Assembly (NCBI GenBank): GCA_947630325.1
Contig: CANRHB010000008.1
Span: 1 to 64,000 of the forward strand
DNA: 64,000 bases
Direction of reading: 5' to 3'
Source: an uncultured Clostridia bacterium
Lineage (GTDB): Bacteria > Bacillota > Clostridia > Christensenellales > Borkfalkiaceae
Each line of letters begins with the position of its first letter. The first letter of the stretch is position 1. The position numbers and the translations under genes were made by a program. A model generated the notes under the pieces. The model was not told the origin of the DNA. It worked only from the letters and a program-made list of their open reading frames with translations, and made no database searches. This document shows, one piece after another, positions 1 to 64,000 of the stretch.

Positions 1-42
1 AAACGGGTGCGAAGGTGTTACAATGCATTCGGAGGTGAAAAA

Positions 43-531
43 ATGGCAAAAGCCGAAAGTTTCGACAATTTGATAAGCTCTATCCAAGACGCGTTTCTGT
101 CCGCAAACGAACTCAGCGAAAAACAGCATCTGCGACTGTTGGAAGAATATTTCGATGAAGAGAATAAACCCACGGTCATCAACGTGCAGTATCCATATTT
201 CGGGGAGAGCGGGCAGATCGAGTACAAATCGCTGGATATCCCCAAACTTTGCCTCGTTCCCCTCTCTTCCCTGCAAGTGAAGGAGATCGACGTTGAATTC
301 AAAGTAAAACTTGCAGGAAAAATACGGCTCGGCGGACAGAGACGTCCGGAAAACGCAGACGGTTTCATGAACTGCGAGGGCGGCGAAACGGACGACAAGC
401 TCGGCTACGTTCCAGAGTACCGCAAGAGCAAAGACGGCAACTATGCCGACATCACATTGAAGTTCCGCGCGGACGAACCACCCGAAGGGTTGATGCGTAT
501 CCGCGATGAACTAATAAAAATTTTACCATAA
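43..531 (+). CDS. DUF2589-family protein, first of a pair
   Basis: 162 residues. I take ATG at 43 because GGAGGTG sits just before it; an upstream in-frame ATG at 7 has no such site. The N-terminus (FDNLISSIQDAF, then SANELSEKQH and a YFDEE segment) followed by an IPKLCLVPLSSLQVKEIDVEFKV stretch in two parts (IPKLCLVPL, then LQVKEIDVEFKV) fits one of the two forms of the DUF2589 family as I remember it. No signal peptide, membrane segment or catalytic motif is visible, so it is probably cytoplasmic. It lies 12 bp before a second DUF2589-like gene that shares the conserved centre (hydrophobic strand ending in Pro-Leu, then VP-SL and an acidic beta strand). Function of the family is unknown. 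Family call fairly sure, role unknown. Confidence 0.75.
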   Translation: MAKAESFDNLISSIQDAFLSANELSEKQHLRLLEEYFDEENKPTVINVQYPYFGESGQIEYKSLDIPKLCLVPLSSLQVKEIDVEFKVKLAGKIRLGGQRRPENADGFMNCEGGETDDKLGYVPEYRKSKDGNYADITLKFRADEPPEGLMRIRDELIKILP

Positions 532-543
532 AAGGAGTAAATT

Positions 544-1161
544 ATGTCTGATCTTGTAAGAATGGGAGACCAATTCAGCGGTCTCGACATGGGCGTACTG
601 ATCGGCGGGCCGCTCAAAGCAGCTTGCGAAGCGCAATCCATGCTGGCGAACTCTCAATTAAACTTTATCCGCCAGATCGGTTTGCACACAGAGGGCGAGG
701 TCGCCAAAGTGCGCACCGCCTCCTTTTCCTTCACCCGTTCGGCGGCGGCGGAAGCGAGCGAAGGCGAAGAGGAGAATGCCAAACTGCAGACGGAACTCGT
801 CGAATTGAACGTTCCGCTGCTTGCCCTCGTCAACGTGCCGTCGCTTTCCATCGACAAAGTGAACATCACTTTCGATATGGAGGTGAAGTCCTCTACTTCG
901 TCCGAATCGCAAAGCGACAAAAGCGCAGAAATTTCCGCCGGCGCAGGAGGAAAGTTCGGAGGATTCCACTTTGACGTGAGCATCAAGGGGTCGGTCTCCT
1001 GCCACGACAAAAACACCCGCAGCAGTGACAATTCGGCAAAATATCACGTGGAAGTGACGGCGAGCCAGCAACCCACGCCCGAAGGCCTGTCTCGGATGAT
1101 AGACATTCTCAACACTGCCATTACCCCTACCAAGGTGGAGAAGGTAAAGCCCGCCGCATAA
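544..1161 (+). CDS. DUF2589-family protein, second of a pair
   Basis: 205 residues; AAAGGAG lies 8 bp before the ATG. The N-terminal half has the other classic DUF2589 opening (LDMGVLIGGPLKAACEAQ, LANSQLNFI) followed by a beta-rich segment ending in NVPLLALVNVPSLSIDKVNI, which aligns with LVPLSSLQVKEIDV of the gene before it. Residues about 115-165 are rich in Ser, Asp and Gly and look flexible. The C-terminus TPEGLSRMIDILN matches PPEGLMRIRDELI of its neighbour, so the two proteins share both core and tail and are probably paralogues that work together. No enzymatic motif seen. The tail is Lys-rich. The three genes from 43 to 1432 form one probable operon. Confidence 0.78.
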   Translation: MSDLVRMGDQFSGLDMGVLIGGPLKAACEAQSMLANSQLNFIRQIGLHTEGEVAKVRTASFSFTRSAAAEASEGEEENAKLQTELVELNVPLLALVNVPSLSIDKVNITFDMEVKSSTSSESQSDKSAEISAGAGGKFGGFHFDVSIKGSVSCHDKNTRSSDNSAKYHVEVTASQQPTPEGLSRMIDILNTAITPTKVEKVKPAA

Positions 1162-1165
1162 CGTT

Positions 1166-1432
1166 ATGCAATTTTCATTGAGCGATCTCAAATACGTCGA
1201 GCGGTACACGGTGGGAAACGTCAACGCCGAAAAGCTTCCCGATGAAGCTCAGATCATAAAGCAGACGGAGCGGCTGAATGCCGCTCTGTCTCACGGCGGC
1301 AAGATCATCGGGCAGGAAAAAAATTTTTTCTTACTCAATATCGGCGAACATCAAGTCGTTTCGCAATACATCGTGTATCACGTCGGTTTCGAGCGCAAAC
1401 CCTACTTTTTGAAAGGATCCGCTCCCCTATGA
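1166..1432 (+). CDS. Small protein of unknown function, third gene of the DUF2589 operon
   Basis: 88 residues, starting 5 bp after the stop of the second DUF2589 gene. There is no good Shine-Dalgarno site, so translation is probably coupled. I do not recognise the family. The protein is a mix of charged helix and beta strands, with LNIGEHQVVSQYIVYHVGFERKPYFL as its most ordered-looking part (read as LNIGEHQVVSQ then YIVYHVGFERKPYF). No Cys, no signal peptide, no membrane segment. Its position suggests a role with the DUF2589 pair. Confidence 0.6.
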   Translation: MQFSLSDLKYVERYTVGNVNAEKLPDEAQIIKQTERLNAALSHGGKIIGQEKNFFLLNIGEHQVVSQYIVYHVGFERKPYFLKGSAPL

Positions 1433-1790
1433 ACGTCCGTGCCACTTGATATGTCAAGCATTTTCCATGATCTAAGTGCGTTAGCGCTCAGCATGACGCT
1501 TAAAAGAGCCTTTTCGCCGCCCCATACCCCTACCCCTCTCCCGCGGAGAGGGTAATAGGAACTCCCTTCATCTGAGGGCAAAACGAAACCCCCTCCTGCG
1601 GAGGGGGACTAAGGGGGTGGGTGAAATTCTCAAATTGTCATTTCGAGCGAAGTTGAAACATCTCTACCACATTTTCTAATCTGTCATTTCGAGCTTGTCG
1701 AGAAATCTCTACCTTAGTTTCATAATGTGCGAGTTCTCCACATGCCGCAAAACGGCTTGGTGGCATATGCAATAGGCGGGGCGGGAGGGT
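1433..1790. repeat. Intergenic repeat block after the DUF2589 operon
   Basis: No gene. It holds pieces found in other gaps of this window: a G/C-mirror unit of the CCCCCTCC...GGAGGGGG type (about 1535-1620), two copies of the palindromic unit GTCATTTCGAG...CGAGAAATCTC (from about 1637 and 1683), and a CCGCAAAACGGCTTGG tail. The sequence AGTTTGAACACCGC near 1794 is repeated inverted near 1904, enclosing a terminator hairpin. Confidence 0.7.
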
Positions 1791-1825
1791 TAAAGTTTGA
1801 ACACCGCAAAAACTTCAATTAAAGC

Positions 1826-1857
1826 AAAAAGCACTCTCATTATTGAGGGTGCTTTTT
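1826..1857. terminator. Intrinsic terminator, probably for tRNA-Ser
   Basis: AAAAAGCACTCTCA pairs with TTGAGGGTGCTTTTT around a 4-base loop, with T runs on both strands. On the minus strand it lies about 75 bp after tRNA-Ser. Confidence 0.7.
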
Positions 1858-1930
1858 TACGACAATGCCCGCAACGCCGTTGACGAAAATGTACCTCGCC
1901 TCGGCGGTGTTCAAACTTTGTCGCTCTTGG

Positions 1931-2015
1931 CGGAAGGTGAGGGATTCGAACCCCCGGATAGTTGCCCATCAACGGTTTTCAAGACCGCCGCGTTAAACCG
2001 CTCCGCCAACCTTCC
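1931..2015 (-). tRNA. tRNA-Ser (anticodon UGA)
   Basis: 85 nt. Acceptor arms GGAAGGT and ACCTTCC with discriminator G; D arm GCGGAGCGGTTTAACGC; anticodon loop CTTGAAA with TGA at 1979-1981; long variable arm typical of tRNA-Ser; T arm GGGGGTTCGAATCCC. No encoded CCA. A partial copy of its 5' half lies 126-170 bp upstream. Confidence 0.95.
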
Positions 2016-2294
2016 ATTTGCTTTTGTTATTCTATTTTCTAAATTCTATGCTCACCCAAACAATATGTTACCGCCACCACGGTTTGACGCGATCGGCAAA
2101 ACTCCGTTTTGCAACGATCGCTATTCCGTCGCTTCGCTCCTTTCAAGACCGCCGCGTTAAACCGCTCCGCCAACCTTCCATTTGCTTTAATTCAATTATT
2201 CCCTAAACTCTATCTGCGCACAAGCGCATCGTTCAACTCTATAAAATCGGCGGTGCCGACGAAACGCCGGACCGCCGATTCGTCTTTTGCAAAA
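2016..2294. other. Gap between tRNA-Ser and degV with a strong hairpin
   Basis: No gene. A near-perfect hairpin, GCGATCGGCAAAAC with GTTTTGCAACGATCGC, spans about 2090-2122 between the true tRNA-Ser and its partial copy. The rest is AT-rich spacer. A second weak stem (CGGCGGTGCCG...CGCCG) lies near 2250, just past the end of degV, and may help end its transcript. Confidence 0.5.
2141..2179 (-). pseudogene. Partial tRNA-Ser copy (5' half only)
   Basis: The 39 bases from the anticodon to the 5' end are the same as in the intact tRNA-Ser, and identity continues about 8 bases further upstream (ATTTGCTTT). The 3' half is missing, so no tRNA can form. It looks like a leftover of a local duplication. 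Confidence 0.85.
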
Positions 2295-3167
2295 TTATCT
2301 TCTCTTGCCGCGGAAGAACACCGCGAGCGTGCCCGCGCCCGAATGAGTGCCGATGACACTTCCGATTTGGTTGACGTAAATTTTTCTCTCGCCGAACGCC
2401 TCTTTGAGGAGAGAGATGAGGTAATTCACGTCCTCCTCGCAGTCGCCGTGACTGATGAAAATGGGGTCGTCGTGGTCGAGGATCTGCAGTTCCCGCATGT
2501 GCTCCACCAGCGCGGAGATGGACTTCTTCCTGCCCATCGCTTTCCCGATGGCGATCAAATGCCCCTCGCTGTCCACATGCAAAACGGGTTTGATCTTGAG
2601 CATCGTGCCGATGACCGCAGTGGTCGCGGAAACCCTTCCTCCCCTCTTCAAGTGGAACAGATTGTCCACGGTAAAGTAGTGGCAGATGTGCTGTTTGAGC
2701 GCTTCGGCGTATTCGAACGTCTCCTCGATACTTGCGCCCGTGTCCGCCTTTTTGACGATATAATCGACGAACAGCCCCTCGCCCAAGGAGGCGCAGAGGG
2801 AGTCCGTCACCATGATCTTGCGATTCGGATATTGCTTGCCGAGTTCCCGCGCCGCAAGCAAATAGCTGTTGTACGTTCCCGAAAGCCCCGAGGAAAAGGA
2901 CGCAACGAGCACGTCGTTCCCCTCTGCCAAAATGGGCTCTAAGCCCCGCTTTGCCTGCTCGGGAGAGACTTGAAAGGTGGTGGGCATGGAGCCCTCTCTC
3001 AAACGGGCGTAAAAGTCCTTCACGTCCATGTGTTCGCCGTCCTCTCCCTCATAGAGAACGCCGTCCATGTTGAAGCCGAGACGGATGGGCACAACTTTAT
3101 GTTCTACATAATATTCTTCCCAAAGATCGGAAGCGGTATCTGTGACAATGACAAACTTTCTCTGCAT
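2295..3167 (-). CDS. degV: DegV-family fatty-acid-binding protein
   Basis: 290 residues. DegV proteins bind a fatty acid and present it to the fatty acid kinase FakA for phospholipid synthesis. Visible signatures are the N-terminal VIVTDTASDL, the STTFQVSP-like segment TTFQVSPEQ, ASFSSGLSGTYNS in the lipid-binding cleft, VTDSLCASLGEG, and LKRGGRVSATTAVIGTMLKIKPVL. Length is usual for the family. The start at 3167 follows a GGGGGG site; the longer frame upstream covers the promoter and is not coding. It is transcribed on its own from a TTGACA-17-TATAAT promoter. No fakA partner is in the window. Confidence 0.93.
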   Translation of the reverse strand: MQRKFVIVTDTASDLWEEYYVEHKVVPIRLGFNMDGVLYEGEDGEHMDVKDFYARLREGSMPTTFQVSPEQAKRGLEPILAEGNDVLVASFSSGLSGTYNSYLLAARELGKQYPNRKIMVTDSLCASLGEGLFVDYIVKKADTGASIEETFEYAEALKQHICHYFTVDNLFHLKRGGRVSATTAVIGTMLKIKPVLHVDSEGHLIAIGKAMGRKKSISALVEHMRELQILDHDDPIFISHGDCEEDVNYLISLLKEAFGERKIYVNQIGSVIGTHSGAGTLAVFFRGKRR

Positions 3168-3212
3168 AATTTCCCCCCTTCTCATGCGGAGATCTGCGGT
3201 ATTCTTTTGCTT

Positions 3213-3241
3213 ATTATACACGAACGATTTTCGGTTGTCAA
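3213..3241 (-). promoter_or_regulatory. Promoter of degV
   Basis: Minus strand: TTGACA (3236-3241), 17-base spacer, TATAAT (3213-3218), 46 bases before the start codon. Confidence 0.85.
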
Positions 3242-3253
3242 TCTTTTTAGCGA

Positions 3254-3481
3254 TTATTTTAGCGTGGTAAAATTTTTGACGTGCGCCGCGCGGAAGGAGA
3301 CCGTGACGTCGGTGCACCCCTTCCCCTTTTTGATGTTGAGGGAGACGTTGTTCGTGTCGAAATATTCCTTGGCGATGTGGGTAAAATCGGCAAGGGCGGC
3401 GGCGCGGGTCGCGTCGTTGATTTCCTCCTTGTCGTCGCTGAGCATCTGTTTTAATCTCAATTTGGTGATCTCTCTTTTCAT
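3254..3481 (-). CDS. minE: MinE-like cell division topological specificity factor
   Basis: 75 residues, directly after minD (12 bp gap). MinE releases MinD from the membrane and drives its oscillation, placing the division septum at mid-cell. RLKQMLSDDKEE matches the MinD-binding helix of MinE (RLKLVL.HDR), followed by a helical stretch ending IAKEYFDTNN and a beta-rich tail (VSLNIKKG, DVTVSF). The N-terminal membrane-binding part is short compared with Escherichia coli MinE (88 residues). The sequence is divergent, so position beside minD carries much of the call. No minC is in the window. Confidence 0.72.
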   Translation of the reverse strand: MKREITKLRLKQMLSDDKEEINDATRAAALADFTHIAKEYFDTNNVSLNIKKGKGCTDVTVSFRAAHVKNFTTLK

Positions 3482-3493
3482 ATTCCCCTCCCT

Positions 3494-4246
3494 TTATCTG
3501 TGCAATGCGCCGATGAGCCCGCCGAAGAAACCCTTCTTTTTCCCCTCTCCGCCCGCGATCCCGCCCGTGTAGAAGTTGGCGAGAATGCGGAAGGCGCGGA
3601 ACCTGTCCGCAACGTTGTCCAAAAAGATCTTGTCCTCCTCTGGCACGACGACGGTAAGCGGCACGTGCAGGGCCTCGGAGATCTCCTCGGGGCGGAGCAG
3701 TTCTCCCTTCCGCACCAAGTCGCTCCGCACCATGTTCACAACGAGCCCCACCCGTTGCAGGTGGTAGCTTTTGAGCATTCCCGCAACGCGCGCGCCGTCG
3801 CGGATGGCGGAAATGTGCGGCGTGGTGACAAGGAGCGCTTCATCGGCACATGCCACTGCACGGTGAAAGCCCTCGTCGATCCCAGCGGGAGAATCGATCA
3901 GGATGAAGTCGAAGCGCGGTGCGAGGGCGTCGAGGATCAGCCTTACCGCCTGCGGGGACACGTACCGTTCCGAAATGCGGTTGCTCGCAAGAGAATAGAG
4001 GGTGGGATAGCGCGGATGCCGCACGAGCGCCTGTTTGGGGCGGCACCTCCCCTCCACCACATCCACGACGTCGAAGGTCGCAATATTTTCCACCCCCAAC
4101 ACGACGTCGATGTTGTTGAGCCCGAAATCCAGATCGCATACGATGACGCTGTACCCGTTTTTTGCGAGTTGGACGCCGAGGTTGGCCGTCACCGTCGTCT
4201 TACCGACGCCGCCCTTTCCCGAGGTGATCACGATTTTTCTTGCCAT
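3494..4246 (-). CDS. minD: Septum site-determining ATPase MinD
   Basis: 250 residues. MinD is a membrane-bound ATPase that recruits the division inhibitor. The deviant Walker A motif GKGGVGKTT is at residues 10-18, followed by VCDLDFGLNNID and IDSPAGI. The C-terminus KKKGFFGGLIGALHR is the amphipathic membrane-targeting helix. Length is normal. The upstream leader contains an inverted repeat (GACGCTTTTCC near 4264 and GGAAAAGCGTC near 4319), but I see no clear promoter hexamers. Followed by minE. Confidence 0.95.
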   Translation of the reverse strand: MARKIVITSGKGGVGKTTVTANLGVQLAKNGYSVIVCDLDFGLNNIDVVLGVENIATFDVVDVVEGRCRPKQALVRHPRYPTLYSLASNRISERYVSPQAVRLILDALAPRFDFILIDSPAGIDEGFHRAVACADEALLVTTPHISAIRDGARVAGMLKSYHLQRVGLVVNMVRSDLVRKGELLRPEEISEALHVPLTVVVPEEDKIFLDNVADRFRAFRILANFYTGGIAGGEGKKKGFFGGLIGALHR

Positions 4247-4379
4247 AGTTTCATCCCTCTGTCTGACGCTTTTCCAACATCATACCTCTTTCGCCGCGGC
4301 ATATTACGGGAAGATTTGTCGGAAAAGCGTCTTTCGGAAAGAATCGGGAAGGTATCATAAAAGGCAAAGAGAGACAGAA

Positions 4380-5660
4380 CCCCCTCCTCGGGATGAGTAA
4401 ATGGAACCCCCTCCATTGGAGGGGGGACTAAGGGGGGTGGGGTGAAATGACAGTAATGCGTCATTCCGAGCCGTACAAGCAATTACGAAGTCCGAAATGG
4501 CAACTCTCCGAGGGAATCTTGTTACGTCCAAGTACGATTAAAACCAAACCCAAACGTACCAAGATGCCTTCGCGGACTTGCTAACGGGACTGCGTAAACA
4601 CAATTCGGCTACTTCGTCGCAGGCTCCTCGTGCCGCCCTTAGGCAACATAGAACGTGCGGGCGGGGCAGCATGACGCTCTAACGCACTACTCGTTGCCTG
4701 CGTCATTCCGAGCCGTAACGGAAATTACAAAGTCCGGCATGGCAATTCCCCGAGGGAATCTTGCTACGTCCAAGTGCGCTTAAAACTACACTAAAACGTA
4801 CCAGGATGCCTTCGCGGAGTTGCTTACGAGGACTACGTAAATACAATACAGCTACTTCGTCGCAGGCTCCTCGTGCCGCCCTTCGACAACATAGAACGTG
4901 CGGGCGGGGCAGCATGATGCTTTGGAAGGACTCAATCGCCACCCCCTACCCCCCTAAGAAGGGGGGCAAGACAGAACTTCCCTTGGCGCCCCTGTAGGGG
5001 AGCTGTCGCGCCCCGCGCGACTGAGGGGTTCTCCAAAAGTCTTGTAGAAACCCTTTCCCCCTCGCTTCGCTCGGGTACTGTCTCATGCGGGTAGAGCCCC
5101 GCATTCGGTCACCGTTCGCGCGGATAATGCGCTCACTCATGTCGCATTGCGCCAACAGTTATCAACTGTTGGCAGAATGCAATGCTCCACCTAAAAGGGA
5201 CAGCAAGGGACAACAGAACGCCATTCTAAAATGTCATGTCGCCCCGCCCGCACGTTCTATGTTGTCGAAGGGCGGCACGAGGAGCCTGCGACGAAGTACC
5301 GAAGTGGAGACATCTCTACCGCATTATAATAAGGCGAGATTTCTCCACGCGCCGCATAGCGGCTTGGTCGAAATGACAGAAATAACAGCACGAGGAGGCG
5401 ATTCCGCACACTTGCCCACCCCTTGAGTGGTGGCACGTGCTCTGCGCGTGACGGAAGGGGTGTAATCCCAAATCAGGTCATGTTGAGCACAGTCGCCCTG
5501 CGCGCTGTTCTGATTCTCTAAGCGCGGCACGAGCGTAGCGAAGTTAACATGTCCTTGTTTATAATGCGGACACCCATTCGAGTTCGCTCAGGGTGACGTA
5601 TTTAGAACAACCCCCACCACCCGCTTCGCGGGAGCCTCCCCCTTGAAAAGGGGTAGGCCT
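4380..5660. repeat. Large block of nested intergenic repeats
   Basis: About 1.3 kb with no credible gene. In order: a CCCCCTCC mirror unit (4380-4440); two tandem, inverted copies of a roughly 225-bp unit (4460-4690 and 4700-4925) containing CTTCGCGGACTTGCT...GGACTGCGTAAA; a GGCGCCCC...GGGGAGCTGTCGCG unit (4984-5215); GTCAT...GAGACATCTC and GTCAT...TCGAAATGACA palindromes (5230-5390); and similar units to 5600. Copies of a 50-57 bp hairpin cassette sit at 4611-4666, 4854-4909, 5242-5297 and, more diverged, about 5495-5544. Short open frames here are repeat translations. Confidence 0.8.
5041..5470. repeat. Copy 1 of a ~400-bp composite repeat
   Basis: Almost the same base for base as 51226-51650 in the same orientation, with a few small differences (for example near 5112-5130). 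It contains the CCAACAGTTATCAACTGTTGG palindrome region (5153-5173), one hairpin cassette and two palindromic units. Confidence 0.85.
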
Positions 5661-5672
5661 TACCCCTAAAAC

Positions 5673-6509
5673 TCATTCAAGCAGTTCCGCAATATCGGCG
5701 TTCAAACAGATCGAGCGGCTTGCGATCTCTTCGGGGCAGAAGGCCTCGCCGCGGTTGATACAGACGTAAGCCGCCCGTTTGTTCTGCGCGGTCAATTTCC
5801 AAAACGGATATTTGATGATGGCAGGCGTATTGTATCCCACGCCGAGTTCGAGATATAAAACCGTGCCTTTTTTGTGCGCATTGAGAAACTCTTCATACCG
5901 CCCGCAAGCCGCAAACCAACCCTCGTCCTCAACAAACGTATCGTCCGAACGCAAATTCATCGTCATCGGCTTGCCGCACACGGGACAGCGCGGAATAAGT
6001 TCGGTCGGAATGCGCATATCCCGTTGCTCCGCTACCATGCGGCGGACCTGCTCCTCGTTGTCATACGTCCTGTTGTGGCAGGGCGCGGAACATTGAAACA
6101 GCCCATAGTCCCCCTGCGTATAAAAGAGCCGCGTTTTGTCGAACCCCGCCTTTTGAAAACAGTGATCGACATTTGTGGTGATGACGAAATAGTCCTTGTC
6201 CTTCACGAGGCCGAAAAGCTGTTGATAAACGGGCTTGGGCGGATCCATATATCGGTTGACGAAAATATATCTCGACCAATACGCCCAATGTTCCTCGAGC
6301 GTTCGATAGGGATAAAACCCGCCCGCGTACATATTGCGGAAGCCGTATTTCTCCCCGAAATCGGAGAAGTATTTTTCAAAGCGTTCGCCCGAATAGGTGA
6401 ACCCCGCCGCAGTGGAGAGCCCCGCCCCCGCGCCGATGATCACCGCCTCCGCGCCTTGAAGAGCCTCTTTCAACCTGTTTCTTTGCAATGAAATGTCCTG
6501 CGAAATCAT
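5673..6509 (-). CDS. Sir2-family protein of the ADP-ribosylating (SirTM-like) type
   Basis: 278 residues. Sirtuins use NAD+ either to deacylate lysine or to transfer ADP-ribose. The NAD-binding GAGAGLSTAAG is at about residues 26-36. In place of the usual catalytic His there is TQGDYG (Gln132) after TTNVDH (Asn113), the Asn/Gln pair I recall for class M sirtuins that ADP-ribosylate lipoylated GcvH-like proteins. A zinc site is present: Cys140 and Cys144, Cys175 and Cys178. In class M operons the gene sits with a macrodomain hydrolase, GcvH-L and LplA; here none is adjacent, though a macrodomain gene lies 11 kb away. AGGGGGCGGAA precedes the ATG. Sirtuin call sure, ADP-ribosylating activity inferred. 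Confidence 0.82.
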   Translation of the reverse strand: MISQDISLQRNRLKEALQGAEAVIIGAGAGLSTAAGFTYSGERFEKYFSDFGEKYGFRNMYAGGFYPYRTLEEHWAYWSRYIFVNRYMDPPKPVYQQLFGLVKDKDYFVITTNVDHCFQKAGFDKTRLFYTQGDYGLFQCSAPCHNRTYDNEEQVRRMVAEQRDMRIPTELIPRCPVCGKPMTMNLRSDDTFVEDEGWFAACGRYEEFLNAHKKGTVLYLELGVGYNTPAIIKYPFWKLTAQNKRAAYVCINRGEAFCPEEIASRSICLNADIAELLE

Positions 6510-6536
6510 TTCCGCCCCCTAAAAAATTACGTTTAC

Positions 6537-6567
6537 AAAAGCGCAACCGCAGAACGGTTGCGCTTTT
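6537..6567 (-). terminator. Terminator of the cupin gene
   Basis: AAAAGCGCAACCG and CGGTTGCGCTTTT form a 13-bp stem with a 4-5 base loop, 14 bp after the cupin stop codon on the minus strand. Confidence 0.85.
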
Positions 6568-6580
6568 GAGGTAAAACAAT

Positions 6581-6934
6581 TTAGCCGATGACTGCGTCCG
6601 ACGCGGTGTAAGTTTCGAGCGAGTTCACCTTTACCTGGATGCAGACGTACTTGATGCCGCTCTTTTCTGCCGCGAAAAACCGACGCTTGGCGGCGGGAGC
6701 AACGCAGAGCCAATCGCCCGCGGCAAGAGGGACGGTCTCCCCGTCGATCACCGCCTTGCCCTCGCCCTGCAAAATGCCATAGATCTCCTCGTTTTGCTTG
6801 TGCGCGTGCACGAAGGGCACGCTTGCGCCCGCGGGAAGTTCGTTGACGCTCACCTCCGCGCCCGTAAGCCCGAGAAGGTCGTGTAATTCCACGCGCGCCT
6901 CCCCTTTCACCGTCGCCTTTTTGAAATTTGCCAT
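6581..6934 (-). CDS. Single-domain cupin protein
   Basis: 117 residues. The start follows CGGAGGTATTTCAA. Cupin motif 1 is seen as HAHKQNEEIYGILQGEG (two His and a Glu for metal binding), and motif 2 around GDWLCVAPAAKRRF lacks the usual His, being replaced by a Lys/Arg-rich stretch. Small stand-alone cupins bind sugars or small acids or act as dioxygenases or isomerases; the substrate cannot be told. It is divergent from an HxlR regulator with 192 bp between the starts, the usual layout for a regulator and its target. Confidence 0.85.
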   Translation of the reverse strand: MANFKKATVKGEARVELHDLLGLTGAEVSVNELPAGASVPFVHAHKQNEEIYGILQGEGKAVIDGETVPLAAGDWLCVAPAAKRRFFAAEKSGIKYVCIQVKVNSLETYTASDAVIG

Positions 6935-6981
6935 TTGAAATACCTCCGAAAATAATTTTGCGATCCCTCGATCACGCACAT

Positions 6982-7010
6982 AGTATAGCAAAAGGAAAAG
7001 AGAAATACAA
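6982..7010 (-). promoter_or_regulatory. Promoter of the cupin gene
   Basis: Minus strand TTGTAT (7005-7010), 17 bases, TATACT (6982-6987). Confidence 0.7.
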
Positions 7011-7025
7011 GAACGTTACTTTTCT

Positions 7026-7038
7026 ATTATCGGATAAT
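7026..7038. promoter_or_regulatory. Possible HxlR operator
   Basis: The palindrome ATTATC-G-GATAAT lies between the two divergent promoters. A second loose palindrome (AGTTTCTTATTTGAACT) follows at about 7052. HxlR proteins bind as dimers to such sites; assignment is inference. Confidence 0.4.
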
Positions 7039-7069
7039 AAATTTGTAACTAAGTTTCTTATTTGAACTA

Positions 7070-7098
7070 TTGACAACCGTATGCGTTTTTGCTATAAT
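7070..7098 (+). promoter_or_regulatory. Promoter of the HxlR gene
   Basis: TTGACA (7070-7075), 17 bases, TATAAT (7093-7098), 29 bases before the start codon. Confidence 0.88.
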
Positions 7099-7126
7099 CG
7101 AAGCAGAAATCATCAGGAGGAAAACC

Positions 7127-7453
7127 ATGCTGACCAAGGAAGAACTACCCGATTGCCCCGTGGCAACGACCGTGCAACTCATCGGAAACAAGTGGAAACT
7201 GCTCCTCATCCGCAATTTGATATACGACGGAAAACAGCGGTTCACCGATTTTCTCAAGACCATTCCCTCCATCAGCAAAAAGGTGCTGACGGACAACCTG
7301 CGTGCGCTTGAGGAGGACGGGCTCATCGAGCGGGAAGTCTTTGCCGAAGTGCCGCCGCGTGTGGAGTACTCGCTGTCGCCCCTCGGCGCGTCGCTCAAGC
7401 CCGTCCTCGACGCCATGATGCATTGGGGAACCGAATATAAGAGTTGTTTGTAA
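7127..7453 (+). CDS. HxlR/YodB-family winged-helix regulator
   Basis: 108 residues, start after AGGAGG. HxlR proteins are MarR-like dimeric winged-helix regulators that often sense electrophiles, thiol stress or formaldehyde. CPVATTVQLIGNKWKLLLIRNL is the family hallmark (CPVATTVQLIG then NKWKLLLIRNL), with one Cys near the N-terminus at the position where YodB has its redox-sensing Cys. RALEEDGLIER and the wing PPRVEYSLSPLG follow. It probably controls itself and the divergent cupin gene. Confidence 0.92.
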   Translation: MLTKEELPDCPVATTVQLIGNKWKLLLIRNLIYDGKQRFTDFLKTIPSISKKVLTDNLRALEEDGLIEREVFAEVPPRVEYSLSPLGASLKPVLDAMMHWGTEYKSCL

Positions 7454-7490
7454 ACCCTTTTCGCACTTTCCCCAAAAGGGACAGCAAGAA

Positions 7491-7520
7491 AAAAAGCAAG
7501 GGTGTTTCCCTTGCCTTTTT
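7491..7520 (+). terminator. Terminator of the HxlR gene
   Basis: GCAAGGG and CCCTTGC flanked by A and T runs, 40 bp after the stop codon. Confidence 0.75.
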
Positions 7521-7545
7521 GTTTTTTCTTAAATGTGGTTCCTGC

Positions 7546-8910
7546 TTATTTATCCTCTTCGCTTGTTTCGTTGCGGGAGGTCAGGAAGGCGTTCGTCTCG
7601 GCGTCGGTGACCTTGCGCTTGACAAGCCCTTTGTCGATGAGTTCCACGATCCCCTCGTAAGGAACATAATAATCGACTTCTTCCCGCTCCGTCAAGGCCG
7701 AGCCGAGCCGCCCCATGATCCCGTCGATGAGTTCGAGCGCATACTTCGCGCGGCGGTCGTTCTTGATGCGGTAGACGCTGGGCGTATCTTCGGCAGAGGC
7801 AAGCGAGGAGACGTCCTCGATCTTATACTTGCTCTCGGCATAGTCCGCCGCGTTGAGGGGAAGGTAGAGGCAGAGCGACTTGCCGCGGAAGGCGAGTTTT
7901 GCAACGATTTCCCGCCCATAGCGGTAGGTTTCGTGCTTCCAGCTGACGCGGTCCTTCACCTTTTCATAGGTGAGAAGTCTATTCTTGATCTGCCCGTACC
8001 ACCGCTTGATGTCATCCTCCGATTGGATGAGTTTTGCGGTGAAACTCTTGTCATAGCGGAGCGTTCCGCCCTCGAAAGATTCCTCTTCCACGACGATGGG
8101 AGCGGTCGCAACGGCAACTTCTGCGCCGCTTCCATAGCCGCCGCGCACGATCTGCCGCTTGATGAGTCCCTTTTCGATGAGTTCGACCACCCCCTCATAG
8201 GGAAGATAATAGTCTACCGAATCGCGTTCGACACGCTCGCCGCCCAACTTCTCCATGACGGCCGCGATCAGTTCCTTTGCGTACTTCGCGCGGCGGTCGT
8301 TCTTGATGCGGTAGAGGCAGGGAGTATCCTCTGCGGAGGAGAGATCGGACACGTCCTCCACTTTATACTTGCTCTCGGCGTAATCTTTGGGATCGAGCGG
8401 AAGGAGCAGGCAGAGGGTCTTGCCGCGGAAGGTCATGATGGCGACGGGGTCCCGCCCGAAACGGTAACTCTCTTTCTTCCAACTCATGCGGTCGCGGACC
8501 TTCTTCCACGACAGCAATTCGTTCTTCAAGGAGGTGTACCAATGCTTGGTATCGTCGTCCGACTGGATGAGTTTTGCGGTAAAACTCTTATCGTACCGCA
8601 CCGTCCCGCCCTCGAACGCCGCCGTCTCTTCCGCGGGAGCGGGCACGACAACAGGCGCAACGATGATGGGTTTGGGCTGGGGTTCCGGCTCGGGTTCGGG
8701 CTCGGGCTGAGGTTCGGGCTCCGGTTCCGGTTCTGGCTGAGGCAGAGATTCGGGCTCCGATTTCGGCGCACGGGTGCGGACGATGAGAACGGACACGACG
8801 ACCAACGTGATGATGAGCATTGCCGCAACGACGATCAAGAGCCAAACCATAGTAGTGGCGGCGTCCCACTCATTCACATTGCCGAATAAATTGACGGCGA
8901 ACAGCGACAT
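7546..8910 (-). CDS. Membrane-anchored protein with two copies of an unknown domain
   Basis: 454 residues; ATG at 8910 follows GGAGAG. One membrane helix lies at about 20-47 (VWLLIVVAAMLIITLVVV), then a rigid Pro-Glu repeat linker (about 55-85, PEPEPEP type), then two tandem homologous domains of about 150 residues. Each begins FEGGT-RYDKSFTAKLIQS, runs through a W-K or W-Y pair, a FRGK-LCL-LPL strand, AESKYK-EDVS, AEDTP and RIKNDRRAKYA-ELI, and ends VDYY-PYEGVVELI-KGL-KR. I have seen similar SFTAKLIQ proteins in other Clostridia, but know no function. The domains should face the cytoplasm if the N-terminus is outside. No catalytic motif recognised. Confidence 0.75.
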   Translation of the reverse strand: MSLFAVNLFGNVNEWDAATTMVWLLIVVAAMLIITLVVVSVLIVRTRAPKSEPESLPQPEPEPEPEPQPEPEPEPEPQPKPIIVAPVVVPAPAEETAAFEGGTVRYDKSFTAKLIQSDDDTKHWYTSLKNELLSWKKVRDRMSWKKESYRFGRDPVAIMTFRGKTLCLLLPLDPKDYAESKYKVEDVSDLSSAEDTPCLYRIKNDRRAKYAKELIAAVMEKLGGERVERDSVDYYLPYEGVVELIEKGLIKRQIVRGGYGSGAEVAVATAPIVVEEESFEGGTLRYDKSFTAKLIQSEDDIKRWYGQIKNRLLTYEKVKDRVSWKHETYRYGREIVAKLAFRGKSLCLYLPLNAADYAESKYKIEDVSSLASAEDTPSVYRIKNDRRAKYALELIDGIMGRLGSALTEREEVDYYVPYEGIVELIDKGLVKRKVTDAETNAFLTSRNETSEEDK

Positions 8911-8934
8911 TTTTTCTCTCCTTATCATTTTTTC

Positions 8935-8974
8935 AAAACGCACTTTCCCAAATTCGCACATGGGGTGCGTTTTT
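8935..8974. promoter_or_regulatory. Hairpin in the leader of the duplicated-domain gene
   Basis: AAAACGCAC and GTGCGTTTT enclose about 21 bases. It lies in the 5' leader (between promoter and start on the minus strand) and has a T run on the plus strand, so it may be a leader structure rather than a plain terminator. Confidence 0.4.
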
Positions 8975-9031
8975 TCTCCACGGGGCAAGGAAAAAAACAG
9001 ATTTTTCGGCTTTACCCCCGAATTCTATTTG

Positions 9032-9060
9032 ATTATATCACCAAAGGTGAAAATTGTCAA
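9032..9060 (-). promoter_or_regulatory. Promoter of the duplicated-domain gene with a palindrome in its spacer
   Basis: Minus strand TTGACA (9055-9060), 17 bases, TATAAT (9032-9037). The spacer holds the palindrome TCACC-AAA-GGTGA (9038-9050), a likely operator. Confidence 0.8.
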
Positions 9061-9207
9061 AGGGTTTTCCGAAAATTTCTTTGCGAAAATGTGCAAAAAC
9101 GCAATACGTTTTGATATTTCATGACATTTCGTCCCCTCTCGCGTGTTAAAATTTCGTTCGGTGCGTAAAAGTCCGTCTTGCGGGACATACTGCAAACGGA
9201 GGCAATC

Positions 9208-9642
9208 ATGATTCAGCACGATACGATAGAACTCTTGCGCGAATGCGACGCGGGGATCCAAATGGGGATCTCGGCGATCGACGAAGTAAAAGACCACACA
9301 AAAGACGTTGATTTCGGCGCGATGCTCGACGATTATCAGCGGGAATACGCCGAACTTCAAAACGAAATACAGGGCGTTTTGCACGATTACCACGACGAGG
9401 GAAAGGACTCCAATCCCGTTGCCAAGGGGATGGCGTGGTTAAAGACAAACGTGATGATGGCGGTAAAGGAGACGGACGAGAAGATCGCCGATCTTTTGAC
9501 GGACGGTTGCAATATGGGGATCAAATCGCTCAATAAATATCTCAACCAATACGCCGCGGCGGACGAGCGCGCCAAGGACTTTACCCGCCGCCTCATCGAA
9601 CTGCAAGACAGACAACTCAAACACCTTTACCCCTATCTATAA
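9208..9642 (+). CDS. Helical-bundle protein, probably DUF2383-like
   Basis: 144 residues, start after ACGGAGG. The protein is almost fully alpha-helical: IELLRECDAGIQMGISAID, then long heptad-like helices with EYAELQNEI and ETDEKIADLLTDGCNMG, ending LQDRQLKHLYPYL. This resembles ferritin-like four-helix proteins of the DUF2383/PA2169 group, often stress-linked. No complete EXXH pair, so metal binding is uncertain. Stand-alone gene with its own terminator. Confidence 0.6.
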   Translation: MIQHDTIELLRECDAGIQMGISAIDEVKDHTKDVDFGAMLDDYQREYAELQNEIQGVLHDYHDEGKDSNPVAKGMAWLKTNVMMAVKETDEKIADLLTDGCNMGIKSLNKYLNQYAAADERAKDFTRRLIELQDRQLKHLYPYL

Positions 9643-9676
9643 AATAACTCTCCCTCGAAAGGGAGAGTTATTTTAT
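9641..9676. terminator. Terminator of the helical-bundle gene
   Basis: AAAATAACTCTCCC and GGGAGAGTTATTTT, 14-bp stem, overlapping the stop codon on its A run. Confidence 0.85.
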
Positions 9677-9723
9677 AAGGAGAGAAATTCGTATATTTCC
9701 TTCTCTTAAACAGCTTGATCGTC

Positions 9724-9975
9724 TTAGACATCTTGAGCGTTCTCGGCGACTGCCTCCTCGCTTTCGGTTTCCGTCCCCTCTTGCTCGGCGCCATCGGGCG
9801 CAGAAGTTTCAAACGTTGAAGTTCCGGACGCCGAAGTCGCAGCTTCCTCTTTCTTCTTTGCTCTCAGTTTGGAAATGACCCAGATCGAAAGCACGACGAT
9901 CCCGACAAAGCACGCCGCCGCAACGACGCTTACAGTGATCAAAACAGCGAATTCCGCTTTGCTTATCAACAACAT
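9724..9975 (-). CDS. Small membrane protein after the giant surface protein
   Basis: 83 residues, starting 3 bp after the stop of the giant surface protein; the ribosome site AGGAG lies inside that gene's end. One membrane helix at about 9-34 (FAVLITVSVVAAACFVGIVV), then KLRAKKKEEA as a cytoplasmic positive patch and a Ser/Thr/Glu-rich acidic tail. Not recognised. Tight coupling suggests a partner or localiser for the surface protein. Confidence 0.6.
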   Translation of the reverse strand: MLLISKAEFAVLITVSVVAAACFVGIVVLSIWVISKLRAKKKEEAATSASGTSTFETSAPDGAEQEGTETESEEAVAENAQDV

Positions 9976-9978
9976 ACT

Positions 9979-12900
9979 TTATTCTCCTTTATTATTTTTC
10001 TTTTTATAAACCACCGCAAGCACGGCCGTTGCGATGAGCATCAGCACCAAGAGGCCCGATACGATACAGATAGCGGGAACAAGGGAGGTGTACGGATGGG
10101 TGAAGATGTACGTCGAGGTTCCATGCGCAGTGAACATGGCATATTGGCCGTCCTGCGTGAATTCCATCGCTTCGATCTTCCCGTCCCCCTCGCGGAACAG
10201 GTTGAATACCGTTTTCCGCAATTCTCTGGGGGCCCGCAGGCGCACCTTTACTTCCCCGTCAAAGGGCACTTCCACGCCGTTTTTGTAGAATTTCAAGGTG
10301 TATGCGGCGAGAACAACTTCCTTCTCTCCCACGCGGTCGTACTTTTGCACCGTTTGCGATTTCTCAATACGAACTTCCCAAGTGGGATCGATGCCGTCGG
10401 CAAATTCCACGATGAGGTCGGGGTTGGCGGGGTCGTAATCGAAACTGCCCTCTATCCGCCCATTGAACTGCGTTCTCAGAATGGTAAGCGTCGCCTGTTT
10501 TCTCGCAAACTCGCCATTGTTGTCGGAGAAGATCGCCGTTACCGTATAGACGCCGACATCCGTTTTCCCGTTGCCCTCATAGGTGACAGTGATCCCCTCT
10601 CCGAGCGTTCCCTTGATGGCGAGGCTATGCGTTTTGCCGTCGTACTTCACCGTCTCGCTCTCAAAGGTAATGCCTGCAAGGTCGTGTCCGCCCTCTTCGA
10701 TGGTAAGGGTCGCCGTCATGGGCGCGATGGCTTCGTAATGTTCGGTATCTTCAAAGGTGAAGGTCGCCGTCACGGTGTAAACGCCCGCTTCGGTGCGCCC
10801 GTTGCCCGAATAGCTTACCTGCACGCCCGCGGGCAGGTTGCCTTGGATGAGGATCTCATGCGATTTGCCGTCATATTGGAAGGTCTTATCCTCGAACTTC
10901 ACGCCCGACATATTGTAGGTCGCCTTGGTGATGGTAAGCATTGCGGTCATGGTGGCAAACGTTCCTGAGGCGTCGCTGAAGGAGGCGGTCACGAGGTAGG
11001 TCCCGGGCTCCGTTTTTCCGTTGCCTTCATAGGTGACCGAGACGCCGCTCTCGAGCGTTCCTTTGATGGCGAGGCTATGCGTTTTGCCGTCGTACTTCAC
11101 CGTCTCGCTTTCAAAGGTAATGCCATGGAGCCGGTGTTCGCTCCCCTCGATGGTAAGGTTCGCCGTCATGGATGCGGGGACTTCGTAATGCGCCGTATCG
11201 TCCACGGTGAAGGTCGCCGTCACGGTATAGACGCCCGCTTCGGTGCGTCCGTTGCCCGAATAGCTTACATGCACGCCACTGGGCAGATTCCCTTCGATGA
11301 GAATTTCATGCGCCGCACCGTCGTATTGGAACGTCTTGTCCTCGAACTTCACGCCCGACATATCATACTTTTTCTTAGTGATGGTAAGCGTTGCCGTCTT
11401 TCTTGCGATCTCGGTGTTCTCGGCGTTCTTGAAGATCGCCGTGACCGAATAGACGCCAGGTTCGGTTTTTTGGTTGCCTTCGTAAGTCACGGTCACGCCC
11501 GAGGGAAGGTTTCCGTCGACGAGGATGCTGTGCTCTTCACCGTCGTATTCCACGGTAAGATCGGAGAACAAGATCAGTTCAAGGTTGTTATCATCGTCGT
11601 CATCGTCGCCGTCATCGCCGCCGTCATCGCCGCCGCCCGTGACGCCCTGCGTCAGTTTATAAACTGCGGTATTGTTCGCAAGCGTGTTGTTCTTCGCCGC
11701 GTCGCCCACGAGGGTGACGGTGATGGTGTACTCGCCCGCGACGGTCATGCTCTCCACGGCCACGCCGTTCAAGGAATAGGAAAGGGTGTAGTCGTTTGCG
11801 GCAAGGGCGACCGTCTCTCCGCTACTGTTCTTGAACACAGCTTTTACGAGCCCGCCCGTGCCCTCTGTGGGATCGAGGGAGAAGCTGAGTTCGCGCGGTA
11901 TGATGGTGAGTTTTGCCGTCGCCGTTACGATGAAGGGATCGCTGTTCCCGTCGCCCATATAGACGACTGCCACGGTGACGAGGTACTCGCCGACATTTAC
12001 GGGCGCATGAGTGGAAACGGGATAAACCGTGTCCCCTATCCCCTCATAGGTATAGAAGTAGTACACATTCCCGCGATCGGGCACGCCGCTGACAGTGGGG
12101 CGGAGCGCATCGCCCGTGTCGCCGTAAGTTGCCTCAACATCGGCCGCGGTAGCTATGAAGCCGCCGCTTCTATCGACAACCATGAACTTTAGATAAAGTT
12201 CGGTCTCGCCGCTCGTCCACTCATAGTTGCTATCGAGGGTGACTTTGACATAGTACGCGCCGGCGTCCTTGATCTCGGTAAGCGCGTCGCCCGTGCCGTC
12301 GTTTTGGGCATAGAACTCGACTTTCATTGCCTCGGCGACGTAATTGTCAAGGACGGCTTTCACGCTGTTTCTGAGATCGGCGCCCGTGTACAGGAAGGCG
12401 GTCTCTTTGAGGGAAGGCAAATCGAGCTGAGATTTGTTGATGGTGTACTCGAACGTCGCACCGCCTTGTTCGTCTGCAAATTGCACGTTATAATTCCCAT
12501 TCGTCCACGTCGGGGTGACGGTATAGGTATCCGCGGGCGTCGTTGCATTCGGGTGGGGCGAAGTCAGCGCGCCACCCTTAGTGCCCTGCAAAGAATAAGA
12601 TTGGACGAAAATATGGAAATCGGTCTCCCCATCCGCCTCATTTTGGGCATACCAAGTTCCCGTCGCGCCCTCTGTCGCGCGGGAGGCGGTCGCCGTCACC
12701 CAGTCTGTGTGGGCCTCCCCGTAGGTCGCCCTTTGCTCAAAGCTCAGCGTGACTTTTATTTCTCTTTTCGAAACGGTGAAACTCGGCCTTCCGCCCGACC
12801 ACTCAAGCTTGAGATATTTTGAAGCATCTTGGTCCTTTGCGGCAACGTCGAGGTAATAGGTGCCAAGCGGCAGGTTGTCTACCTTTTCCGAGCTGTTTTT

Positions 12901-15087
12901 GTGGATGCCGTCCTCTTCAACAGTGTAAACATCGCCGCTTGCTTCAACGGGATTGTTCTGAAGATAGAACGTAAAGTTTTTGATGTTGTCTTTGAATTCT
13001 TTCGTTCTGTCTATATTGAGTTGCCCTGTTACTGTTTGGATGCCGCTGAGGATCTCTTTTTCAAAGGCATCTTTCGTATGGGCGACGTCGCCGTACTCCA
13101 CGCCCTTTCCAAAGCCCGTTTTTGCCGCATCGGTCAGAGTGATGTTCAGCTTTTCTTCCAAAATGTGGATCTCGAAATAGTCGTAGTCCGTTTTGTGGTT
13201 GCCCTCGGTGTCCTCCGCCTTGAAATACACGACGTAGTGCATCGGCTCTTGGGCGGTCTTATCGGTGAGTTTATCGTAATCCTGCCACTCTGTGGAATCC
13301 TGCCCGCTTTTTAGGTCTGTAAGATATTTATCTATCGTTTGTTGATTGTAGTTCTCTTCCTCGTACTTTTTTACGATATACTGTATCTTGAGTTTGGCTA
13401 TGGTTTCATCGTACCACGAGACATCCTTCCAACTGATAGGGAATTTTTTATCGGTCGGGTCGGGCAGTTTGAGCGCGATCGGCTCCATACTCAAGCTGTA
13501 AACGATGTCCTGCCGCTTTTCGAGTTTCCCGTTATTGAACGGCTCCGGCAACCCGTTGTTGAAAATCACCCTCATATTGTCGGGCACGACTTTATATGTA
13601 ACGGTGATCTCATCAGCGCCGCCCTCCTTCCATGTGAGGGCCGAATTCGGCTTGACCTTCAGTTGGTAATCGCCAACCCGGTCCGCGGTGATCGTTTTTT
13701 TATCTGCGTCCCACCAACTTGTGTCGCCGCTTTCATTGGCGGGGGCGACGTCCACCATGTCGGTATCTACGATCTCCCAAGTCACACCCTTGGGGGAGTA
13801 AGTCTTTGTGTCGCCCTTCCAACTTTCTTTATCGAGTATCGCAGTGCGCAAGGCGGCAGACAGATTGAAGTGTATCGCAGGGCGCACCCCGCAGCTGTCT
13901 TTGTCCGACGAGCCGTTGCTCACAGAAACATAATTGTGATTGCCGGAAGCGTCGAGGAAGTACGCACGATCCGCACGGTAGGCGTCGCCGGAGCGGAGCC
14001 AGCAATAGCCCTTCCCGACGCCGCTATTTGCGCTTCTGAGAGGCGCATCGGTATCCCACATGCCGTCGCCGTTCCCCTTTACGCTACCATTGGTCATGCC
14101 CGTTTCCGTCAGAGAAGGAAGCCAGAGGTAGTCGTCTTTCCACGCATCGTATGCCGTTTCGCCGTTTCCCTTATTGCTGTAGTCCATGTTTTCGTACCAC
14201 TGGCTCTCTTTCTTTCCACTGCTGTCGCCGCCGCTGTTCGGCTTTGACGGTTCAGAGGAAAAATCGCTTCCGCTCGGCGTACCGTATGCGTCGTTAGGGA
14301 AATAATAGAAATAATTAGCTGTATAGCCTGATTCTTGTTGTTGCGGCTCTCCGTAGATCGACAGCATCGTGTCCCTGTCGTATTCTGTTTCCTGATACCC
14401 GACTTCGGAGGGCTTGGCGAGATATGACGTCAAACTATTATCCACGCTATCTATCGTAAAGCGGGCATATTGATTGCCGCCGTCTTGGCTGTGTTTTTTC
14501 AGTTCCACCCTCTGGGTGAGGACGTCTATTTCGGTACACTTCCCGCCCGCGTTCAAAGTCTTCACGCGAATCTTGCTCGTGGAATACATGTTCGAGGGAT
14601 AGTCCTCCTTATCGGGATCTTTGTCGGACCAAAAGCCCGAATAGGTTGCGGCATCACCCGCCGTAAGCGTATCCGCCGAACGCCACAAATCGAGGATGAT
14701 ATCGCCCGCCGTTGTGTTCCCTGCGGTCGTTTTCGCCGTTGTAAGGTACACGGCGTCCCACTTCATGCCGCCGAAATACACCGAAACGTTTTTTCCGTCG
14801 TTCTGAGAGCGAAAATCTGCGGAAGTCCTTTTACTTTGCGCCGCTGTCGTCAGGGCGCTATACGACGATTCTCCCGTGAGAGCTTTGATGAGGGCCATGA
14901 TGTTGTCGCCGTTAAACGATTTGGCTTCATCGATGTAGAGCTCCTCGACCGTCACCCATTGATCGTCTCCGCCGCGCGCCGCGTCTGCCTCCCTGTTCGG
15001 CAACAGAGCTGTAGCCGCGCCGGCGGCAAAAATCATCGCCGCCGCAAGCGCAAGCCCTGCGGTGAGTTTTTTCCTACCAATTCTCAT
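9979..15087 (-). CDS. Giant surface protein with DUF6273-like and MBG repeat domains
   Basis: 1702 residues. The start at 15087 follows AAGGGAG and gives a signal peptide (KK, then LTAGLALAAAMIFAAGAATA). Residues about 50-412 form a DUF6273/lectin-like domain with YCWLRSGDAYRADRAYFLD and CGVRPAIHFNLS. About 420-1150 are Ig-like and MBG-like beta domains. An Asp/Gly-rich linker (GGDDGGDDGDDDDDD) lies near 1160, then five roughly 72-residue MBG-type repeats (VKYDGKTHSLAIKGTL, VTYEGNGKTE, GVYTVTA) to about 1540. A membrane helix (VPAICIVSGLLVLMLIATAV) and KKKNNKGE end the protein; there is no LPXTG sortase signal. Likely an anchored adhesin or carbohydrate-binding wall protein. Expression probably switches through the G tract in its promoter. 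Confidence 0.88.
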   Translation of the reverse strand: MRIGRKKLTAGLALAAAMIFAAGAATALLPNREADAARGGDDQWVTVEELYIDEAKSFNGDNIMALIKALTGESSYSALTTAAQSKRTSADFRSQNDGKNVSVYFGGMKWDAVYLTTAKTTAGNTTAGDIILDLWRSADTLTAGDAATYSGFWSDKDPDKEDYPSNMYSTSKIRVKTLNAGGKCTEIDVLTQRVELKKHSQDGGNQYARFTIDSVDNSLTSYLAKPSEVGYQETEYDRDTMLSIYGEPQQQESGYTANYFYYFPNDAYGTPSGSDFSSEPSKPNSGGDSSGKKESQWYENMDYSNKGNGETAYDAWKDDYLWLPSLTETGMTNGSVKGNGDGMWDTDAPLRSANSGVGKGYCWLRSGDAYRADRAYFLDASGNHNYVSVSNGSSDKDSCGVRPAIHFNLSAALRTAILDKESWKGDTKTYSPKGVTWEIVDTDMVDVAPANESGDTSWWDADKKTITADRVGDYQLKVKPNSALTWKEGGADEITVTYKVVPDNMRVIFNNGLPEPFNNGKLEKRQDIVYSLSMEPIALKLPDPTDKKFPISWKDVSWYDETIAKLKIQYIVKKYEEENYNQQTIDKYLTDLKSGQDSTEWQDYDKLTDKTAQEPMHYVVYFKAEDTEGNHKTDYDYFEIHILEEKLNITLTDAAKTGFGKGVEYGDVAHTKDAFEKEILSGIQTVTGQLNIDRTKEFKDNIKNFTFYLQNNPVEASGDVYTVEEDGIHKNSSEKVDNLPLGTYYLDVAAKDQDASKYLKLEWSGGRPSFTVSKREIKVTLSFEQRATYGEAHTDWVTATASRATEGATGTWYAQNEADGETDFHIFVQSYSLQGTKGGALTSPHPNATTPADTYTVTPTWTNGNYNVQFADEQGGATFEYTINKSQLDLPSLKETAFLYTGADLRNSVKAVLDNYVAEAMKVEFYAQNDGTGDALTEIKDAGAYYVKVTLDSNYEWTSGETELYLKFMVVDRSGGFIATAADVEATYGDTGDALRPTVSGVPDRGNVYYFYTYEGIGDTVYPVSTHAPVNVGEYLVTVAVVYMGDGNSDPFIVTATAKLTIIPRELSFSLDPTEGTGGLVKAVFKNSSGETVALAANDYTLSYSLNGVAVESMTVAGEYTITVTLVGDAAKNNTLANNTAVYKLTQGVTGGGDDGGDDGDDDDDDNNLELILFSDLTVEYDGEEHSILVDGNLPSGVTVTYEGNQKTEPGVYSVTAIFKNAENTEIARKTATLTITKKKYDMSGVKFEDKTFQYDGAAHEILIEGNLPSGVHVSYSGNGRTEAGVYTVTATFTVDDTAHYEVPASMTANLTIEGSEHRLHGITFESETVKYDGKTHSLAIKGTLESGVSVTYEGNGKTEPGTYLVTASFSDASGTFATMTAMLTITKATYNMSGVKFEDKTFQYDGKSHEILIQGNLPAGVQVSYSGNGRTEAGVYTVTATFTFEDTEHYEAIAPMTATLTIEEGGHDLAGITFESETVKYDGKTHSLAIKGTLGEGITVTYEGNGKTDVGVYTVTAIFSDNNGEFARKQATLTILRTQFNGRIEGSFDYDPANPDLIVEFADGIDPTWEVRIEKSQTVQKYDRVGEKEVVLAAYTLKFYKNGVEVPFDGEVKVRLRAPRELRKTVFNLFREGDGKIEAMEFTQDGQYAMFTAHGTSTYIFTHPYTSLVPAICIVSGLLVLMLIATAVLAVVYKKKNNKGE

Positions 15088-15185
15088 CGTCTTTGATACT
15101 CCCTTCTTGTAAATTTTTGAATGCGCCCGAACGGCTTTTGTCCGTATGATCCACCAAAAATGGACATAATCACGCATTTTTAGCA

Positions 15186-15215
15186 ATTATAGCACCCCCC
15201 CCCCCCGTCTGTCAA
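15186..15215 (-). promoter_or_regulatory. Candidate phase-variable promoter with a G12 spacer tract
   Basis: Minus strand: consensus TTGACA (15210-15215) and TATAAT (15186-15191) are 18 bases apart; 12 of these 18 are a single run of G (C on the plus strand, 15195-15206). One base lost would give the optimal 17. It is the only homopolymer of this length I see in the window. Predicted transcription start about 15179, 92 bases before the start codon. Confidence 0.85.
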
Positions 15216-15242
15216 GTACTTAAAATGAATTTTATCAAATCT

Positions 15243-15278
15243 TAACAAATCCTAACAACTTCCTAATAACTTCTAACA
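15243..15278. promoter_or_regulatory. Four phased TAACA-type direct repeats upstream of the G-tract promoter
   Basis: Plus strand TAACA at 15243, TAACA at 15253, TAATA at 15264 and TAACA at 15274, spaced 10, 11 and 10 bases. The pattern and the TTAACA core resemble PhoB/PhoP boxes of OmpR-type regulators. They lie 28 bases upstream of the -35 box. Confidence 0.5.
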
Positions 15279-15289
15279 TTTCCAATCAA

Positions 15290-15770
15290 TTTTGTGCCCC
15301 CGTGGAAGGGAAAAAGGACATAACAAAACCCCCTCCGTGGGAGGGGCAAAGACCATAACAAAACCCCCTCCGTGGCAGGGGCAAAGACCATAACAAAACC
15401 CCCTCCGTGGGAGGGGGGTAGGGGGGTGGGTGCGTTCTAAATTACGTCACCCTGAGCTTGTCGAAGGGTGTCCGCATTATAATAAGGACATTCCTCGACT
15501 GCGCTCGGAATGACGTAATTTTAATGCGGTAGAGATTTCTCGACAAGCTCGGAATGACAGTTTAGAATGGTGCCCACCCCCTTGATCCCCCTCCAATGGA
15601 GGGGGTTGAAATAAGGTAGAGATGTCTCCACTTCGCTCGACATGACATTTTAGGAATGGCGTTTCGCATATGACCTGCCCCCTTTGAAGGGGGCGGGTGG
15701 CGAGCGAAGCGAGACAGGTGGGGGTTCTAATTCTATGAGGGTTCTTATTCTATGGCGGTCCTTATTCCGA
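15290..15770. repeat. Intergenic repeat block before the TtcA-like gene
   Basis: No gene. Three near-identical tandem units of about 36 bp (CATAACAAAACCCCCTCCGTGG..., 15319-15420) followed by GTCACCCTGAG...TCGAAGGGTGTCC (15446), GACATTCCTCGAC...GGAATGACG, and further palindromes to 15660, then a CCCCCTTTGAAGGGGGCGGG unit with GGCGAGCGAAGCGAGACAG (15679-15725). No hairpin cassette here. Confidence 0.75.
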
Positions 15771-15774
15771 TCTG

Positions 15775-16593
15775 TCACTCCTCGTCAAAGCGGTGCCTGA
15801 CGCCGTTTTTGTCTTTGTAGGCGATGACGGTCGCAAGGGTCACGTTTTCCACGCTCTTAAAAATGTTCTGTTCGATCTGCGGGTCCTCCGCTTTGAGGGT
15901 GCGGATGAGTTCTTTCACCTTCTGCCGCTTTCCGTCCACTTCCCCCTCGGCAAGATCGGCGGTAAATTTACAGGCACAGCGCAAAAATTCGAGCCCGTAC
16001 TCCTCCCGCCACGCGATGATGTCCTTCTCCCGCACAAAATACATGGGACGGATGAGTTCCATCCCCTCGAAATTTGCGCTCTTGAGTTTGGGAAGCATCG
16101 TCTGCACCTGCCCGCCGTAAAGCATTCCCATGAGGATCGTCTCGATCACGTCGTCATAGTGGTGCCCGAGCGCGATCTTGTTGCACCCGAGTTCCTTCGC
16201 CTTGGCATAGAGGTGCCCCCGCCGCATCCGCGCGCACAGGTAGCAGGGCGACTTTTCGATTTCGAACACGTTCTCGAAAATATCCGTCTCGAAAATCGTG
16301 ATGGGAATGTTGAGGAGGCGGGCGTTCTCCTCGATCTTTGCGCGGTTTGCGGGGCTGTACCCGGGGTCCATGACGAGAAAGACGAGTTCAAACGGAAACT
16401 TGTTGTGCCGCTTGAGTTCCTGGAAGAGTTTTGCCATGAGCGCAGAATCCTTCCCGCCCGACATGCACACCGCGATCTTGTCGTTGGGTTTTACGAGCCC
16501 GTATTCGACGATCGCCTTTGCAAAGGGCTTAAAGAGCCGCCTCGCATAGCTCTTTCGGATCCCCTCCTCTACCCTTTCGTAAAATTCACTCAT
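15775..16593 (-). CDS. TtcA-like PP-loop tRNA thiolation enzyme
   Basis: 272 residues. ATP-dependent PP-loop enzymes of this family activate a tRNA base for sulfur insertion; TtcA makes 2-thiocytidine at position 32. SGGKDS is at residues 45-50. CYLCARMRRGHLY gives a CXXC pair and FLRCACKF the further Cys, together the iron-sulfur cluster ligands of TtcA-type enzymes. LGHHYDDVIET is the second conserved site. I prefer ATG at 16593 (site GGGGGCG) over 16608. It overlaps tcdA by 8 bp, so the pair is a tRNA-modification operon. TilS or related thiolases are less likely because of the Cys pattern. Confidence 0.85.
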   Translation of the reverse strand: MSEFYERVEEGIRKSYARRLFKPFAKAIVEYGLVKPNDKIAVCMSGGKDSALMAKLFQELKRHNKFPFELVFLVMDPGYSPANRAKIEENARLLNIPITIFETDIFENVFEIEKSPCYLCARMRRGHLYAKAKELGCNKIALGHHYDDVIETILMGMLYGGQVQTMLPKLKSANFEGMELIRPMYFVREKDIIAWREEYGLEFLRCACKFTADLAEGEVDGKRQKVKELIRTLKAEDPQIEQNIFKSVENVTLATVIAYKDKNGVRHRFDEE

Positions 16594-17323
16594 TTTTTTC
16601 GCCCCCATGTTCCGCGCCGATGCCGATAAGGTCTTTCACCACTTCTCCCGCTAAAATCAGCCCCGCGACAGAGGGCACAAAGGAGACGCTCCCGGGGGTC
16701 TCGCGCTTGCCGCTCTCCTCGTCGGAGGGAAGGGGTCGGATGGGCTCCTCTTTGGAATAGACGACCTTCAAATGCTCGATCCCCCGCTTTTTGAGTTCGC
16801 GCCGCATGGTGCGCGCAAGCGGGCAGACGGAGGTTTTGGAAAGGTCCGCAACTTCGAACTTCGTGGGGTCGAGTTTGTTCCCCGCCCCCATCGCGCTGAT
16901 GATGGGCGTATGGACGGCTTGAGCGTTCACCGCAAGGGCGATTTTCCCCGCCACCGTGTCGATCGCGTCCACGATGTAATCGTATCCCCGAAAGTCGAAC
17001 TCCCCCGCCGTCTCGGGCAAGTAGAACGTCTTGAAGGTGCGAACGACGCAGTCGGGGTTGATCTCTTTGACGCGCTCGGCCACAACGTCGACTTTGTATT
17101 TGCCGAGCGTTTTATAGGTCGCATGGAGCTGGCGGTTGAGGTTGGTGAGGGAGAAAACGTCATTGTCGATGAGGTCGAGCGCGCCGATCCCCGCGCGGGC
17201 GAGCGCCTCCACGCAGTATCCCCCCACGCCGCCGACCCCGAACACCGCCACGCGGCTTGCGGCAAGTTTTTTGACCCCTTCTTCTCCGATGAGGAGTTCG
17301 GTCCTTGAAAAGGCATTCAACAT
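16586..17323 (-). CDS. tcdA: tRNA threonylcarbamoyladenosine dehydratase
   Basis: 245 residues. TcdA uses ATP to cyclise t6A37 of ANN-decoding tRNAs to ct6A. FSRTELLIGEEGVKKL at the N-terminus and VFGVGGVGGYCVEALARAG (nucleotide-binding) are typical; NLNRQL, DAIDTVAGK and SAMGAGNKLDPT follow. CPLARTMRRELKKRG matches the family's mid region. The start is set by homology: relatives begin MxxFSRTELL. There is no Shine-Dalgarno site; the -10 box ends 6 bases before the ATG, so the mRNA is probably leaderless. Followed by, and overlapping, the TtcA-like gene. Confidence 0.92.
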   Translation of the reverse strand: MLNAFSRTELLIGEEGVKKLAASRVAVFGVGGVGGYCVEALARAGIGALDLIDNDVFSLTNLNRQLHATYKTLGKYKVDVVAERVKEINPDCVVRTFKTFYLPETAGEFDFRGYDYIVDAIDTVAGKIALAVNAQAVHTPIISAMGAGNKLDPTKFEVADLSKTSVCPLARTMRRELKKRGIEHLKVVYSKEEPIRPLPSDEESGKRETPGSVSFVPSVAGLILAGEVVKDLIGIGAEHGGEKNE

Positions 17324-17329
17324 ACGGAT

Positions 17330-17358
17330 ATTATAATCCGTCCCGCATGGAAAGTCAA
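17330..17358 (-). promoter_or_regulatory. Promoter of tcdA, giving a leaderless mRNA
   Basis: Minus strand TTGACT (17353-17358), 17 bases, TATAAT (17330-17335), then ATCCGT and the ATG at 17323. The transcription start should fall on or next to the A of ATG. Confidence 0.8.
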
Positions 17359-17641
17359 CCATTTCATGGAGGACGGAACAGCCCCCTGCTCTCCTCCCGT
17401 GGGAGGGGTAAAGTGCCCTATCGTATCCCAAAACTTAGGGAAATAATCCCTGTTTTTTCTTTCAAAACCATACGGAAATCGTAAAATTGTAGTATAATCA
17501 TATGTGCCACTTCGACAGGCAAGATGAAGAATGAGCAACCAAAAGATTGGTCCACGGGAGTAGTAAGAGAAAATTTCGATATTACTACCCATTCCCGAAA
17601 ATGAACGAAAATCAATAATTTTTTTGCATATGAGGTGAAAC
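17359..17641. other. Gap between tcdA and the macrodomain gene
   Basis: No gene seen. It holds a short CTCCCGTGGGAGGGG unit (17394-17409), TATAAT at 17493-17498 without a good -35 box, and a hairpin-like inverted repeat (GGGAGTAGTAA near 17557 with TTACTACCC near 17582), possibly in the leader of the macrodomain mRNA. Confidence 0.4.
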
Positions 17642-18142
17642 ATGAAACTCAAAGTGATATGCGGCGACATCACGACTTTTCACGGAGACGCTATCGTAAA
17701 TGCCGCCAATCGGTCCTTATTGGGCGGTGGCGGTGTGGACGGGGCGATCCATAGAGCGGCGGGTCCCGAGCTTTTAAGGGAGTGCAGGACCCTCGGTGGG
17801 TGCAAAACGGGAGAGGCGAAAATCACCAAGGGGTATCGTCTCCCCGCAAAATATGTCATTCACACCGTCGGACCAATATGGGAGGACGGCAATCACGGGG
17901 AGAAGGAACTTCTCGAAAGCTGTTACAGGAACTCCATGAACCTTGCCCGTGAACATGGACTCACGACGATTGCCTTTCCTCTCATCTCTGCGGGAGTTTA
18001 TGGTTATCCCGTCAAAGAGGCGATAAAGGTTGCTCTTACTGTCCTTATGGAATATGCGGACACCGAATCCGAGCCGTCCCTTGTACTCTATGACATGGAT
18101 ACCTACTCCACGGCATTGGAAGTTCTCCGAAAGCTGACATAA
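17642..18142 (+). CDS. Macrodomain ADP-ribosyl hydrolase
   Basis: 166 residues, start after TGAGGTGAAAC. Macrodomains bind ADP-ribose and remove it from proteins or cleave O-acetyl-ADP-ribose. [19 protein letters not shown], then [18 protein letters not shown], is the MacroD-type active-site loop; [25 protein letters not shown] and [12 protein letters not shown] complete the fold (written here in parts: [27 protein letters not shown]). Full length. It might reverse the modification made by the sirtuin at 5673, but the two are not linked. Confidence 0.93.
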
Positions 18143-18221
18143 ATCCGAGGACATGACAAACAGGGAAAACGGAAATCCCGGCACACGGAAAAGGGACGGC
18201 TTTGAAGTACTTCCCATTTTC

Positions 18222-18258
18222 AAAAACTGCCGCGAGGCAAAACCTCGCGGCAGTTTTT
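18222..18258 (-). terminator. Terminator attached to a partial tRNA-Thr copy
   Basis: CTGCCGCGAGG and CCTCGCGGCAG, 11-bp stem with a 5-base loop and T runs on both sides. It follows a tRNA-Thr 3' end directly on the minus strand. On the plus strand it may end the macrodomain mRNA. Confidence 0.88.
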
Positions 18259-18290
18259 GGAGCTACTGGCCGGACTTGAACCGGCGACCT
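18258..18290 (-). pseudogene. Partial tRNA-Thr copy (3' third with CCA)
   Basis: Minus strand AGGTCGCCGGTTCAAGTCC, then GGCCAGTAGCTCCA: T arm, acceptor 3' strand and CCA identical to the intact gene at 18446. The rest of the tRNA is missing. Confidence 0.85.
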
Positions 18291-18297
18291 ATTGTCA

Positions 18298-18361
18298 CCC
18301 CCAAAAATGATTGCTCTCCGTTTTTTATCAGCCGTCTATACTATCCAATCATTTTTCGGGG
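18298..18361. repeat. Palindromic insert next to the tRNA-Thr remnant
   Basis: Inverted repeat CCCCCAAAAATGATTG (18298-18313) and CAATCATTTTTCGGGG (18346-18361) around a 32-base loop. It begins where the tRNA copy breaks off. Confidence 0.7.
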
Positions 18362-18411
18362 ACCCCATGAATTTAATCAGCAGGCCTTACGGTTCAAGTA
18401 CCAACAACAGC

Positions 18412-18446
18412 AAAAAATGAGACGGGCGAAACCCGTCTCATTTTTT
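18412..18446 (-). terminator. Terminator of tRNA-Thr(CGU)
   Basis: TGAGACGGG and CCCGTCTCA around a 5-base loop, with A6 and T6 on the two sides, touching the CCA end of the tRNA. Confidence 0.9.
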
Positions 18447-18521
18447 GGAGCTACTGGCCGGACTTGAACCGGCGACCTGCTGATTACGAATCAGCTGCTC
18501 TACCGACTGAGCCACAGTAGC
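18446..18521 (-). tRNA. tRNA-Thr (anticodon CGU)
   Basis: 76 nt with encoded CCA. Acceptor GCTACTG/CAGTAGC, D arm GCTCAGTCGGTAGAGC, anticodon stem CTGAT-TCGTA-ATCAG (loop TTCGTAA, anticodon CGT), T arm CCGGTTCAAGTCCGG. It is flanked on both sides by broken copies of itself. Confidence 0.95.
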
Positions 18522-18542
18522 ATATAAACAAAATATCTTCTT

Positions 18543-18605
18543 GCCGGTTACACCGACGACCGTTGATTTACGAATCACCTGCTCTGTAGCCCGAGCCACA
18601 GTAGC
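18543..18605 (-). pseudogene. Degenerate tRNA-Thr copy lacking the 3' acceptor strand
   Basis: Minus strand GCTACTGTGGCTCGGGCTAC matches the intact tRNA 5' end with changes, followed by AGAGCAGGTGATTCGTAAAT (altered anticodon stem) and a damaged T arm (GGTCGTCGGTGTAACCGG). No matching CAGTAGC 3' strand. The upstream flank (GTTTATATGC, reading towards the gene) is shared with the intact copy. Confidence 0.85.
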
Positions 18606-18733
18606 ATATAAACAAATATCTTCTAACACCGAACGCCGAAACTCAACAACGCTTTCATTATATGGGAAACGCAAAAAAAAGGCAAGCGTTTTTGCAATAA
18701 AATTTAGAACTTTTTATTTTCCTTTTTACGTGT

Positions 18734-18767
18734 AAAAAGGCTCCCGCTGTTTCACGGGAGCCTCTTT
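18734..18767 (-). terminator. Terminator of the beta-helix surface protein gene
   Basis: GGCTCCCG and CACGGGAGCC with A/T runs, directly after the stop codon on the minus strand. Confidence 0.85.
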
Positions 18768-18769
18768 GC

Positions 18770-20455
18770 TTATTTGCCGTTTTCGGCTTTTGCTTCTTTT
18801 TTCTTTCTTCTTCCCTTAAAGCCGTCCGTATAGAACCCCACAAAGACGAGCGCAATGAGGAAGAGCCCCGAGAGCACGACGACCGCGATAAACCCGCCTT
18901 CGAACACCTCGCCGCTCTCTGCCGCAGACACGCCTTCGACGCGGAAAGAGAGGTTGGTTTTGAGCTCTTTGCCGTTCACCGTGTAGGTGATCTCGCGCAC
19001 CGTGTTGCTCCGTGTGAAGGGCGAACTGTCTATCGTGTAATTCTTTATCTCCGCCGTGCGGCCGTCTTTATAGGTGACCTTTACCACCATTCCCGTAAGA
19101 TCGGGGGTGTCGCTCAGGGCATAGTCGAGTTTTTCGGGCATCTTTTCGATGAAGATCCCCGTCGCTTCGAGAATGCCGATGGAAAGATCGCCGTTTTCCA
19201 CAAAGATCTCATAGCCCTCGTCGTCTGCGGTGATGCCCGAGGCGCTTCCCTTATAGCCCTTTCCGATCACGCCGTAAGAGGAGCAGTTAAAGCCGATCTC
19301 CCCCTTGAAATCGTCCTGTAAAGATAAGAGGCAACCGCCGTAAAAGCGGACGTTATCTGTCTTTCCCTTGGCGGTATTTTGTTTGACGACTGCCGTGCCG
19401 CCGAAGACCGCCTCCGCGCCGCTGTCGATGGAGACACCGCCGCCGCCCTGTTGGGAGGTATTTTCGCCGACGGTCCCCGCGGTCATTTGGAAGGACCCGC
19501 CCTTTCCGACTTTCACGCCGCCGCCGAGCGAATTCCCGCCCACGTTGGAAACGATCTTCCCGCCCGTCATCGTGAAACGGCTGTCCCGTGTGCCGACGTT
19601 CTCCTCATCTCCGAAGAGGTACACCCCCGCGCCGCCCTGCGCATGGTTGCCGACGATCTCCGCGCTTCCGCTGAGCTCCATCGCCACGCCCCGCCAGAGG
19701 GTCGCACCGCCGCCGATCACCGCGGTATTGCCGCTCAGTTTGCCGCCGCTCAATAAGAGCGAGGAAGAGAGGTCCCCCTTTCCATAGGCGTAAATTCCCC
19801 CGCCCATGATCGCGGCTTCGTTCCCCTCGACGAGGGAGGAGCTTCCCGACATATTCAACGTACTTCCGAGGAGGTAGATGCCCCCGCCGAAGTCGGCTTT
19901 ATTTCCCGTTACCGCGCCGCCGTTGAGATTGACGGTGCCCTCGTTGGCGTAAATTCCCCCGCCGCTGACGCCCGTGTTGTCCGCGATGGCGCCGCCCTGG
20001 AAGTTGAGCGTGGCGCCCGAGAGGTTGATCCCCCCGCCGAATACGGAGGAGCCGCCCGTGATCTTTCCGCTCTTTGAAGAGGAGGTGTCGGTAAGGGTAA
20101 AGGCGACCCCTTCGCCCGCGACATAGATGACAGAACCCGTCTGAGCGCCCGTAAGCGTTTTCCCGTTGAGGTCGAGCGTCTTGCTCTCCGTGACGGTAAG
20201 ATGGTCGAGCCCGAGAGCCTCCGAAGAGGAGGACTTGAGATCCGAAAGGGTGCAATTCTCCAACAGTTTCATTGTCGTGCCCTGCCCCCACGCCGAAAGC
20301 GCCTCGTCGAAATAGCGGTAGGAGACGCCGTTCACTTCGCATAACGCAGGCGAGACCTCCGCGCGGGCCGAAAGCACGGCGGGAGAGAGCGCGACCCCGA
20401 GGAAGGCGGCCGCCGCAGTGCACAGAAGTGTTTTCCCGATTTTCATGATTTTCAC
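18770..20455 (-). CDS. Surface protein with a right-handed beta-helix
   Basis: 561 residues. I use GTG at 20455 because GAGGTG lies 5 bases upstream; ATG nine bases later is the alternative. A signal peptide (KTLLCTAAAAFLGVALSPA) is followed by a long Gly/Ser/Asn-rich repeat region (about 90-400) with GGGIY, GGAI and NTGVSGGGI motifs, as in polymorphic-membrane-protein and pectate-lyase-type beta-helices. Around 430-500 lies an Ig-like domain (VKVTYKDGRTAEIKNYTID). A membrane helix (FIAVVVLSGLFLIALVFVGF) and a Lys-rich tail (KGRRKKKEAK) anchor it; no LPXTG. The anchor resembles that of the giant protein at 9979. Function likely adhesion or polysaccharide contact. Confidence 0.82.
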   Translation of the reverse strand: MKIMKIGKTLLCTAAAAFLGVALSPAVLSARAEVSPALCEVNGVSYRYFDEALSAWGQGTTMKLLENCTLSDLKSSSSEALGLDHLTVTESKTLDLNGKTLTGAQTGSVIYVAGEGVAFTLTDTSSSKSGKITGGSSVFGGGINLSGATLNFQGGAIADNTGVSGGGIYANEGTVNLNGGAVTGNKADFGGGIYLLGSTLNMSGSSSLVEGNEAAIMGGGIYAYGKGDLSSSLLLSGGKLSGNTAVIGGGATLWRGVAMELSGSAEIVGNHAQGGAGVYLFGDEENVGTRDSRFTMTGGKIVSNVGGNSLGGGVKVGKGGSFQMTAGTVGENTSQQGGGGVSIDSGAEAVFGGTAVVKQNTAKGKTDNVRFYGGCLLSLQDDFKGEIGFNCSSYGVIGKGYKGSASGITADDEGYEIFVENGDLSIGILEATGIFIEKMPEKLDYALSDTPDLTGMVVKVTYKDGRTAEIKNYTIDSSPFTRSNTVREITYTVNGKELKTNLSFRVEGVSAAESGEVFEGGFIAVVVLSGLFLIALVFVGFYTDGFKGRRKKKEAKAENGK

Positions 20456-20492
20456 AATGGCACCTCACAAACGAAACAAAATTTGCAAAGAT

Positions 20493-20521
20493 ATTATAAC
20501 ACAAAAGAGAAAAAATTGCAA
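20493..20521 (-). promoter_or_regulatory. Promoter of the beta-helix surface protein gene
   Basis: Minus strand TTGCAA (20516-20521), 17 bases containing T6, TATAAT (20493-20498). Confidence 0.75.
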
Positions 20522-20558
20522 CGGTCCGCGGAAAATATGCCCAAATTTTTCAAAAAAA

Positions 20559-21713
20559 TCAGGCTCTGTTTTCCTTGTACCAATCGGTATCCTTCAATTT
20601 TATCGAATTGTTGCTCCCCGTCAGCGAAAAATCGACGCCGTTCGACTTGACGACGATGTTGCCGTTCATAGAGGTATAGTTCCACTTTTCCTTGGCAAGA
20701 TCGACGTCCGTCGCCAAAGTGGTCACATAAATGTTGTCCGTATACTTCATAATGCGCTGTAATGCAGCGAGCGTAGGGAAGGTGTTGTTATTGTTCGAGG
20801 TATATTCGGGCGAACCCGCGCAACAGCACACGCACACATACTCGGGCTTGATGACGCTGAGAAGCGCGTCGGAGGAAGAAGTTTTACTGCCGTGGTGCCC
20901 CGCCTTATACAGCTTGCACTGCGGGAGTTCGTTGTACTGCACGAGGTAGTCCTCCCCTTCTCCTTCGAGATCGCCCGTAAAGAGGTAGTTATAATCCCCC
21001 TGTTGAATATACATGCAGACCGAATAATTATTCTCGTTGGTCGTCTTGTGGTCGTAATAATAATTGTAGAGGAAGTTCATGCTCACCCCCTCGCCGAGGG
21101 AGTAGGAGCGCTTCGCCCCGTCCTCATTGTTGTAGCATTGCAGGGCGGTATAGTGCACCGCGCCCGCCTCCACCTCCGCGTCCCGCGCCGCAACATAGCG
21201 GCCGTAAGTCTTGGAAGTGCTGTTCGTCAGCGGGAAATCGATGATCGTCTCGCACTCGTACCGCTCAAAGAGGCTCTTATATGTGGTATTCCCCGCAAAT
21301 GCCGCGATATGGTCCTGATGCCCGTGGGTAACGATGACGTATTCGAGCACGCCGTCGGTGCAATAGGTATTCACGTATTTTTCGATGGTGTCGGCGGAGT
21401 TTTCGCGCGAACCGCCGTCGATGAGCACATCCACGTCGCCGTATTGAATATATATGCAGTCTCCTGCATATTTGTTGCCGAGTTCGAGGAAGTGGATGGA
21501 GAGCTCGTCCTTTGTCGCCGTGCCGCCCGAGGAGCCGCTGCTTGACGAACCGCCCGAGGGGTCGCTACTTGAAGTGCCGCCGTTTAATTCCCCGTTCTTC
21601 TTCGGGCGGTACACAAAGAAGTACCAATACGCCGCAGCGGCAAGCGCAAGCACGAGCAAGACAATAATAATTGTAAGGAAGATCGATTTTCTTTTGCTTT
21701 TTCTTTTTGCCAT
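20559..21713 (-). CDS. Membrane-anchored metallo-beta-lactamase-fold protein (ComEC C-domain-like)
   Basis: 384 residues. A basic start (KRKSKRKS), one membrane helix (about 11-35) and a Gly/Ser linker precede an extracellular hydrolase domain. ELGNKYAGDCIYIQYG and DVLIDGG open the fold; THGHQDH is the metal site; LFTGDLEGEGE and YKAGHHGSKTSS are the other conserved loops, as in the stand-alone relatives of the ComEC/Rec2 C-terminal domain. Likely a secreted phosphodiesterase or nuclease; substrate unknown. It follows the GH51 gene by 25 bp but no clear ribosome site is seen, so it may belong to the arabinose operon or have its own start signals. Confidence 0.85.
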   Translation of the reverse strand: MAKRKSKRKSIFLTIIIVLLVLALAAAAYWYFFVYRPKKNGELNGGTSSSDPSGGSSSSGSSGGTATKDELSIHFLELGNKYAGDCIYIQYGDVDVLIDGGSRENSADTIEKYVNTYCTDGVLEYVIVTHGHQDHIAAFAGNTTYKSLFERYECETIIDFPLTNSTSKTYGRYVAARDAEVEAGAVHYTALQCYNNEDGAKRSYSLGEGVSMNFLYNYYYDHKTTNENNYSVCMYIQQGDYNYLFTGDLEGEGEDYLVQYNELPQCKLYKAGHHGSKTSSSDALLSVIKPEYVCVCCCAGSPEYTSNNNNTFPTLAALQRIMKYTDNIYVTTLATDVDLAKEKWNYTSMNGNIVVKSNGVDFSLTGSNNSIKLKDTDWYKENRA

Positions 21714-21738
21714 AGTTTTTATATTTTATACGATAGTG

Positions 21739-23265
21739 TTAAGCGGAGAACTTCAAAAAACTCCAGCTCATGGGGGGAAGTTCGAGAAAGACGCGCGAAC
21801 CGTCCTTGACGCTCGGCAGTTCTCTTTCGTGCGGGCGCACGTTTTCCTTTTCAAAGGTGTTGACGGCGGAAAGGTCGCTCGACGTCATCTCGATATATTC
21901 GGTCGGTTTGAGGTCTCCGAAGGAGCGCAATTCGAGTTCCACACTCCTCTTCTCCTGCGCATAGTTGCAGAGGGAGACGACGACGGTGCGGGTAGCGGGG
22001 TCGAAGTTGACCGCCTCGTTGATATAGCGCGCCTTTCCGTACATATTTTCAAAGGCGTCGCTGTTTGAGAAGGTGCGCACCGTCTCGCCGCGGGCATTGT
22101 TCGAAAGATATTTGAAGGGATAGAAGGTGGTCTGGCGGAAGGTCCCTCCCCCCTTCTTCGTCATGATGGGCGCGATGACATTGACAAGCTGTGCAAGGCA
22201 CCCGATGTGCACGATGTCGCAGTTGTTGAGGAGGGTGTTCATGAGCCCCGCAAAGACGAGCATGTCGCGGAAGGTGTACACGTCCTCGAGGATGTGCGGC
22301 GCCTTTTTCCAGAGCGGCTCGGTGCGCTCTGCCGACTGCGCCCAGATGTTCCACTCGTCAAAGGAGATGTGCACCTGCTTTTTGGAGCGCACCTTTGCGC
22401 GGACGTACTCGATGGTCGCCTTCAAGGTGTTGATGTACTCGTTCATGTCGTCCGCCGCGCCGAGGAAATCTTCGAGCGGGTTCTCGTTCTCCTCGCTGTA
22501 CTCATAGTAGCGGTGCATGGAGAGGTAGTCGACGTGCTTATAGGTATGCTCGAGCACGACCCTGTCCCACTCGGGGAAGGTTTTCATCTCGTGGTTGGAA
22601 GAGCCCGAGACGATGAGTTTGAGCCTGCCGTTTTGCGCCTCTTTCTCCGTTTCCCCGTTCGTCCAACGCATGACTTTGGCGGCTTCGAGCGCCTTTTTGC
22701 CGTACTCGTCCGCCGTAAGGTGCCCGATCTGCCAAGGGCCGTCCATCTCGTTGCCGATACACCAATATTTTACGTTGTAGGGCTCCTCCGCGCCGTTTGC
22801 GCGGCGGTAGTCGGAGATGGCCGTGCCGCCCGCGTGGTTGCAGTATTCCACGAGCTGCGCCGCGTCCTTGATGGTGCCCGTGCCCATATTCACCGCCATC
22901 ATGGGGGTGATGCCCGTCTTTTTGCACCACTTCATGAACTCGTCCGTGCCGAATTCGTTTGTCTCCGTGGTGTGCCACGCAAGGTCGAGGCGGGTGGGAC
23001 GTTTCTCCTTGGGTCCCACGCCGTCCCGCCAATCGTACCCCGAGACGAAATTCCCGCCCGGGTAGCGCACAATGGGCACGTTGAGTTCCTTGATGAGTTC
23101 GATGACGTCGCCGCGGAATCCGTTTTCATCCGCAGTTTTGTGGGTCGGCTCGTAAATGCCCTCATACACCGCTCTTCCGAGGTGTTCGAGAAAGGAGCCG
23201 TACAACGTGGGCTGTACCTTTCCGATGACGAGGTTTGCGTCCGCAAAAATTTTGGTCGTTTTCAT
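21739..23265 (-). CDS. abfA: Alpha-L-arabinofuranosidase, family GH51
   Basis: 508 residues, normal length. It releases terminal arabinofuranose from arabinan or arabinoxylan oligomers. The acid/base Glu lies in WCIGNEMDGPWQ (about residue 172) and the nucleophile Glu in HISFDEWNIW (about 302). NVPIVRYPGGNFVSGYDW is the typical N-terminal barrel segment, and the C-terminal beta domain ends in LPPMSWSFLKF. There is no signal peptide, so it acts inside the cell on imported oligosaccharides. Lies downstream of araBDA on the same strand. Confidence 0.96.
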   Translation of the reverse strand: MKTTKIFADANLVIGKVQPTLYGSFLEHLGRAVYEGIYEPTHKTADENGFRGDVIELIKELNVPIVRYPGGNFVSGYDWRDGVGPKEKRPTRLDLAWHTTETNEFGTDEFMKWCKKTGITPMMAVNMGTGTIKDAAQLVEYCNHAGGTAISDYRRANGAEEPYNVKYWCIGNEMDGPWQIGHLTADEYGKKALEAAKVMRWTNGETEKEAQNGRLKLIVSGSSNHEMKTFPEWDRVVLEHTYKHVDYLSMHRYYEYSEENENPLEDFLGAADDMNEYINTLKATIEYVRAKVRSKKQVHISFDEWNIWAQSAERTEPLWKKAPHILEDVYTFRDMLVFAGLMNTLLNNCDIVHIGCLAQLVNVIAPIMTKKGGGTFRQTTFYPFKYLSNNARGETVRTFSNSDAFENMYGKARYINEAVNFDPATRTVVVSLCNYAQEKRSVELELRSFGDLKPTEYIEMTSSDLSAVNTFEKENVRPHERELPSVKDGSRVFLELPPMSWSFLKFSA

Positions 23266-23274
23266 CTTTCCTCC

Positions 23275-23619
23275 TTATGCCAAGCCGAAGAGCATGACGA
23301 TGTTTCCCGCCGCCTCGGTGATATTGCGCAAAAATTTGTTGACCGCCGTCTGCGCGCCCTTGTCCACTTCCCCGTTCTCGGTGGTGCGTAAGACTGCGAC
23401 GATCATGTCGAAATTGCGGTAGATGACCTCGCAGTCGGGGTCGATCGTCTTGAACGCGTCGTCCTCGCTCCCGTGCTGGAGGCGGTACATCTCCTTTATG
23501 GTTGCGTTCATATCGGTGAACGTCTCCGTATTTCCCGTGTCGAACAGGGTTTTGAGCTGTTTGCTCAGCTGGGCGAGCAGGTCCACGAATTGCACGAGTT
23601 GCTCATTGTTTTCTTCCAT
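23275..23619 (-). CDS. Small helical protein of unknown function in the arabinose cluster
   Basis: 114 residues, 9 bp before the GH51 gene and overlapping the end of the UDP-sugar pyrophosphorylase gene by one base. Mostly helical: QLVQFVDLLAQLSKQLKTLF, then TFTDMNATIKEMYRL and YRNFDMIVAVLRTTENG. No signal peptide or known motif. I do not recognise the family; not evidently related to the other small gene at 26891. Confidence 0.6.
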   Translation of the reverse strand: MEENNEQLVQFVDLLAQLSKQLKTLFDTGNTETFTDMNATIKEMYRLQHGSEDDAFKTIDPDCEVIYRNFDMIVAVLRTTENGEVDKGAQTAVNKFLRNITEAAGNIVMLFGLA

Positions 23620-24839
23620 TACAGTTCCACCCCATTTTGCTTTAAGAGTTCGCGCGCGCTGTCCACGCTGTCCACCCCCGTCTTGTTCTTGACGGGCGCA
23701 AATTCGTGTTCGCGCACCACTTCATAGGGGAGACAACTCCCCATGAGTTTGATCATATCGAGAATGAGGGTCTCGAACTTATATCCGTTGACCTCCTCGG
23801 GGCGGACAAGTTCTCCCGCTTCATTCAAGTGCGGCACCTTCTTTTTGACGACGTGCACGGGAATGCGCTTTCCCGCGATCTCTTCGAGTTTCTTCGCCTC
23901 GAAGAGATAGTTGAGAATGACCCCGTGGCGATATAAAAGCCTCCCCTCTTTGTCCCGCGCCATTGCCATGTCCTCGGAGAGTTCATAGTATTCGACGACG
24001 GCGGGGAGCCCGTTTTCGAGGCAAAGCACCCCCACCTTCTCGTGCGGTTCCGCCTTGGAGACGACCTTCGCCCCGCTCTTCTTTCCGCTTAAAATGGTCG
24101 CGCCGACAAAGGCGGGGTCGGCGATGCGTTGCAGGACGTTGTCCACCGCGAACACGTTGATCCACTCCACCGCGGGGAATTCCTTCATTATCCCCGTGCG
24201 CGCGAGGGAGGAGTACCACCCCCCGTTGCCGTTGGGAGAGAGCGCCAGCCTGCCCTTCTCTTCGAGGAAGAGTTTGCCCTCAAAGTCCACGGCGGGCGCC
24301 ATATCCTGCGTAAAGAAGCGCACGAATTCGCGCGGATAGCCGAAAAAGCCGTGCTCCTCCAAAAAATCCTTGGTCTCGGCGTCGTTTTTGTCGCTCGTCA
24401 TGATGAAAAGCGGCACAAACGCCCCCGCATGGCTTGTCACTTCCAAGAGGTTTTTGATGAGGCATTCGAAGATATATAGGGGGTGGGTAAGCCCGATGTT
24501 GTATGCTCCCTTGGGCGCGTCCGAGCCGAGCCGCGTCCCCTGCCCGCCTGCAAGCAGTACCGCCGCGACCTTGCCCTCCTTGATCGCCTCTTCCCCTACT
24601 TTACGGAAAATCTCGCGGTCGCGCGCGATCTCCGAAAGGGAAATCCCCTCAATAGGCTCGATCTTCCCCTTTCCGCTCAGATCCTCTGGGTGTTCCCAAA
24701 GCCCGAGCTGTTCCCAATCGACCGCTTCGGCCTGTGCGGCGAGAGAATGTTTCTCCTCCTCGCCAAGTTCTCCCCAGAAGCGGAGAACGTGTTCCTGTCC
24801 GTGTTTGCGCAAGGTGCGCGCCAATTCCTCATATGTCAT
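23619..24839 (-). CDS. UDP-sugar pyrophosphorylase (UDPGP/UAP family)
   Basis: 406 residues. Members make UDP-GlcNAc, UDP-GalNAc or UDP-hexose from UTP and the sugar 1-phosphate. The nucleotide-binding motif LLAGGQGTRLGSDAPKG is at about residues 95-111, followed by FIMTSDKND, SPNGNGGWYSSL and FAVDNVLQR, the eukaryote-type UAP pattern rather than bacterial GalU or GlmU. Start at 24839 overlaps the GH36 stop by 11 bp, so translation is coupled. Linked to an alpha-galactosidase, it could charge galactose 1-phosphate in a UTP-dependent Leloir-like step; that is inference, since no galactokinase is here. Confidence 0.86.
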   Translation of the reverse strand: MTYEELARTLRKHGQEHVLRFWGELGEEEKHSLAAQAEAVDWEQLGLWEHPEDLSGKGKIEPIEGISLSEIARDREIFRKVGEEAIKEGKVAAVLLAGGQGTRLGSDAPKGAYNIGLTHPLYIFECLIKNLLEVTSHAGAFVPLFIMTSDKNDAETKDFLEEHGFFGYPREFVRFFTQDMAPAVDFEGKLFLEEKGRLALSPNGNGGWYSSLARTGIMKEFPAVEWINVFAVDNVLQRIADPAFVGATILSGKKSGAKVVSKAEPHEKVGVLCLENGLPAVVEYYELSEDMAMARDKEGRLLYRHGVILNYLFEAKKLEEIAGKRIPVHVVKKKVPHLNEAGELVRPEEVNGYKFETLILDMIKLMGSCLPYEVVREHEFAPVKNKTGVDSVDSARELLKQNGVEL

Positions 24840-26889
24840 GTCTCTTCTCCAAGAGAAACGCCCCCGCCGTGTACGGCTTCCCCGCAATGCGGAGGGTCTC
24901 GTTTCGTATCGTATAAGAAAGATCGGTATAGACGTCGGAAAGCCCGTATTCGCCGAGCGGGAGTTTCACCGCCCCCTCGCATTCGAGGAAATGCACGATG
25001 AGAAGCCGCTTTTCGCCGAAGTCCTTGATGTAGACCTGCCTGCCCGTGGGCGCGCGGTAATATTCGACGGTGCTGTCCAACACACGCACGTCGCCATAGC
25101 GCACCACGTCCTTGATTTTTTCGTAAAATTTCAACCCCTCGCCGATGAGGGCGATCTTTTCGGGCGGAACTTTGTGGATGTCCCCCGAGAGGCAAATTCT
25201 TCCCATCATCGCGGCGCAGAGGGAGTAGACGGTGCGGGAATCGCTCTCCCCCTCCCGAATGACCGCCCAGATCTGCGACTGCCGCGCGGGAACGGTAAGC
25301 GAGACATTCGCCGCCACGAGGGGAATTTCGGCGCACTCGTGCGCGTCCGAAAAGGAGCACATCGAAACTTTGCTCATGCGGAGCGGCTCGATGCGGCTCC
25401 CGCCCGAGGCGCAGTTTTCGATGATGAGATCGGGCACGGCCTCTTTGAGCCTGTCGAGATAGTTGATGCTCTCCTCGGCGACCAGCCTTCCCCCCTCGCC
25501 GAGGGACTCTGCGCCGTCACAGCCGAGCCCAAAGGTGTCGTTGTAGTCGATCTTGATGTATCCGAACCCGTTTTCGCGCAAGAAGTCGAGCATCTTTGCG
25601 CGGAGATAGCTCTGCACCTCGGGAAGGCGCAAATCGAGGAACCGCCTGTTTTTGGAGGTGATGACCTTTCCGTCCTTTTTGAGGAGGGCCGCTTCGCAGG
25701 AAAAGCTCTCGCTGTCCCGCCCGACGTTTTCGAACTCGAACCAGACGCCCGCGCGCTTTCCCGCGGCGCCTATCTTTTCCACGACCTTTTTGATACCGTC
25801 GGGGAAGAGTTTTTTGCTCTCGTTCCAATCGCCGATGGCGTTGCCCCACGCCTTGTTGTCGGGCTTGTACCAGCCGCAGTCGATGACGAATTCCTCAATG
25901 GGCAAATCTTTTATGGCTTTGAGAATGCGGGTGATGTTGCGCTCGGAGGGGTTTCCCCACGTCGTGCAGTACTCGTTGAACAAAACGGGCATTCCCTCTT
26001 CCCGTTTGGGAACCGAAAGTCGGCTGTCCGCCTCGTGCACGAGGGCATTGCAGACGCCGAGTAGCGTCTTTCCCACCGTGAAGCGCGCCGCATGGGTCGT
26101 AAAACTCCCGCCCGCGGGGATATTCTTGCGCCAATGGGCGAACTCGAAGTCGCCGAGGCCCCCCGAGAGCGCGCACGTTTCCTTTTCCTGATACACTTCG
26201 AGCTGCCACGAGAAGGGAGCCTCGATCTGCACCCCCCAGCACACTCCCCTCTCGCCATCCTCGATGGCCGCAAAGGGGAAATAGCCGCGGTTGGGCATGG
26301 AACCGACCTGCCCCCACTTCTCGACTTTCACGCCATAGCGCGCCCAACTCATATCCAGCCCGAGGCGGGAAAAGGGCTCGCTTTTGAGGCGGCATTCCCG
26401 CGACCATGCGCTCGTCATGCGGTGGAGGGTAAGCCCCGCCGTATTCCCGCCGCCGCCCGCGATCCCGCTCAGAGAAAAACTCGAAAGATGCTCGAGAAGT
26501 TTGGGACCGTGGGTGTGGTTTTCATAGCGGACGCTCGTCGTGAACACCCCCGTCGCGCGGTCATAGCTTAAACGGTGGACATAGTCGTTTCCCTCGCCAT
26601 CCGTAAGGTAGGTGTTGAGGGCGCCGCCCATAAATTGGGTCTGCCGCACGATTTTGAGGAGGGTCGAGCGGCTGTTGCGCATGGTAACGCCCCGCGTGTA
26701 GTCCACGAGGCTCTCGTCTCCCGAAAAGGCGACCTGCACCAAGCTGTCCAAATGCAGGTCCTTGGGGTCTACCTCCGCGCTTGCGGGATAGACGGCAAAG
26801 CCCACCGTCGTCTGCTTGGGGTGCCCCTCCACGGGAGTTTCGGCAAAGTAAACGGCGGTATCACCGTAATCGTACCGTTTGAAAAACAT
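24829..26889 (-). CDS. Alpha-galactosidase, family GH36
   Basis: 686 residues, start after AAAGGA. It removes alpha-galactosyl groups from raffinose-type or galactomannan oligomers. N-terminal beta-sandwich to about 290, then the barrel: EEFVIDCGWYKPDNKAWG, GVWFEFENVG, IKIDYND with the nucleophile Asp (about residue 448), ENCASGGSRIE, and SFSDAHE with the acid/base Asp (about 513). The C-terminal beta domain closes at LLEKRHDI. No signal peptide, so cytoplasmic. GH36 is favoured over GH27 and GH31 by these motifs and the size. Confidence 0.92.
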   Translation of the reverse strand: MFFKRYDYGDTAVYFAETPVEGHPKQTTVGFAVYPASAEVDPKDLHLDSLVQVAFSGDESLVDYTRGVTMRNSRSTLLKIVRQTQFMGGALNTYLTDGEGNDYVHRLSYDRATGVFTTSVRYENHTHGPKLLEHLSSFSLSGIAGGGGNTAGLTLHRMTSAWSRECRLKSEPFSRLGLDMSWARYGVKVEKWGQVGSMPNRGYFPFAAIEDGERGVCWGVQIEAPFSWQLEVYQEKETCALSGGLGDFEFAHWRKNIPAGGSFTTHAARFTVGKTLLGVCNALVHEADSRLSVPKREEGMPVLFNEYCTTWGNPSERNITRILKAIKDLPIEEFVIDCGWYKPDNKAWGNAIGDWNESKKLFPDGIKKVVEKIGAAGKRAGVWFEFENVGRDSESFSCEAALLKKDGKVITSKNRRFLDLRLPEVQSYLRAKMLDFLRENGFGYIKIDYNDTFGLGCDGAESLGEGGRLVAEESINYLDRLKEAVPDLIIENCASGGSRIEPLRMSKVSMCSFSDAHECAEIPLVAANVSLTVPARQSQIWAVIREGESDSRTVYSLCAAMMGRICLSGDIHKVPPEKIALIGEGLKFYEKIKDVVRYGDVRVLDSTVEYYRAPTGRQVYIKDFGEKRLLIVHFLECEGAVKLPLGEYGLSDVYTDLSYTIRNETLRIAGKPYTAGAFLLEKRHDI

Positions 26890-26890
26890 T

Positions 26891-27238
26891 TTAATCCTTT
26901 GTTGCGAGGCGCTCGATGGTGATGGTCGCCGCCGCAAATTTGTCGCAAAAGTCGGAGAGGGTAATATCTCTTCTGCCGATCACATCGAGGATCTTTCGGA
27001 ACTCTTCGTTGACCGCGACGGAGCGTTGGTCCAAAAAGTTGCGGTTAAGGCTCACTTCCTGCCCATGCAGGAGGGCGTCGGCATAATCGTACACCTCTTG
27101 ATAGCTATAGTTGAAATCGAATTTTGTGTTTCCCGCGGCGTCCAGCCGATAATATTTAGCGGGAACGGGGCAAGCGAGAAAGTCCCGCAAAGCCGTTTTG
27201 TCCCGCTCGGAGAGGGAAACGACCTTTTTATACGCCAT
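26891..27238 (-). CDS. Small protein of unknown function between araA and GH36
   Basis: 115 residues; a 1-bp gap to the GH36 start. AGGAGG precedes the ATG. The middle (KFDFNYSYQEVYDYADALL) and the Arg/Asp-rich C-terminus suggest an alpha-helical protein. ALRDFLACPVPAKYYRLDA includes a lone Cys. Not recognised. Conserved placement in a sugar operon could mean a small regulator or enzyme partner, but nothing proves it. Confidence 0.6.
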   Translation of the reverse strand: MAYKKVVSLSERDKTALRDFLACPVPAKYYRLDAAGNTKFDFNYSYQEVYDYADALLHGQEVSLNRNFLDQRSVAVNEEFRKILDVIGRRDITLSDFCDKFAAATITIERLATKD

Positions 27239-27252
27239 ATTTTCCTCCTATC

Positions 27253-27280
27253 AAAAGGGGCGGCAAGAAACGCCGCCCCC
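27253..27280 (-). terminator. Weak terminator or processing hairpin after araA
   Basis: GGGGCGGC and GCCGCCCC with a 7-base loop, followed by only four T on the minus strand. It may lower transcription of the genes after araA. Confidence 0.6.
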
Positions 27281-27291
27281 GCCGTACCATG

Positions 27292-28752
27292 TTAAAGTTT
27301 GGACTTCCAGACTTGGTCCGCCCACATGAGCTGTTTCTTGAATTCGTTGATCTCGGTGTGCTCGTCGATGACGACGACTTCCACGCCCCACATGTTGCCG
27401 AGGTCCACCATATCCTGCACGGAGAGTTTGGAGGAGACGACGGTATGGTGCGCGCCGCCCGCATAGATCCACGCCGCGACCCCTTCCTTGAAGTTGGGCT
27501 TATACTTCCACATCAAACCGCCGACGGGAAGGTTGGGCATCTTGTGCGGATATTTTACGAGTTCGATCTTCTGCACGATGAGGCGAAGTCTGTCCCCCAT
27601 GTCGATCATGGAGACAGCCACCGCTTCGGGAGCCGAAATTCCCTCGAACACGAGGCGGGCGGGATCGCTCTTGCCGCCGATGCCGAGCGGGTGCACCTGG
27701 ATCTCGGGCTTGGTCGCCGCAAACTGCGGGGAGACTTCGAGCATGTGCGCGCCGAGGCAGAGCCCGTCTTTGAGGTCATAGGTGTAGTCCTCCATGAGGC
27801 CGGTCCCCTCTTGCCCCGCCATGTACTGCATGACGGCCCCGAGCGCCGCGATCTTCCAATCGCCTTCGGCGCCAAAGCCATAGCCCTTGCTCTGCAGATC
27901 CTGGATGGCAAGCCCGGGGAGCTGGTTCATGCCGTGAAGGGAGCCGAAGTGGTCGACAATGCCGATATAGCCGCCGTTTTCCTTGCAGAACTTGTCGATG
28001 GCGATCTCATACTTCGCCTGTTCGCGCACGACGTCGATACGGTCGGTGCCCATGGTGTACTTCTTGGCGTACTCTGCCATGAGTTCGTCCACTTCCTTCT
28101 CGGTCACTTCGTTGATGACGTCCACAAGGTCGCCCACGGGATAGTAGTCCACTTCCCAGCCGAGCCCGATGTGCGCCTCCACCTTGTCGCCCTCGGTGAC
28201 GGCAACGTTTCTCATGTTGTCGGAGAAGCGGCAAACTTTGACGTTCTTGGAGAAAGCGAGCCCCGCCGCCGCTTTGCACCATGCGGCGAGTTCCTTGAGC
28301 GCCTCTTTGTCCTTATAGTAGCCGACGATGACCTTGTTGTCAAGTCTCATGCGGGAGACGATGTAGCCGAACTCTCTGTCGCCGTGCGCCGCCTGGTTCT
28401 CGTTCATGAAGTCCATGTCGATGGTGTCGTAAGGAAGGCGTTCGTTGTACTGCGTTGCGAAGTGGCACATGGGCTTTGTAAGCAGTTTGAGCCCCTTGAT
28501 CCACATTTTTGCGGGCGAGAAGGTGTGGCACCAGGTGATGATACCCACGCAGTCGTCGTCCTCGTTGACCTTGCGGACCGCCGCGACGATCTCTTCGGAG
28601 CTCTTGCAGGTGGTGAGATATTTCACCGTGACGGGCATGAACTCATTGACATAGTTTGCCATTTCTTCGGAGTGCTGTGCAACATGCGCGAGCACGTCGT
28701 CGCCGTAAAGCGTCTGCGAACCTGTCAGCCAATAAACAACTTTTTCTTTCAT
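27292..28752 (-). CDS. araA: L-arabinose isomerase
   Basis: 486 residues. It converts L-arabinose to L-ribulose. KVVYWLTGSQTLYGDD at the N-terminus, WCHTFSPAKMWIKGL, GYGFGAEGDWKIAALG and YAGGAHHTV are the family's conserved blocks; the metal-site Glu and His residues lie in GAEGDWK, LEVSPQ and YAGGAHH. Length is normal. GGGGGT precedes the start. It is separated from araD by 722 bp of repeats, so the ara operon is split and araA may need its own promoter; none is obvious. Confidence 0.97.
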   Translation of the reverse strand: MKEKVVYWLTGSQTLYGDDVLAHVAQHSEEMANYVNEFMPVTVKYLTTCKSSEEIVAAVRKVNEDDDCVGIITWCHTFSPAKMWIKGLKLLTKPMCHFATQYNERLPYDTIDMDFMNENQAAHGDREFGYIVSRMRLDNKVIVGYYKDKEALKELAAWCKAAAGLAFSKNVKVCRFSDNMRNVAVTEGDKVEAHIGLGWEVDYYPVGDLVDVINEVTEKEVDELMAEYAKKYTMGTDRIDVVREQAKYEIAIDKFCKENGGYIGIVDHFGSLHGMNQLPGLAIQDLQSKGYGFGAEGDWKIAALGAVMQYMAGQEGTGLMEDYTYDLKDGLCLGAHMLEVSPQFAATKPEIQVHPLGIGGKSDPARLVFEGISAPEAVAVSMIDMGDRLRLIVQKIELVKYPHKMPNLPVGGLMWKYKPNFKEGVAAWIYAGGAHHTVVSSKLSVQDMVDLGNMWGVEVVVIDEHTEINEFKKQLMWADQVWKSKL

Positions 28753-29474
28753 ATGATAAATACCCCCAATAATTTTAGATTTTTTGGTTTTTTGATTTTA
28801 TTTTTTCGCGTCATGCTACCCCGCCCGCACGTTCGGGTTGGTTTTAAGCGTCATGCTGAGCCGTAATATATTTACGCAGTCCCGTTAGCAAGTCCGCGAA
28901 GGCATCTTGTTGCGTTCAGGTTGGTTTATAGCGTCATGCTGAGCCGTAATTTACTTACGCAGTCCGCAATAGCAAGTCCGCGAAGGCATCTTGTTGCGTT
29001 CGGGCTCGTTCTACCGTACTTGGACGTAGCAAGATTCCCTCGGGAACTCACCATGTCGAACTTCGTTATTTCCTTTTCGGCTCGGAATGACGCGTTTGCA
29101 CGCGGGTGTTTGCCCACCCCCTTAGTCCCCCTCCTAAGGAGGGGGTTCCGTTGACGCGGGGTTCACTCCCCTCCGTGGAGGCTCCTCCTTCTCTTACCCC
29201 CTCCGTGGGAGGGGGGTAGGGGGGTGGGGCGTTTCCAAAATCACTGCGCGGAGCAGGGTCCCCCTGCGGCAGCGCCCCCAATTTGCCGCACTCTTACGGC
29301 TTATTGTGAAAGCCGAGCGGCTGAGAGAGCAATTCGGTTGATGCACAAAAAAGGTTTCCTCGCACAATTATTTTCGACGAGCCCACCCCCACCCGTCACC
29401 TGCGGTGCCACCCTCCCCCTCGCAAGCGAAGGGTAGGGCTTAACGGGCGAGGAAGAAAAGAATTGTGCGAAACC
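28753..29474. repeat. Repeat block that splits araD from araA
   Basis: No gene. After a TTTTTTGG-rich stretch come two tandem units TCATGCTGAGCCG...TTACGCAGTC...GCGAAGGCATCTTG (28853 and 28936), a CGTACTTGGACGTAGCAAGA unit (29018-29037), a CCCCCTCC mirror unit (29105-29225), an imperfect GCCGCACTCTTACGGC element (about 29235-29350) and a small inverted-repeat element up to the araD stop. Confidence 0.78.
29360..29470. repeat. MITE-like element with TCGCACAATT ends, copy 1
   Basis: 111 bp bounded by TCGCACAATT (29360-29369) and its inverse AATTGTGCGA (29461-29470). No coding capacity. It stops 4 bp before the araD stop codon. A second copy lies at 49357-49470. Confidence 0.65.
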
Positions 29475-30173
29475 CTATTTCTTCTGTCCGTAATAGGCGT
29501 TCTTGCCGTGCTTGCGGAGATAGTGTTTATCCATCATAAAGCGGTCGGCGCGGGTGACGGTGGGATTGATCTGTTCGGTAAGGAACGCCATTTTTGCGAC
29601 CTCTTCGATGACCGTTGCGTTATACACCGAGCCGTCGGCGTCCTTGCCGAAGGCGAACACCCCGTGGCTCTTGATGAGCACGCCGGGCACTTCGATGGGA
29701 TCGAGGCGGTCCTCCTTGAACTTCTCAATGATCGCAAGCCCCGTGTTCTTCTCGTATTCCCCTTCGATCTCCTCTTTGGTAAGGGAGCGCGCGCAGGGAA
29801 TGTCGCCGTAAAAATAGTCCGCGTGGGTCGTTCCATAGAAGGGAATGCTCCTGCCCGCCTGCGCCCACGCCGTTGCAAAGGTGGAATGGGTATGCGTCAC
29901 GCCGCCGATGTTCGGAAACGCCTTGTAAAATTCGATGTGGGTGGGCGTATCGGAGGAGGGACGAAGTTTCCCCTCCACCACTTTGCCGTTGAGGTCCACG
30001 ACGACCATGTCCTCCGCCGTCATTTCGTCATAGCTTACGCCCGACGGCTTGATGACGATAAGTCCGCTTTTCTTGTCGATCTCGGACACGTTCCCCCACG
30101 TAAAGAGCACCAGCTTGTGCTTTACGAGGTCGAGATTTGCCTTTAATACCTTTTGTTTCAATTCTTCCAGCAT
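29475..30173 (-). CDS. araD: L-ribulose-5-phosphate 4-epimerase
   Basis: 232 residues. It converts L-ribulose 5-phosphate to D-xylulose 5-phosphate. [27 protein letters not shown] and [16 protein letters not shown] with the zinc-binding His pair, plus ALIIKSHGVF-like [11 protein letters not shown], all match Ara[19 protein letters not shown] C-terminus ([12 protein letters not shown]) is typical. Directly after araB (11 bp). Confidence 0.97.
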
Positions 30174-30184
30174 GATTTCACTCC

Positions 30185-31783
30185 TTATTTCAAACTATGG
30201 ACGGCCTCTCTTACAATGGGAAGCCCCGCGACATAGCGGTCCGCAAACTCCTCAAACCCCGCCATATCCGCGGGATCGGGCGCGATCGTGATCCCCTCCT
30301 GCCCCGCGAACACGCGGTTTTCGAGGTAATCTTCGAGCGATTCGCCCTTGCGCTTTGTCAGCATGTAGTTGGCGAGCACCGCCATGCCCCATGCGCCGCC
30401 CTCGCCCGCCGTTTTCATCACGGTGACGGGCGCGCCGATCGCTGCGGCGAGGAAGCTCTGCCCCACCCGCTCCGTCTTGAAGATGCCGCCGTGCCCCGTA
30501 ATGCGGTCGAGCCCGACGCCCTCCTCCTTGAGCATGATGTCGCACCCCACTTTGAGCGCGCCGAATGCCGAATAGAGATGACAGCGCATGAAGTTGGCAA
30601 GATCGAACTTGCTGTCCGCCTTGCGCACAAAGAGCGGCCTGCCGTGATCGACGTTGGTGACATGCTCGTTGGAGATGTAGTTATAGGAGAGCAGTCCGCC
30701 GCAGTCCTTGTCCCCCTCGAGCGCCTTGAAATAGAGGGTATCATAGAGTTTCCAGCGGGGAATGTCCACGCCGAGCATTGCCGCGAATTCGCCGAACATA
30801 TTCACCCAGCCGTTGAGGTCGGAGGTGCAGTTGTTGCAGTGCACCATGCCGACGAGGTCGCCGACGGGGGTGGTGACAAGGTCGATTTCGGGATAGGCCT
30901 TGGAGAGTTCCTTTTCGAGCACGATCATCGCAAACACGGAAGTGCCCGCCGAGACGTTGCCCGTGCGCTTCTTCACCGAATTGGTGGCGACCATGCCCGT
31001 GCCTGCATCGCCCTCGGGCGGGCAGAGCGGAATGCCGTGCTTCAAATTGCCCGTGGGGTCGAGGAAGCGCGCCCCCTCTTCGGTGAGCCGCCCCGCCTCT
31101 TCGCCCGCAAGCAGAATCTCGGGCAGAATGTCCTCCACTTTGAAGGGAAGGTTCCTGTCCTTCACAAGGTCGTTGAACTGTTTGAGCATGACGGGGTTAT
31201 ACTGCTTGGTGACGGGGTCCACGGGGAACATGCCCGACGCCTCGCCGATGCCGATCACCTTTCTGCCCGTCAGTTTCCAATGGATGTAGCCCTCGAGCGT
31301 CGTCTGGAATTTGATCTTCGGAACGTGTTCCTCTTTGTCAAGGATCGCCTGGTAGAGGTGGGCGATCGACCAGCGCGCGGGGATGTGGTAGCCGAAGAGT
31401 TCGGTGAGGCGGTCTCCCGCATATGCCGCCGTGTTGTTCCGCCACGTGCGGAAGGGAACGAGCAGTTCGTCGTTCTCGTCGAACACCATATAGCCGTGCA
31501 TCATCGCCGAAAAACCGATCGCGCCGATGACGGTAAGCGTTTCATCGTACTTTTCCTTGACGTCCCTTGCCATGTTGGCGTAGGCGTCCTGCACGCCGAT
31601 GCGGATATCCTCGAGAGAATACGACCAGATGTTGCCGATGTGGCGGTTCTCCCATTCGTGACTGCCCGTTGCGATGACGTTGTTTTCCTCATCGACGAGC
31701 ACCGCTTTGATGCGCGTGGAGCCGAACTCGATCCCGAGGGCGGTCTTGCCGCACGCAACGGCGTGTTTTGCATGATTGTCCAT
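30185..31783 (-). CDS. araB: FGGY-family ribulokinase
   Basis: 532 residues. It phosphorylates L-ribulose. [18 protein letters not shown] is the N-terminal phosphate-binding segment; [29 protein letters not shown] and [13 protein letters not shown] follow. Sequence features such as the long [16 protein letters not shown] insert suit FGGY kinases other than glycerol kinase; ribulokinase is chosen because araD and araA follow. First gene of the cluster, with a strong promoter. No araC/araR regulator or transporter is in the window. Confidence 0.93.
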
Positions 31784-31804
31784 TTTGATTTCCCCCTTTT
31801 GGCA

Positions 31805-31853
31805 TGTACAGACTGTGCGATAACATTATAAGATATAATCGCAAAAATTTCAA
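31805..31853 (-). promoter_or_regulatory. Promoter of the arabinose operon
   Basis: Minus strand TTGAAA (31848-31853), 17 bases, TATAAT (31825-31830). A TGTACA palindrome (31805-31810) just downstream resembles the core of AraR sites but lacks the rest of the consensus. Confidence 0.75.
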
Positions 31854-32306
31854 GAGTGTAGCCGAAAATATTTCGGAAAAAATTTACGGGAAGGCCCCTC
31901 CATTGGAGGGGGACTAAGGGGGTGGGCATTCTCGCCTCCCCCCAACTTATTGGGGGGAGGATAGGGAAGGGGGCACCTTATTTCTCGGCGCCCCTTTTAG
32001 GGGAGCTGTCGCGCCTGCGCGACTGAGGGGTTCTCAGAAACCACCCTCGCTTTGCTCTGATACTTCCCCTAAAAGGGACAGCAAGGACTTGCCCACCTCT
32101 TGAGGGGTGGGTGTCACGCGCTCTGCGCGTGACGGAAGGGGTGTCTGCTCCAAATCACGTCATTCCGCCCCGCCCGCACGTTCTATTTGTCTAAGGGCGG
32201 CACGAGGAGCGCCAGCGACGAAGTAGCCGTAACGGAAAGAACGAAGTCTGACGCGGCAATTCCCCGAGGGAATCTTGCCATGTCGAGGCTTGTTCAAATC
32301 AATATT
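31854..32306. repeat. Intergenic repeat block upstream of araB
   Basis: No gene. A GGAGGGGGACTAAGGGGGTGG unit (31904-31924), a GGCGCCCC...GGGGAGCTGTCGCG unit with its partner GGGACAGCAAGG (about 32000-32086), and a hairpin cassette (32168-32224) inserted in a GTCATTCCG-AGCC host followed by CCCCGAGGGAATCTTG. Confidence 0.75.
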
Positions 32307-32598
32307 TTAATGATAAATATTCAAAATCTTTTTCTTTTTTCGCGTTGCATAGGCAAAAGCAATAGATGTCCCGCTCTTTGGCTGATAATCGAAAACACTT
32401 CTTTTCGCCTGTTTTCTTTTCGGAGGCAGATAGTCTTTGTTATAATAGAATACGCACACATCGCTATGTTTCGCTCCTGCTACCGAAGAGAAAGGTATCC
32501 GCGCCATTTTCAATAAGCGTCGGGATCATGTCGAGCAGTTCGGCTCTGACTTGCTTAGGGTTTGTTACCGTTCTATGCCCGATAAAACATACTGTCAT
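32307..32598 (-). pseudogene. Broken SLOG-fold (DUF1273/YpsA-like) gene
   Basis: The N-terminal piece, from ATG 32598 after GGAGAGGAGG, reads MTVCFIGHRTVTNP and VDTFLFG-like ADTFLFGSRSE, then stops. In another frame the C-terminal piece reads CVFYYNKDYLPPKRKQ, DYQPKSGTSIAFAYA and KILNIYH to the stop at 32307. Full-length relatives have about 170-190 residues with some 80 more between these parts, so an internal deletion with a frame change has destroyed the gene around 32464-32513. SLOG proteins bind nucleotide-type ligands. It keeps an intact promoter and operators. Confidence 0.82.
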
Positions 32599-32624
32599 AA
32601 TTTTTCGCCTCCTCTCCAAAAAAT

Positions 32625-32749
32625 CGTGGAACTCCGCGAAAATATTATAGTAAATTGTCATCAAGAAGTCAATTTCGTGGAACTCCACGAGAGAAAATTT
32701 CACTGATTTCATATAATAAAATCGTGGAATACCGATATGGCACTCCACG
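32625..32749. promoter_or_regulatory. Divergent control region with three CGTGGA/TCCACG operators
   Basis: Site 1 CGTGGAACTCCGCG (32625-32638), site 2 CGTGGAACTCCACG (32676-32689), and widely spaced half-sites CGTGGA (32723-32728) and TCCACG (32744-32749). The minus-strand promoter TTGACT (32667-32672), 17 bases, TATAAT (32644-32649) lies exactly between sites 1 and 2. A plus-strand TATAAT (32712-32717) serves the regulator gene, with the third site just after it. Confidence 0.85.
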
Positions 32750-32758
32750 ATAAAGTTT

Positions 32759-32998
32759 ATGAAAACCAGCGAAGCGATCTTAAAGCGTATAGAAGAAATA
32801 TGTGCCGAAAAAGGTAAAAATATCTGTAAGGCGTGTTTAAGCGGAGGAAAATCCCCTTCGGCTCTTTATGATTTGGTGAAGGGAAGGACGAAGTGCCCGA
32901 AAGTGACCACGGTCAAAAGTTTTTGCGAGGGAGCGGGTATCACTTTGTCCGAGTTCTTCGATCGGGAATACTTCAACGATTTAGAGGACGATGATTAA
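32759..32998 (+). CDS. Small XRE-type helix-turn-helix regulator
   Basis: 79 residues, essentially one Cro/CI-type DNA-binding domain: AILKRIEEICAEKG, the turn and recognition helix around GGKSPSALYDLVKGRTKCP, and VTTVKSFCEGAGITLSEFF. The acidic tail (NDLEDDD) may contact polymerase or a partner. It faces a broken SLOG gene across three palindromic operators, a common layout for an autoregulated XRE/SLOG pair. No good ribosome site is visible (AAAGTTT precedes the ATG). Confidence 0.88.
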   Translation: MKTSEAILKRIEEICAEKGKNICKACLSGGKSPSALYDLVKGRTKCPKVTTVKSFCEGAGITLSEFFDREYFNDLEDDD

Positions 32999-33002
32999 CA
33001 GT

Positions 33003-33039
33003 AAAAGCCCGATAGCCGCAAGGACTTCGGGCTTTGTTT
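33003..33039. terminator. Terminator after the XRE gene
   Basis: AAAGCCCGA and TTCGGGCTTT around about 13 bases, then TGTTTG. Confidence 0.75.
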
Positions 33040-33086
33040 GTAAAAGAGGGAAGGCTGTCCCCTCCCCTCTTTTTTGTGCTTTCGTT

Positions 33087-34031
33087 TTATTCGTTGTTCG
33101 CCTCGTGCAGAACGATCTGCGGGAAGGGAACGCAGATGCCGTTCTCTTCGAACACCGTCTTGATCGCCCCCCGCATCTGCCGCTGTGCCGCAAAGAAGTC
33201 GCCCTCCTTGCACTTTGCGCCGAAGTGCAGATTCACGCTCGAATCGGCAAGCTCGTCCACGCCGTTGAAATCGATGTCGCTCAAGAGGCAGGGGCAGAGT
33301 TCCTTGATCTTCGCCTTGTTCGCCTCAAACACCTCTTTGACGTGCTGCAAATTCTCCTCGTAAGGAATGCCGACGATGACGGTGGGATAGGAGTCCTCGC
33401 GGCTTTGGTTGATGAACACCTTGATGGTGCTGTTGTTGGCAACGCGGATATCCCCGCTGTAATTGATGAGTTTGGTATTGCGGATGCCGATCTCCTGCAC
33501 TGTGCCGCGCCAGCCGTCGATGGTGACGATGTCCCCCACCTGCAAAGTGCCGTCGCAGACGAGGAAGATCCCCGCGACGACGTCGGCGATGAGGCTCTGC
33601 ATTCCGAGGCCTATGATGAGCGTTAAAATACCTGCGCTTGCGATGAGCGCGCCCACGTTGAATCCCCAAACGGCAAGGACGGCGATGACGCACGCGACCC
33701 AGATAACGACCTTTACGATACTGATGACGAGTTTACCGATGGTGATACGGCGGGGAGTGTTCCGAAATACTTTGCGCAAGATCGCGCAGAGGATGTAAAG
33801 AACGAGCAAGGTGACAAAGAGCACCTGCGCCGTGTTGATGAGTTTGGGTGCGATCCCAAACAGAAAGTTGACGAATACGCTGTTCGAATCGGACTGCGCG
33901 AACCAACCGTTTTCGGTGTCGTTGATCTGGTTATAAAAAACAAAACTCAAAACGGTGACCGCCGCAAAGATGAGGAGCAAAACAAGCCCCGCATAAGTTA
34001 AACCTCTTCCTTTTTTCTCTTTTTCCGCCAT
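33087..34031 (-). CDS. mscS: Small-conductance mechanosensitive channel, MscS family
   Basis: 314 residues. MscS channels open when membrane tension rises on osmotic downshock. Three to four membrane helices (about 12-33, 67-90, 103-125) precede the pore helix region LIASAGILTLIIGLGMQSLIADVVAG (in parts: LIASAGILTLIIG, LGMQSLIADVVAG). The beta domain follows: VGDIVTIDGWRGTVQEIGIRNT, then VIVGIPYEEN. Length is usual. It lies after spoIVA on the same strand but 145 bp away, so it is likely separate. Confidence 0.92.
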   Translation of the reverse strand: MAEKEKKGRGLTYAGLVLLLIFAAVTVLSFVFYNQINDTENGWFAQSDSNSVFVNFLFGIAPKLINTAQVLFVTLLVLYILCAILRKVFRNTPRRITIGKLVISIVKVVIWVACVIAVLAVWGFNVGALIASAGILTLIIGLGMQSLIADVVAGIFLVCDGTLQVGDIVTIDGWRGTVQEIGIRNTKLINYSGDIRVANNSTIKVFINQSREDSYPTVIVGIPYEENLQHVKEVFEANKAKIKELCPCLLSDIDFNGVDELADSSVNLHFGAKCKEGDFFAAQRQMRGAIKTVFEENGICVPFPQIVLHEANNE

Positions 34032-34176
34032 AATGGCACCTCCTATGGCAGATTATATCATTCGGCCTTTCGATTGTCAAGAACTTTGCGAAAAAATTTC
34101 CCGCATACGAAATGGGCGCCGCGCGGCCCAAAAGGCCGCGCGGCGACAACGACACCATAAACAACATCATATTTAT

Positions 34177-35643
34177 TTACAGCAGAATGCAAATGACGCC
34201 GCCCTTGCCCTCGTTGACGATGCGGGTGACCGTCTTGCGCATCTTCTTTTGCAGTTTTTCCTCCATGGAGCGGTTCTTGTGGTAGAGTTCCTCCCCGAGC
34301 GTCTCTTTGAGCGTCTTGCCGAACATGTTGGTGTTCCACGCCTTTTCGGGCTCCTGCGTCATGCCCTCGGAGAGTTCCTTTACGAACGCCTCGCTCCGTT
34401 CTGCGTCGCCGAGCGCGGGGCTGACTTCGCCCGCCACGTCCACTCTTATGATGTGGTAACTCGGTGCGGCGGCGTGCAGGTTCACCCCCACCCGTCCGCT
34501 CTTTTTTATGACCTTCGGCTCGTCGAGGCTCATCTCGTCGCCGTCGGGCGGCACGATGCCATAGCCGTTTTCCTCCGCCTCGGCAAACGCCTGCCCCACC
34601 CGATCGTACAGTTTTTTCGCCTTGCCGAGGGAGGCGACATAACTCATGAGGGCAAAGTCGTTTCCGATCTCCACCCCGCACTGTTCGCCCAAAATGCGGT
34701 AGAACGTCCCCTCTTTTGCGGCGATCTGCACGCACGCCTTGCCCGTTGCGGGCTCGAGTTTCATGGAGACGGGAGGAAGCAGCAATTCGCTCTCCGCATA
34801 CAGCCCGTCGAGGAGGGCGCAGTCGCTCATTTTATTGATCTTCGGCGCGAGGGTGCGCAGTCCCGAGAGCACCTCGGAGATGAGCGCGCTGTCCGCGTCG
34901 AGCACTCTTGCCCAATCGGGCAGGTCGACGTCGATGGAGAGAACGGGAAACTCATAGAGCACCCGTTCGAGCACCCCGCCGATCTCCTCCGCCGTGAGCT
35001 TTTCCGCATTGGCGGCGACGACGGGCGCTCCGTATTTTTCCTCGAGCGCACAGCGGAGTTCTTCCGCCCCGCTCGGCTCGATGCAGTTGAGCAGAATGAC
35101 AAAGGGCTTGCCGATGTTTTTGAGTTCCTCCGCCGCAAGTTCCTCCGCCGCCTCATAGGAAGCGCGGGGAATGCCCGTGACGGAGCCGTCGGTGGTGACG
35201 AGCACACCGATGGTGGAATGGTCGCGGATGACCTTCCGCGTCCCCTCCGCCGCCGCCGTTTCGAAGGGCACGGGAGTTTCGCTCCACGGCGTCTTTACGA
35301 GGCGGGGGCTCCCCTCCTCTTCGAACCCCGCCGCCCCCTCCACGGGGAAGCCGACGCAGTCGATGAGCCGCACTTTGGCGGTCGCCTGCTTGAAGGCGAT
35401 CTCCGCCGCCTCTTCGGGAACAAACTTCGGCTCGGTGGTCATCACCGTCTTTCCCGAGCCCGATTGGGGAAGTTCGTCCGTCATGCGCTGTTTTTTCGCG
35501 CCGCTTGCCGCGGGAAGAACAAGTTCTTCCATGAATTTTTTGATGAAGGTGGATTTGCCCGTGCGGACGGGTCCCACCACACCGAGATAGATCTCTCCGC
35601 CGCAACGGGCGGCAATATCTTCGTAAACGCTGTTATTTTCCAT
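34177..35643 (-). CDS. spoIVA: Stage IV sporulation protein A
   Basis: 488 residues, as usual. SpoIVA is an ATPase that polymerises on the forespore surface to form the coat base. YLGVVGPVRTGKSTFIKKFM holds the Walker A motif (GPVRTGKS, residues 24-31); LIDCVGFPVEGA and TDGSVTGIPR are the other conserved blocks; the C-terminus GGVICILL is the forespore-binding end. GGAGGCG precedes the start, with a SigE-like promoter upstream. It marks the organism as an endospore former. Confidence 0.96.
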   Translation of the reverse strand: MENNSVYEDIAARCGGEIYLGVVGPVRTGKSTFIKKFMEELVLPAASGAKKQRMTDELPQSGSGKTVMTTEPKFVPEEAAEIAFKQATAKVRLIDCVGFPVEGAAGFEEEGSPRLVKTPWSETPVPFETAAAEGTRKVIRDHSTIGVLVTTDGSVTGIPRASYEAAEELAAEELKNIGKPFVILLNCIEPSGAEELRCALEEKYGAPVVAANAEKLTAEEIGGVLERVLYEFPVLSIDVDLPDWARVLDADSALISEVLSGLRTLAPKINKMSDCALLDGLYAESELLLPPVSMKLEPATGKACVQIAAKEGTFYRILGEQCGVEIGNDFALMSYVASLGKAKKLYDRVGQAFAEAEENGYGIVPPDGDEMSLDEPKVIKKSGRVGVNLHAAAPSYHIIRVDVAGEVSPALGDAERSEAFVKELSEGMTQEPEKAWNTNMFGKTLKETLGEELYHKNRSMEEKLQKKMRKTVTRIVNEGKGGVICILL

Positions 35644-35678
35644 AAAATAAACGCCTCCGCCAAAGTCCTTGCTTGAAT

Positions 35679-35707
35679 AACTTATGGCATGAGGCGCCCG
35701 ATTATGA
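35679..35707 (-). promoter_or_regulatory. SigE-type promoter of spoIVA
   Basis: Minus strand TCATAAT (35701-35707), 14 bases, CATAAGTT (35679-35686), near the sporulation SigE consensus (TCATATT and CATACAAT). 36 bases before the start codon. Confidence 0.6.
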
Positions 35708-35727
35708 CCGTTTTTTCGGAATTGTCC

Positions 35728-36570
35728 TTACTTGCGCTTGACGATCTTCGCATTGCAGGGGTACTTGGAACCGCTCAAGATGATCTCTCCGAAGCTGTCT
35801 GCGGCGATCGTGCCCGAGAGCGGGTTCTTTACGGAGAGGATGTCCCCTCTGATGTCCGCTTCCGCGTCGCTGTATTCGAAGGAGAGATCGCAGTCCTCCG
35901 TGGTACAGTTGACAAGGCGCAGATGTTTGCAGTAGCAGAAGGGCTGGGTCCCCTTGATATGGCAGTTGATGAGGGTGAGCCCCTCCGAGTACCAGCCGAT
36001 GTATTCCCCATCGAGCAGGCTGTCGCGCACCGTGACGTTTTTGGAGTGCCAGAAGGCGTCCTTCGTCTTGCACTTGGCGTTTGCGATCTCGACGTTCTCG
36101 GTGTATTGGAAGGAATATTTCCCCGAGAACTCCGTCCCCTCGAGTCTGATGTTTTTGCTCTCGAAAAAGGCGTATTCGGAGGCGATCGTTCCCCCCTTCA
36201 CCGCAATATTTTCGCACCGCCACCCGAATTCGGGGGAATTGACGCCGCACTGTTCGAGGGCGACGTTTTTGCACTCCCGCACCGCCTTGATGCCGTTCAT
36301 TTTGCAATTTTTGAGGACGAGGTCTTTATCGTACCAGAGGGCGGCGCGGCAGTTTGCGGTCATCTCGCAGTCCTCCACGGTAAGGCCGTCGCAGTGCCAC
36401 ATGGGATAGCGAAGGTCCATGAAGCAATTCTTTACGAGAAGTTCCGCGCTCTCTTTGAGGAAGGACTCGCCGTCCTCCTCCCCCTCGAAGCGGCAGTTTT
36501 CCACCACCGCGCCGCGGGTGTTGTAGAGCGCGCGCTCCTGTCCGAACCGTTTGTTTCTTATATACTGCAT
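35728..36570 (-). CDS. DUF3737-family right-handed beta-helix protein
   Basis: 280 residues. Repeated units of about 20-22 residues of the type C-NV-ENC-(x)-(F/Y) (for example ENCRFEGEEDGE, VEDCEMT, LKNCKMNGIKA, LINCHIKG) form a parallel beta-helix, typical for DUF3737. No signal peptide, so it is cytoplasmic. Function of the family unknown. ATG at 36570 lies 1 bp after the stop of the HEAT-like gene; last gene of a six-gene operon. Confidence 0.85.
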   Translation of the reverse strand: MQYIRNKRFGQERALYNTRGAVVENCRFEGEEDGESFLKESAELLVKNCFMDLRYPMWHCDGLTVEDCEMTANCRAALWYDKDLVLKNCKMNGIKAVRECKNVALEQCGVNSPEFGWRCENIAVKGGTIASEYAFFESKNIRLEGTEFSGKYSFQYTENVEIANAKCKTKDAFWHSKNVTVRDSLLDGEYIGWYSEGLTLINCHIKGTQPFCYCKHLRLVNCTTEDCDLSFEYSDAEADIRGDILSVKNPLSGTIAADSFGEIILSGSKYPCNAKIVKRK

Positions 36571-36571
36571 A

Positions 36572-37402
36572 TCAATCTTTTTTCTCTTCGGGCGAGACGG
36601 GAGCCTGGGACTGCTCCATGATCTCGATATAGTAAGGGTCGTTCGAAAAATCGCGGATGCGGGTATATTCCCCGCCGAGCGCTTCGATGGCATACTTTAA
36701 TTCCTGGTATTCGAGGTAGTTGGTCTCGTCGCGGTCGATGAAGTCGAGAAGCACGGGAAGCGCGCGCTCGTCGCCGTAACTTGCGAGATAGCTTGCGTGC
36801 ATGGGCAGTTCGTCGGGCGAGGTGCGGAACGCCGTCATGAGGATGTCGAACACGCGGTCGTCCCTCTGTCTGCATCGGGAGAGAATTTCGAGCATGTATT
36901 CCCGCTCCACGTGCTTTTGGTAGAGTTCGATCGCTCTTTCTTTTGCGCTGTCCGCGTCCCCTTTGAGCCGCTCGACGACGGTGTCCTTCACCTCCCCGTC
37001 CAAATCGCCCGTTAAAAGGTCGAAATAGACGTCGAACGCCTTCACGCTGTCCCCCGCCAAATTGACGGCGAAGGCGACGAGTTCCTCCTCCCCGCTTCTC
37101 ATGAGGGCGAGAAGGCCGTCGGGGCAGTTGCGCGCCTCGAGTTCGTTGCAGAGGAAGTCGGACACGGGCGCCCCCTCGCGCACATGGGCGGCAAGAGTGT
37201 CCACGAGTTCTTCGTCCCCCATCTCGGCATAGTAGCCCTTGGGGGTGTTCCCCGCGGAGGGGATAAAGGTGTCGCCGAAACTCTTATAAAGTTTCGGAAT
37301 GATGCTCTCCCACTGTTTTTCGGTGTATTTGCCGAAATTTTCTTCCATGAAGGAGGAGAGTTTTTTGTCGAACAGCCCGTCGAAATCAATGAGTTTTTTC
37401 AT
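36572..37402 (-). CDS. Helical-repeat protein of unknown function
   Basis: 276 residues. Amphipathic helix pairs through the whole length (LVDTLAAHVREG, LLALMRSGEEELVAFAVNL, LASYGDERALPVLLDFID) suggest HEAT-like repeats. AAGGGACG precedes the ATG. Such proteins scaffold others; nothing here names a partner. It sits between a TPR-like protein and DUF3737 in one operon. Confidence 0.65.
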   Translation of the reverse strand: MKKLIDFDGLFDKKLSSFMEENFGKYTEKQWESIIPKLYKSFGDTFIPSAGNTPKGYYAEMGDEELVDTLAAHVREGAPVSDFLCNELEARNCPDGLLALMRSGEEELVAFAVNLAGDSVKAFDVYFDLLTGDLDGEVKDTVVERLKGDADSAKERAIELYQKHVEREYMLEILSRCRQRDDRVFDILMTAFRTSPDELPMHASYLASYGDERALPVLLDFIDRDETNYLEYQELKYAIEALGGEYTRIRDFSNDPYYIEIMEQSQAPVSPEEKKD

Positions 37403-37420
37403 GTTCGTCCCTTGATCGCT

Positions 37421-39049
37421 TTATATGATGTAATTGAGAATTTCCTTGACCACCGAAAGATTGGCTTCGAAGAATCGGGCGATCTCCCCGATGGAGCGCA
37501 CGCCGTCCGCAAGGCGCGCCTCGCGGTAGATGACGGCGGACATCGCCTCCCGCTCCTCCGCATAGTCGAGCACGTCCGCCTCTTCGAGCGTGCGGTAAAT
37601 ATCTTCCGCGGCGGCGACGAGTTTCTCCTCGTTCTCCTCGCTGATGAGGGCGTATTTTACGTACACATCCGAAAAGGCGTCCAGAAACGCCGAATGTTTG
37701 CGGTTGCCGATGCGGATCTTGTGGGTGAAGAATTCGCGGTACAAACTGCACATGACGACGCCGAAGGAGTTCTCCTCGTTGCGGTGGATAAGTTCGCTCA
37801 AAATGGAGAACTTGATGCTCTCCGACACGTTGTAGTCGAGCAAAACTTCCCGCAAAAGGGCGTCGGCGCGGCACTTTACGGCAACGCTCCCCGCAAGCGC
37901 CTGCAATTTATCGTCCCGCCCGTCGAGTTGGTCGAACGCAAGGCGGAAATATTCCCCCGCGACGGAGAGTTCGCCAAGCTGTTCCGCCTCCGCCCGCCGC
38001 GCCTTGCTTGCGGTCAGAAAGAAGGAGACGACGGTGCGGTATTCCTCCTCGGGCAGGCGGTAGAAATAGTTCATTTCAAAGGGCTCCTCCCCGTCCTCGA
38101 GGGAGCGGAGCCGCACGAGATAATATTTGGCGATCGCCTTGCGGGGATAGACGGTGGTGAGAAGGTCCAAAGAGTCGATGGCTTCCTCCACTCTTCCCGT
38201 GCGCACGGCGGCGACCGCATGGAACCACAGGGTATCGTCGCTGTAGGGGGTTTTCTGTTTGAGGAGGGTGAGTTTTTGGTACGCCTCCTCGTCGAGCCCC
38301 GTCTCGCAGAGGGCGGTCGCCACGCGGAAGAGGTCCTCCGCCGAATCGGTCTCGATCCCGGCAAGCCGCTTGCCCACCTCCCGTGCGCCCTCCGTATCCC
38401 CCTTCGCGCCGAGCACAGCACAATAGGTGGTGAGCGCGTGCACGTTGTCGGGATAGAAGTTGAGAAGTTTTGCGCACTCCTGAGCCGCCCCGTCGATGTT
38501 GCCCTCGAGCAGAAGGCACATCGCGGTCAGCCCCGAAGCGGAAGGGAAGTCTGCGCTCTCGGGAGAGATTTCGGAAAGAGCCTCCCGCGCCCCGTTGAGG
38601 TCCCCCTCCTTGATACATTCGATGCCGCGGAAGAGAAACTCGGGGTCCACCCCGCCGTCCGCCGAATGCACCAGCCTGAGCGGCGGGCGGGGCTCTTCCT
38701 CCTCGATCGCCTCATCCCCATAGACGTGGCGGAAATAGAGGTCCGATTGGAAGGTGTCCCCCATGTTCATAAAGGCATAGGAGAGCCCCTCATACCCCTC
38801 GGGGAAGTCGGCCTCGTTGCAGGTGTCGAGAAAGCGGAACCACGCGTCGGCGCAGAGACCCCAGAGCCCGAGTTCTTCGTACACCGCGGCATAGAGGGCG
38901 GAGGCGTCCGCGGAGGGGTCGTACATCTCCCCCCGCTTGTTTAGCATTTTGAGCGCGCCGAGATAGTCCCCCTCGCCGAGCCGCTTTTCCGCGCTCTCGA
39001 GGAGAACCTCGTCGTCAAAGGTAAGTTGTTTCACCTTGTCGTCGCTCAT
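37421..39049 (-). CDS. TPR-repeat protein
   Basis: 542 residues, mostly helical repeats. Typical pairs: LGEGDYLGALKMLNKRG, LGLWGLCADAWFRFLDTC, LEGNIDGAAQECAKLLNFYPDNVHAL (here LEGNIDGAAQECAKLL then FYPDNVHAL), EVGKRLAGIETDSAEDLF. The last 200 residues are also helical but less regular. The start at 39049 overlaps the hslO stop (ATGA). No membrane or catalytic feature; role unknown. Confidence 0.75.
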   Translation of the reverse strand: MSDDKVKQLTFDDEVLLESAEKRLGEGDYLGALKMLNKRGEMYDPSADASALYAAVYEELGLWGLCADAWFRFLDTCNEADFPEGYEGLSYAFMNMGDTFQSDLYFRHVYGDEAIEEEEPRPPLRLVHSADGGVDPEFLFRGIECIKEGDLNGAREALSEISPESADFPSASGLTAMCLLLEGNIDGAAQECAKLLNFYPDNVHALTTYCAVLGAKGDTEGAREVGKRLAGIETDSAEDLFRVATALCETGLDEEAYQKLTLLKQKTPYSDDTLWFHAVAAVRTGRVEEAIDSLDLLTTVYPRKAIAKYYLVRLRSLEDGEEPFEMNYFYRLPEEEYRTVVSFFLTASKARRAEAEQLGELSVAGEYFRLAFDQLDGRDDKLQALAGSVAVKCRADALLREVLLDYNVSESIKFSILSELIHRNEENSFGVVMCSLYREFFTHKIRIGNRKHSAFLDAFSDVYVKYALISEENEEKLVAAAEDIYRTLEEADVLDYAEEREAMSAVIYREARLADGVRSIGEIARFFEANLSVVKEILNYII

Positions 39050-39942
39050 TTTGTATCCTTTTTTGTATCTTTTTTGCCGAACAGCGCGGCGATGTCCTCC
39101 GCGCCGAAGAGATAGTCCGTATTGCAGTCGTGGCAATGCACGGCGATCTCCCCCGCCTCTTCAAGCAGTTTCTCGGCGTCCTCTCTTCCCATGGAGAGCA
39201 CGGCGGACGCCGCTTTCTCCCGCGAACAGCGGCAGCGGAAGGAAATTTCCCGCGCCTCTGCACTTTCAACTCCGAAATATTCCTTCAAAATGCCCTCCGC
39301 GCCCTTTTCGGCGATGAGCGAAGAGAGATTGGAAAAGTTTGTGATCTTTTGCTCCGCGAACGCGATCGCCTCCTCGCTGGCCGCGGGCATGGGCTGTAAA
39401 AACACGCCGCCTGCGCCGAGGCATTCCCCCTCTCGGGAGACGAGCACTCCGAGCGCGATCGCCGTGGGACGCTGTTCGCTCGTGAGGAAGTAGGCGGAAA
39501 AGTCCTCCGCGATCTCCCCCGTCAGAAGTTCGCTCGTGCCCACGAACGGGATCCCCTCCCCGTCGTCGCGGACGACGGTCAAGGTCCCCTTTCTTCCCAC
39601 ACAGCCGCCGACGTCGAGTTTCCCGTCCGCGCGCGGGGGAAGGACAAGGTCGGGCACGGCGATGTTGCCGCGGAGGTGAAGCGCGCCGTCCCCCGAAACG
39701 GAGATCTTTCCGCCCGCGCCGTCCCCCGAAACGGTGACATAGAGACTGCTCTCCTCCCCTTTGAGCCAACTGCAGAGGTAGGCGGTCGCCGTCATGGTGC
39801 GCCCGAGTGCCGCCATGGAGACGGGAGAGAGCCCGTGCCGCCTTGCGGTCTCTTTGACGAGGGCGGTGGTGTCGAGCACGGCGAGGGAAACCTCCCCTTC
39901 CGCCACGAGCGTTTTATAAATTTTGCTTACTTCTTTCTGCAT
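39046..39942 (-). CDS. hslO: Redox-regulated chaperone Hsp33
   Basis: 298 residues. Hsp33 holds unfolded proteins after oxidative stress. The zinc switch is intact: CXC at 237/239 (CRCSRE) and CXXC at 270/273 (CHDC). N-terminal LGRTMTATAYLCSWLKGEE and central LVLPPRADGKLDVGGCVGRKG are family blocks (the latter in parts: LVLPPRADGKLDVGG, CVGRKG). The C-terminal tail is a KKDTK repeat. It overlaps the genes on both sides by a few bases. Confidence 0.95.
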   Translation of the reverse strand: MQKEVSKIYKTLVAEGEVSLAVLDTTALVKETARRHGLSPVSMAALGRTMTATAYLCSWLKGEESSLYVTVSGDGAGGKISVSGDGALHLRGNIAVPDLVLPPRADGKLDVGGCVGRKGTLTVVRDDGEGIPFVGTSELLTGEIAEDFSAYFLTSEQRPTAIALGVLVSREGECLGAGGVFLQPMPAASEEAIAFAEQKITNFSNLSSLIAEKGAEGILKEYFGVESAEAREISFRCRCSREKAASAVLSMGREDAEKLLEEAGEIAVHCHDCNTDYLFGAEDIAALFGKKDTKKDTK

Positions 39943-40658
39943 AGAAAATTGATCCTGTCGCTCCCCTCTTTTTGTTCGCCGAGGTGCCCTTCGAGGCGCA
40001 AAACTTCGAATCCCGCCTCCGAAAGGGCGGCGGCAACATGCCCCTCTTCGTGGATATATTGGGTGTGCGTCTCGTCCAGCCGGTCGAACGCGCCGTCCTC
40101 CCTCTTCACAAAGAGGGTGACGTCCATCACGATGCGGTTTCCCCCCCTGCGGTTGAAGGAGAGATAGGTGACCTCCTCCCTGTCGTCCGCCGAGATAGTA
40201 TCTGCAACCTTTTCGCAAAGTTTGTAAGAAGAACTCATGTCGAACCAAAAAATCCCCCCCTTTTCAAGGGCCTTTTGGGCGTGTTTGAAGGACGTGGCGA
40301 GTTTTTCGGGCGGCAGATAGTTGAAAACGTCGTTGGGCGCGAGGATGAAATCGTACTTTTGGGGCGCGCGGAGAAAGGCCGCATCCGCTTGGAAGAAGGA
40401 AATTTTAAGCCCCGCCTCCCGCGCGAGATGTTCGGCTTTAGCGAGCATTTCGGGGGAACTGTCCGCCCCGCTCATTTCAAAGCCCGCCTCTTGTAGGCTT
40501 CTACAAAACGCGCCGCTCCCGCAACCGAGTTCGAGCCCTCTTTTTCCCGCGCCGAGTTCCTTCAATCCCTCTATGAAATACTGCGACCATTTCGGATAGT
40601 CGCAGTCGTCGTTGAGATATTCGAACCATTCGGCAAGATGGGTATATGCCTTTGCCAT
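39927..40658 (-). CDS. SAM-dependent methyltransferase, class I
   Basis: 243 residues. GLELGCGSGAFCRSL (SAM-binding motif I), GADSSPEML (motif II) and YDFILAPNDVFNYL (motif post-II) are clear. The N-terminus WFEYLNDDCDYPKWSQY is common among YodH/Methyltransf_25-type enzymes next to housekeeping genes in Clostridia. Target unknown. Lies between the membrane protein and hslO in the same operon. Confidence 0.9.
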   Translation of the reverse strand: MAKAYTHLAEWFEYLNDDCDYPKWSQYFIEGLKELGAGKRGLELGCGSGAFCRSLQEAGFEMSGADSSPEMLAKAEHLAREAGLKISFFQADAAFLRAPQKYDFILAPNDVFNYLPPEKLATSFKHAQKALEKGGIFWFDMSSSYKLCEKVADTISADDREEVTYLSFNRRGGNRIVMDVTLFVKREDGAFDRLDETHTQYIHEEGHVAAALSEAGFEVLRLEGHLGEQKEGSDRINFLCRKK

Positions 40659-40661
40659 AGA

Positions 40662-41966
40662 TCAACGCTTGTTGAGCATCTTCGGCGGACGCTTTCTCTT
40701 CTTCTTTTTCTTTTCGTCCTCTTCGCGGAGGGCACGTTCGCGCTCCTCGAATTGGCGGTTGTATTCCACATACTGCTCGTCGGACTTGTGCTCTTCGGCG
40801 TACTTTTTCACGTCGTCCTCCATTGCCTGCTTGCTCTCTTTGAGTTTTTGCAGGTCCTCGCGGCTGAAGGAGTCGGGAAGCTGATAGAGGTCGACGTCGT
40901 CGTCGATGGGCTTGATGGGACGGGAGACGAGTTTGCTCTTGCCCTGCGCCACGATCATGCGGCGGTACTCGCGCATCGCTTCGCTGTCTGCGGCGGGCTT
41001 GTCCTGCCGGCCGTTGTTGAGCGTCTTTGTCTCTTTGTTGTAGAGCCCGCGCCCCGTCGAAACGCCGAGGTTGGGGTTGACGAACTTATCGAACGCCCAC
41101 TGGCTGTAATCCATCCAGACGAGCAGGGCAAAGGAAAAGCCGATGAGGAGGTAGAAAATGAGCCCGATCGCCGTCAGAATGGTGATGTTGAAGAAGAAAA
41201 AGATGACGGGCAGGAGCGCAACGACGGCAAACACCACCGTCTGGGGGAAGGTGCCGATCGTCATCACGAGCGCGTTGCGGAAGAGCGCCCAGACGCCCTG
41301 CTTATAGTTGATGCCGAGGGAGATCATCCACAGGCAGATCAGAACGGCAAGGGCAAGCAGGATATACCCGATCACTTTGGAGGCGATGAGCCAGCCCGAA
41401 AGGTCGCTCCCGAGCGCGACTTGAACGTCGGCGAGGTTACTGCTCGTCTGCGCAAGAAAGACGAAGAGCACGAGGAAGAGGATCGCCTCGAGCACGTTCC
41501 AATAGTTGCGGCGGATGCCCCGTACGAAGTCGTTTGCGACGAACACGCCCTCCGTCCAGATGAGGTTGCGGATGATGTACATGCCGCCCGAGATCCCCAC
41601 CGCCGCGATCGCGCCCGCGGGGAAGAGAAGTCCGAAGAACAAAAGGTCCTGGTTGAGCCGCACATATTCCATGAGCCCCGTCGCGTCGGGCACGGCGGGA
41701 TAGCCCAAGAGAAAGCTCGAATCATAGGGTCCGACGATGAGATCGGTATTGATCGCAAGGAATCTCCACACGAAGATTGCGATCGCGGGGAGAAAGGTGA
41801 GAAGCACAAGAAGGTTTACGAGCATGAGCCGTCCGAATCTCCCCTTGAGAATATCCCAAAAGAGGGAAACGCGGTTGGTGGGAAGGGTGCTCCGCGCATA
41901 ATCCTCGCTCCGCTCCTTTCCCTCTAACCAACGGGCGACCAAGCCCTTACGTTCTCTGTCTGCCAT
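40662..41966 (-). CDS. Multi-pass membrane protein, DUF624/YesL-like, with a charged tail
   Basis: 434 residues. Six or so membrane helices fill residues 40-295 (for example LMLVNLLVLLTFLPAIAIFV, AILFLVLFVFLA, VIGYILLALAVLICLWMI, VVFAVVALLPVIFFFF). RGIRRNYWNVLEAILF is like the loop of DUF624 proteins. The last 140 residues are cytoplasmic and strongly charged, with a KKKKKRKRPPK end that might bind RNA or ribosomes. Family call tentative. First gene of the operon that ends at 35728. Confidence 0.6.
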   Translation of the reverse strand: MADRERKGLVARWLEGKERSEDYARSTLPTNRVSLFWDILKGRFGRLMLVNLLVLLTFLPAIAIFVWRFLAINTDLIVGPYDSSFLLGYPAVPDATGLMEYVRLNQDLLFFGLLFPAGAIAAVGISGGMYIIRNLIWTEGVFVANDFVRGIRRNYWNVLEAILFLVLFVFLAQTSSNLADVQVALGSDLSGWLIASKVIGYILLALAVLICLWMISLGINYKQGVWALFRNALVMTIGTFPQTVVFAVVALLPVIFFFFNITILTAIGLIFYLLIGFSFALLVWMDYSQWAFDKFVNPNLGVSTGRGLYNKETKTLNNGRQDKPAADSEAMREYRRMIVAQGKSKLVSRPIKPIDDDVDLYQLPDSFSREDLQKLKESKQAMEDDVKKYAEEHKSDEQYVEYNRQFEERERALREEDEKKKKKRKRPPKMLNKR

Positions 41967-42026
41967 AGATAAACTCCGTAAATAATTTGCGTTCTCGGCA
42001 AACGCCGAAAAAACCAAGATACTGTC

Positions 42027-42055
42027 ATTGTACTACAAAACAAAAAATAATTCAA
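42027..42055 (-). promoter_or_regulatory. Promoter of the six-gene hslO operon
   Basis: Minus strand TTGAAT (42050-42055), 17 bases, TACAAT (42027-42032). A TCGGCG-TT-TGCCGA hairpin lies in the leader. Confidence 0.7.
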
Positions 42056-42074
42056 TAAAAAACAGGTAAATTCT

Positions 42075-42103
42075 TTGACTTTTCCTCCTCTATATGGTAA
42101 AAT
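42075..42103 (+). promoter_or_regulatory. Promoter of asd
   Basis: TTGACT (42075-42080), 17 bases, TAAAAT (42098-42103). Back to back with the hslO operon promoter. Confidence 0.75.
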
Positions 42104-42164
42104 AAATGCGTTATGGGCGGCGACGCGGTCGTTGCCCTTTTGTTTTCCGTAAGAGAGGTGCGCC

Positions 42165-43244
42165 ATGAGAACATACAAAGTCGGCATTGTGGGCGCGACC
42201 GGCATGGTCGGCCAGCGGTTTGCGGGCATCCTGTCCCGTCATCCTTACTTTACCCCCGTCTGTCTGCTTGCAAGCGCAAAAAGCGCGGGATTGCGCTATG
42301 AAGAGGCCGTCGCGGGCAGATGGGCGATGCCCTTCCCCATTCCCGAAAATTTGAAGGACCTCGTCGTGCTCGACGCCGAAAGGGACGCCGAAACGCTCGT
42401 CGGAAAGGTCGATTTTATCTTCTGCGCCGTCAATATGAAGAAGGAGGAGATCCGCGCGCTCGAGGAAAAGTACGCTCGGCTCGAAATTCCCGTCGTCTCC
42501 AACAACTCGGCGCACCGCTTCACCCCCGACGTCCCCATGGTGATCCCCGAGATCAACCCCGAGCACCTCGAAGTCATTCCCTCCCAACGCAAACGCCTCG
42601 GCACAAAACGCGGGTTCATCGCGGTCAAGAGCAACTGCTCCCTCCAATCGTATGTCCCCCTTCTGCACCCCTTGCGCGGCTTCGGAATCAAGAACGTCGC
42701 CGTGTGCACCTACCAGGCGATCTCGGGCGCGGGCAAGACCTTTGAACGGATGCCCGAAATTCTCGATAATATCATTCCTTTCATCGGCGGCGAGGAGGAA
42801 AAGAGCGAAAAGGAGCCCCTCAAAATTTGGGGAACGCTTAAAGGAGGAGAAATTCTTCCCGCAACTTCTCCCGCGATCACGGCGCAGTGCCTGCGGGTCC
42901 CCGTCTCGGACGGACACACCGCGGCAGTATTCGTCGCCTTTGAAAAAAAGCCGGCAAAAGAGGAAATTCTTGCGACGTGGAAAAATTACCGCGGACTGCC
43001 GCAGGAACTCGCCCTCCCCTCCGCGCCCAAGCAGTTTATACATTATTTTGAGGAGGATGACCGTCCGCAGGCGAAGCTCGACCGCGACCTTGAGGGCGGC
43101 ATGGCGATCTCGGCGGGGCGGCTCCGCGAGGACGGCCTGTTTGACTATCGTTTTATCGGGCTTTCGCACAACACGTTGCGCGGTGCGGCGGGCGGCGCAG
43201 TGCTTCTTGCCGAACTCCTCGCTGAAAAGGGATACATGGAATAG
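42165..43244 (+). CDS. asd: Aspartate-semialdehyde dehydrogenase, archaeal/fungal-type
   Basis: 359 residues. It reduces aspartyl phosphate to the semialdehyde for lysine, diaminopimelate, threonine and methionine. VGIVGATGMVGQRFAGIL is the NADP site; the catalytic Cys is in KSNCSLQSYV (about residue 158); VCTYQAISGAGKTF and DGHTAAVFVAFE are typical for the longer archaeal/yeast-like class rather than the E. coli-like class. AGAGGTG precedes the start. dapA and dapB follow after a repeat block of 405 bp. Confidence 0.95.
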   Translation: MRTYKVGIVGATGMVGQRFAGILSRHPYFTPVCLLASAKSAGLRYEEAVAGRWAMPFPIPENLKDLVVLDAERDAETLVGKVDFIFCAVNMKKEEIRALEEKYARLEIPVVSNNSAHRFTPDVPMVIPEINPEHLEVIPSQRKRLGTKRGFIAVKSNCSLQSYVPLLHPLRGFGIKNVAVCTYQAISGAGKTFERMPEILDNIIPFIGGEEEKSEKEPLKIWGTLKGGEILPATSPAITAQCLRVPVSDGHTAAVFVAFEKKPAKEEILATWKNYRGLPQELALPSAPKQFIHYFEEDDRPQAKLDRDLEGGMAISAGRLREDGLFDYRFIGLSHNTLRGAAGGAVLLAELLAEKGYME

Positions 43245-43649
43245 GTTTCGATGAATTTCTCGTTTCGAGAAATTCATCGAGGAAATATGTATTTGCGCCT
43301 TAACCTGCTTGTCCTCTCATTCGTTTCATCGGACAATAAGTTGCAAGAGTGCAACAAATGTTGTCGCGCAGCGCAAAAGCGTGGTTTTGCTCGCGCAAAT
43401 GATTTTAGTTTCGCACAACTCTTTGCTTCTTCTCCCCCCACGGAGGGGCAAAAGGAACCCCCTCCATTGGAGGGGGACTAAGGAGGTGGGCAAACCCCCT
43501 GTAGGGGAGCTGTCACGAAGTGACTGAGGGGTTTTTGAGAACCCTTTCGGCATTCGCTCCGCTCATGCCACTTTCCCTAAAAGGGACAGCAAGAGGTTCT
43601 TCTCACCAACAAAAGCAAAACATCATACAAAGATACAGGGAGAAAACTT
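43245..43649. repeat. Gap between asd and dapA with a hairpin and repeats
   Basis: No gene. GATGAATTTCTCG and CGAGAAATTCATC form a perfect hairpin just after asd (43250-43279), without a T run. Then TTTCGCACAACTCTTTGC (43405-43422), similar to one end of the TCGCACAATT element, a CCCCCTCC mirror unit (43457-43488), and a GGGGAGCTGTCACGAAGTGAC...GGGACAGCAAG unit (43490-43595). I see no lysine riboswitch. Confidence 0.7.
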
Positions 43650-44540
43650 ATGACAGGATTTTTGAAAGGCTCGGCAACGGCGATGATCACCCCCTTTACC
43701 GCAGACGGGGTGAATTTCGACGCATTCGGCAAAATGATCGACTACCAGCTCGAAAACGGCACGGACGCGCTCGTCATCTTGGGCACGACGGGCGAACCCG
43801 CCACCATGACGGAGGAGGAAAAGATCGCCGTCATGCAATTTGCCGTAAAACACGCAAAGGGCCGCACAAAACTCATCTTCGGCACGGGAAGCAACTGCAC
43901 GAAAAAGGCGGTGGAAGCAAGCAAGCGGGCGGAAGAGTTCGGCGCGGACGGCATTCTCGCCGTCACCCCCTACTACAACAAGTGCACGCAGGGCGGGCTT
44001 GTCGCCTATTACCGCGAAATTTGTTCGGCCGTACATATCCCCGTCATCGCCTACAACGTCCCCGGGCGCACGGGGGTGAACATTCTGCCCGAAACAATGG
44101 CAAAGATCGCCGAAATTCCCAACATGGCGGGCATCAAGGAGGCAAGCGGCAACATGGCGCAGGTGATGGAAACGGCGCGCCTCATCCGCGGCAAGTGCGA
44201 CCTCTATTCGGGCGAGGACGCCCTCAACCTGCCCATTCTTGCGGCGGGCGGCACGGCGGTCATCTCCGTCGTCTCCAACCTCGCTCCCAAACTCGAAAAA
44301 CAGCTTACGTCTGCAATTTTGGGCGGAGATCTCGCCGAGGCGAACAGGCTCAATGACTTGCTCCTTCCCCTCTCCAAGGCGTGCTTTACAGAGGTCAACC
44401 CCATCCCCGTGAAGGCGGGCATGGACCTTCTCGGCTTCGAGGCGGGCGTTCCCCGCGCTCCCCTCACCCCTATGGAAGAGGGACATCTCCCTCAGCTTCT
44501 CGCCGCCATAGAACTTTGCGGCTTGGAGGTGAAGGAATGA
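43650..44540 (+). CDS. dapA: 4-hydroxy-tetrahydrodipicolinate synthase
   Basis: 296 residues. It condenses aspartate semialdehyde and pyruvate. ATAMITPFTADGVNFD, VILGTTGEPATMTEEEK, TPYYNKCTQGGL, YNVPGRTGVN and the Schiff-base Lys in MAGIKEASGN are all present. GGGAGA precedes the ATG. Stop overlaps the dapB start (ATGA). Confidence 0.97.
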   Translation: MTGFLKGSATAMITPFTADGVNFDAFGKMIDYQLENGTDALVILGTTGEPATMTEEEKIAVMQFAVKHAKGRTKLIFGTGSNCTKKAVEASKRAEEFGADGILAVTPYYNKCTQGGLVAYYREICSAVHIPVIAYNVPGRTGVNILPETMAKIAEIPNMAGIKEASGNMAQVMETARLIRGKCDLYSGEDALNLPILAAGGTAVISVVSNLAPKLEKQLTSAILGGDLAEANRLNDLLLPLSKACFTEVNPIPVKAGMDLLGFEAGVPRAPLTPMEEGHLPQLLAAIELCGLEVKE

Positions 44541-45283
44541 ACATTCTCCTTTGCGGCTGTTGCGGCAGAATGGGGCGCATGGTGACCGAACTTGCCGCGG
44601 CGCAGGGCGAAACCGTCGTCTGCGGCGTGGACGTTGCTCCCTCCCCCATGCCCTATCCTGTCCACGATAGCTTGACGAAAGTACATGAAAAGTTTGATAT
44701 TATCATCGATTTTTCCTCCGCGCAGGGGCTCAATGAATTGTTGAAATTTGCAGAGGAGCACAGCGTTCCCGTTCTGCTTGCGGCGACGGGCTACACGGAC
44801 GGCGACCTTGCGCGCATTCAAGACAGCGCAAAAAAAATTCCCGTTTTCAAGACGGGGAATCTGTCTCTCGGCGTAAATCTCTTGCAGATGCTCGTGGAAA
44901 AGGCGGCGAAAGTGCTGGGCGACGGCTTCGATGTGGAGATCATCGAGCGGCACCACAATCAAAAGAAGGACGCCCCCTCTGGCACCGCGCTGATGCTTGC
45001 GGAGAGCGTGAAAAAGGCGGGCGAAAAGGAGAACGTGTACGGAAGGCACGGCATGGTGGGCGCGCGGGAAAAGAGCGAGATCGGCATTCACGCCGTGCGC
45101 GGCGGGACGATCGTGGGCGAACACGAGGTGATGTTTGCGGGCGAGGACGAGATCGTGACCCTATCCCACTCGGCGCGGAGCCGCAAAGTTTTTGCCGCAG
45201 GCGCATTGAAAGCGGCCTCCTGGCTCCTATCTCAATCCGCCGGCCTCTACAACATGAGCGACCTTCTCAAAGGCATTGTTTGA
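44537..45283 (+). CDS. dapB: 4-hydroxy-tetrahydrodipicolinate reductase
   Basis: 248 residues. It reduces the dapA product with NAD(P)H. LLCGCCGRMGRMV is the nucleotide-binding loop with an unusual double Cys; IDFSSAQG and AATGYTDGD follow; ERHHNQKKDAPSGTALML is the active site. Start at 44537 (GGAGG site inside dapA). A longer frame to 44381 is not used. Confidence 0.96.
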   Translation: MNILLCGCCGRMGRMVTELAAAQGETVVCGVDVAPSPMPYPVHDSLTKVHEKFDIIIDFSSAQGLNELLKFAEEHSVPVLLAATGYTDGDLARIQDSAKKIPVFKTGNLSLGVNLLQMLVEKAAKVLGDGFDVEIIERHHNQKKDAPSGTALMLAESVKKAGEKENVYGRHGMVGAREKSEIGIHAVRGGTIVGEHEVMFAGEDEIVTLSHSARSRKVFAAGALKAASWLLSQSAGLYNMSDLLKGIV

Positions 45284-45916
45284 GGGTTTTCGATTAAAAT
45301 TAAAACTCTTGGCGCCCCTGTAGGGGAGCTGTCGCGCTCCGCGCGACTGAGGGGTTTTTCGAGAGCTTGTCAAAACCCTTTCCCCCGCTTCGCGGGTACT
45401 TTCCCTTTCAGGGACAGCAGGGGAAGACGCAACCGCGCTCACGGAACCCCCTCCATCGGAGGGGGACTAAGGGGGTGGGTGGCACGTGCTCTGCGCGTGA
45501 CGGAAGGGGTGTGAAAAGACCTGCTCCCATTTATGGGGGCGGGTGGCGAGCGAAGCGAGACAGGTGGGGGTTACTTTCCTAAAATGTCATTTCGAGCGAA
45601 GTCGCCCCGCCCGCACGTTCTATGTTGTCTAAGGGCTGCACGAGGAGCCTGCGACGAAGTTGAAATCTCTACCGTATTTTCTTAATCACGTCATTCCGCC
45701 CCGCCCGCACGTTCTATGTTGCCTAAGGGCGGCACGAGGAGCTTGCGACGAAGTAGCGCAGTCGAGGAATATCCCTATTATGATGCGGTTACCCTTCGAC
45801 TACGCTCAGGGTGACTAATTGGAATGAGATTTCTCCACGCGCCGCAAAGCGGCTTGGTCGAAATGACATTATTTAGGACACGCAAAAAGGGAATGCTTTT
45901 GCATTCCCTTTTTTAA
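45284..45916. repeat. Intergenic repeat block between dapB and tRNA-Thr(GGU)
   Basis: No gene. A GGCGCCCC...AGGGACAGCAGG unit (45309-45422), a CCCCCTCC mirror unit (45441-45478), a GGGGCGGGTGGCGAGCGAAGC unit written in parts (GGGGGCGGGTGG, CGAGCGAAGCGAGACAGG; 45535-45570), then palindromes carrying hairpin cassettes at 45605-45660 and 45699-45754, and a CGCCGCAAAGCGGCTTGG end (45840-45857). Confidence 0.78.
45885..45914 (-). terminator. Terminator of tRNA-Thr(GGU)
   Basis: AAAAAGGGAATGC and GCATTCCCTTTTT with a 4-base loop, 2 bases after the CCA end. Confidence 0.9.
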
Positions 45917-45992
<76 letters not shown>

Positions 45993-46125
45993 ATTTTAAA
46001 TTCACTGTTGGACGCGCAACACATAGCATGCACCAACAACGTTTGTTAGCATAACAAAATATGCGCCAAAAGTCAAGCGATATTCAAAAGAAATTTCAAA
46101 ATTCCGCAAGAAAATTTATACGCGA

Positions 46126-46821
46126 CTATAACAGCGCCTGCATGAGCAAAGTTTCCTCCTCGGGCGGAGCGAGAAAATCGCGCGGAAATGGCGCGCCGAT
46201 TTGCACATCGAGGGCGATCTCACCATGCTTTAACACGATGGCACGGTGGGCAAGCAGAGCCGCCTCCCGCACGTCGTGGGTGACAAATACGATGGTGCTG
46301 TTTTTCTCTCTCCACAGTTCAAACACCAGGTCGATGAGCGAGCGTTTGATGGCAAGGTCGAGGGAAGAAAAGGGCTCGTCCATGAGGAGCAGATCGTGCG
46401 GGAACAGAAAGGCGCGCGCAATGGCGACCCGCTGTTTCTCCCCTCCCGAGAGCTCGTGCGGCAGGGCGTTTTCACGTCCCCCGAGCCCAACGCGGACGAG
46501 CATTTCACCGATCTTGCCCCACTCCTCTTTGGGCAGAACGAATTTGCAGTTCCCCTCCGCCGTAAGGTTGGGAAGTAGCATACAGTCCTGGAAGAGGTAA
46601 CTGCACCCCTCTCTGCGTTTGGGATTTTTGCCGCCGACTCCGTCCACTTCCCCCTCGAAGGGGAGGATTCCCGCCAAAATGCGCAAAAGGGTGGTCTTTC
46701 CCGCGCCGCTCTCGCCGAGCACCGCCGTGATCTTCCCCTCTTCAAATGTAAGGTCGATATTCTTCAACGCGGACTTTTCGCCGTAAGATTTCCCGACATT
46801 CGATAAGATCATGTCCGCCAC
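46126..46821 (-). CDS. ABC transporter ATPase (SsuB/TauB-like)
   Basis: 231 residues. Walker A GESGAGKTT, Q-loop in LFQDCMLLPN, signature LSGGEKQRVAIARAF, Walker B LLLMDEPFSSLD, and the switch His in VTHDVREA. This is the class that powers nitrate, sulfonate, taurine or thiamine-precursor import. It overlaps the permease gene by 13 bp. Confidence 0.93.
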   Translation of the reverse strand: MADMILSNVGKSYGEKSALKNIDLTFEEGKITAVLGESGAGKTTLLRILAGILPFEGEVDGVGGKNPKRREGCSYLFQDCMLLPNLTAEGNCKFVLPKEEWGKIGEMLVRVGLGGRENALPHELSGGEKQRVAIARAFLFPHDLLLMDEPFSSLDLAIKRSLIDLVFELWREKNSTIVFVTHDVREAALLAHRAIVLKHGEIALDVQIGAPFPRDFLAPPEEETLLMQALL

Positions 46822-47552
46822 CTCACGATGAGTTTATAAGAGAGAAGGCAGAGCCCCTCGAGCAAAAATCCCGCAACGATGCTAAACAGGGTAAGCGCCA
46901 TGAGGGTTGGCATCTGCGTGAACATCTTCGCCTCCTGCATGAGCCCGCCGAGGCTCCTGTACGTATTGGCAAGCACTTCGCCCGAAATGGTAATTTTAAG
47001 GCCCATGGAGAAGATCCCGCCCGCCTGTTTGAGCACGGGGGGCGAAACGAGCGGAAGATACATTTTGACGAGTTTTCTGCCCGCGCCCACACCGAACGCC
47101 CGCGCAAGTTCCCCATAGCCCGCCTCCACCTCGTCGAGCGCGGCAAGGGTCGCCGCATAAAAGGAGGGAAAGAGCACCAAAAGCGAGACGATGACGGGCG
47201 CAACGCGGGGGTTGGTCCAGATGAGCAAAATCAAAATGATCGCCATCGTCGGCACGGTGCGAAGGACGGAGACGATGGGTGCAAAAAACGCCCGCACCGC
47301 CCTGTGGAGGTTGGCAAGAAGCGCCAACCCCACGCCGAGCAGAAGAGAAAACAAAAAGGCGAGAAAGGTGCGAAGCATTGTGTTTCCGAGCGCGCGCCAA
47401 AAGGCGGCGTCTATGAAGAGCCGCCCCATTTCACGACATGCGTCCCAAAAGGAGGGAAGCAAATATTCGTTGCGCACGACCGCCGCGGCGATCAGCCACG
47501 CCGCCCACAAAAAGAGGAGCGCAAGCGCCGAAAACAACAGTTCCTTTTTCAA
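46809..47552 (-). CDS. ABC transporter permease (SsuC/TauC-like)
   Basis: 247 residues. Six membrane helices: FSALALLFLWAAWLIAAAVV near the start, then LGNTMLRTFLAFLFSLLLGVGLALL, the VLRTVPTMAIILILLIW helix, and a C-terminal pair. YGELARAFGVGAG is the cytoplasmic EAA-like loop that meets the ATPase. Partner of the genes on either side. Confidence 0.92.
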   Translation of the reverse strand: MKKELLFSALALLFLWAAWLIAAAVVRNEYLLPSFWDACREMGRLFIDAAFWRALGNTMLRTFLAFLFSLLLGVGLALLANLHRAVRAFFAPIVSVLRTVPTMAIILILLIWTNPRVAPVIVSLLVLFPSFYAATLAALDEVEAGYGELARAFGVGAGRKLVKMYLPLVSPPVLKQAGGIFSMGLKITISGEVLANTYRSLGGLMQEAKMFTQMPTLMALTLFSIVAGFLLEGLCLLSYKLIVRWRT

Positions 47553-47555
47553 AAC

Positions 47556-48626
47556 TTAACCCATGTAGAAGAAATCGTCCGCAGGTTTTGCGGTGGAGTT
47601 GGGGTTGACGGCAATGAGTTTATCGAGGAAAGCCACCACTTTCTCCTTGCAGGTTTTGCTCGCCGTAAAGCAGACGGAGCAGCGGGCGACGACCTCTTTC
47701 GTCAGATTTTTGTCGCTGAACGAGGGAGTGACGCCGTCCTCGCGTTCCTCCTCGAGAAGGCGCAAAATATCCTGCACGGACGCGCTTTCGAGGAATTCCG
47801 CGCTCTTTTCAAGGTAGCCGAGGAAGGTCTTTACGTCGCTCAAGCGGTTTTCGATGACGCTCTTTTTGGCAACGACCGCCGCCTGCGGGTATCCCCCCTC
47901 TTCGCCGTAAAGAGCTTGCAGATTGCCCGCCATATTGAATGGTTTTTGCGCGGTCGCGGTGCCCTTTATTTTTGCGCTTGCGGCGGGTTCGGGGCAGAGA
48001 TAGTAGTCGCACCCGCCCGCGGGGGTCACGTTTTCGGGGGTGAAGGCAACGAGGTTGACCTTGGTAGCGTCCCCTTCGGCCTGCGCGCTCTCGATCGTCT
48101 GATAGGGAATGTCATACTTGCTCAAAACGACCTGCAGGGTAAGACCGGGAACCTTGGGAAGTTGCACCACGCCCACCTTTTTGCCGACAAGGGTGGTTTT
48201 TAGGTTCTCCGCGGTAAGGACGGCGTTGTCTCCCGTCGTCAGGAAGTAGAGATTGCCGTTCGTGACGGTGCCGAGCATCTGATAGACGGAGCCCGTGCCG
48301 AGTATTTTTGCCGCGTCATTGACGGGGAGCACGCAGATGTCCGCCTTGGGGTTTGCGCCCGTGACGTAGGTCGTGATGGTGTCCGCGTTCACGATGTCGA
48401 AGTCGAAGAGTTCGTCCTTTTTCTTGTCCTCTTCGGAGATCGCATAGCAGAGCGAGAGCGCGGGCGCGCCGTCGGGAGAGTAAACTTCGAGGTCGGCAAG
48501 CGGAACGCCGTTATTTCCCCCGCCGCCGTTGTTGCCGCTGTTTTTGTCGTCGTCGCAAGCCGCGAAGCCGAACGTTGCGCCCGCAAGGAGCGCAGTTGCC
48601 AAAATTCCCGCAAATAATTTTTTCAT
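47556..48626 (-). CDS. ABC transporter substrate-binding lipoprotein
   Basis: 356 residues, start after AGGAG. A signal peptide ends in a lipobox (GATFGFAAC), so the Cys would be lipid-linked. The linker is Asn/Gly-rich. The binding domain (ADICVLPVNDAAKILGTG, GKKVGVVQLPKVPGLTLQVVL in parts, LVAFTPENVTPAGGCDYYLC in parts) resembles NMT1/SsuA-type proteins with an unknown ligand. Upstream lies a repeat block and no clear promoter. Confidence 0.88.
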   Translation of the reverse strand: MKKLFAGILATALLAGATFGFAACDDDKNSGNNGGGGNNGVPLADLEVYSPDGAPALSLCYAISEEDKKKDELFDFDIVNADTITTYVTGANPKADICVLPVNDAAKILGTGSVYQMLGTVTNGNLYFLTTGDNAVLTAENLKTTLVGKKVGVVQLPKVPGLTLQVVLSKYDIPYQTIESAQAEGDATKVNLVAFTPENVTPAGGCDYYLCPEPAASAKIKGTATAQKPFNMAGNLQALYGEEGGYPQAAVVAKKSVIENRLSDVKTFLGYLEKSAEFLESASVQDILRLLEEEREDGVTPSFSDKNLTKEVVARCSVCFTASKTCKEKVVAFLDKLIAVNPNSTAKPADDFFYMG

Positions 48627-49472
48627 ATCGGTACTCCTAAAAAGATTTTTTATTGATTTGATGAAGGGCTCTGTATGTTCCTCGAGAGGCTCTTCCCGCG
48701 TCATGCTGAGCCGAAATGTGTTTACGCAGTCCCGTTAGCAAGTCCGCGAAGGCATCTTGGTACGTTCGGGTTTGGTTGTAAACGTACTTAGCTTGCGTCA
48801 TGCTGAGCCGAAATGTGTTTACGCAGTCCGCATAAGCAAGTCCGCGAAGGCATCTTGGTACGTTCGGGTTTGGTTCTATCGTACCTCGACGTAGCAAGAT
48901 TCCCTCGGAGAATAGCCGCGATGGACTTCGTTATTTCTTTATCGGCTCGGAATGACGCGCTAGCGCGCGGGTGTTTGCCCACCCCCTTAGTCCCCCTCCG
49001 ATGGAGGAGGTTCCTCTTACCCCCTCCGTGGGAGGGGGGTGGGGGGTGGGGCGTGTTCTAAAAATACGTCACCCTGCCCCGCCCGCAGTTCTGATTCTCC
49101 AAGGGCGGCACGAGGAGCTTGCGACGAAGTAGCCTGTCGAAGGGTGTCCGCATTATAATATGGACATGCTTCGACTACGGCTTACGCCTTCGCTCAACAT
49201 GACGTGATTTGGAAATGGCGCATTGTGTTCTAAATTACTGCGCGTTGGAAAATCGCTATTTTCCATAAGCGCACCCAATTTGCCGTATGCTTACGGCTTA
49301 GTGCACATGCCGAGCGCATGAGAGAACAACTTAGTTGATGCAGGAGGAAGGTTTCCTCGCACAATTATTTTCGACGAGCCCCACCCCCACCCGTCATGGC
49401 GGGGTCATGCCACCCTCCCCCTCGCAAGCGGAGGGTAGGGCTTACAGGCGAGGAGCAAAGAATTGTGCGAAC
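48627..49472. repeat. Intergenic repeat block between the ABC importer and the hydrogenase-associated regulator
   Basis: No gene. Two tandem units GTCATGCTGAGCCG...TTTACGCAGTC...GCGAAGGCATCTTG (48699 and 48797), a GACGTAGCAAGATTCCCTCG unit (48890-48909), a CCCCCTCC mirror unit (48978-49050), a hairpin cassette in GTCACCCTG-AGCCTGTCGAAGG (49077-49130), a region like 29235-29350 (about 49235-49345), and the TCGCACAATT element up to the gene's stop. Confidence 0.78.
49357..49470. repeat. MITE-like element with TCGCACAATT ends, copy 2
   Basis: 114 bp between TCGCACAATT (49357-49366) and AATTGTGCGA (49461-49470), 2 bp before the next stop codon. Matches 29360-29470 over its full length with some changes. 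Confidence 0.65.
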
Positions 49473-49721
49473 TCAGTACTTACTAAACAGCGTTTTCGCC
49501 GTCACGCCGTCGAGTTGGCCGATCTTGCCCGTTAAGGCGTTGATCGCGCCCGCGGGAGCGTCCATCACGACGCAGATGACGGAGACCTCTTTCTCGTGAT
49601 AAGGTATCCCCATTCTGCCGACGATGTATTCGCCGTATTCCGAAAGAAGGGCGTTGAGTTTTGCCGCCTCCTCCCGCTTTTCCAGAATGACGGAGAGCAC
49701 TGCGATGCGCTTTTCTTCCAT
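49473..49721 (-). CDS. TM1266-type iron-only hydrogenase system regulator
   Basis: 82 residues, start after AAGGGGG. The family is a small ferredoxin-like (ACT/CopG-like) fold found with [FeFe]-hydrogenase maturation genes. EKRIAVLSVILEKREEAAKLN, IVGRMGIPYHEK and VSVICVVMDAPAGAINALTGKIGQLDGV (in parts) match. No hydrogenase genes are in the window; the gene stands alone. A longer frame to 49814 covers the promoter region. Confidence 0.85.
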   Translation of the reverse strand: MEEKRIAVLSVILEKREEAAKLNALLSEYGEYIVGRMGIPYHEKEVSVICVVMDAPAGAINALTGKIGQLDGVTAKTLFSKY

Positions 49722-49838
49722 AAAAAAATCCCCCTTTGTGGCGAGGGCAAAAGGAGAACGGCGCACACGGGTACGCAAAAATTCTTGACTTTTCACCCCT
49801 TCGCCGTCAGACAACTCTTTCCGCTCAGGAACAAACCC

Positions 49839-49867
49839 ATTATAGCATACGTTTTACAAAAAAGCAA
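49839..49867 (-). promoter_or_regulatory. Promoter of the hydrogenase-associated regulator gene
   Basis: Minus strand TTGCTT (49862-49867), 17 bases, TATAAT (49839-49844). Confidence 0.7.
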
Positions 49868-49903
49868 GAGAATATTTCCAAAAACTTTCCGCATACTGCG
49901 GTC

Positions 49904-50236
49904 ATGAAAAAGAAAATTTTGACAGTGACGTTATCCCTCCTTCTCCTCTGCGGTGCGGCGGCGTGCAAGCCCGATCCCGCTCCCAAGACTGCTCCCGAGC
50001 AACAGCAAACGACGAGCGACAGCTGTCCCGACAACAACTGTCCCGACAAAAACAACGACTGTCCCGACGGAAATTTCCCCGACGAAAACAACGACTGCCC
50101 CGACGGAAATTGTCCCGACGAAAAAGAGAAAAACCCTCCCATCCGCGGCGTCCGTCCGAGAAAGCGCGGGGGGCATTTGGCGCCGCCGAGGTTCCCCGTC
50201 CGTCCCGTACAGCCCGTTCCCGAGCCCACCCTTTAA
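49904..50236 (+). CDS. Small lipoprotein with Cys-Pro-Asp repeats
   Basis: 110 residues. The signal peptide KKKILTVTLSLLLLCGAAAC has a lipobox ending at Cys21. After a Pro/Gln spacer come seven short repeats with Asp and Pro (SCPDNNCPDK, DCPDGNFPDEN, DCPDGNCPDEK), then a basic Pro/Arg-rich tail (VRPRKRGGH, RFPVRPVQP). The repeats contain five Cys and many Asp and could bind metal or form disulfides. No Shine-Dalgarno; CATACT ends 6 bases before the ATG as in the two leaderless genes, but no -35 box supports it. Divergent from the hydrogenase-associated regulator. Unknown function. Confidence 0.65.
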   Translation: MKKKILTVTLSLLLLCGAAACKPDPAPKTAPEQQQTTSDSCPDNNCPDKNNDCPDGNFPDENNDCPDGNCPDEKEKNPPIRGVRPRKRGGHLAPPRFPVRPVQPVPEPTL

Positions 50237-50262
50237 GCGCGCAACATTCTATGAGTTCCCCG

Positions 50263-50292
50263 CTTGACAACCCATTTGTAATATGATAAAAT
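50263..50292 (+). promoter_or_regulatory. Promoter of the membrane protein gene at 50318
   Basis: TTGACA (50263-50268), 18 bases, TAAAAT (50287-50292). Confidence 0.65.
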
Positions 50293-50317
50293 GACAAAAA
50301 ACAAATGAGGAGCAGCC

Positions 50318-51091
50318 GTGGAAATTGTTGCGCAGAGGGTATTCAACCCCCTCTATATCTATCTCGACATCGTCTTTTTGGTGGTTCTGTGCGCTTTACT
50401 CGCCATAAAGAAGAAATATCTTACCTTGATTTGGGGCATTTTCGGCGGTGTGCTCTATATGATCGTCGATTACGGCATCTTTCACCTGCTTACCCATTCC
50501 CGCTCCATTGAGGGAGGAAACCTCTTTTGGGTGCTCCTCTGGATGAGTATGAGTTACGGCATCACCAACTTCGTGTGGATATGGCTGTGGTACGCAAAGG
50601 ACAAACATCTTTTGGAATGGTCTCTTCTCATCGTGACCTGGTGGATCGCCGCCCCGCTCATTGCGAATACCTTCGGGCAGGATCTTCCGCCCATCAAAAT
50701 ACAGCGCACAACGGGCGCCTACCACGGCTATATGGCGCTCATTCTCGTTGCGGGGTACGGCGCGGCGATCGTCTATAACCTCTTCCAAAAGGACAAGACA
50801 AAGCGTTTTCCCCTCCTTTGGATGCTTTTGATCGGCATTTTGGTGCAGTTCGCGTGGGAATTCTCCCTTCTTCTCGGTGGCATCAGGAGCGCGGAGATCG
50901 CCGATTGGGGGCAAAAGATCACCACCCTCGTCGTCAATTCCCTGCTCGAGACAAACCTCGGCGCGGTGCCCATCTTCTGCATCTATGCGTTCGTCACGGC
51001 GAAATTCACCGAGACGCTCAAAGCGAGGGAGACGCCCGTGAAATTCACCGAGCGCATCGCCGAACTCAACGCCTTACGGGTAAGAGGGTAA
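50318..51091 (+). CDS. Polytopic membrane protein of unknown function
   Basis: 257 residues with a GTG start after GAGGAG. About seven membrane helices (PLYIYLDIVFLVVLCALLAI, LIWGIFGGVLYMIVDYGIF, LFWVLLWMSMSYGITNFVWIW, LLIVTWWIAAPLIA, ALILVAGYGAAIVYNLF, LLWMLLIGILVQFAWEFSLLL, then LGAVPIFCIYAF). Many Trp and Tyr residues lie at the helix ends. C-terminal tail is cytoplasmic. I recognise similar proteins in Clostridia but no named function. Single gene. Confidence 0.7.
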   Translation: MEIVAQRVFNPLYIYLDIVFLVVLCALLAIKKKYLTLIWGIFGGVLYMIVDYGIFHLLTHSRSIEGGNLFWVLLWMSMSYGITNFVWIWLWYAKDKHLLEWSLLIVTWWIAAPLIANTFGQDLPPIKIQRTTGAYHGYMALILVAGYGAAIVYNLFQKDKTKRFPLLWMLLIGILVQFAWEFSLLLGGIRSAEIADWGQKITTLVVNSLLETNLGAVPIFCIYAFVTAKFTETLKARETPVKFTERIAELNALRVRG

Positions 51092-51843
51092 ATCTTCTCG
51101 CCTCCCCTCAACTTATTGGGAGAAGGCAAACACTTGGCGCCCCTCAAATTGTTGGGGAAGGCAAACACTTGGCGCCCCTTTAGGGGAGCTGTCGCGCCTG
51201 CGCGACTGAGGGGTTTAGAGAACCGTGTAGAAACCCTTTCCCCCTCGCGTTGCTCGGGGACTGTCTCATGCGGGTAGAGCCCCGCATTCGGTCACCGTTC
51301 GCGCCTCTGATGCGCTCACTCCTGTCGCATTGCGCCAACAGTTATCAACTGTTGGCAGAATGCAATGCTCCACCTAAAAGGGACAGCAAGGGACAACAGA
51401 ACGCCATTCTAAAATGTCATGTCGCCCCGCCCGCACGTTCTATGTTGTCGAAGGGCGGCACGAGGAGCCTGCGACGAAGTACCGAAGTGGAGACATCTCT
51501 ACCGCATTATAATAAGGCGAGATTTCTCCACGCGCCGCATAGCGGCTTGGTCGAAATGACAGAAATAACAGCACGAGGAGGCGATTCCGCACACTTGCCC
51601 ACCCCTTGAGGGGTGGGTGTCACGCGCTCTGCGCGTGACGGAAGGGGTGTAATTCCAAATCACGTTATGTTAAGTTTGTCGCCCCGCCCGCACGTTCTAT
51701 GTTGTCTAAGGGCGGCACGAGGAGCCTGCGACGAAGTAGCGCAGTCGAGAAATGTCCTTATTACAATGCGGACACCCTTCGACTTCGCTCAGGGTGACGT
51801 ATTTCAGAATTCGCCCCCTCCCCTTCCACGGAGGCAATAATAA
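51092..51843. repeat. Intergenic repeat block downstream of the membrane protein
   Basis: No gene. Includes GGCGCCCC...GGGGAGCTGTCGCG units, copy 2 of the composite repeat, hairpin cassettes at 51425-51480 and 51682-51737, and the palindrome ending TCGACTTCGCTCAGGGTGACG near 51780-51800 (in parts: TCGACTTCGCTC, AGGGTGACG). Confidence 0.8.
51226..51650. repeat. Copy 2 of the ~400-bp composite repeat
   Basis: Same order and nearly the same sequence as 5041-5470: CCCTTTCCCCCTCG start, CGGGTAGAGCCCCGC, the CAACAGTTATCAACTGTTG palindrome (51337-51357), cassette, GGAGACATCTC palindrome, and CGAGGAGGCGATTCCGCACA. Confidence 0.85.
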
Positions 51844-51844
51844 G

Positions 51845-51879
51845 AAAAAAACAGCCTGCTTTTCCGCAGACTGTTTTTT
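51845..51879. terminator. Terminator of the two-component operon
   Basis: AAAAAACAGCCTGC and GCAGACTGTTTTTT with one mismatch, 6-base loop; it lies 140 bp after the kinase stop codon on the minus strand. Confidence 0.7.
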
Positions 51880-52021
51880 ATCAACCTTTCCGAAGTTCCC
51901 GCTCCCCACAGCGCGACCCTCGTTTACACAAATTCAGTATTCACATTATAAACGAAACGGAGCCGCTTGTCAAGGGGCAAATCGTAAATTTTTTCCTTTT
52001 TTTGTAACATTTTCACGGTTT
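51880..52021. other. Short AT-rich spacer after the histidine kinase
   Basis: 142 bp without a gene or clear signal apart from the tail of the terminator region. Confidence 0.4.
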
Positions 52022-53506
52022 TTAAGCCGTTTCATCGGGCGGAAGAGGGAAATCCACCCAAAAACAACTCCCCTTCCCCTCTTCGGACAGCACGCCGAAG
52101 GGGATATTATATTTCAGAAGCACGTTCTTTACGATGGAGAGCCCCAGCCCCGTCCCCTGCACGGGACGCTTGTGCATCTCGGAGGAGCGGTAGTAACGCT
52201 CCCAAATGGTGTCGATCTCCTCGGGCGGGATCCCCTTTCCGCTGTCCTGCACTTCGAACCGTGCGCTCTTTTCCCCTTTTTTGAGGCGGACGATCACCCG
52301 CTTGTCCTCGCCCGTATAGTTGAAGGCGTTCCCGATGAGGTTGTAGAGCACCTGCTCCACTCTCCCCTTGCCCGCATAGGTGTAGACGTCCTCGTCTATC
52401 TCCGTCTCAAGGGTAAATCCCTGCGTCTCGGTAAGGTAGCCGAACCTGCCCGCCACGGCATACACGTCCTCGGTTAAGTTGAACACGGTGCGCTCCGTCT
52501 CGTCCATCCCCGCCTGCAAGCGGGAGAGGTCGAGCACATCCCCCACGAGGGCGGCGAGCCTGTCCGTCTCCTCGATGATGATGCGGGTGTGCTTTTCCCG
52601 TTTTTCGGGGTCGTCGCCCGAGATCTCGCGGATCATGGCGGCATACGCCTTGATCATGGTAAGCGGCGTCTTGAAATCGTGCGAAACGTTGGCGATGAGT
52701 TCCTTTTGCATACGGTCGGTCTTGCCGATCTCACTGCCCGCATAGTCGATGGAGCTGCTCAGTTCGTTGAGTTCGGTGCAGAAGTAGGTTTTCCCCTTTC
52801 CGCTCTCATAGTTCCCCCGCGCGAGTTCCTTTGCCCGCTCGGTGACTTCGGTAACGGGTTTTGTGATGAGCATGGACACAAATCCGCTTACCACGAAGGA
52901 GAGCGCCACCGCAAACAGCGCGGTGATGAGGGTGTACCACGTCATATCGGAGGAGAGGCGGTGCAACAGTTCGAAGGAACTCGTAAGGTACACATAGTGC
53001 TCCTTCTCCCAAAGGGTAAGGATGAAGGAATAGCCCACGGAGTTGTCCGTCTCGATCTCCGCGTGGATGTTCGCGGTGTCCACCTCCTTGCCGTTCTCCT
53101 CGCATTCCTTGATGAAGCCGTCGAAACTCTCGCGGATCTTGGCGATGACCGAAGGGAAGTCCTCCTCCCCCTCGGGAAGGTTGGGAAAGACGATCTCCCC
53201 CTCCTCCGAAAAGAGATAGACGCTTACGTTGTACTTGTTGGTGACGGAGAGCAGAATTTTACTTACTTCGGCAATGGGAGGTTTGCTCTCGCCGAGCCGT
53301 TCGCCGAGGCTCTGCGCCGCCTCCTGCAAATTCTTTTTGATCTGCTCGGAGTATCTGCGGTTGAGCTGGATATTCTGCACGAGGGCAAACAGCCCGATAA
53401 ACAGAATGGCGAAGATGAGAAAACTCAGCCATAAGATGAGATTGAGGTTGAGCGCGCGGACCTTCTTTGCGCCCTTCTTTTTTGTTTGCTTCAATTCCTT
53501 TTTCAT
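52022..53506 (-). CDS. Sensor histidine kinase
   Basis: 494 residues. A basic N-terminus, membrane helix 1 (about 23-45), an extracytoplasmic sensing region, helix 2 (about 192-214), HAMP, then the kinase: the phosphorylated His is in ANVSHDFKTPLTMIKAY (about 275). N box LYNLIGNAFNYTGE, G1 QDSGKGIPPEE, F box region IWERYYRSSE, G2 GTGLGLSIVKNV. A partner response regulator lies 1 bp upstream in the operon. Ligand unknown. Confidence 0.95.
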   Translation of the reverse strand: MKKELKQTKKKGAKKVRALNLNLILWLSFLIFAILFIGLFALVQNIQLNRRYSEQIKKNLQEAAQSLGERLGESKPPIAEVSKILLSVTNKYNVSVYLFSEEGEIVFPNLPEGEEDFPSVIAKIRESFDGFIKECEENGKEVDTANIHAEIETDNSVGYSFILTLWEKEHYVYLTSSFELLHRLSSDMTWYTLITALFAVALSFVVSGFVSMLITKPVTEVTERAKELARGNYESGKGKTYFCTELNELSSSIDYAGSEIGKTDRMQKELIANVSHDFKTPLTMIKAYAAMIREISGDDPEKREKHTRIIIEETDRLAALVGDVLDLSRLQAGMDETERTVFNLTEDVYAVAGRFGYLTETQGFTLETEIDEDVYTYAGKGRVEQVLYNLIGNAFNYTGEDKRVIVRLKKGEKSARFEVQDSGKGIPPEEIDTIWERYYRSSEMHKRPVQGTGLGLSIVKNVLLKYNIPFGVLSEEGKGSCFWVDFPLPPDETA

Positions 53507-53507
53507 A

Positions 53508-54173
53508 TCAGGCTTCGAATTTATAGCCGAGCCCCCGCAGGGTGACGATGAATTTGCGGTATTCCTTCAAGTTGCCGCGGAGCATTTTCACATGGGTGTC
53601 CACCGTGCGGTCGTCGCCGTAAAAATCGTACCCCCACACCTGGTTCAAAAGCCGCTCCCGCGTAAGCGCGACCCCCGCGTTCTCCACAAAATAGAAGAGA
53701 AGTTCGTATTCTTTGGGGGTAAGTTCGGCGCGCTTGCCGTCCACATAGACGTTTCTGCCCACCATGTCTATTTTCAACCCCTCGAACTCGTACACGTCAT
53801 GCGCTTTCTTCTCCTGCCCCGTGCGCTTTGTTACGGCGTGGATGCGCGCCATCACCTCTTTGGGGGAGAAGGGCTTGGTCACATAGTCGTCCGAGCCGAG
53901 TTCGAACCCGAAGAGTTTGTCGTATTCCTCCCCTCTCGCGGAGAGCATGATGACGGGAATATCGCTGAATTTGCGGATCTCCTTTACGGCGGAAAAACCG
54001 TCGAGTTTGGGCATCATCACGTCCATCAAAACGACGTCATAGTTGTTGTCGCGGCACTTTTTCACCGCCTCCATGCCGTCCTGCGCCTCGTCCGTCTCCC
54101 CGCCTTCGAATTCGATATATTCCCGAAGGACCGCGCGGATCATCTCTTCGTCGTCAACGATTAAAACTTTCAT
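53508..54173 (-). CDS. OmpR/PhoB-family response regulator
   Basis: 221 residues. Receiver domain with VDDEE at the N-terminus and the phosphoacceptor Asp51 in VVLMDVMMPK; switch residues in PVIMLSARG and YVTKPF. The C-terminal winged helix has LTPKEYELLFYFVEN, RLLNQVWGYDF and DDRTVDTHVKMLRGNL. Partner of the kinase that follows. Upstream are tandem TTTCAC/GAAAT repeats, probably its own binding site. Confidence 0.96.
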   Translation of the reverse strand: MKVLIVDDEEMIRAVLREYIEFEGGETDEAQDGMEAVKKCRDNNYDVVLMDVMMPKLDGFSAVKEIRKFSDIPVIMLSARGEEYDKLFGFELGSDDYVTKPFSPKEVMARIHAVTKRTGQEKKAHDVYEFEGLKIDMVGRNVYVDGKRAELTPKEYELLFYFVENAGVALTRERLLNQVWGYDFYGDDRTVDTHVKMLRGNLKEYRKFIVTLRGLGYKFEA

Positions 54174-54217
54174 GATAACCTCCCGAACAGGTCCATTTTA
54201 CCCGCCCTATTTCATCG

Positions 54218-54280
54218 CCGTTTCATGATTTCGTGAAATTTCAGTGAAATTATTATACCATACCCGCCGCCCGAGTGCAA
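54218..54280 (-). promoter_or_regulatory. Promoter and repeat array of the two-component operon
   Basis: Minus strand TTGCAC (54275-54280), 17 bases, TATAAT (54252-54257). Downstream are roughly 11-base-spaced repeats: TTTCACTGAAA, TTTCACGAAAT, CATGAAACGGC, GATGAAATAGG. Confidence 0.65.
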
Positions 54281-54312
54281 GAAAAAAATTTCGAATTTTT
54301 TCAAACAAACGT

Positions 54313-54341
54313 TTGACTTATGCGAACATTTGTGCTAAAAT
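54313..54341 (+). promoter_or_regulatory. Promoter of the radical SAM gene, giving a leaderless mRNA
   Basis: TTGACT (54313-54318), 17 bases, TAAAAT (54336-54341), then AGAGAC and the ATG at 54348. Confidence 0.75.
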
Positions 54342-54347
54342 AGAGAC

Positions 54348-55598
54348 ATGATCGACGAAAGGCGTTTGAAGATCCTAACCGAGGGGGCGAAATACGACGT
54401 TTCGTGCTCCTCTTCGGGGAGCAAGCGGAAGAACACGGGCGGCATGGGCAACGGGTACGTTGCGGGGTGCTGTCATTCCTTCACGCCCGACGGAAGGTGC
54501 ATTTCCCTGCTCAAAATTCTCATGAGCAACAACTGCGTATATAATTGCCGTTATTGCCCCAACCGCCTCGACGCAGACGTCCCCCGCGTCAGCGCAACGC
54601 CCGAGGAGATCGCCGAACTTACCATCGACTTTTACAAGCGCAACTACATCGAGGGGCTCTTTCTCTCCTCCGCGGTGGACGGGAGCCCCAACGCCACGAT
54701 GGAAAAGCTCGTCCGCACCGTAAAACTGTTGCGCACGGAGTACCGTTTCCACGGCTATATCCACTTGAAGGGGATCCCGCGCGCGGACGCCCTTCTCATC
54801 CACGAGGCGGCAAAGTACGCCGACCGCATGAGTTACAACATCGAACTCCCCTCCGAGCGCAGCTTAAAACTCCTCGCCCCGCAAAAGAGCAAGGAAAGCC
54901 TGCTCCTCCCCATGCGGCAACTCTATGAGGAGAAGCGGGAATTCGGGGCGGAGAAGCGCAAAGGGCTCTTTTTGCCCGCGGGACAGACGACGCAGATGAT
55001 CGTGGGCGCCTCTCCCGAAAAGGACGGGCAGATCGTCCGCCTTACCCAGAGCCTGTACCGCAATATGGGGCTCAAGCGGGTGTATTATTCTTCCTATGTT
55101 CCCGTCGTGCACGACAGTCTCCTGCCCGACCGCCCGACGGGACAGCTTCGGGAGCACCGCCTCTACCAGGCCGATTGGCTCCTCCGCTTTTACGGTTTCA
55201 CCGCCGAGGAGATCGCGCCCGAAGACGAAGATCTTCCCCTCGACCTCGACCCGAAGTGCGCATGGGCTCTCCGCAATCCGCAGTTCTTTCCCGTGGAAGT
55301 CAACCGCGCTCCCCTCGAAATGCTCCTGCGGGTGCCGGGGATCGGCGGCAGAAGCGCGCAGAAAATTTTGCAGGCGCGCAGATACACCAACCTCTCATTC
55401 GAACATTTGCAGAAGATGCGCGTCGTGTTGAAGCGGGCGCGGCACTTTATTACGGCAAGCGGAAAATTTTACGGCGCGGAGAACGAGACGGCCGTGCGCA
55501 GACTGCTTGCGGCAAGCGAGAGCATGGAAAACGCGGCCCAGCTGAGCCTCTTTTCCACGCCCGAGACGGCGCTCAGCGCGCTTACGGGGGAATTATGA
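54348..55598 (+). CDS. Radical SAM protein linked to DNA metabolism (TIGR03916-like)
   Basis: 416 residues. The iron-sulfur Cys are 63, 67 and 70 (CVYNCRYC). The N-terminus KYDVSCSSSGSKRK and GCCHSFTPDGRCISLLKILM in parts are typical of the family placed with a DUF4130/UDG-like partner. A helix-hairpin-helix (RVPGIGGRSAQKILQARR, about 326-343) suggests contact with DNA. The exact reaction is unknown. Translation may start on a leaderless mRNA. The stop overlaps the next gene (ATGA). Confidence 0.9.
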   Translation: MIDERRLKILTEGAKYDVSCSSSGSKRKNTGGMGNGYVAGCCHSFTPDGRCISLLKILMSNNCVYNCRYCPNRLDADVPRVSATPEEIAELTIDFYKRNYIEGLFLSSAVDGSPNATMEKLVRTVKLLRTEYRFHGYIHLKGIPRADALLIHEAAKYADRMSYNIELPSERSLKLLAPQKSKESLLLPMRQLYEEKREFGAEKRKGLFLPAGQTTQMIVGASPEKDGQIVRLTQSLYRNMGLKRVYYSSYVPVVHDSLLPDRPTGQLREHRLYQADWLLRFYGFTAEEIAPEDEDLPLDLDPKCAWALRNPQFFPVEVNRAPLEMLLRVPGIGGRSAQKILQARRYTNLSFEHLQKMRVVLKRARHFITASGKFYGAENETAVRRLLAASESMENAAQLSLFSTPETALSALTGEL

Positions 55599-56335
55599 CC
55601 TATTTGACAGACGGAACAAAAGAATGCTTCCTTACCGCCTTTTTACTCGCCTTTTCGGACGAAAACGCCGTTGTCACTTCGGCGCAGGCACAGCTTTCGC
55701 TCGGGCAGAAAACGGTGTTCGTCACCGCCGATCCCGACAGGGCGGCGCGCGCCGAAAAGCGGCTCCTCTCCTTCGACAAAAGTTGCATGGAGGACCTTGA
55801 CTACCTTCTGCGGAGCGGAATGGACGGACGCGAACAGACGGCGTTTCACTATTTCAAGTTGCTTGCCGAAAAGAAGGAGCCCGTGCGCGACATGCTTGCG
55901 GAGGAGGCGGTTCTTTTGGCAAGCGAGTGCATCCGCAAAGTCACTTACGAGATCCACCGTATGCACGGTTTTGTGCGCTTTCTCGAGAGCGCAAGCGGCG
56001 CGCTGTATTCCCCCATCTCCCCCGACAACGACATCGTCGATCTGCTCGTGCCCCACTTCCGCGCCCGTCTGCCCGAGTTCCCCTTTGTGCTCCACGACGT
56101 AAAGCGCAAAAAAGCGGCGGTGTACGACGGGAAGAACACCTTCCTCGCCCCCTTGGAGCGGGCGGATGTGATGCTCTCCGCCGACGAACAGGCGTGGCAG
56201 TCGCTCTGGCAGAGGTATTATAGAAGCGTCAACATCCCCCAGCGGGAGCGTTTGAAGCAGATGAAGGGCTACATGCCCGTGCGCTATTGGAAGTTTATGC
56301 CCGAGTTTAGTTCACGCGACCCCTTCCTTACGTAA
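55595..56335 (+). CDS. DUF4130-family partner of the radical SAM protein (TIGR03915-like)
   Basis: 246 residues. Relatives are annotated as probable DNA metabolism proteins, always after the radical SAM gene, sometimes fused to uracil-DNA glycosylase. Visible blocks are TDGTKECFLTAFLLAF, IRKVTYEIHRMHGFVRF, SPISPDNDIVDLLVPHF and WQRYYRSVNIPQRERLKQM (in parts), ending MPVRYWKFMPEF. No fused glycosylase domain here. ATGA overlap shows coupling. Confidence 0.9.
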   Translation: MTYLTDGTKECFLTAFLLAFSDENAVVTSAQAQLSLGQKTVFVTADPDRAARAEKRLLSFDKSCMEDLDYLLRSGMDGREQTAFHYFKLLAEKKEPVRDMLAEEAVLLASECIRKVTYEIHRMHGFVRFLESASGALYSPISPDNDIVDLLVPHFRARLPEFPFVLHDVKRKKAAVYDGKNTFLAPLERADVMLSADEQAWQSLWQRYYRSVNIPQRERLKQMKGYMPVRYWKFMPEFSSRDPFLT

Positions 56336-56358
56336 ACATTCGGCATCCGAAAAGCGTT

Positions 56359-56847
56359 TTACAATTTCATCAAGAGTTCGTTGAAGGTTTTTAGGTGCTC
56401 CTTCTCCTCCTCGAGGATGTGGGATATGACCGCCGCGACGGGCGGGTTTTTCATGCGGCAGAGGATGTTTTCATAGGAGGAGATGGCGTTCTCCTCCGCG
56501 CAGATGTCGGCGCAGAGCATCTGCCGCGGGTTGCGGGTGTAGTTGACGCAGGACGCCGAGTAATAGCCCACGGGATAGGGCGGACAGGCGGTAAATACGG
56601 GCGGCGCGCCGAGTTTTGTGATGACCGTTGCAAGCAATTCGAGGTGGTGCATCTCATTCACGGCGATCTCCACCAGCTTGTGCGCAAAGTCCTCCTTGCC
56701 CATTTCCGAAAAGATGACCGACTGATACACATACTGCAAAACGGCAGTCAGTTCTCCGTCTCTTCCCGCATAGGCGGGAGAGATGATACGCAGTGCGCCG
56801 AAGTCCTCCTTGATCTCCTCCAAAGACGGTTTTTGTCCCGTGACCAT
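56359..56847 (-). CDS. Ferritin-like (rubrerythrin-fold) protein
   Basis: 162 residues from ATG 56847 after GGGGGTG; an upstream ATG at 56877 lacks such a site. A four-helix bundle with metal-ligand pattern: ELTAVLQYVYQ, EIAVNEMHHLELL-like VEIAVNEMHHLELLA, CAEENAISSYENIL and ILEEEKEHLKTF. This fits diiron/dimanganese ferritin-like proteins related to spore-coat CotJC/manganese catalase. Activity (peroxidase or catalase) cannot be told. Overlaps no gene; single transcription unit. Confidence 0.82.
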   Translation of the reverse strand: MVTGQKPSLEEIKEDFGALRIISPAYAGRDGELTAVLQYVYQSVIFSEMGKEDFAHKLVEIAVNEMHHLELLATVITKLGAPPVFTACPPYPVGYYSASCVNYTRNPRQMLCADICAEENAISSYENILCRMKNPPVAAVISHILEEEKEHLKTFNELLMKL

Positions 56848-56915
56848 ATTCACCCCCGAACTCTTTTTTCCCAGCATATGCGCGGGCGAAAATTTCGGTG
56901 ACGGTTTTCAAACGC

Positions 56916-56944
56916 TTGCATTCGAGGCCCGTTCATGATATACT
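56916..56944 (+). promoter_or_regulatory. Promoter of the aldo/keto reductase gene
   Basis: TTGCAT (56916-56921), 17 bases, TATACT (56939-56944). Confidence 0.75.
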
Positions 56945-56966
56945 CATAGCGAACGAGGAACACAAA

Positions 56967-57989
56967 ATGGACGAAGAATTATTCAAAAATTTATTAAAGA
57001 ACAAGGAACGCATTCCCGACCCCATGCGCTATAAAAAGGAGACGATGCACTATCGCCGCGCGGGGAAGAGCGGGCTCAAACTCCCCGAGATCTCGTTGGG
57101 GCTCTGGCAGAATTTCGGCACCTTCGACAATTTCGAGATCATGCGGGACATGATCTTTACGGCGTTCGACAACGGCGTCTGCCACTTCGATCTCGCCAAC
57201 AATTACGGCCCCCGCATCGGCTCTGCGGAGGAGAACTTCGGCAAAATTCTGCGCGAAAACTTCCGCGGCTACCGCGACGAGATGGCGATCTCCACAAAAG
57301 CGGGTTTCCCGATGTGGAAGGGTCCTTACGGCGACGGCGGGAGCAAAAAATATCTGACCGCCTCCCTCGACCAAAGCCTTTCGCGGCTCGGGCTCGACTA
57401 TGTGGACATCTTCTACCACCACCGCCCCGCGCCCGAAACCCCCATCGAGGAGACTTGCTATGCCCTCCACCGCCTCGTGGAGCAGGGCAAGACGCTGTAT
57501 GTGGGCGTCTCCAATTACAGCCGCGAACAGACGGAGGCGGCAGTCAACATCTTCCGCGAACTCAAAACCCCCTTCATTCTCAACCAATCCTGCTATAACC
57601 TCCTCGACCGCCGCGTCGAAGAGGACGGTTTGAAGGAATACGCCCTCCAACAGGGGTTCGGGCTCATCGTCTACTCCCCTCTCGCGCAGGGACTTCTTAC
57701 GGATAAATATAAAGACGGCATTCCCGAGGACAGCCGCATCCGCAAGAGCGGCACCTTGAAGGAAGAAAAACTCCACGCCGTGCTCGGAAAACTCAACCTC
57801 CTTCGCGCCTTTGCAAAGGAGCGCGGGCAGACCCTCTCCGAACTCGCCCTCTCGTGGGTTTTGAAAGACAAAGCGGTCTCCTCCGTCATCATCGGCGCCT
57901 CCTCCTCCGCGCAGATCCTCGAAAATATCAAGATAAACCCCTCTTTCACCGAAGAGGAACTCGAAAGGATCGAAAAAATTTGCAAATAA
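56967..57989 (+). CDS. Aldo/keto reductase (YghZ-like)
   Basis: 340 residues from ATG after CGAGGA. NADPH-dependent reductase of aldehydes; L-glyceraldehyde 3-phosphate or methylglyoxal is a likely substrate for this subgroup. Catalytic tetrad seen in CHFDLANNYGPR (Asp, Tyr), ISTKAGFPMW (Lys) and DIFYHHRPAP (His). The NADPH site is in YSPLAQGLL and SSVIIGASSSAQI. An insert (MWKGPYGDGGSKKYL) is typical of YghZ-type enzymes. Confidence 0.93.
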   Translation: MDEELFKNLLKNKERIPDPMRYKKETMHYRRAGKSGLKLPEISLGLWQNFGTFDNFEIMRDMIFTAFDNGVCHFDLANNYGPRIGSAEENFGKILRENFRGYRDEMAISTKAGFPMWKGPYGDGGSKKYLTASLDQSLSRLGLDYVDIFYHHRPAPETPIEETCYALHRLVEQGKTLYVGVSNYSREQTEAAVNIFRELKTPFILNQSCYNLLDRRVEEDGLKEYALQQGFGLIVYSPLAQGLLTDKYKDGIPEDSRIRKSGTLKEEKLHAVLGKLNLLRAFAKERGQTLSELALSWVLKDKAVSSVIIGASSSAQILENIKINPSFTEEELERIEKICK

Positions 57990-58005
57990 ATAATAAATAT
58001 TATGG

Positions 58006-58037
58006 AAAAGAGCGGATCCGAAGATCCGCTCTTTTTT
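58006..58037. terminator. Shared terminator of the reductase and the YjzC-like gene
   Basis: AAAAGAGCGGATC and GATCCGCTCTTTTTT with a CGAA loop; T runs on both strands, so it can end both converging transcripts. Confidence 0.92.
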
Positions 58038-58039
58038 AC

Positions 58040-58192
58040 TCAGTTGTCCCACTCATAGTGGCAGTTTGCGTACTGTGTGGGAGGCATCGTTTCGCCCTCG
58101 CCCACATAGATCGTATTCACGGTTTTGCCGTCCTCGTTGACCACCTTATATGCGCCGGTCTTGGGGCAGACGTCTCCGCAGTTCAATCTCAT
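58040..58192 (-). CDS. Small YjzC-like protein
   Basis: 50 residues, preceded by GGAGGTGAAATC, one of the best ribosome sites in the window. The protein reads with CGDVCPKTGAYKVV at the start, a GKTVNTIYVGEGETMPPT middle and CHYEWDN end. The P-TG-Y, G-E-PP-T and final aromatic pattern resemble YjzC and related 50-60 residue Bacillota proteins. Three Cys might bind zinc. Its reading frame is complete and ends at the shared terminator. Confidence 0.75.
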   Translation of the reverse strand: MRLNCGDVCPKTGAYKVVNEDGKTVNTIYVGEGETMPPTQYANCHYEWDN

Positions 58193-58244
58193 GATTTCAC
58201 CTCCGATACTCTTAATATGGCACGGAGAGGAAAATCTATGCGCT

Positions 58245-59069
58245 TTACAGCACGCCCGCGATGTCGAGGGAGAGACAGCACAACGACAGAAGCGCCAGAT
58301 AGAGGGAGAACCACTTATAGTCCGCCTTCTTTATGACGTTGAGCATGACTTTCACGGCAAAGAAGCCCGCGGCCGCCGCAAACACGACGCCGAAGATCAT
58401 GCCCACGATCTCCGCGCCCGCCATCGTGATCGTCACCCCCTCGTCGGGAAAGACGATGTCTTTGAGTTCGACGGCGACGCTCCCCAAGATGACGGGAATG
58501 CTCATCAGAAAGGAGAACTTTGCAACGTCCCCGCGGTCTGCCCCGCTCACGGTGCCGGCAAAGATGGTGGAGCCGCTCCGCGAAATGCCGGGGAAGAGCG
58601 CCACCGCCTGCATACACCCCATCGTCACCGAATGCTGCCAGCCTAAGGGTTCGAACTTCTTCCGCCTGCGCGCAAAATACTCCGTCACGAGGAGCAGGAG
58701 CGCGGTGAAAGCAAAGCAGACGGCAAGCAAAGGAATGCCCATCTCCCCTTTGAAAAGTTCGTCGATGTCATGGTTGAAGAGCAGTCCCACGACCCCTGCG
58801 GGGATGGTGGCAACGATGAGCATCGCCAAAGTTTTGAAGGGTTTTTTGAAGAGAGCGAGAATGTCCCTGCGAAACACCCACACCACCGCAAAGAGGGTGC
58901 CGAGGTGGAGCATGACGTTGACGAACATCATTCCCGCGGTACCCGCTTGGTAATTCAAAACGCGCTGTAAAAGGGATAAATGTCCGCTTGAAGAAACGGG
59001 CAGGAACTCCGTGAGTCCCTGCACCGTTCCGAGTATGATCGATTTCCAGATCGCTTCAAAATAACCCAT
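58245..59069 (-). CDS. uppP: Undecaprenyl-diphosphatase
   Basis: 274 residues. It recycles the lipid carrier for peptidoglycan and gives bacitracin tolerance. GLTEFLPVSSSGHLSLL and LFPGISRSGSTIFAG are the two BacA/UppP active-site motifs; about eight membrane helices. AGGAGCGGAT precedes the start. It is 18 bp after the PrsA-like gene, so both are likely one operon. Confidence 0.97.
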   Translation of the reverse strand: MGYFEAIWKSIILGTVQGLTEFLPVSSSGHLSLLQRVLNYQAGTAGMMFVNVMLHLGTLFAVVWVFRRDILALFKKPFKTLAMLIVATIPAGVVGLLFNHDIDELFKGEMGIPLLAVCFAFTALLLLVTEYFARRRKKFEPLGWQHSVTMGCMQAVALFPGISRSGSTIFAGTVSGADRGDVAKFSFLMSIPVILGSVAVELKDIVFPDEGVTITMAGAEIVGMIFGVVFAAAAGFFAVKVMLNVIKKADYKWFSLYLALLSLCCLSLDIAGVL

Positions 59070-59087
59070 ATCCGCTCCTTGCGGGTC

Positions 59088-61175
59088 TTATGCCTCGTAA
59101 AGGTCCTTATAGCGATCTTCGTACACGACCACGCAAGTATCGTTATTGTACTTGTTGAGCACCGAGGTTTGAAGTTCGCTCGAATAGGAGGAGAAGTTCT
59201 CCGCGGTCAGCGCCTCATAGTAGAGATTGGAGAAGGTGCCCTCCACCTCGATCTCATCCCAATTGAACTCATTTCCGTAGGGAGTGGGATTTTCCTTGGA
59301 ATAAGCGAAGGTGCAGTACATGATGTGCCAGCCGTAATCGGAGGGAGCCACCGTAATGGTGCCGGGGCCGCCGCGGACCGCTTCCTGCGCCGCATATTCG
59401 AATTCCTTCACGAAGTCGGTATTGTTGGGGGAGACCACATAGCCGAGGTAGGTGTTGAGACCCGCCGTATCGGTATTGTATGCGAAGGAGAGTTCGTTGA
59501 TGACGGAGAGCGCGCGGTTTTCCTGCGAACCGTCCTGAAAGATGTGGCAGGCGTTGAAGTGCTCCGTAAAGTCTACCTGTGCCTCATAGTAGAGGAACTT
59601 CGAATAATCGACGGTGCCGTCCTCCGCATAATAGCTCTCCTGGGCATAGTAGGCGTCCTCGGTGCCGTTGGGATAGTACGCCTTGCCGCCGACCTGCTTG
59701 AGAGAGAATCCCGCGTATTTGAGGTAGCCCTTCATTTCGGAAAGGAAGCCCTCGATGGAGAGTTTTGCGGGCTGGAAGTTATAAACCTTGTCGCCGTCCT
59801 CGTCCGTGCTCTCGAACACTTTGCCGTTGTAGGTGTACTGCCCGAGGTAGTTGGGGATCTTCTCGTACTGCGCGGGCGCGCTTGCCGTCCCCACCGTCTT
59901 TTTCATGCTGTCTTCGAAGAAGAGGTACTTTCTGTCCGCATTGTCCGCGGTGTAGGCGTTATCCGTTCCCGCCTCATAGGAATAGTCCTCGTGCCCCGTG
60001 AACCACGTGTTGCGCTGGTCGGTGGCGACGAGCCCCTTCAAGAGGGAGGCGCGCTTGACGAATTTATTGCCCTTCACGTCGCCGAAGTCCGCCTCGGAGT
60101 CGTTGAGTTCCTGCGTCTGGCGGGAGCTGAAGGGAAGGAGGATGTTGATGACAAAGCCGTAATTATCGGGCGCATAGAGCACAAAACTCGTGTCGCTTAC
60201 GCCGTCGAGCGCGCTCTCGAGCGCGGAGGCGTCCGAGCCGCCGAACTGCTCTTTCTGGGAGGCGAGGGTGGTCTGATACTTCTCTTCTTTCACCCATTCC
60301 TCTCTGACCTTTTCCTTGGCCTGCTCTTCGAACACTTCGCCGAGCTTGTTGATGAGTTGCGTCTCGTATTGGGACTTCCGTTCGCTGTTGTAGTAGGCGA
60401 GTTTGGTGATGTCGCTCGTGTCCTCTCCTTTGGAAACGAGCCCGTAATAGTGGAGGTTGGAAAGAAGGGTCTTATACGCCTTCATGCGCGTGGTGGGCGT
60501 GGAACCTTCCTGCGCCTCGTAAGTGCCGCAGTCCGAAGCGGCGTTGTAGCCCGTGTAAATTTTGTACGCGGGGTCGTAATAGCCCTCTTTCACGGTGTCG
60601 AGGCCGTTGGGCGTGGTGCGCGCGGTGTCGTGGTCGTGCTCGTCCTCTTCGGTTTCGATATATTGGAGTTCCTGCGAGTCGAGGGTGGCGTTCATGCTCG
60701 ATTTCACGGTATATTCGGCCGTCTCGATCTCGTCCTTATCGAGGAAATAGGCGAGCGCGGCGATCTCCTTTTCGGACTCGTCCGCCTCGGCGATCTTCTT
60801 GTCCCATTCGGACTTTGTCTTGGTGCTGTCCGTATCGAGGAAGTAAGCCTGCGCATACTGCACATAGAGCTGGCGGTTGACAAGCTGGTTCTTCAACATT
60901 TCGTATACGGTGGAGGCCTCCATGCCGTAAGAATTCACATAGGTGCTCCCGACGCTCGCATAGCTTGCCACAAGGTCGCGTTTCAAAACGTCGCTCGGCT
61001 TGATCGTCCCTTTGAGGGAGGAATAGTCCTCGCTCTTGGTGAGATCGACGGACGCCACGACCTGCTCGAGATCTTTTTTGAGGTTGTTCGTCACGAGCGC
61101 GCACCCCGAGAAACTGCCTGCGGCGAGAAGGGACGCAAGCGCAAGCGCGGCGAACTTTGTCTTTTTGAATTTCAT
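59088..61175 (-). CDS. PrsA/SurA-like extracytoplasmic foldase lipoprotein
   Basis: 695 residues; the lipobox SFSGC gives lipid-linked Cys at about 23. The N-terminal helical part (LVNRQLYVQYAQAYFLD, SEWDKKIAEADESEKEIAALAYFLD in parts) resembles SurA-type chaperone domains, and the region near 610-640 (ITVAPSDYGWHIMYCTF) looks like the end of a parvulin PPIase domain. Longer than PrsA of Bacillus (about 290 residues), with a large middle part of unknown fold. A rotamase activity is inferred. Likely acts outside the membrane on secreted proteins. Confidence 0.72.
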   Translation of the reverse strand: MKFKKTKFAALALASLLAAGSFSGCALVTNNLKKDLEQVVASVDLTKSEDYSSLKGTIKPSDVLKRDLVASYASVGSTYVNSYGMEASTVYEMLKNQLVNRQLYVQYAQAYFLDTDSTKTKSEWDKKIAEADESEKEIAALAYFLDKDEIETAEYTVKSSMNATLDSQELQYIETEEDEHDHDTARTTPNGLDTVKEGYYDPAYKIYTGYNAASDCGTYEAQEGSTPTTRMKAYKTLLSNLHYYGLVSKGEDTSDITKLAYYNSERKSQYETQLINKLGEVFEEQAKEKVREEWVKEEKYQTTLASQKEQFGGSDASALESALDGVSDTSFVLYAPDNYGFVINILLPFSSRQTQELNDSEADFGDVKGNKFVKRASLLKGLVATDQRNTWFTGHEDYSYEAGTDNAYTADNADRKYLFFEDSMKKTVGTASAPAQYEKIPNYLGQYTYNGKVFESTDEDGDKVYNFQPAKLSIEGFLSEMKGYLKYAGFSLKQVGGKAYYPNGTEDAYYAQESYYAEDGTVDYSKFLYYEAQVDFTEHFNACHIFQDGSQENRALSVINELSFAYNTDTAGLNTYLGYVVSPNNTDFVKEFEYAAQEAVRGGPGTITVAPSDYGWHIMYCTFAYSKENPTPYGNEFNWDEIEVEGTFSNLYYEALTAENFSSYSSELQTSVLNKYNNDTCVVVYEDRYKDLYEA

Positions 61176-61243
61176 AAATTTTATCACTCCGGACCGTTGT
61201 TCTTTTTCCGCGGAAAAACTTTCCCGCAGTTTCATACCAAACT

Positions 61244-61272
61244 ATTATAACGCATTTTCAAAATTAGTGCAA
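61244..61272 (-). promoter_or_regulatory. Promoter of the foldase/uppP operon
   Basis: Minus strand TTGCAC (61267-61272), 17 bases, TATAAT (61244-61249). Confidence 0.8.
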
Positions 61273-61289
61273 ATGTTTCTCGGTGAAAA

Positions 61290-64000
61290 TCACGCAAAAG
61301 TTGAAGCAAATTTCAGAAATTTCGTCATTTGCACCATGGTTTTGCCGCCGTCCCCTTTGGGGGGGAAGCAAAGGGCGGGCGCGATCGTCATGTCGAGCCC
61401 CACGAGCCCGCGGTATTTTTCCATCGCCGCCTGCAACCTCTCGTCGCTCAGCGCGCTCAGTTCGGCAAACTCGAGGGTCCCCCCTCTGGGTCCGACCGCG
61501 ATCTTTCTTACCCCGAACTTCGCGGCATAACTCTTCAAAACGGCGATCACGAGCAGATTGAGCGTCTCGGGCGGGAGAGGCCCATAGGTCTCCTCCATCG
61601 AGAGGCACACCCGCTTGTAGTCCGCGGTGCTCCTGATCTCGGCAATTTGTTTGTAGCAGTCGAGCCGCCCCGCGTTGGACTCGATATACCGCTCGGGAAT
61701 GAACGCCGTCGTCTTGATGTCGAGATCGACCGCCTCCTGCCGCACTCCCGTCAGTTCCTCTTTGAGGATCTTCGCGTAAAGTTCATAGCCGACCTTATCC
61801 ATGTGCCCGTGCTGTTCCGCGCCGAGCACGTTGCCCGCGCCCCTTATCTCGAGGTCGCGCATGGCGATCTTGAACCCGCTCCCGAGTTCGGTGAACTGCA
61901 TGAGCGCCTTCAAGCGTTCGGCGGCGTTTGCGCTCATCACCCGCTCGGGCTTATAGGTGAAATAGGCGTGGGCGAGGCGGGAACTTCTGCCCACCCTTCC
62001 CCTGAGCTGATAGAGCTGGGAGACGCCCAACCTGTCCGCGTCGATGACGATGAGGGTGTTGGCGTTGGGGAGGTCCACCCCGTTTTCGATGATGGTGGTC
62101 GTCACGAGGATGTCGTACTCCCCGCGGTAAAAGCCGAACACATTCTTTTCGAGGACCGACTTGTCCATTCTCCCGTGGGCGAGGGTGACCCGCGCCTCGG
62201 GCACGATCTCCCGCACCCGCTTTGCGAAAGAGTGGATGCTCTCCACGCGGTTATAGAGCAAAAAGATCTGCCCGCCGCGGGCGATCTCCCTGATACATGC
62301 GTCGCGGATGAGGGTCTCCGTCTCCTCGGCGACATAAGTCTGCACGGGGAGGCGGGCATGAGGGGGGGTCTGGATGGTGGAAATATCGCGGATCCCCGAG
62401 AGGGAGAGATGCAGGGTGCGCGGAATGGGGGTCGCCGTCATGGTGAGGCAGTCCACGTCCCGCTTGACGTTCTTGATCTTTTCCTTGTGCTCCACCCCGA
62501 ACCGCTGTTCCTCGTCGAGGATGAGGAGGCCCAAATCGTGGAATTTCACGTCCTTGGAGAGGAGCCTGTGGGTGCCGATGACAAGGTCGATCTCCCCCTT
62601 TTCGAGGGCGGAGAGAATGGCCGTCTGCTCTTTTTCGGTGCGGAAGCGGTTGAGGCAGGCGATGCGCACGCCGAACTCCTTCATCCGCTCCTCTGCGGTG
62701 CGCAGGTGCTGTTCGGAGAGGACGGTGGAGGGGCACATGAGCGCTGCCTGCCGCCCGTCGAGAATGCAAAGGTAGGCGGCGCGGAGGGCAACTTCGGTCT
62801 TTCCGAACCCCACGTCCCCGCAAAGGAGGCGGTCCATCACTTTCTCGGAGCACATGTCCGCCAAGATCTCGTTGGTGGAGACGGTTTGGTCGGGGGTGTC
62901 CTCATAGGGGAACGCCGCCTCGAACTCCTCCATCTCCTCGCGGAATTCGGGGAACACGTATCCCCTCTTCTCCTGCCGCTCGGCATAGAGCACTTTGAGG
63001 TCGAACGCCATCTTTTTGAGGGAGGCGCGCACCCGCGCCTTCACCCGTTCGAACTCCCCGCCGCCGATCTTGGAGAGGGAGGGGTTCTCCCCGCCCATGT
63101 ATTTGGAGAGCACGTCCATCTGCTCGACGGGCACATAGAGGGTGTCGCCGTCCTTGTATTCGAGGGCGATGTACTCCTTGGTGCCGTCCGTCGTCTCGAT
63201 TTTTTTGGTGCCCGTGATGCGTCCGATGCCGTAAGTCTCGTGCACGGCAAAGTCCCCCACCTCGGGCGCGAGGAAGAGATCTCCCCTCCTCTTTTTCACC
63301 CGCCGCTCGTTCGGCGCTTTGAGGAAGAGGTCCCCCGTGCCCACCACGGCAAGTTTGCATTCGTGCAGGATGAACCCTCCCGAAAGAGTTTCGGGGAGCA
63401 CCGAAATGCCCGAAAATTCCTCGAGCTTTTGGGGAAGGGGCGAAACGGGAAATCCCCCCTCATAGAGCGCGTTTTTGAGTTTTTCGGCGCGCTCCTCCCC
63501 GCCGCACCAGAGCATGATGCGGTACCCCGTCTTTCTCCACGCCCCGACGTCGACGAGGAGGTCGGGGAAGGAGTTGAGGTACTTCCGCGCGGGGGTCGAT
63601 TTGAAGTTGAAAATTTTGAGGGGCTCGAAGAAAAAGACGGAGCCCGTGAACGTCTGCAGGGCGAGTTTGCGGTAATTCCCGATGTTGGAGAGAAAATCTT
63701 CCCTGTCCACATATTGGTTTTTGGAAAAGCGCATGACCTCTCCCCCCTCCAAGAGGCGGGAAAAGCGCTCCTCGTGCTCCTTGTAGAGTCCGTCCAATTT
63801 GTCGCGGATGAGTTTGCACTCGTCGAAGATGAGAAGGGTATCTTCTTTGAGCAAAGAAAAGAGGTCGCAGCTGTTTTCGCAGAGGGGCAACACGAAGTCG
63901 TTATAGTTCCCCGCGGAAATCTCCTCGGCGATCGCGCTCATGCGGGAATAGGCCGCGGCGCTCGGCGCCTTTTTGAGTTCGGAGGAGAGAACGGCGGCGA
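61290..64000 (-). CDS. mfd: Transcription-repair coupling factor Mfd, N-terminus cut by the window edge
   Basis: About 900 residues present; the frame stays open to base 64000, so roughly the first 230-270 residues are missing. Mfd removes stalled RNA polymerase and recruits UvrA. RNA polymerase-binding part: LAPEVGDFAVHETYGIGRIT and DTLYVPVEQMD. Helicase: Walker A in LCGDVGFGKTEVALRAAY, LLILDEEQRFGVEHKEK, TATPIPRTLHLSLSG, VTTTIIENGVDLPNANT and LYQLRGRVGRSSR. The C-terminal TRG region ends KFLKFASTFA. An internal ATG at 63941 is not the start. Confidence 0.97.
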   Translation of the reverse strand, partial: AAVLSSELKKAPSAAAYSRMSAIAEEISAGNYNDFVLPLCENSCDLFSLLKEDTLLIFDECKLIRDKLDGLYKEHEERFSRLLEGGEVMRFSKNQYVDREDFLSNIGNYRKLALQTFTGSVFFFEPLKIFNFKSTPARKYLNSFPDLLVDVGAWRKTGYRIMLWCGGEERAEKLKNALYEGGFPVSPLPQKLEEFSGISVLPETLSGGFILHECKLAVVGTGDLFLKAPNERRVKKRRGDLFLAPEVGDFAVHETYGIGRITGTKKIETTDGTKEYIALEYKDGDTLYVPVEQMDVLSKYMGGENPSLSKIGGGEFERVKARVRASLKKMAFDLKVLYAERQEKRGYVFPEFREEMEEFEAAFPYEDTPDQTVSTNEILADMCSEKVMDRLLCGDVGFGKTEVALRAAYLCILDGRQAALMCPSTVLSEQHLRTAEERMKEFGVRIACLNRFRTEKEQTAILSALEKGEIDLVIGTHRLLSKDVKFHDLGLLILDEEQRFGVEHKEKIKNVKRDVDCLTMTATPIPRTLHLSLSGIRDISTIQTPPHARLPVQTYVAEETETLIRDACIREIARGGQIFLLYNRVESIHSFAKRVREIVPEARVTLAHGRMDKSVLEKNVFGFYRGEYDILVTTTIIENGVDLPNANTLIVIDADRLGVSQLYQLRGRVGRSSRLAHAYFTYKPERVMSANAAERLKALMQFTELGSGFKIAMRDLEIRGAGNVLGAEQHGHMDKVGYELYAKILKEELTGVRQEAVDLDIKTTAFIPERYIESNAGRLDCYKQIAEIRSTADYKRVCLSMEETYGPLPPETLNLLVIAVLKSYAAKFGVRKIAVGPRGGTLEFAELSALSDERLQAAMEKYRGLVGLDMTIAPALCFPPKGDGGKTMVQMTKFLKFASTFA

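Follow-up and report, generated by a model that had tools for sequence, protein, structure and literature searches.

A poly-G tract within a promoter spacer as a probable phase-variable switch of a surface-protein gene in an uncultured Clostridia bacterium

Promoter switching driven by strand slippage is known chiefly from pathogens, for example Neisseria and Treponema, and in Clostridioides difficile pdcB and pdcC are invertible promoters (invertons). The tract behind the sortase-pilus slippage switch of Bifidobacterium breve reportedly lies in coding sequence. As described in one report (PMC9187656), that switch is based on replication slippage in a gut commensal and acts on a surface structure; the kind of target and the proposed slippage are common to it and to the locus considered here, but the tract of the latter lies in a promoter spacer. 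Two promoters are treated in another article (PMC7864442): porA of Neisseria meningitidis, a surface-protein gene, and tp0126 of Treponema pallidum each carry poly-G between -35 and -10, with an optimal spacer of 17 for porA and best transcription at 17 for tp0126. The same article gives 7-11, mostly 9, as the tract length of tprL in vivo; there transcription starts four bases past the poly-G, and this tract therefore does not simply lie in the spacer (PMC7864442).

How does the present locus compare? The window, by which we mean the whole analysed stretch of 64,000 nt, contains a perfect sigma-70/SigA-type promoter in which a run of 12 G makes up two thirds of the spacer, located ahead of a gene for a secreted, membrane-anchored-looking protein (Table 1). 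A sequence-only reading had described TTGACA and TATAAT boxes on the minus strand with 12 of 18 intervening bases in one G run, and this description was confirmed at its exact coordinates; the extended -10 element (TGn) is an addition to it. Together the boxes agree with the consensus at 12 of 12 positions, the mononucleotide run lies wholly between them as in porA and tp0126, and 98 nt separate the -10 box from the ATG of the gene. With 12 G the spacer is 18 nt and with 11 G it would be 17, the approximate optimum. The likeness to porA extends to a tract entirely within the spacer, an optimum of 17 and a surface-protein target. However, porA is a single porin gene of a Gram-negative pathogen, whereas here a Clostridia genus with many, mostly lipoprotein-like targets is concerned; the effect of length is reported there and predicted here; and an upstream box common to the window gene and two homologues is present here. 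The Treponema tp0126 and tpr systems belong to another phylum and to other gene families, although the tprL range is near the 7-12 (mode 9) found among the 114 promoters collected below.

Table 1. Positions of the promoter elements, their surroundings, the genes in the window and one set of loci from another genome
Feature	Position	Strand	Remarks
-35 box TTGACA	15210..15215	-	6/6 consensus
GAC	15209-15207	-	between -35 and G run
G12 tract	15195..15206	-	entirely within the -35/-10 spacer (15192-15209, 18 nt)
Extended -10, TGC + TATAAT	15186..15194	-	TATAAT 6/6 at 15191-15186
Upstream box GTTAGGATTTGTTAAG	15241..15256	-	25 nt before -35
About four TTAACA-like direct repeats, CTTAACAAATC CTAACAACTTC CTAATAACTTC TAACATTTCC	15241..15283	+	11-bp period; by eye
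REP-like G/C-rich palindromes CCCCCTCCGTGGGAGGGG	15327..15607		upstream of promoter
Target gene, 1702 aa	9979..15087	-	ATG at 15087
83-aa ORF	9724..9975	-	membrane-helix-like N terminus; begins 3 nt after the target gene stop codon
Poly-G promoters of Candidatus Ancillula, genome G135	L073, L089, L101, L108, L121, L149, L170 (JAIRWY01)		

The target protein begins with a signal-peptide-like N terminus, continues with about 890 conserved N-terminal residues followed by MBG-type repeats, and ends in a membrane helix and a KKK tail, features that mark it, by sequence alone, as a surface or secreted product. The length of 1702 residues and the anchoring proposed earlier both stand, with the anchor specified as a C-terminal membrane helix plus lysine tail; no LPXTG motif was found in the protein by eye. 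MBG_3 was the sole Pfam family above cut-off on the protein (P0001). DUF6273 was matched by four of seven N-terminal segments (best E 9.7e-5), and the window protein's own segment gave no match to it at E up to 1. No paralogue was found within the same genome. The short downstream ORF is probably on the same transcript as the target gene, in a presumed operon.

Is a tract of this length expected in such a place? It is the sole run of at least nine in the window, and of 200 sequences simulated from the window with a first-order Markov model only 1.5% had a G or C run of at least 12. The genome (1.97 Mb in 40 contigs) has 27 distinct G runs of at least nine, this one being the longest. TTGAC-N-TATAAT matches number 155 in this genome (reversed control, 5); among the 100 of these that were listed, the spacer measures 17 in 76 cases, 18 in 11 and 16-18 in 95, and apart from the G12 promoter none has more than 5 G in a row. 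The G12 promoter is therefore an outlier within its genome. It is conceivable that it is an ordinary constitutive promoter with a neutral G run in its spacer, perhaps debris of REP-like G/C palindromes. Such palindromes lie just upstream, many other long G runs of the genome fall within REP-like CCCCCTCC...GGAGGGGG repeats, G7 matches in the window do not exceed those in shuffles (10 overlapping, versus a mean of 14.6), and no second poly-G promoter was found in the genome, where a relaxed pattern gave one match (backward controls, 2).

The genus at large argues against a neutral run, which we consider unlikely. Among 61 genus genomes, the pattern TTGACN{1,10}G7N{1,10}TATAAT occurs 154 times, spread over 46 of them, the window's own included, with up to 21 per genome; its reversed form has no match. 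Runs of this kind sit in the spacer and hardly ever beside the boxes: G7 at 1-10 nt after the -10 box occurs in none of 62 genomes, and at 1-10 nt before the -35 box in one of 62. Together with the rank of G12 as the longest run of its genome, these controls place a tract of such length in a spacer beyond chance, and we infer that selection accounts for its placement. Among 102 tracts of G8 or longer, from partly overlapping loci (841 kb) that had been selected because they hold poly-G promoters, 21 lay outside exact promoters, and one of these 21 was promoter-like under a relaxed definition. Beyond the genus, the same pattern occurs in 3 of the 40 genomes taken from elsewhere in the order, and a G8 version in 2 of 289 genomes outside the genus (class sample of 291).

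A different picture would be that the G run serves as a recognition element, for a regulator or through a structure of the non-template strand, rather than as a length switch. When C7 replaced G7 in the spacer pattern, 12 matches in 12 of 62 genomes remained, six of which are one repeated sequence (one of these six in the window's genome). This preference for G over C is strong, it puts the G nearly always on the non-template strand, and it is not predicted by slippage alone. Yet the position of the run varies in a manner unlike that of a fixed site: it may begin at any point between -1 and +9 after the -35 box, and it ends 0-10 nt before the -10 box. Spacer lengths, moreover, are widely scattered, as a length switch predicts, and we give recognition quite a slim chance.

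This scatter emerged from 111 loci yielding 114 poly-G promoters, that of the window included, which we compared with 51 ordinary promoters of the same loci; 48 of these had a spacer of 13-20, and an ORF followed in 47 of the 48. Poly-G spacers (n = 114) span 13-20 with a mean of 16.9 and a standard deviation of 1.83, and measure 17 in 12 cases; ordinary spacers (n = 48) have a standard deviation of 0.65 and measure 17 in 35 (Levene p 1e-15). The G runs are 7 long in 6 promoters, 8 in 22, 9 in 60, 10 in 23, 11 in 2 and 12 in 1. Downstream ORFs were secreted or lipoprotein-like for 92 of 114 poly-G promoters versus 18 of 47 controls (Fisher p 5e-7), and a lipobox was called in 75 of 114 versus 7 of 47 (p 3e-9), with signal peptides and lipoboxes called by crude rules of our own and with promoters of related genomes counted as independent in the tests. 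The differences in spacers and targets are large despite these crude rules and this kinship, and the association with secreted or lipoprotein-like genes is a further point against a neutral run. Among the 22 products that fail the secretion rule are, by eye, ABC transporters, zinc-ribbon proteins and metabolic enzymes. An InlB-like motif was present in 12 of 114 targets versus 1 of 47 (p 0.11), and we do not claim repeats as a feature common to the targets.

Because many surface-protein genes of the genus are preceded by promoters built in this way, the window promoter is very probably a random up/down switch, and we put the probability that it is a phase-variable promoter of the spacer-length type, operated by slippage, at about 0.82. 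The candidate phase-variable promoter of the sequence-only reading thus gains support from the placement of G runs in the genus, from broad spacers around 17 and from the bias towards secreted or lipoprotein-like targets, as well as from the homologues described next: that reading was right on the sequence and probably also on the function, the switch being of a known kind that is here broadly used in a genus. An assembly or sequencing artefact, such as a homopolymer miscount or the poly-G of two-colour chemistry, is very improbable. The count of 12 comes from a single draft assembly, in 40 contigs, and the exact length may be off by one or more, but the architecture recurs in three quarters of the genus genomes (46/61) and is also found in Pumilibacter muris CLA-AA-M08 (cov_364 in the contig title) and in the complete chromosome of Treponema ruminis.

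Six genus genomes encode homologues of the target, 64-67% identical across about the first 890 residues. In two of them (G019 and G047) the promoter carries G8 and G9 in spacers of 14 and 15, respectively, and the remaining spacer is unlike that of the window; a G run kept while its surroundings changed is not what a neutral run would suggest. In two others, inverted-repeat arms are present: 24 nt at 100% identity and 150 nt apart in G059 (L192 4161-4358), and 40 nt at 80% and 123 nt apart in G033 (L194 4277-4479). Between the arms lies a promoter-like site that points away from the gene, with 9 of 12 (G059) and 10 of 12 (G033) consensus positions, and no gene-directed promoter was found there at the same threshold. 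Judged by these features, both loci look like invertible promoters set to off, which recalls the invertons in that the same kind of gene would be served by another on/off device; within 62 genomes, the exact arm pattern is confined to these two pairs. The window's promoter differs in having no flanking arms: no inverted repeats were found on its two sides, and since the REP-like palindromes lie upstream and do not flank it, no invertible cassette is present. The remaining homologues are cut by a contig end (G029) or show neither device clearly (G141). Counting the window's, five of the seven family members are thus built like one or the other of two well-known types of random switch, and this strongly suggests that the gene family has been selected to be switched. 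Comparison of the window with eight pieces of 12-20 kb from the six homologue loci, with ORFs called mechanically, brought out no common gene neighbourhood, and we therefore speak of homologues rather than positional orthologues. Besides the target gene, only two window ORFs were matched at homologue loci, namely 2295-3317 by an ORF in G141 (36%, E 1.5e-53, in the opposite orientation relative to the gene) and 24829-26937 by one in G033 (20%, E 1e-16).

Tract-length change among relatives and copies offers evidence that is indirect and mixed, the comparison material being one genome per species. Of 11 near-identical promoter pairs, four differ in spacer length, three of these in the number of G: G8 versus G9 (G001 and G055), G9 versus G10 (within G019) and G8 versus G10 (within G025), the G025 copies combining G8 with a spacer of 13 and G10 with a spacer of 17 and differing also by CG outside the run. 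In the fourth (L227 and L231, from G001 and G055) the spacers differ by an A, with G9 in both. The other seven pairs, six among four G029 copies and one in G002, have equal spacers; another G001/G055 pair (L049 and L050) combines G8 versus G9 with a spacer of 19 in both; and 19 of 21 promoter strings in G002 have G8. Slippage is therefore not evident everywhere. String sets within one genome, which represent different loci rather than one locus across cells, range from 6 of 7 with G9 in Pumilibacter muris through 10 strings with G7-G10 in one Faecalibacterium genome to 25 similar strings of a Candidatus Ancillula sp. genome that run from G9 to G15 and differ mainly in G number (Table 1).

How might the tract control expression? 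We envision, by analogy with porA and tp0126, that strand slippage during replication adds or removes G one at a time, and that each step would shift the distance between the -35 and -10 boxes together with their helical phase. Spacers of 16-18 would then permit good transcription and other lengths less, such that cells of one clone would come to differ in expression level. In the assembled state, with a spacer of 18, the promoter should be active, and one G less would bring it to 17, as in most promoters of the genome. The conserved box 25 nt ahead of the -35 could contribute regulated activation as well. Its counterpart in the G019 and G047 homologues, GTTAAGATTTGTTAAG, lies at exactly the same distance, and the window's version differs by one mismatch; it is a possible activator site. 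The box is restricted to the three promoters of the window's protein family, that is, 3 of 114 poly-G promoters at up to 4 mismatches; within 60 nt upstream, it was found neither in the other 111 (up to 4 mismatches) nor in the 51 controls (up to 5). A single upstream box common to all poly-G promoters was accordingly rejected. The TTAACA-like direct repeats in this region presumably resemble PhoP/OmpR-type boxes. The benefit of switching is likely to be diversification of the surface, be it against phage or host antibody, or for attachment.

To what extent is the device used elsewhere? Scanning named genomes with a G9 pattern gave at least 120 stretches, and the matches listed include many MAGs labelled Clostridia or Bacilli, Candidatus Ancillula, Treponema ruminis, Streptobacillus notomytis, Saccharibacteria and others; the poly-G device therefore arose or spread outside the genus too. 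The named and genus sets overlap, since G029 equals G111 and G003 equals G113 in match strings and coordinates, an overlap that involves the GenBank MAGs Lapin-012__bin71 and Lapin-023__bin67 (labelled uncultured Clostridia bacterium). Forty genomes behind some of the named matches, selected as matching, hold 1 to 39 matches each, with 7 in Pumilibacter muris. In 120 named stretches among the matches listed, ORFs were secreted or lipoprotein-like by the same rule in 70 of 124 cases versus 8 of 40, and poly-G spacers span 13-23. That such promoters are rarely reported in Clostridia, as had been stated, is perhaps true of print, but they are common in this genus (46 of 61 genomes) and scattered elsewhere. 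We found no report of poly-G spacer promoters in Clostridia in the open-licence literature searched, and the accessible portions of PMC7864442, PMC2831843 and PMC11868660 contain nothing on them.

With moderate confidence, we propose that the genus possesses a transcriptional phasome in which up to about twenty lipoprotein or surface genes per genome are set by independent poly-G spacer dials, whose G almost always lies on the non-template strand, and in which the dial has been exchanged in evolution for an invertible promoter at homologous genes; similar dials would have arisen in other gut Bacillota, Ancillula, Treponema, Streptobacillus and Saccharibacteria. Slippage promoters would represent a recurrent, clade-specific source of variation of surface lipoproteins in uncultured Clostridia, and homologous genes show what appears to be a swap between them and promoter inversion. 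Surveys of gut metagenomes that consider inverted repeats only would miss poly-G switches. The arrangement suggests bet-hedged surface expression in commensals, and this would bear on phage sensitivity and host recognition.

Three further arrangements were observed alongside these promoters. Six loci from MAGs labelled Bacilli or Clostridia (L099, L109, L131, L146, L164 and L169) have poly-G promoters before type IV pilin-like ORFs (GFTxxE after lysines). At L002 (G000:C1:155030 region), a G10 run sits right at an ATG that has a good ribosome-binding site, and in the assembly the long frame downstream (419 codons, methyltransferase-like by eye) does not share the reading frame of that ATG, an arrangement as in translational slippage switches. 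At L010 (G000:C2:128232 region), G10 occupies the ribosome-binding position of a Phd/YefM-type antitoxin gene (PF02604, E 1.1e-7) with a consensus promoter ahead, and gain or loss of G would change the distance to the ATG.
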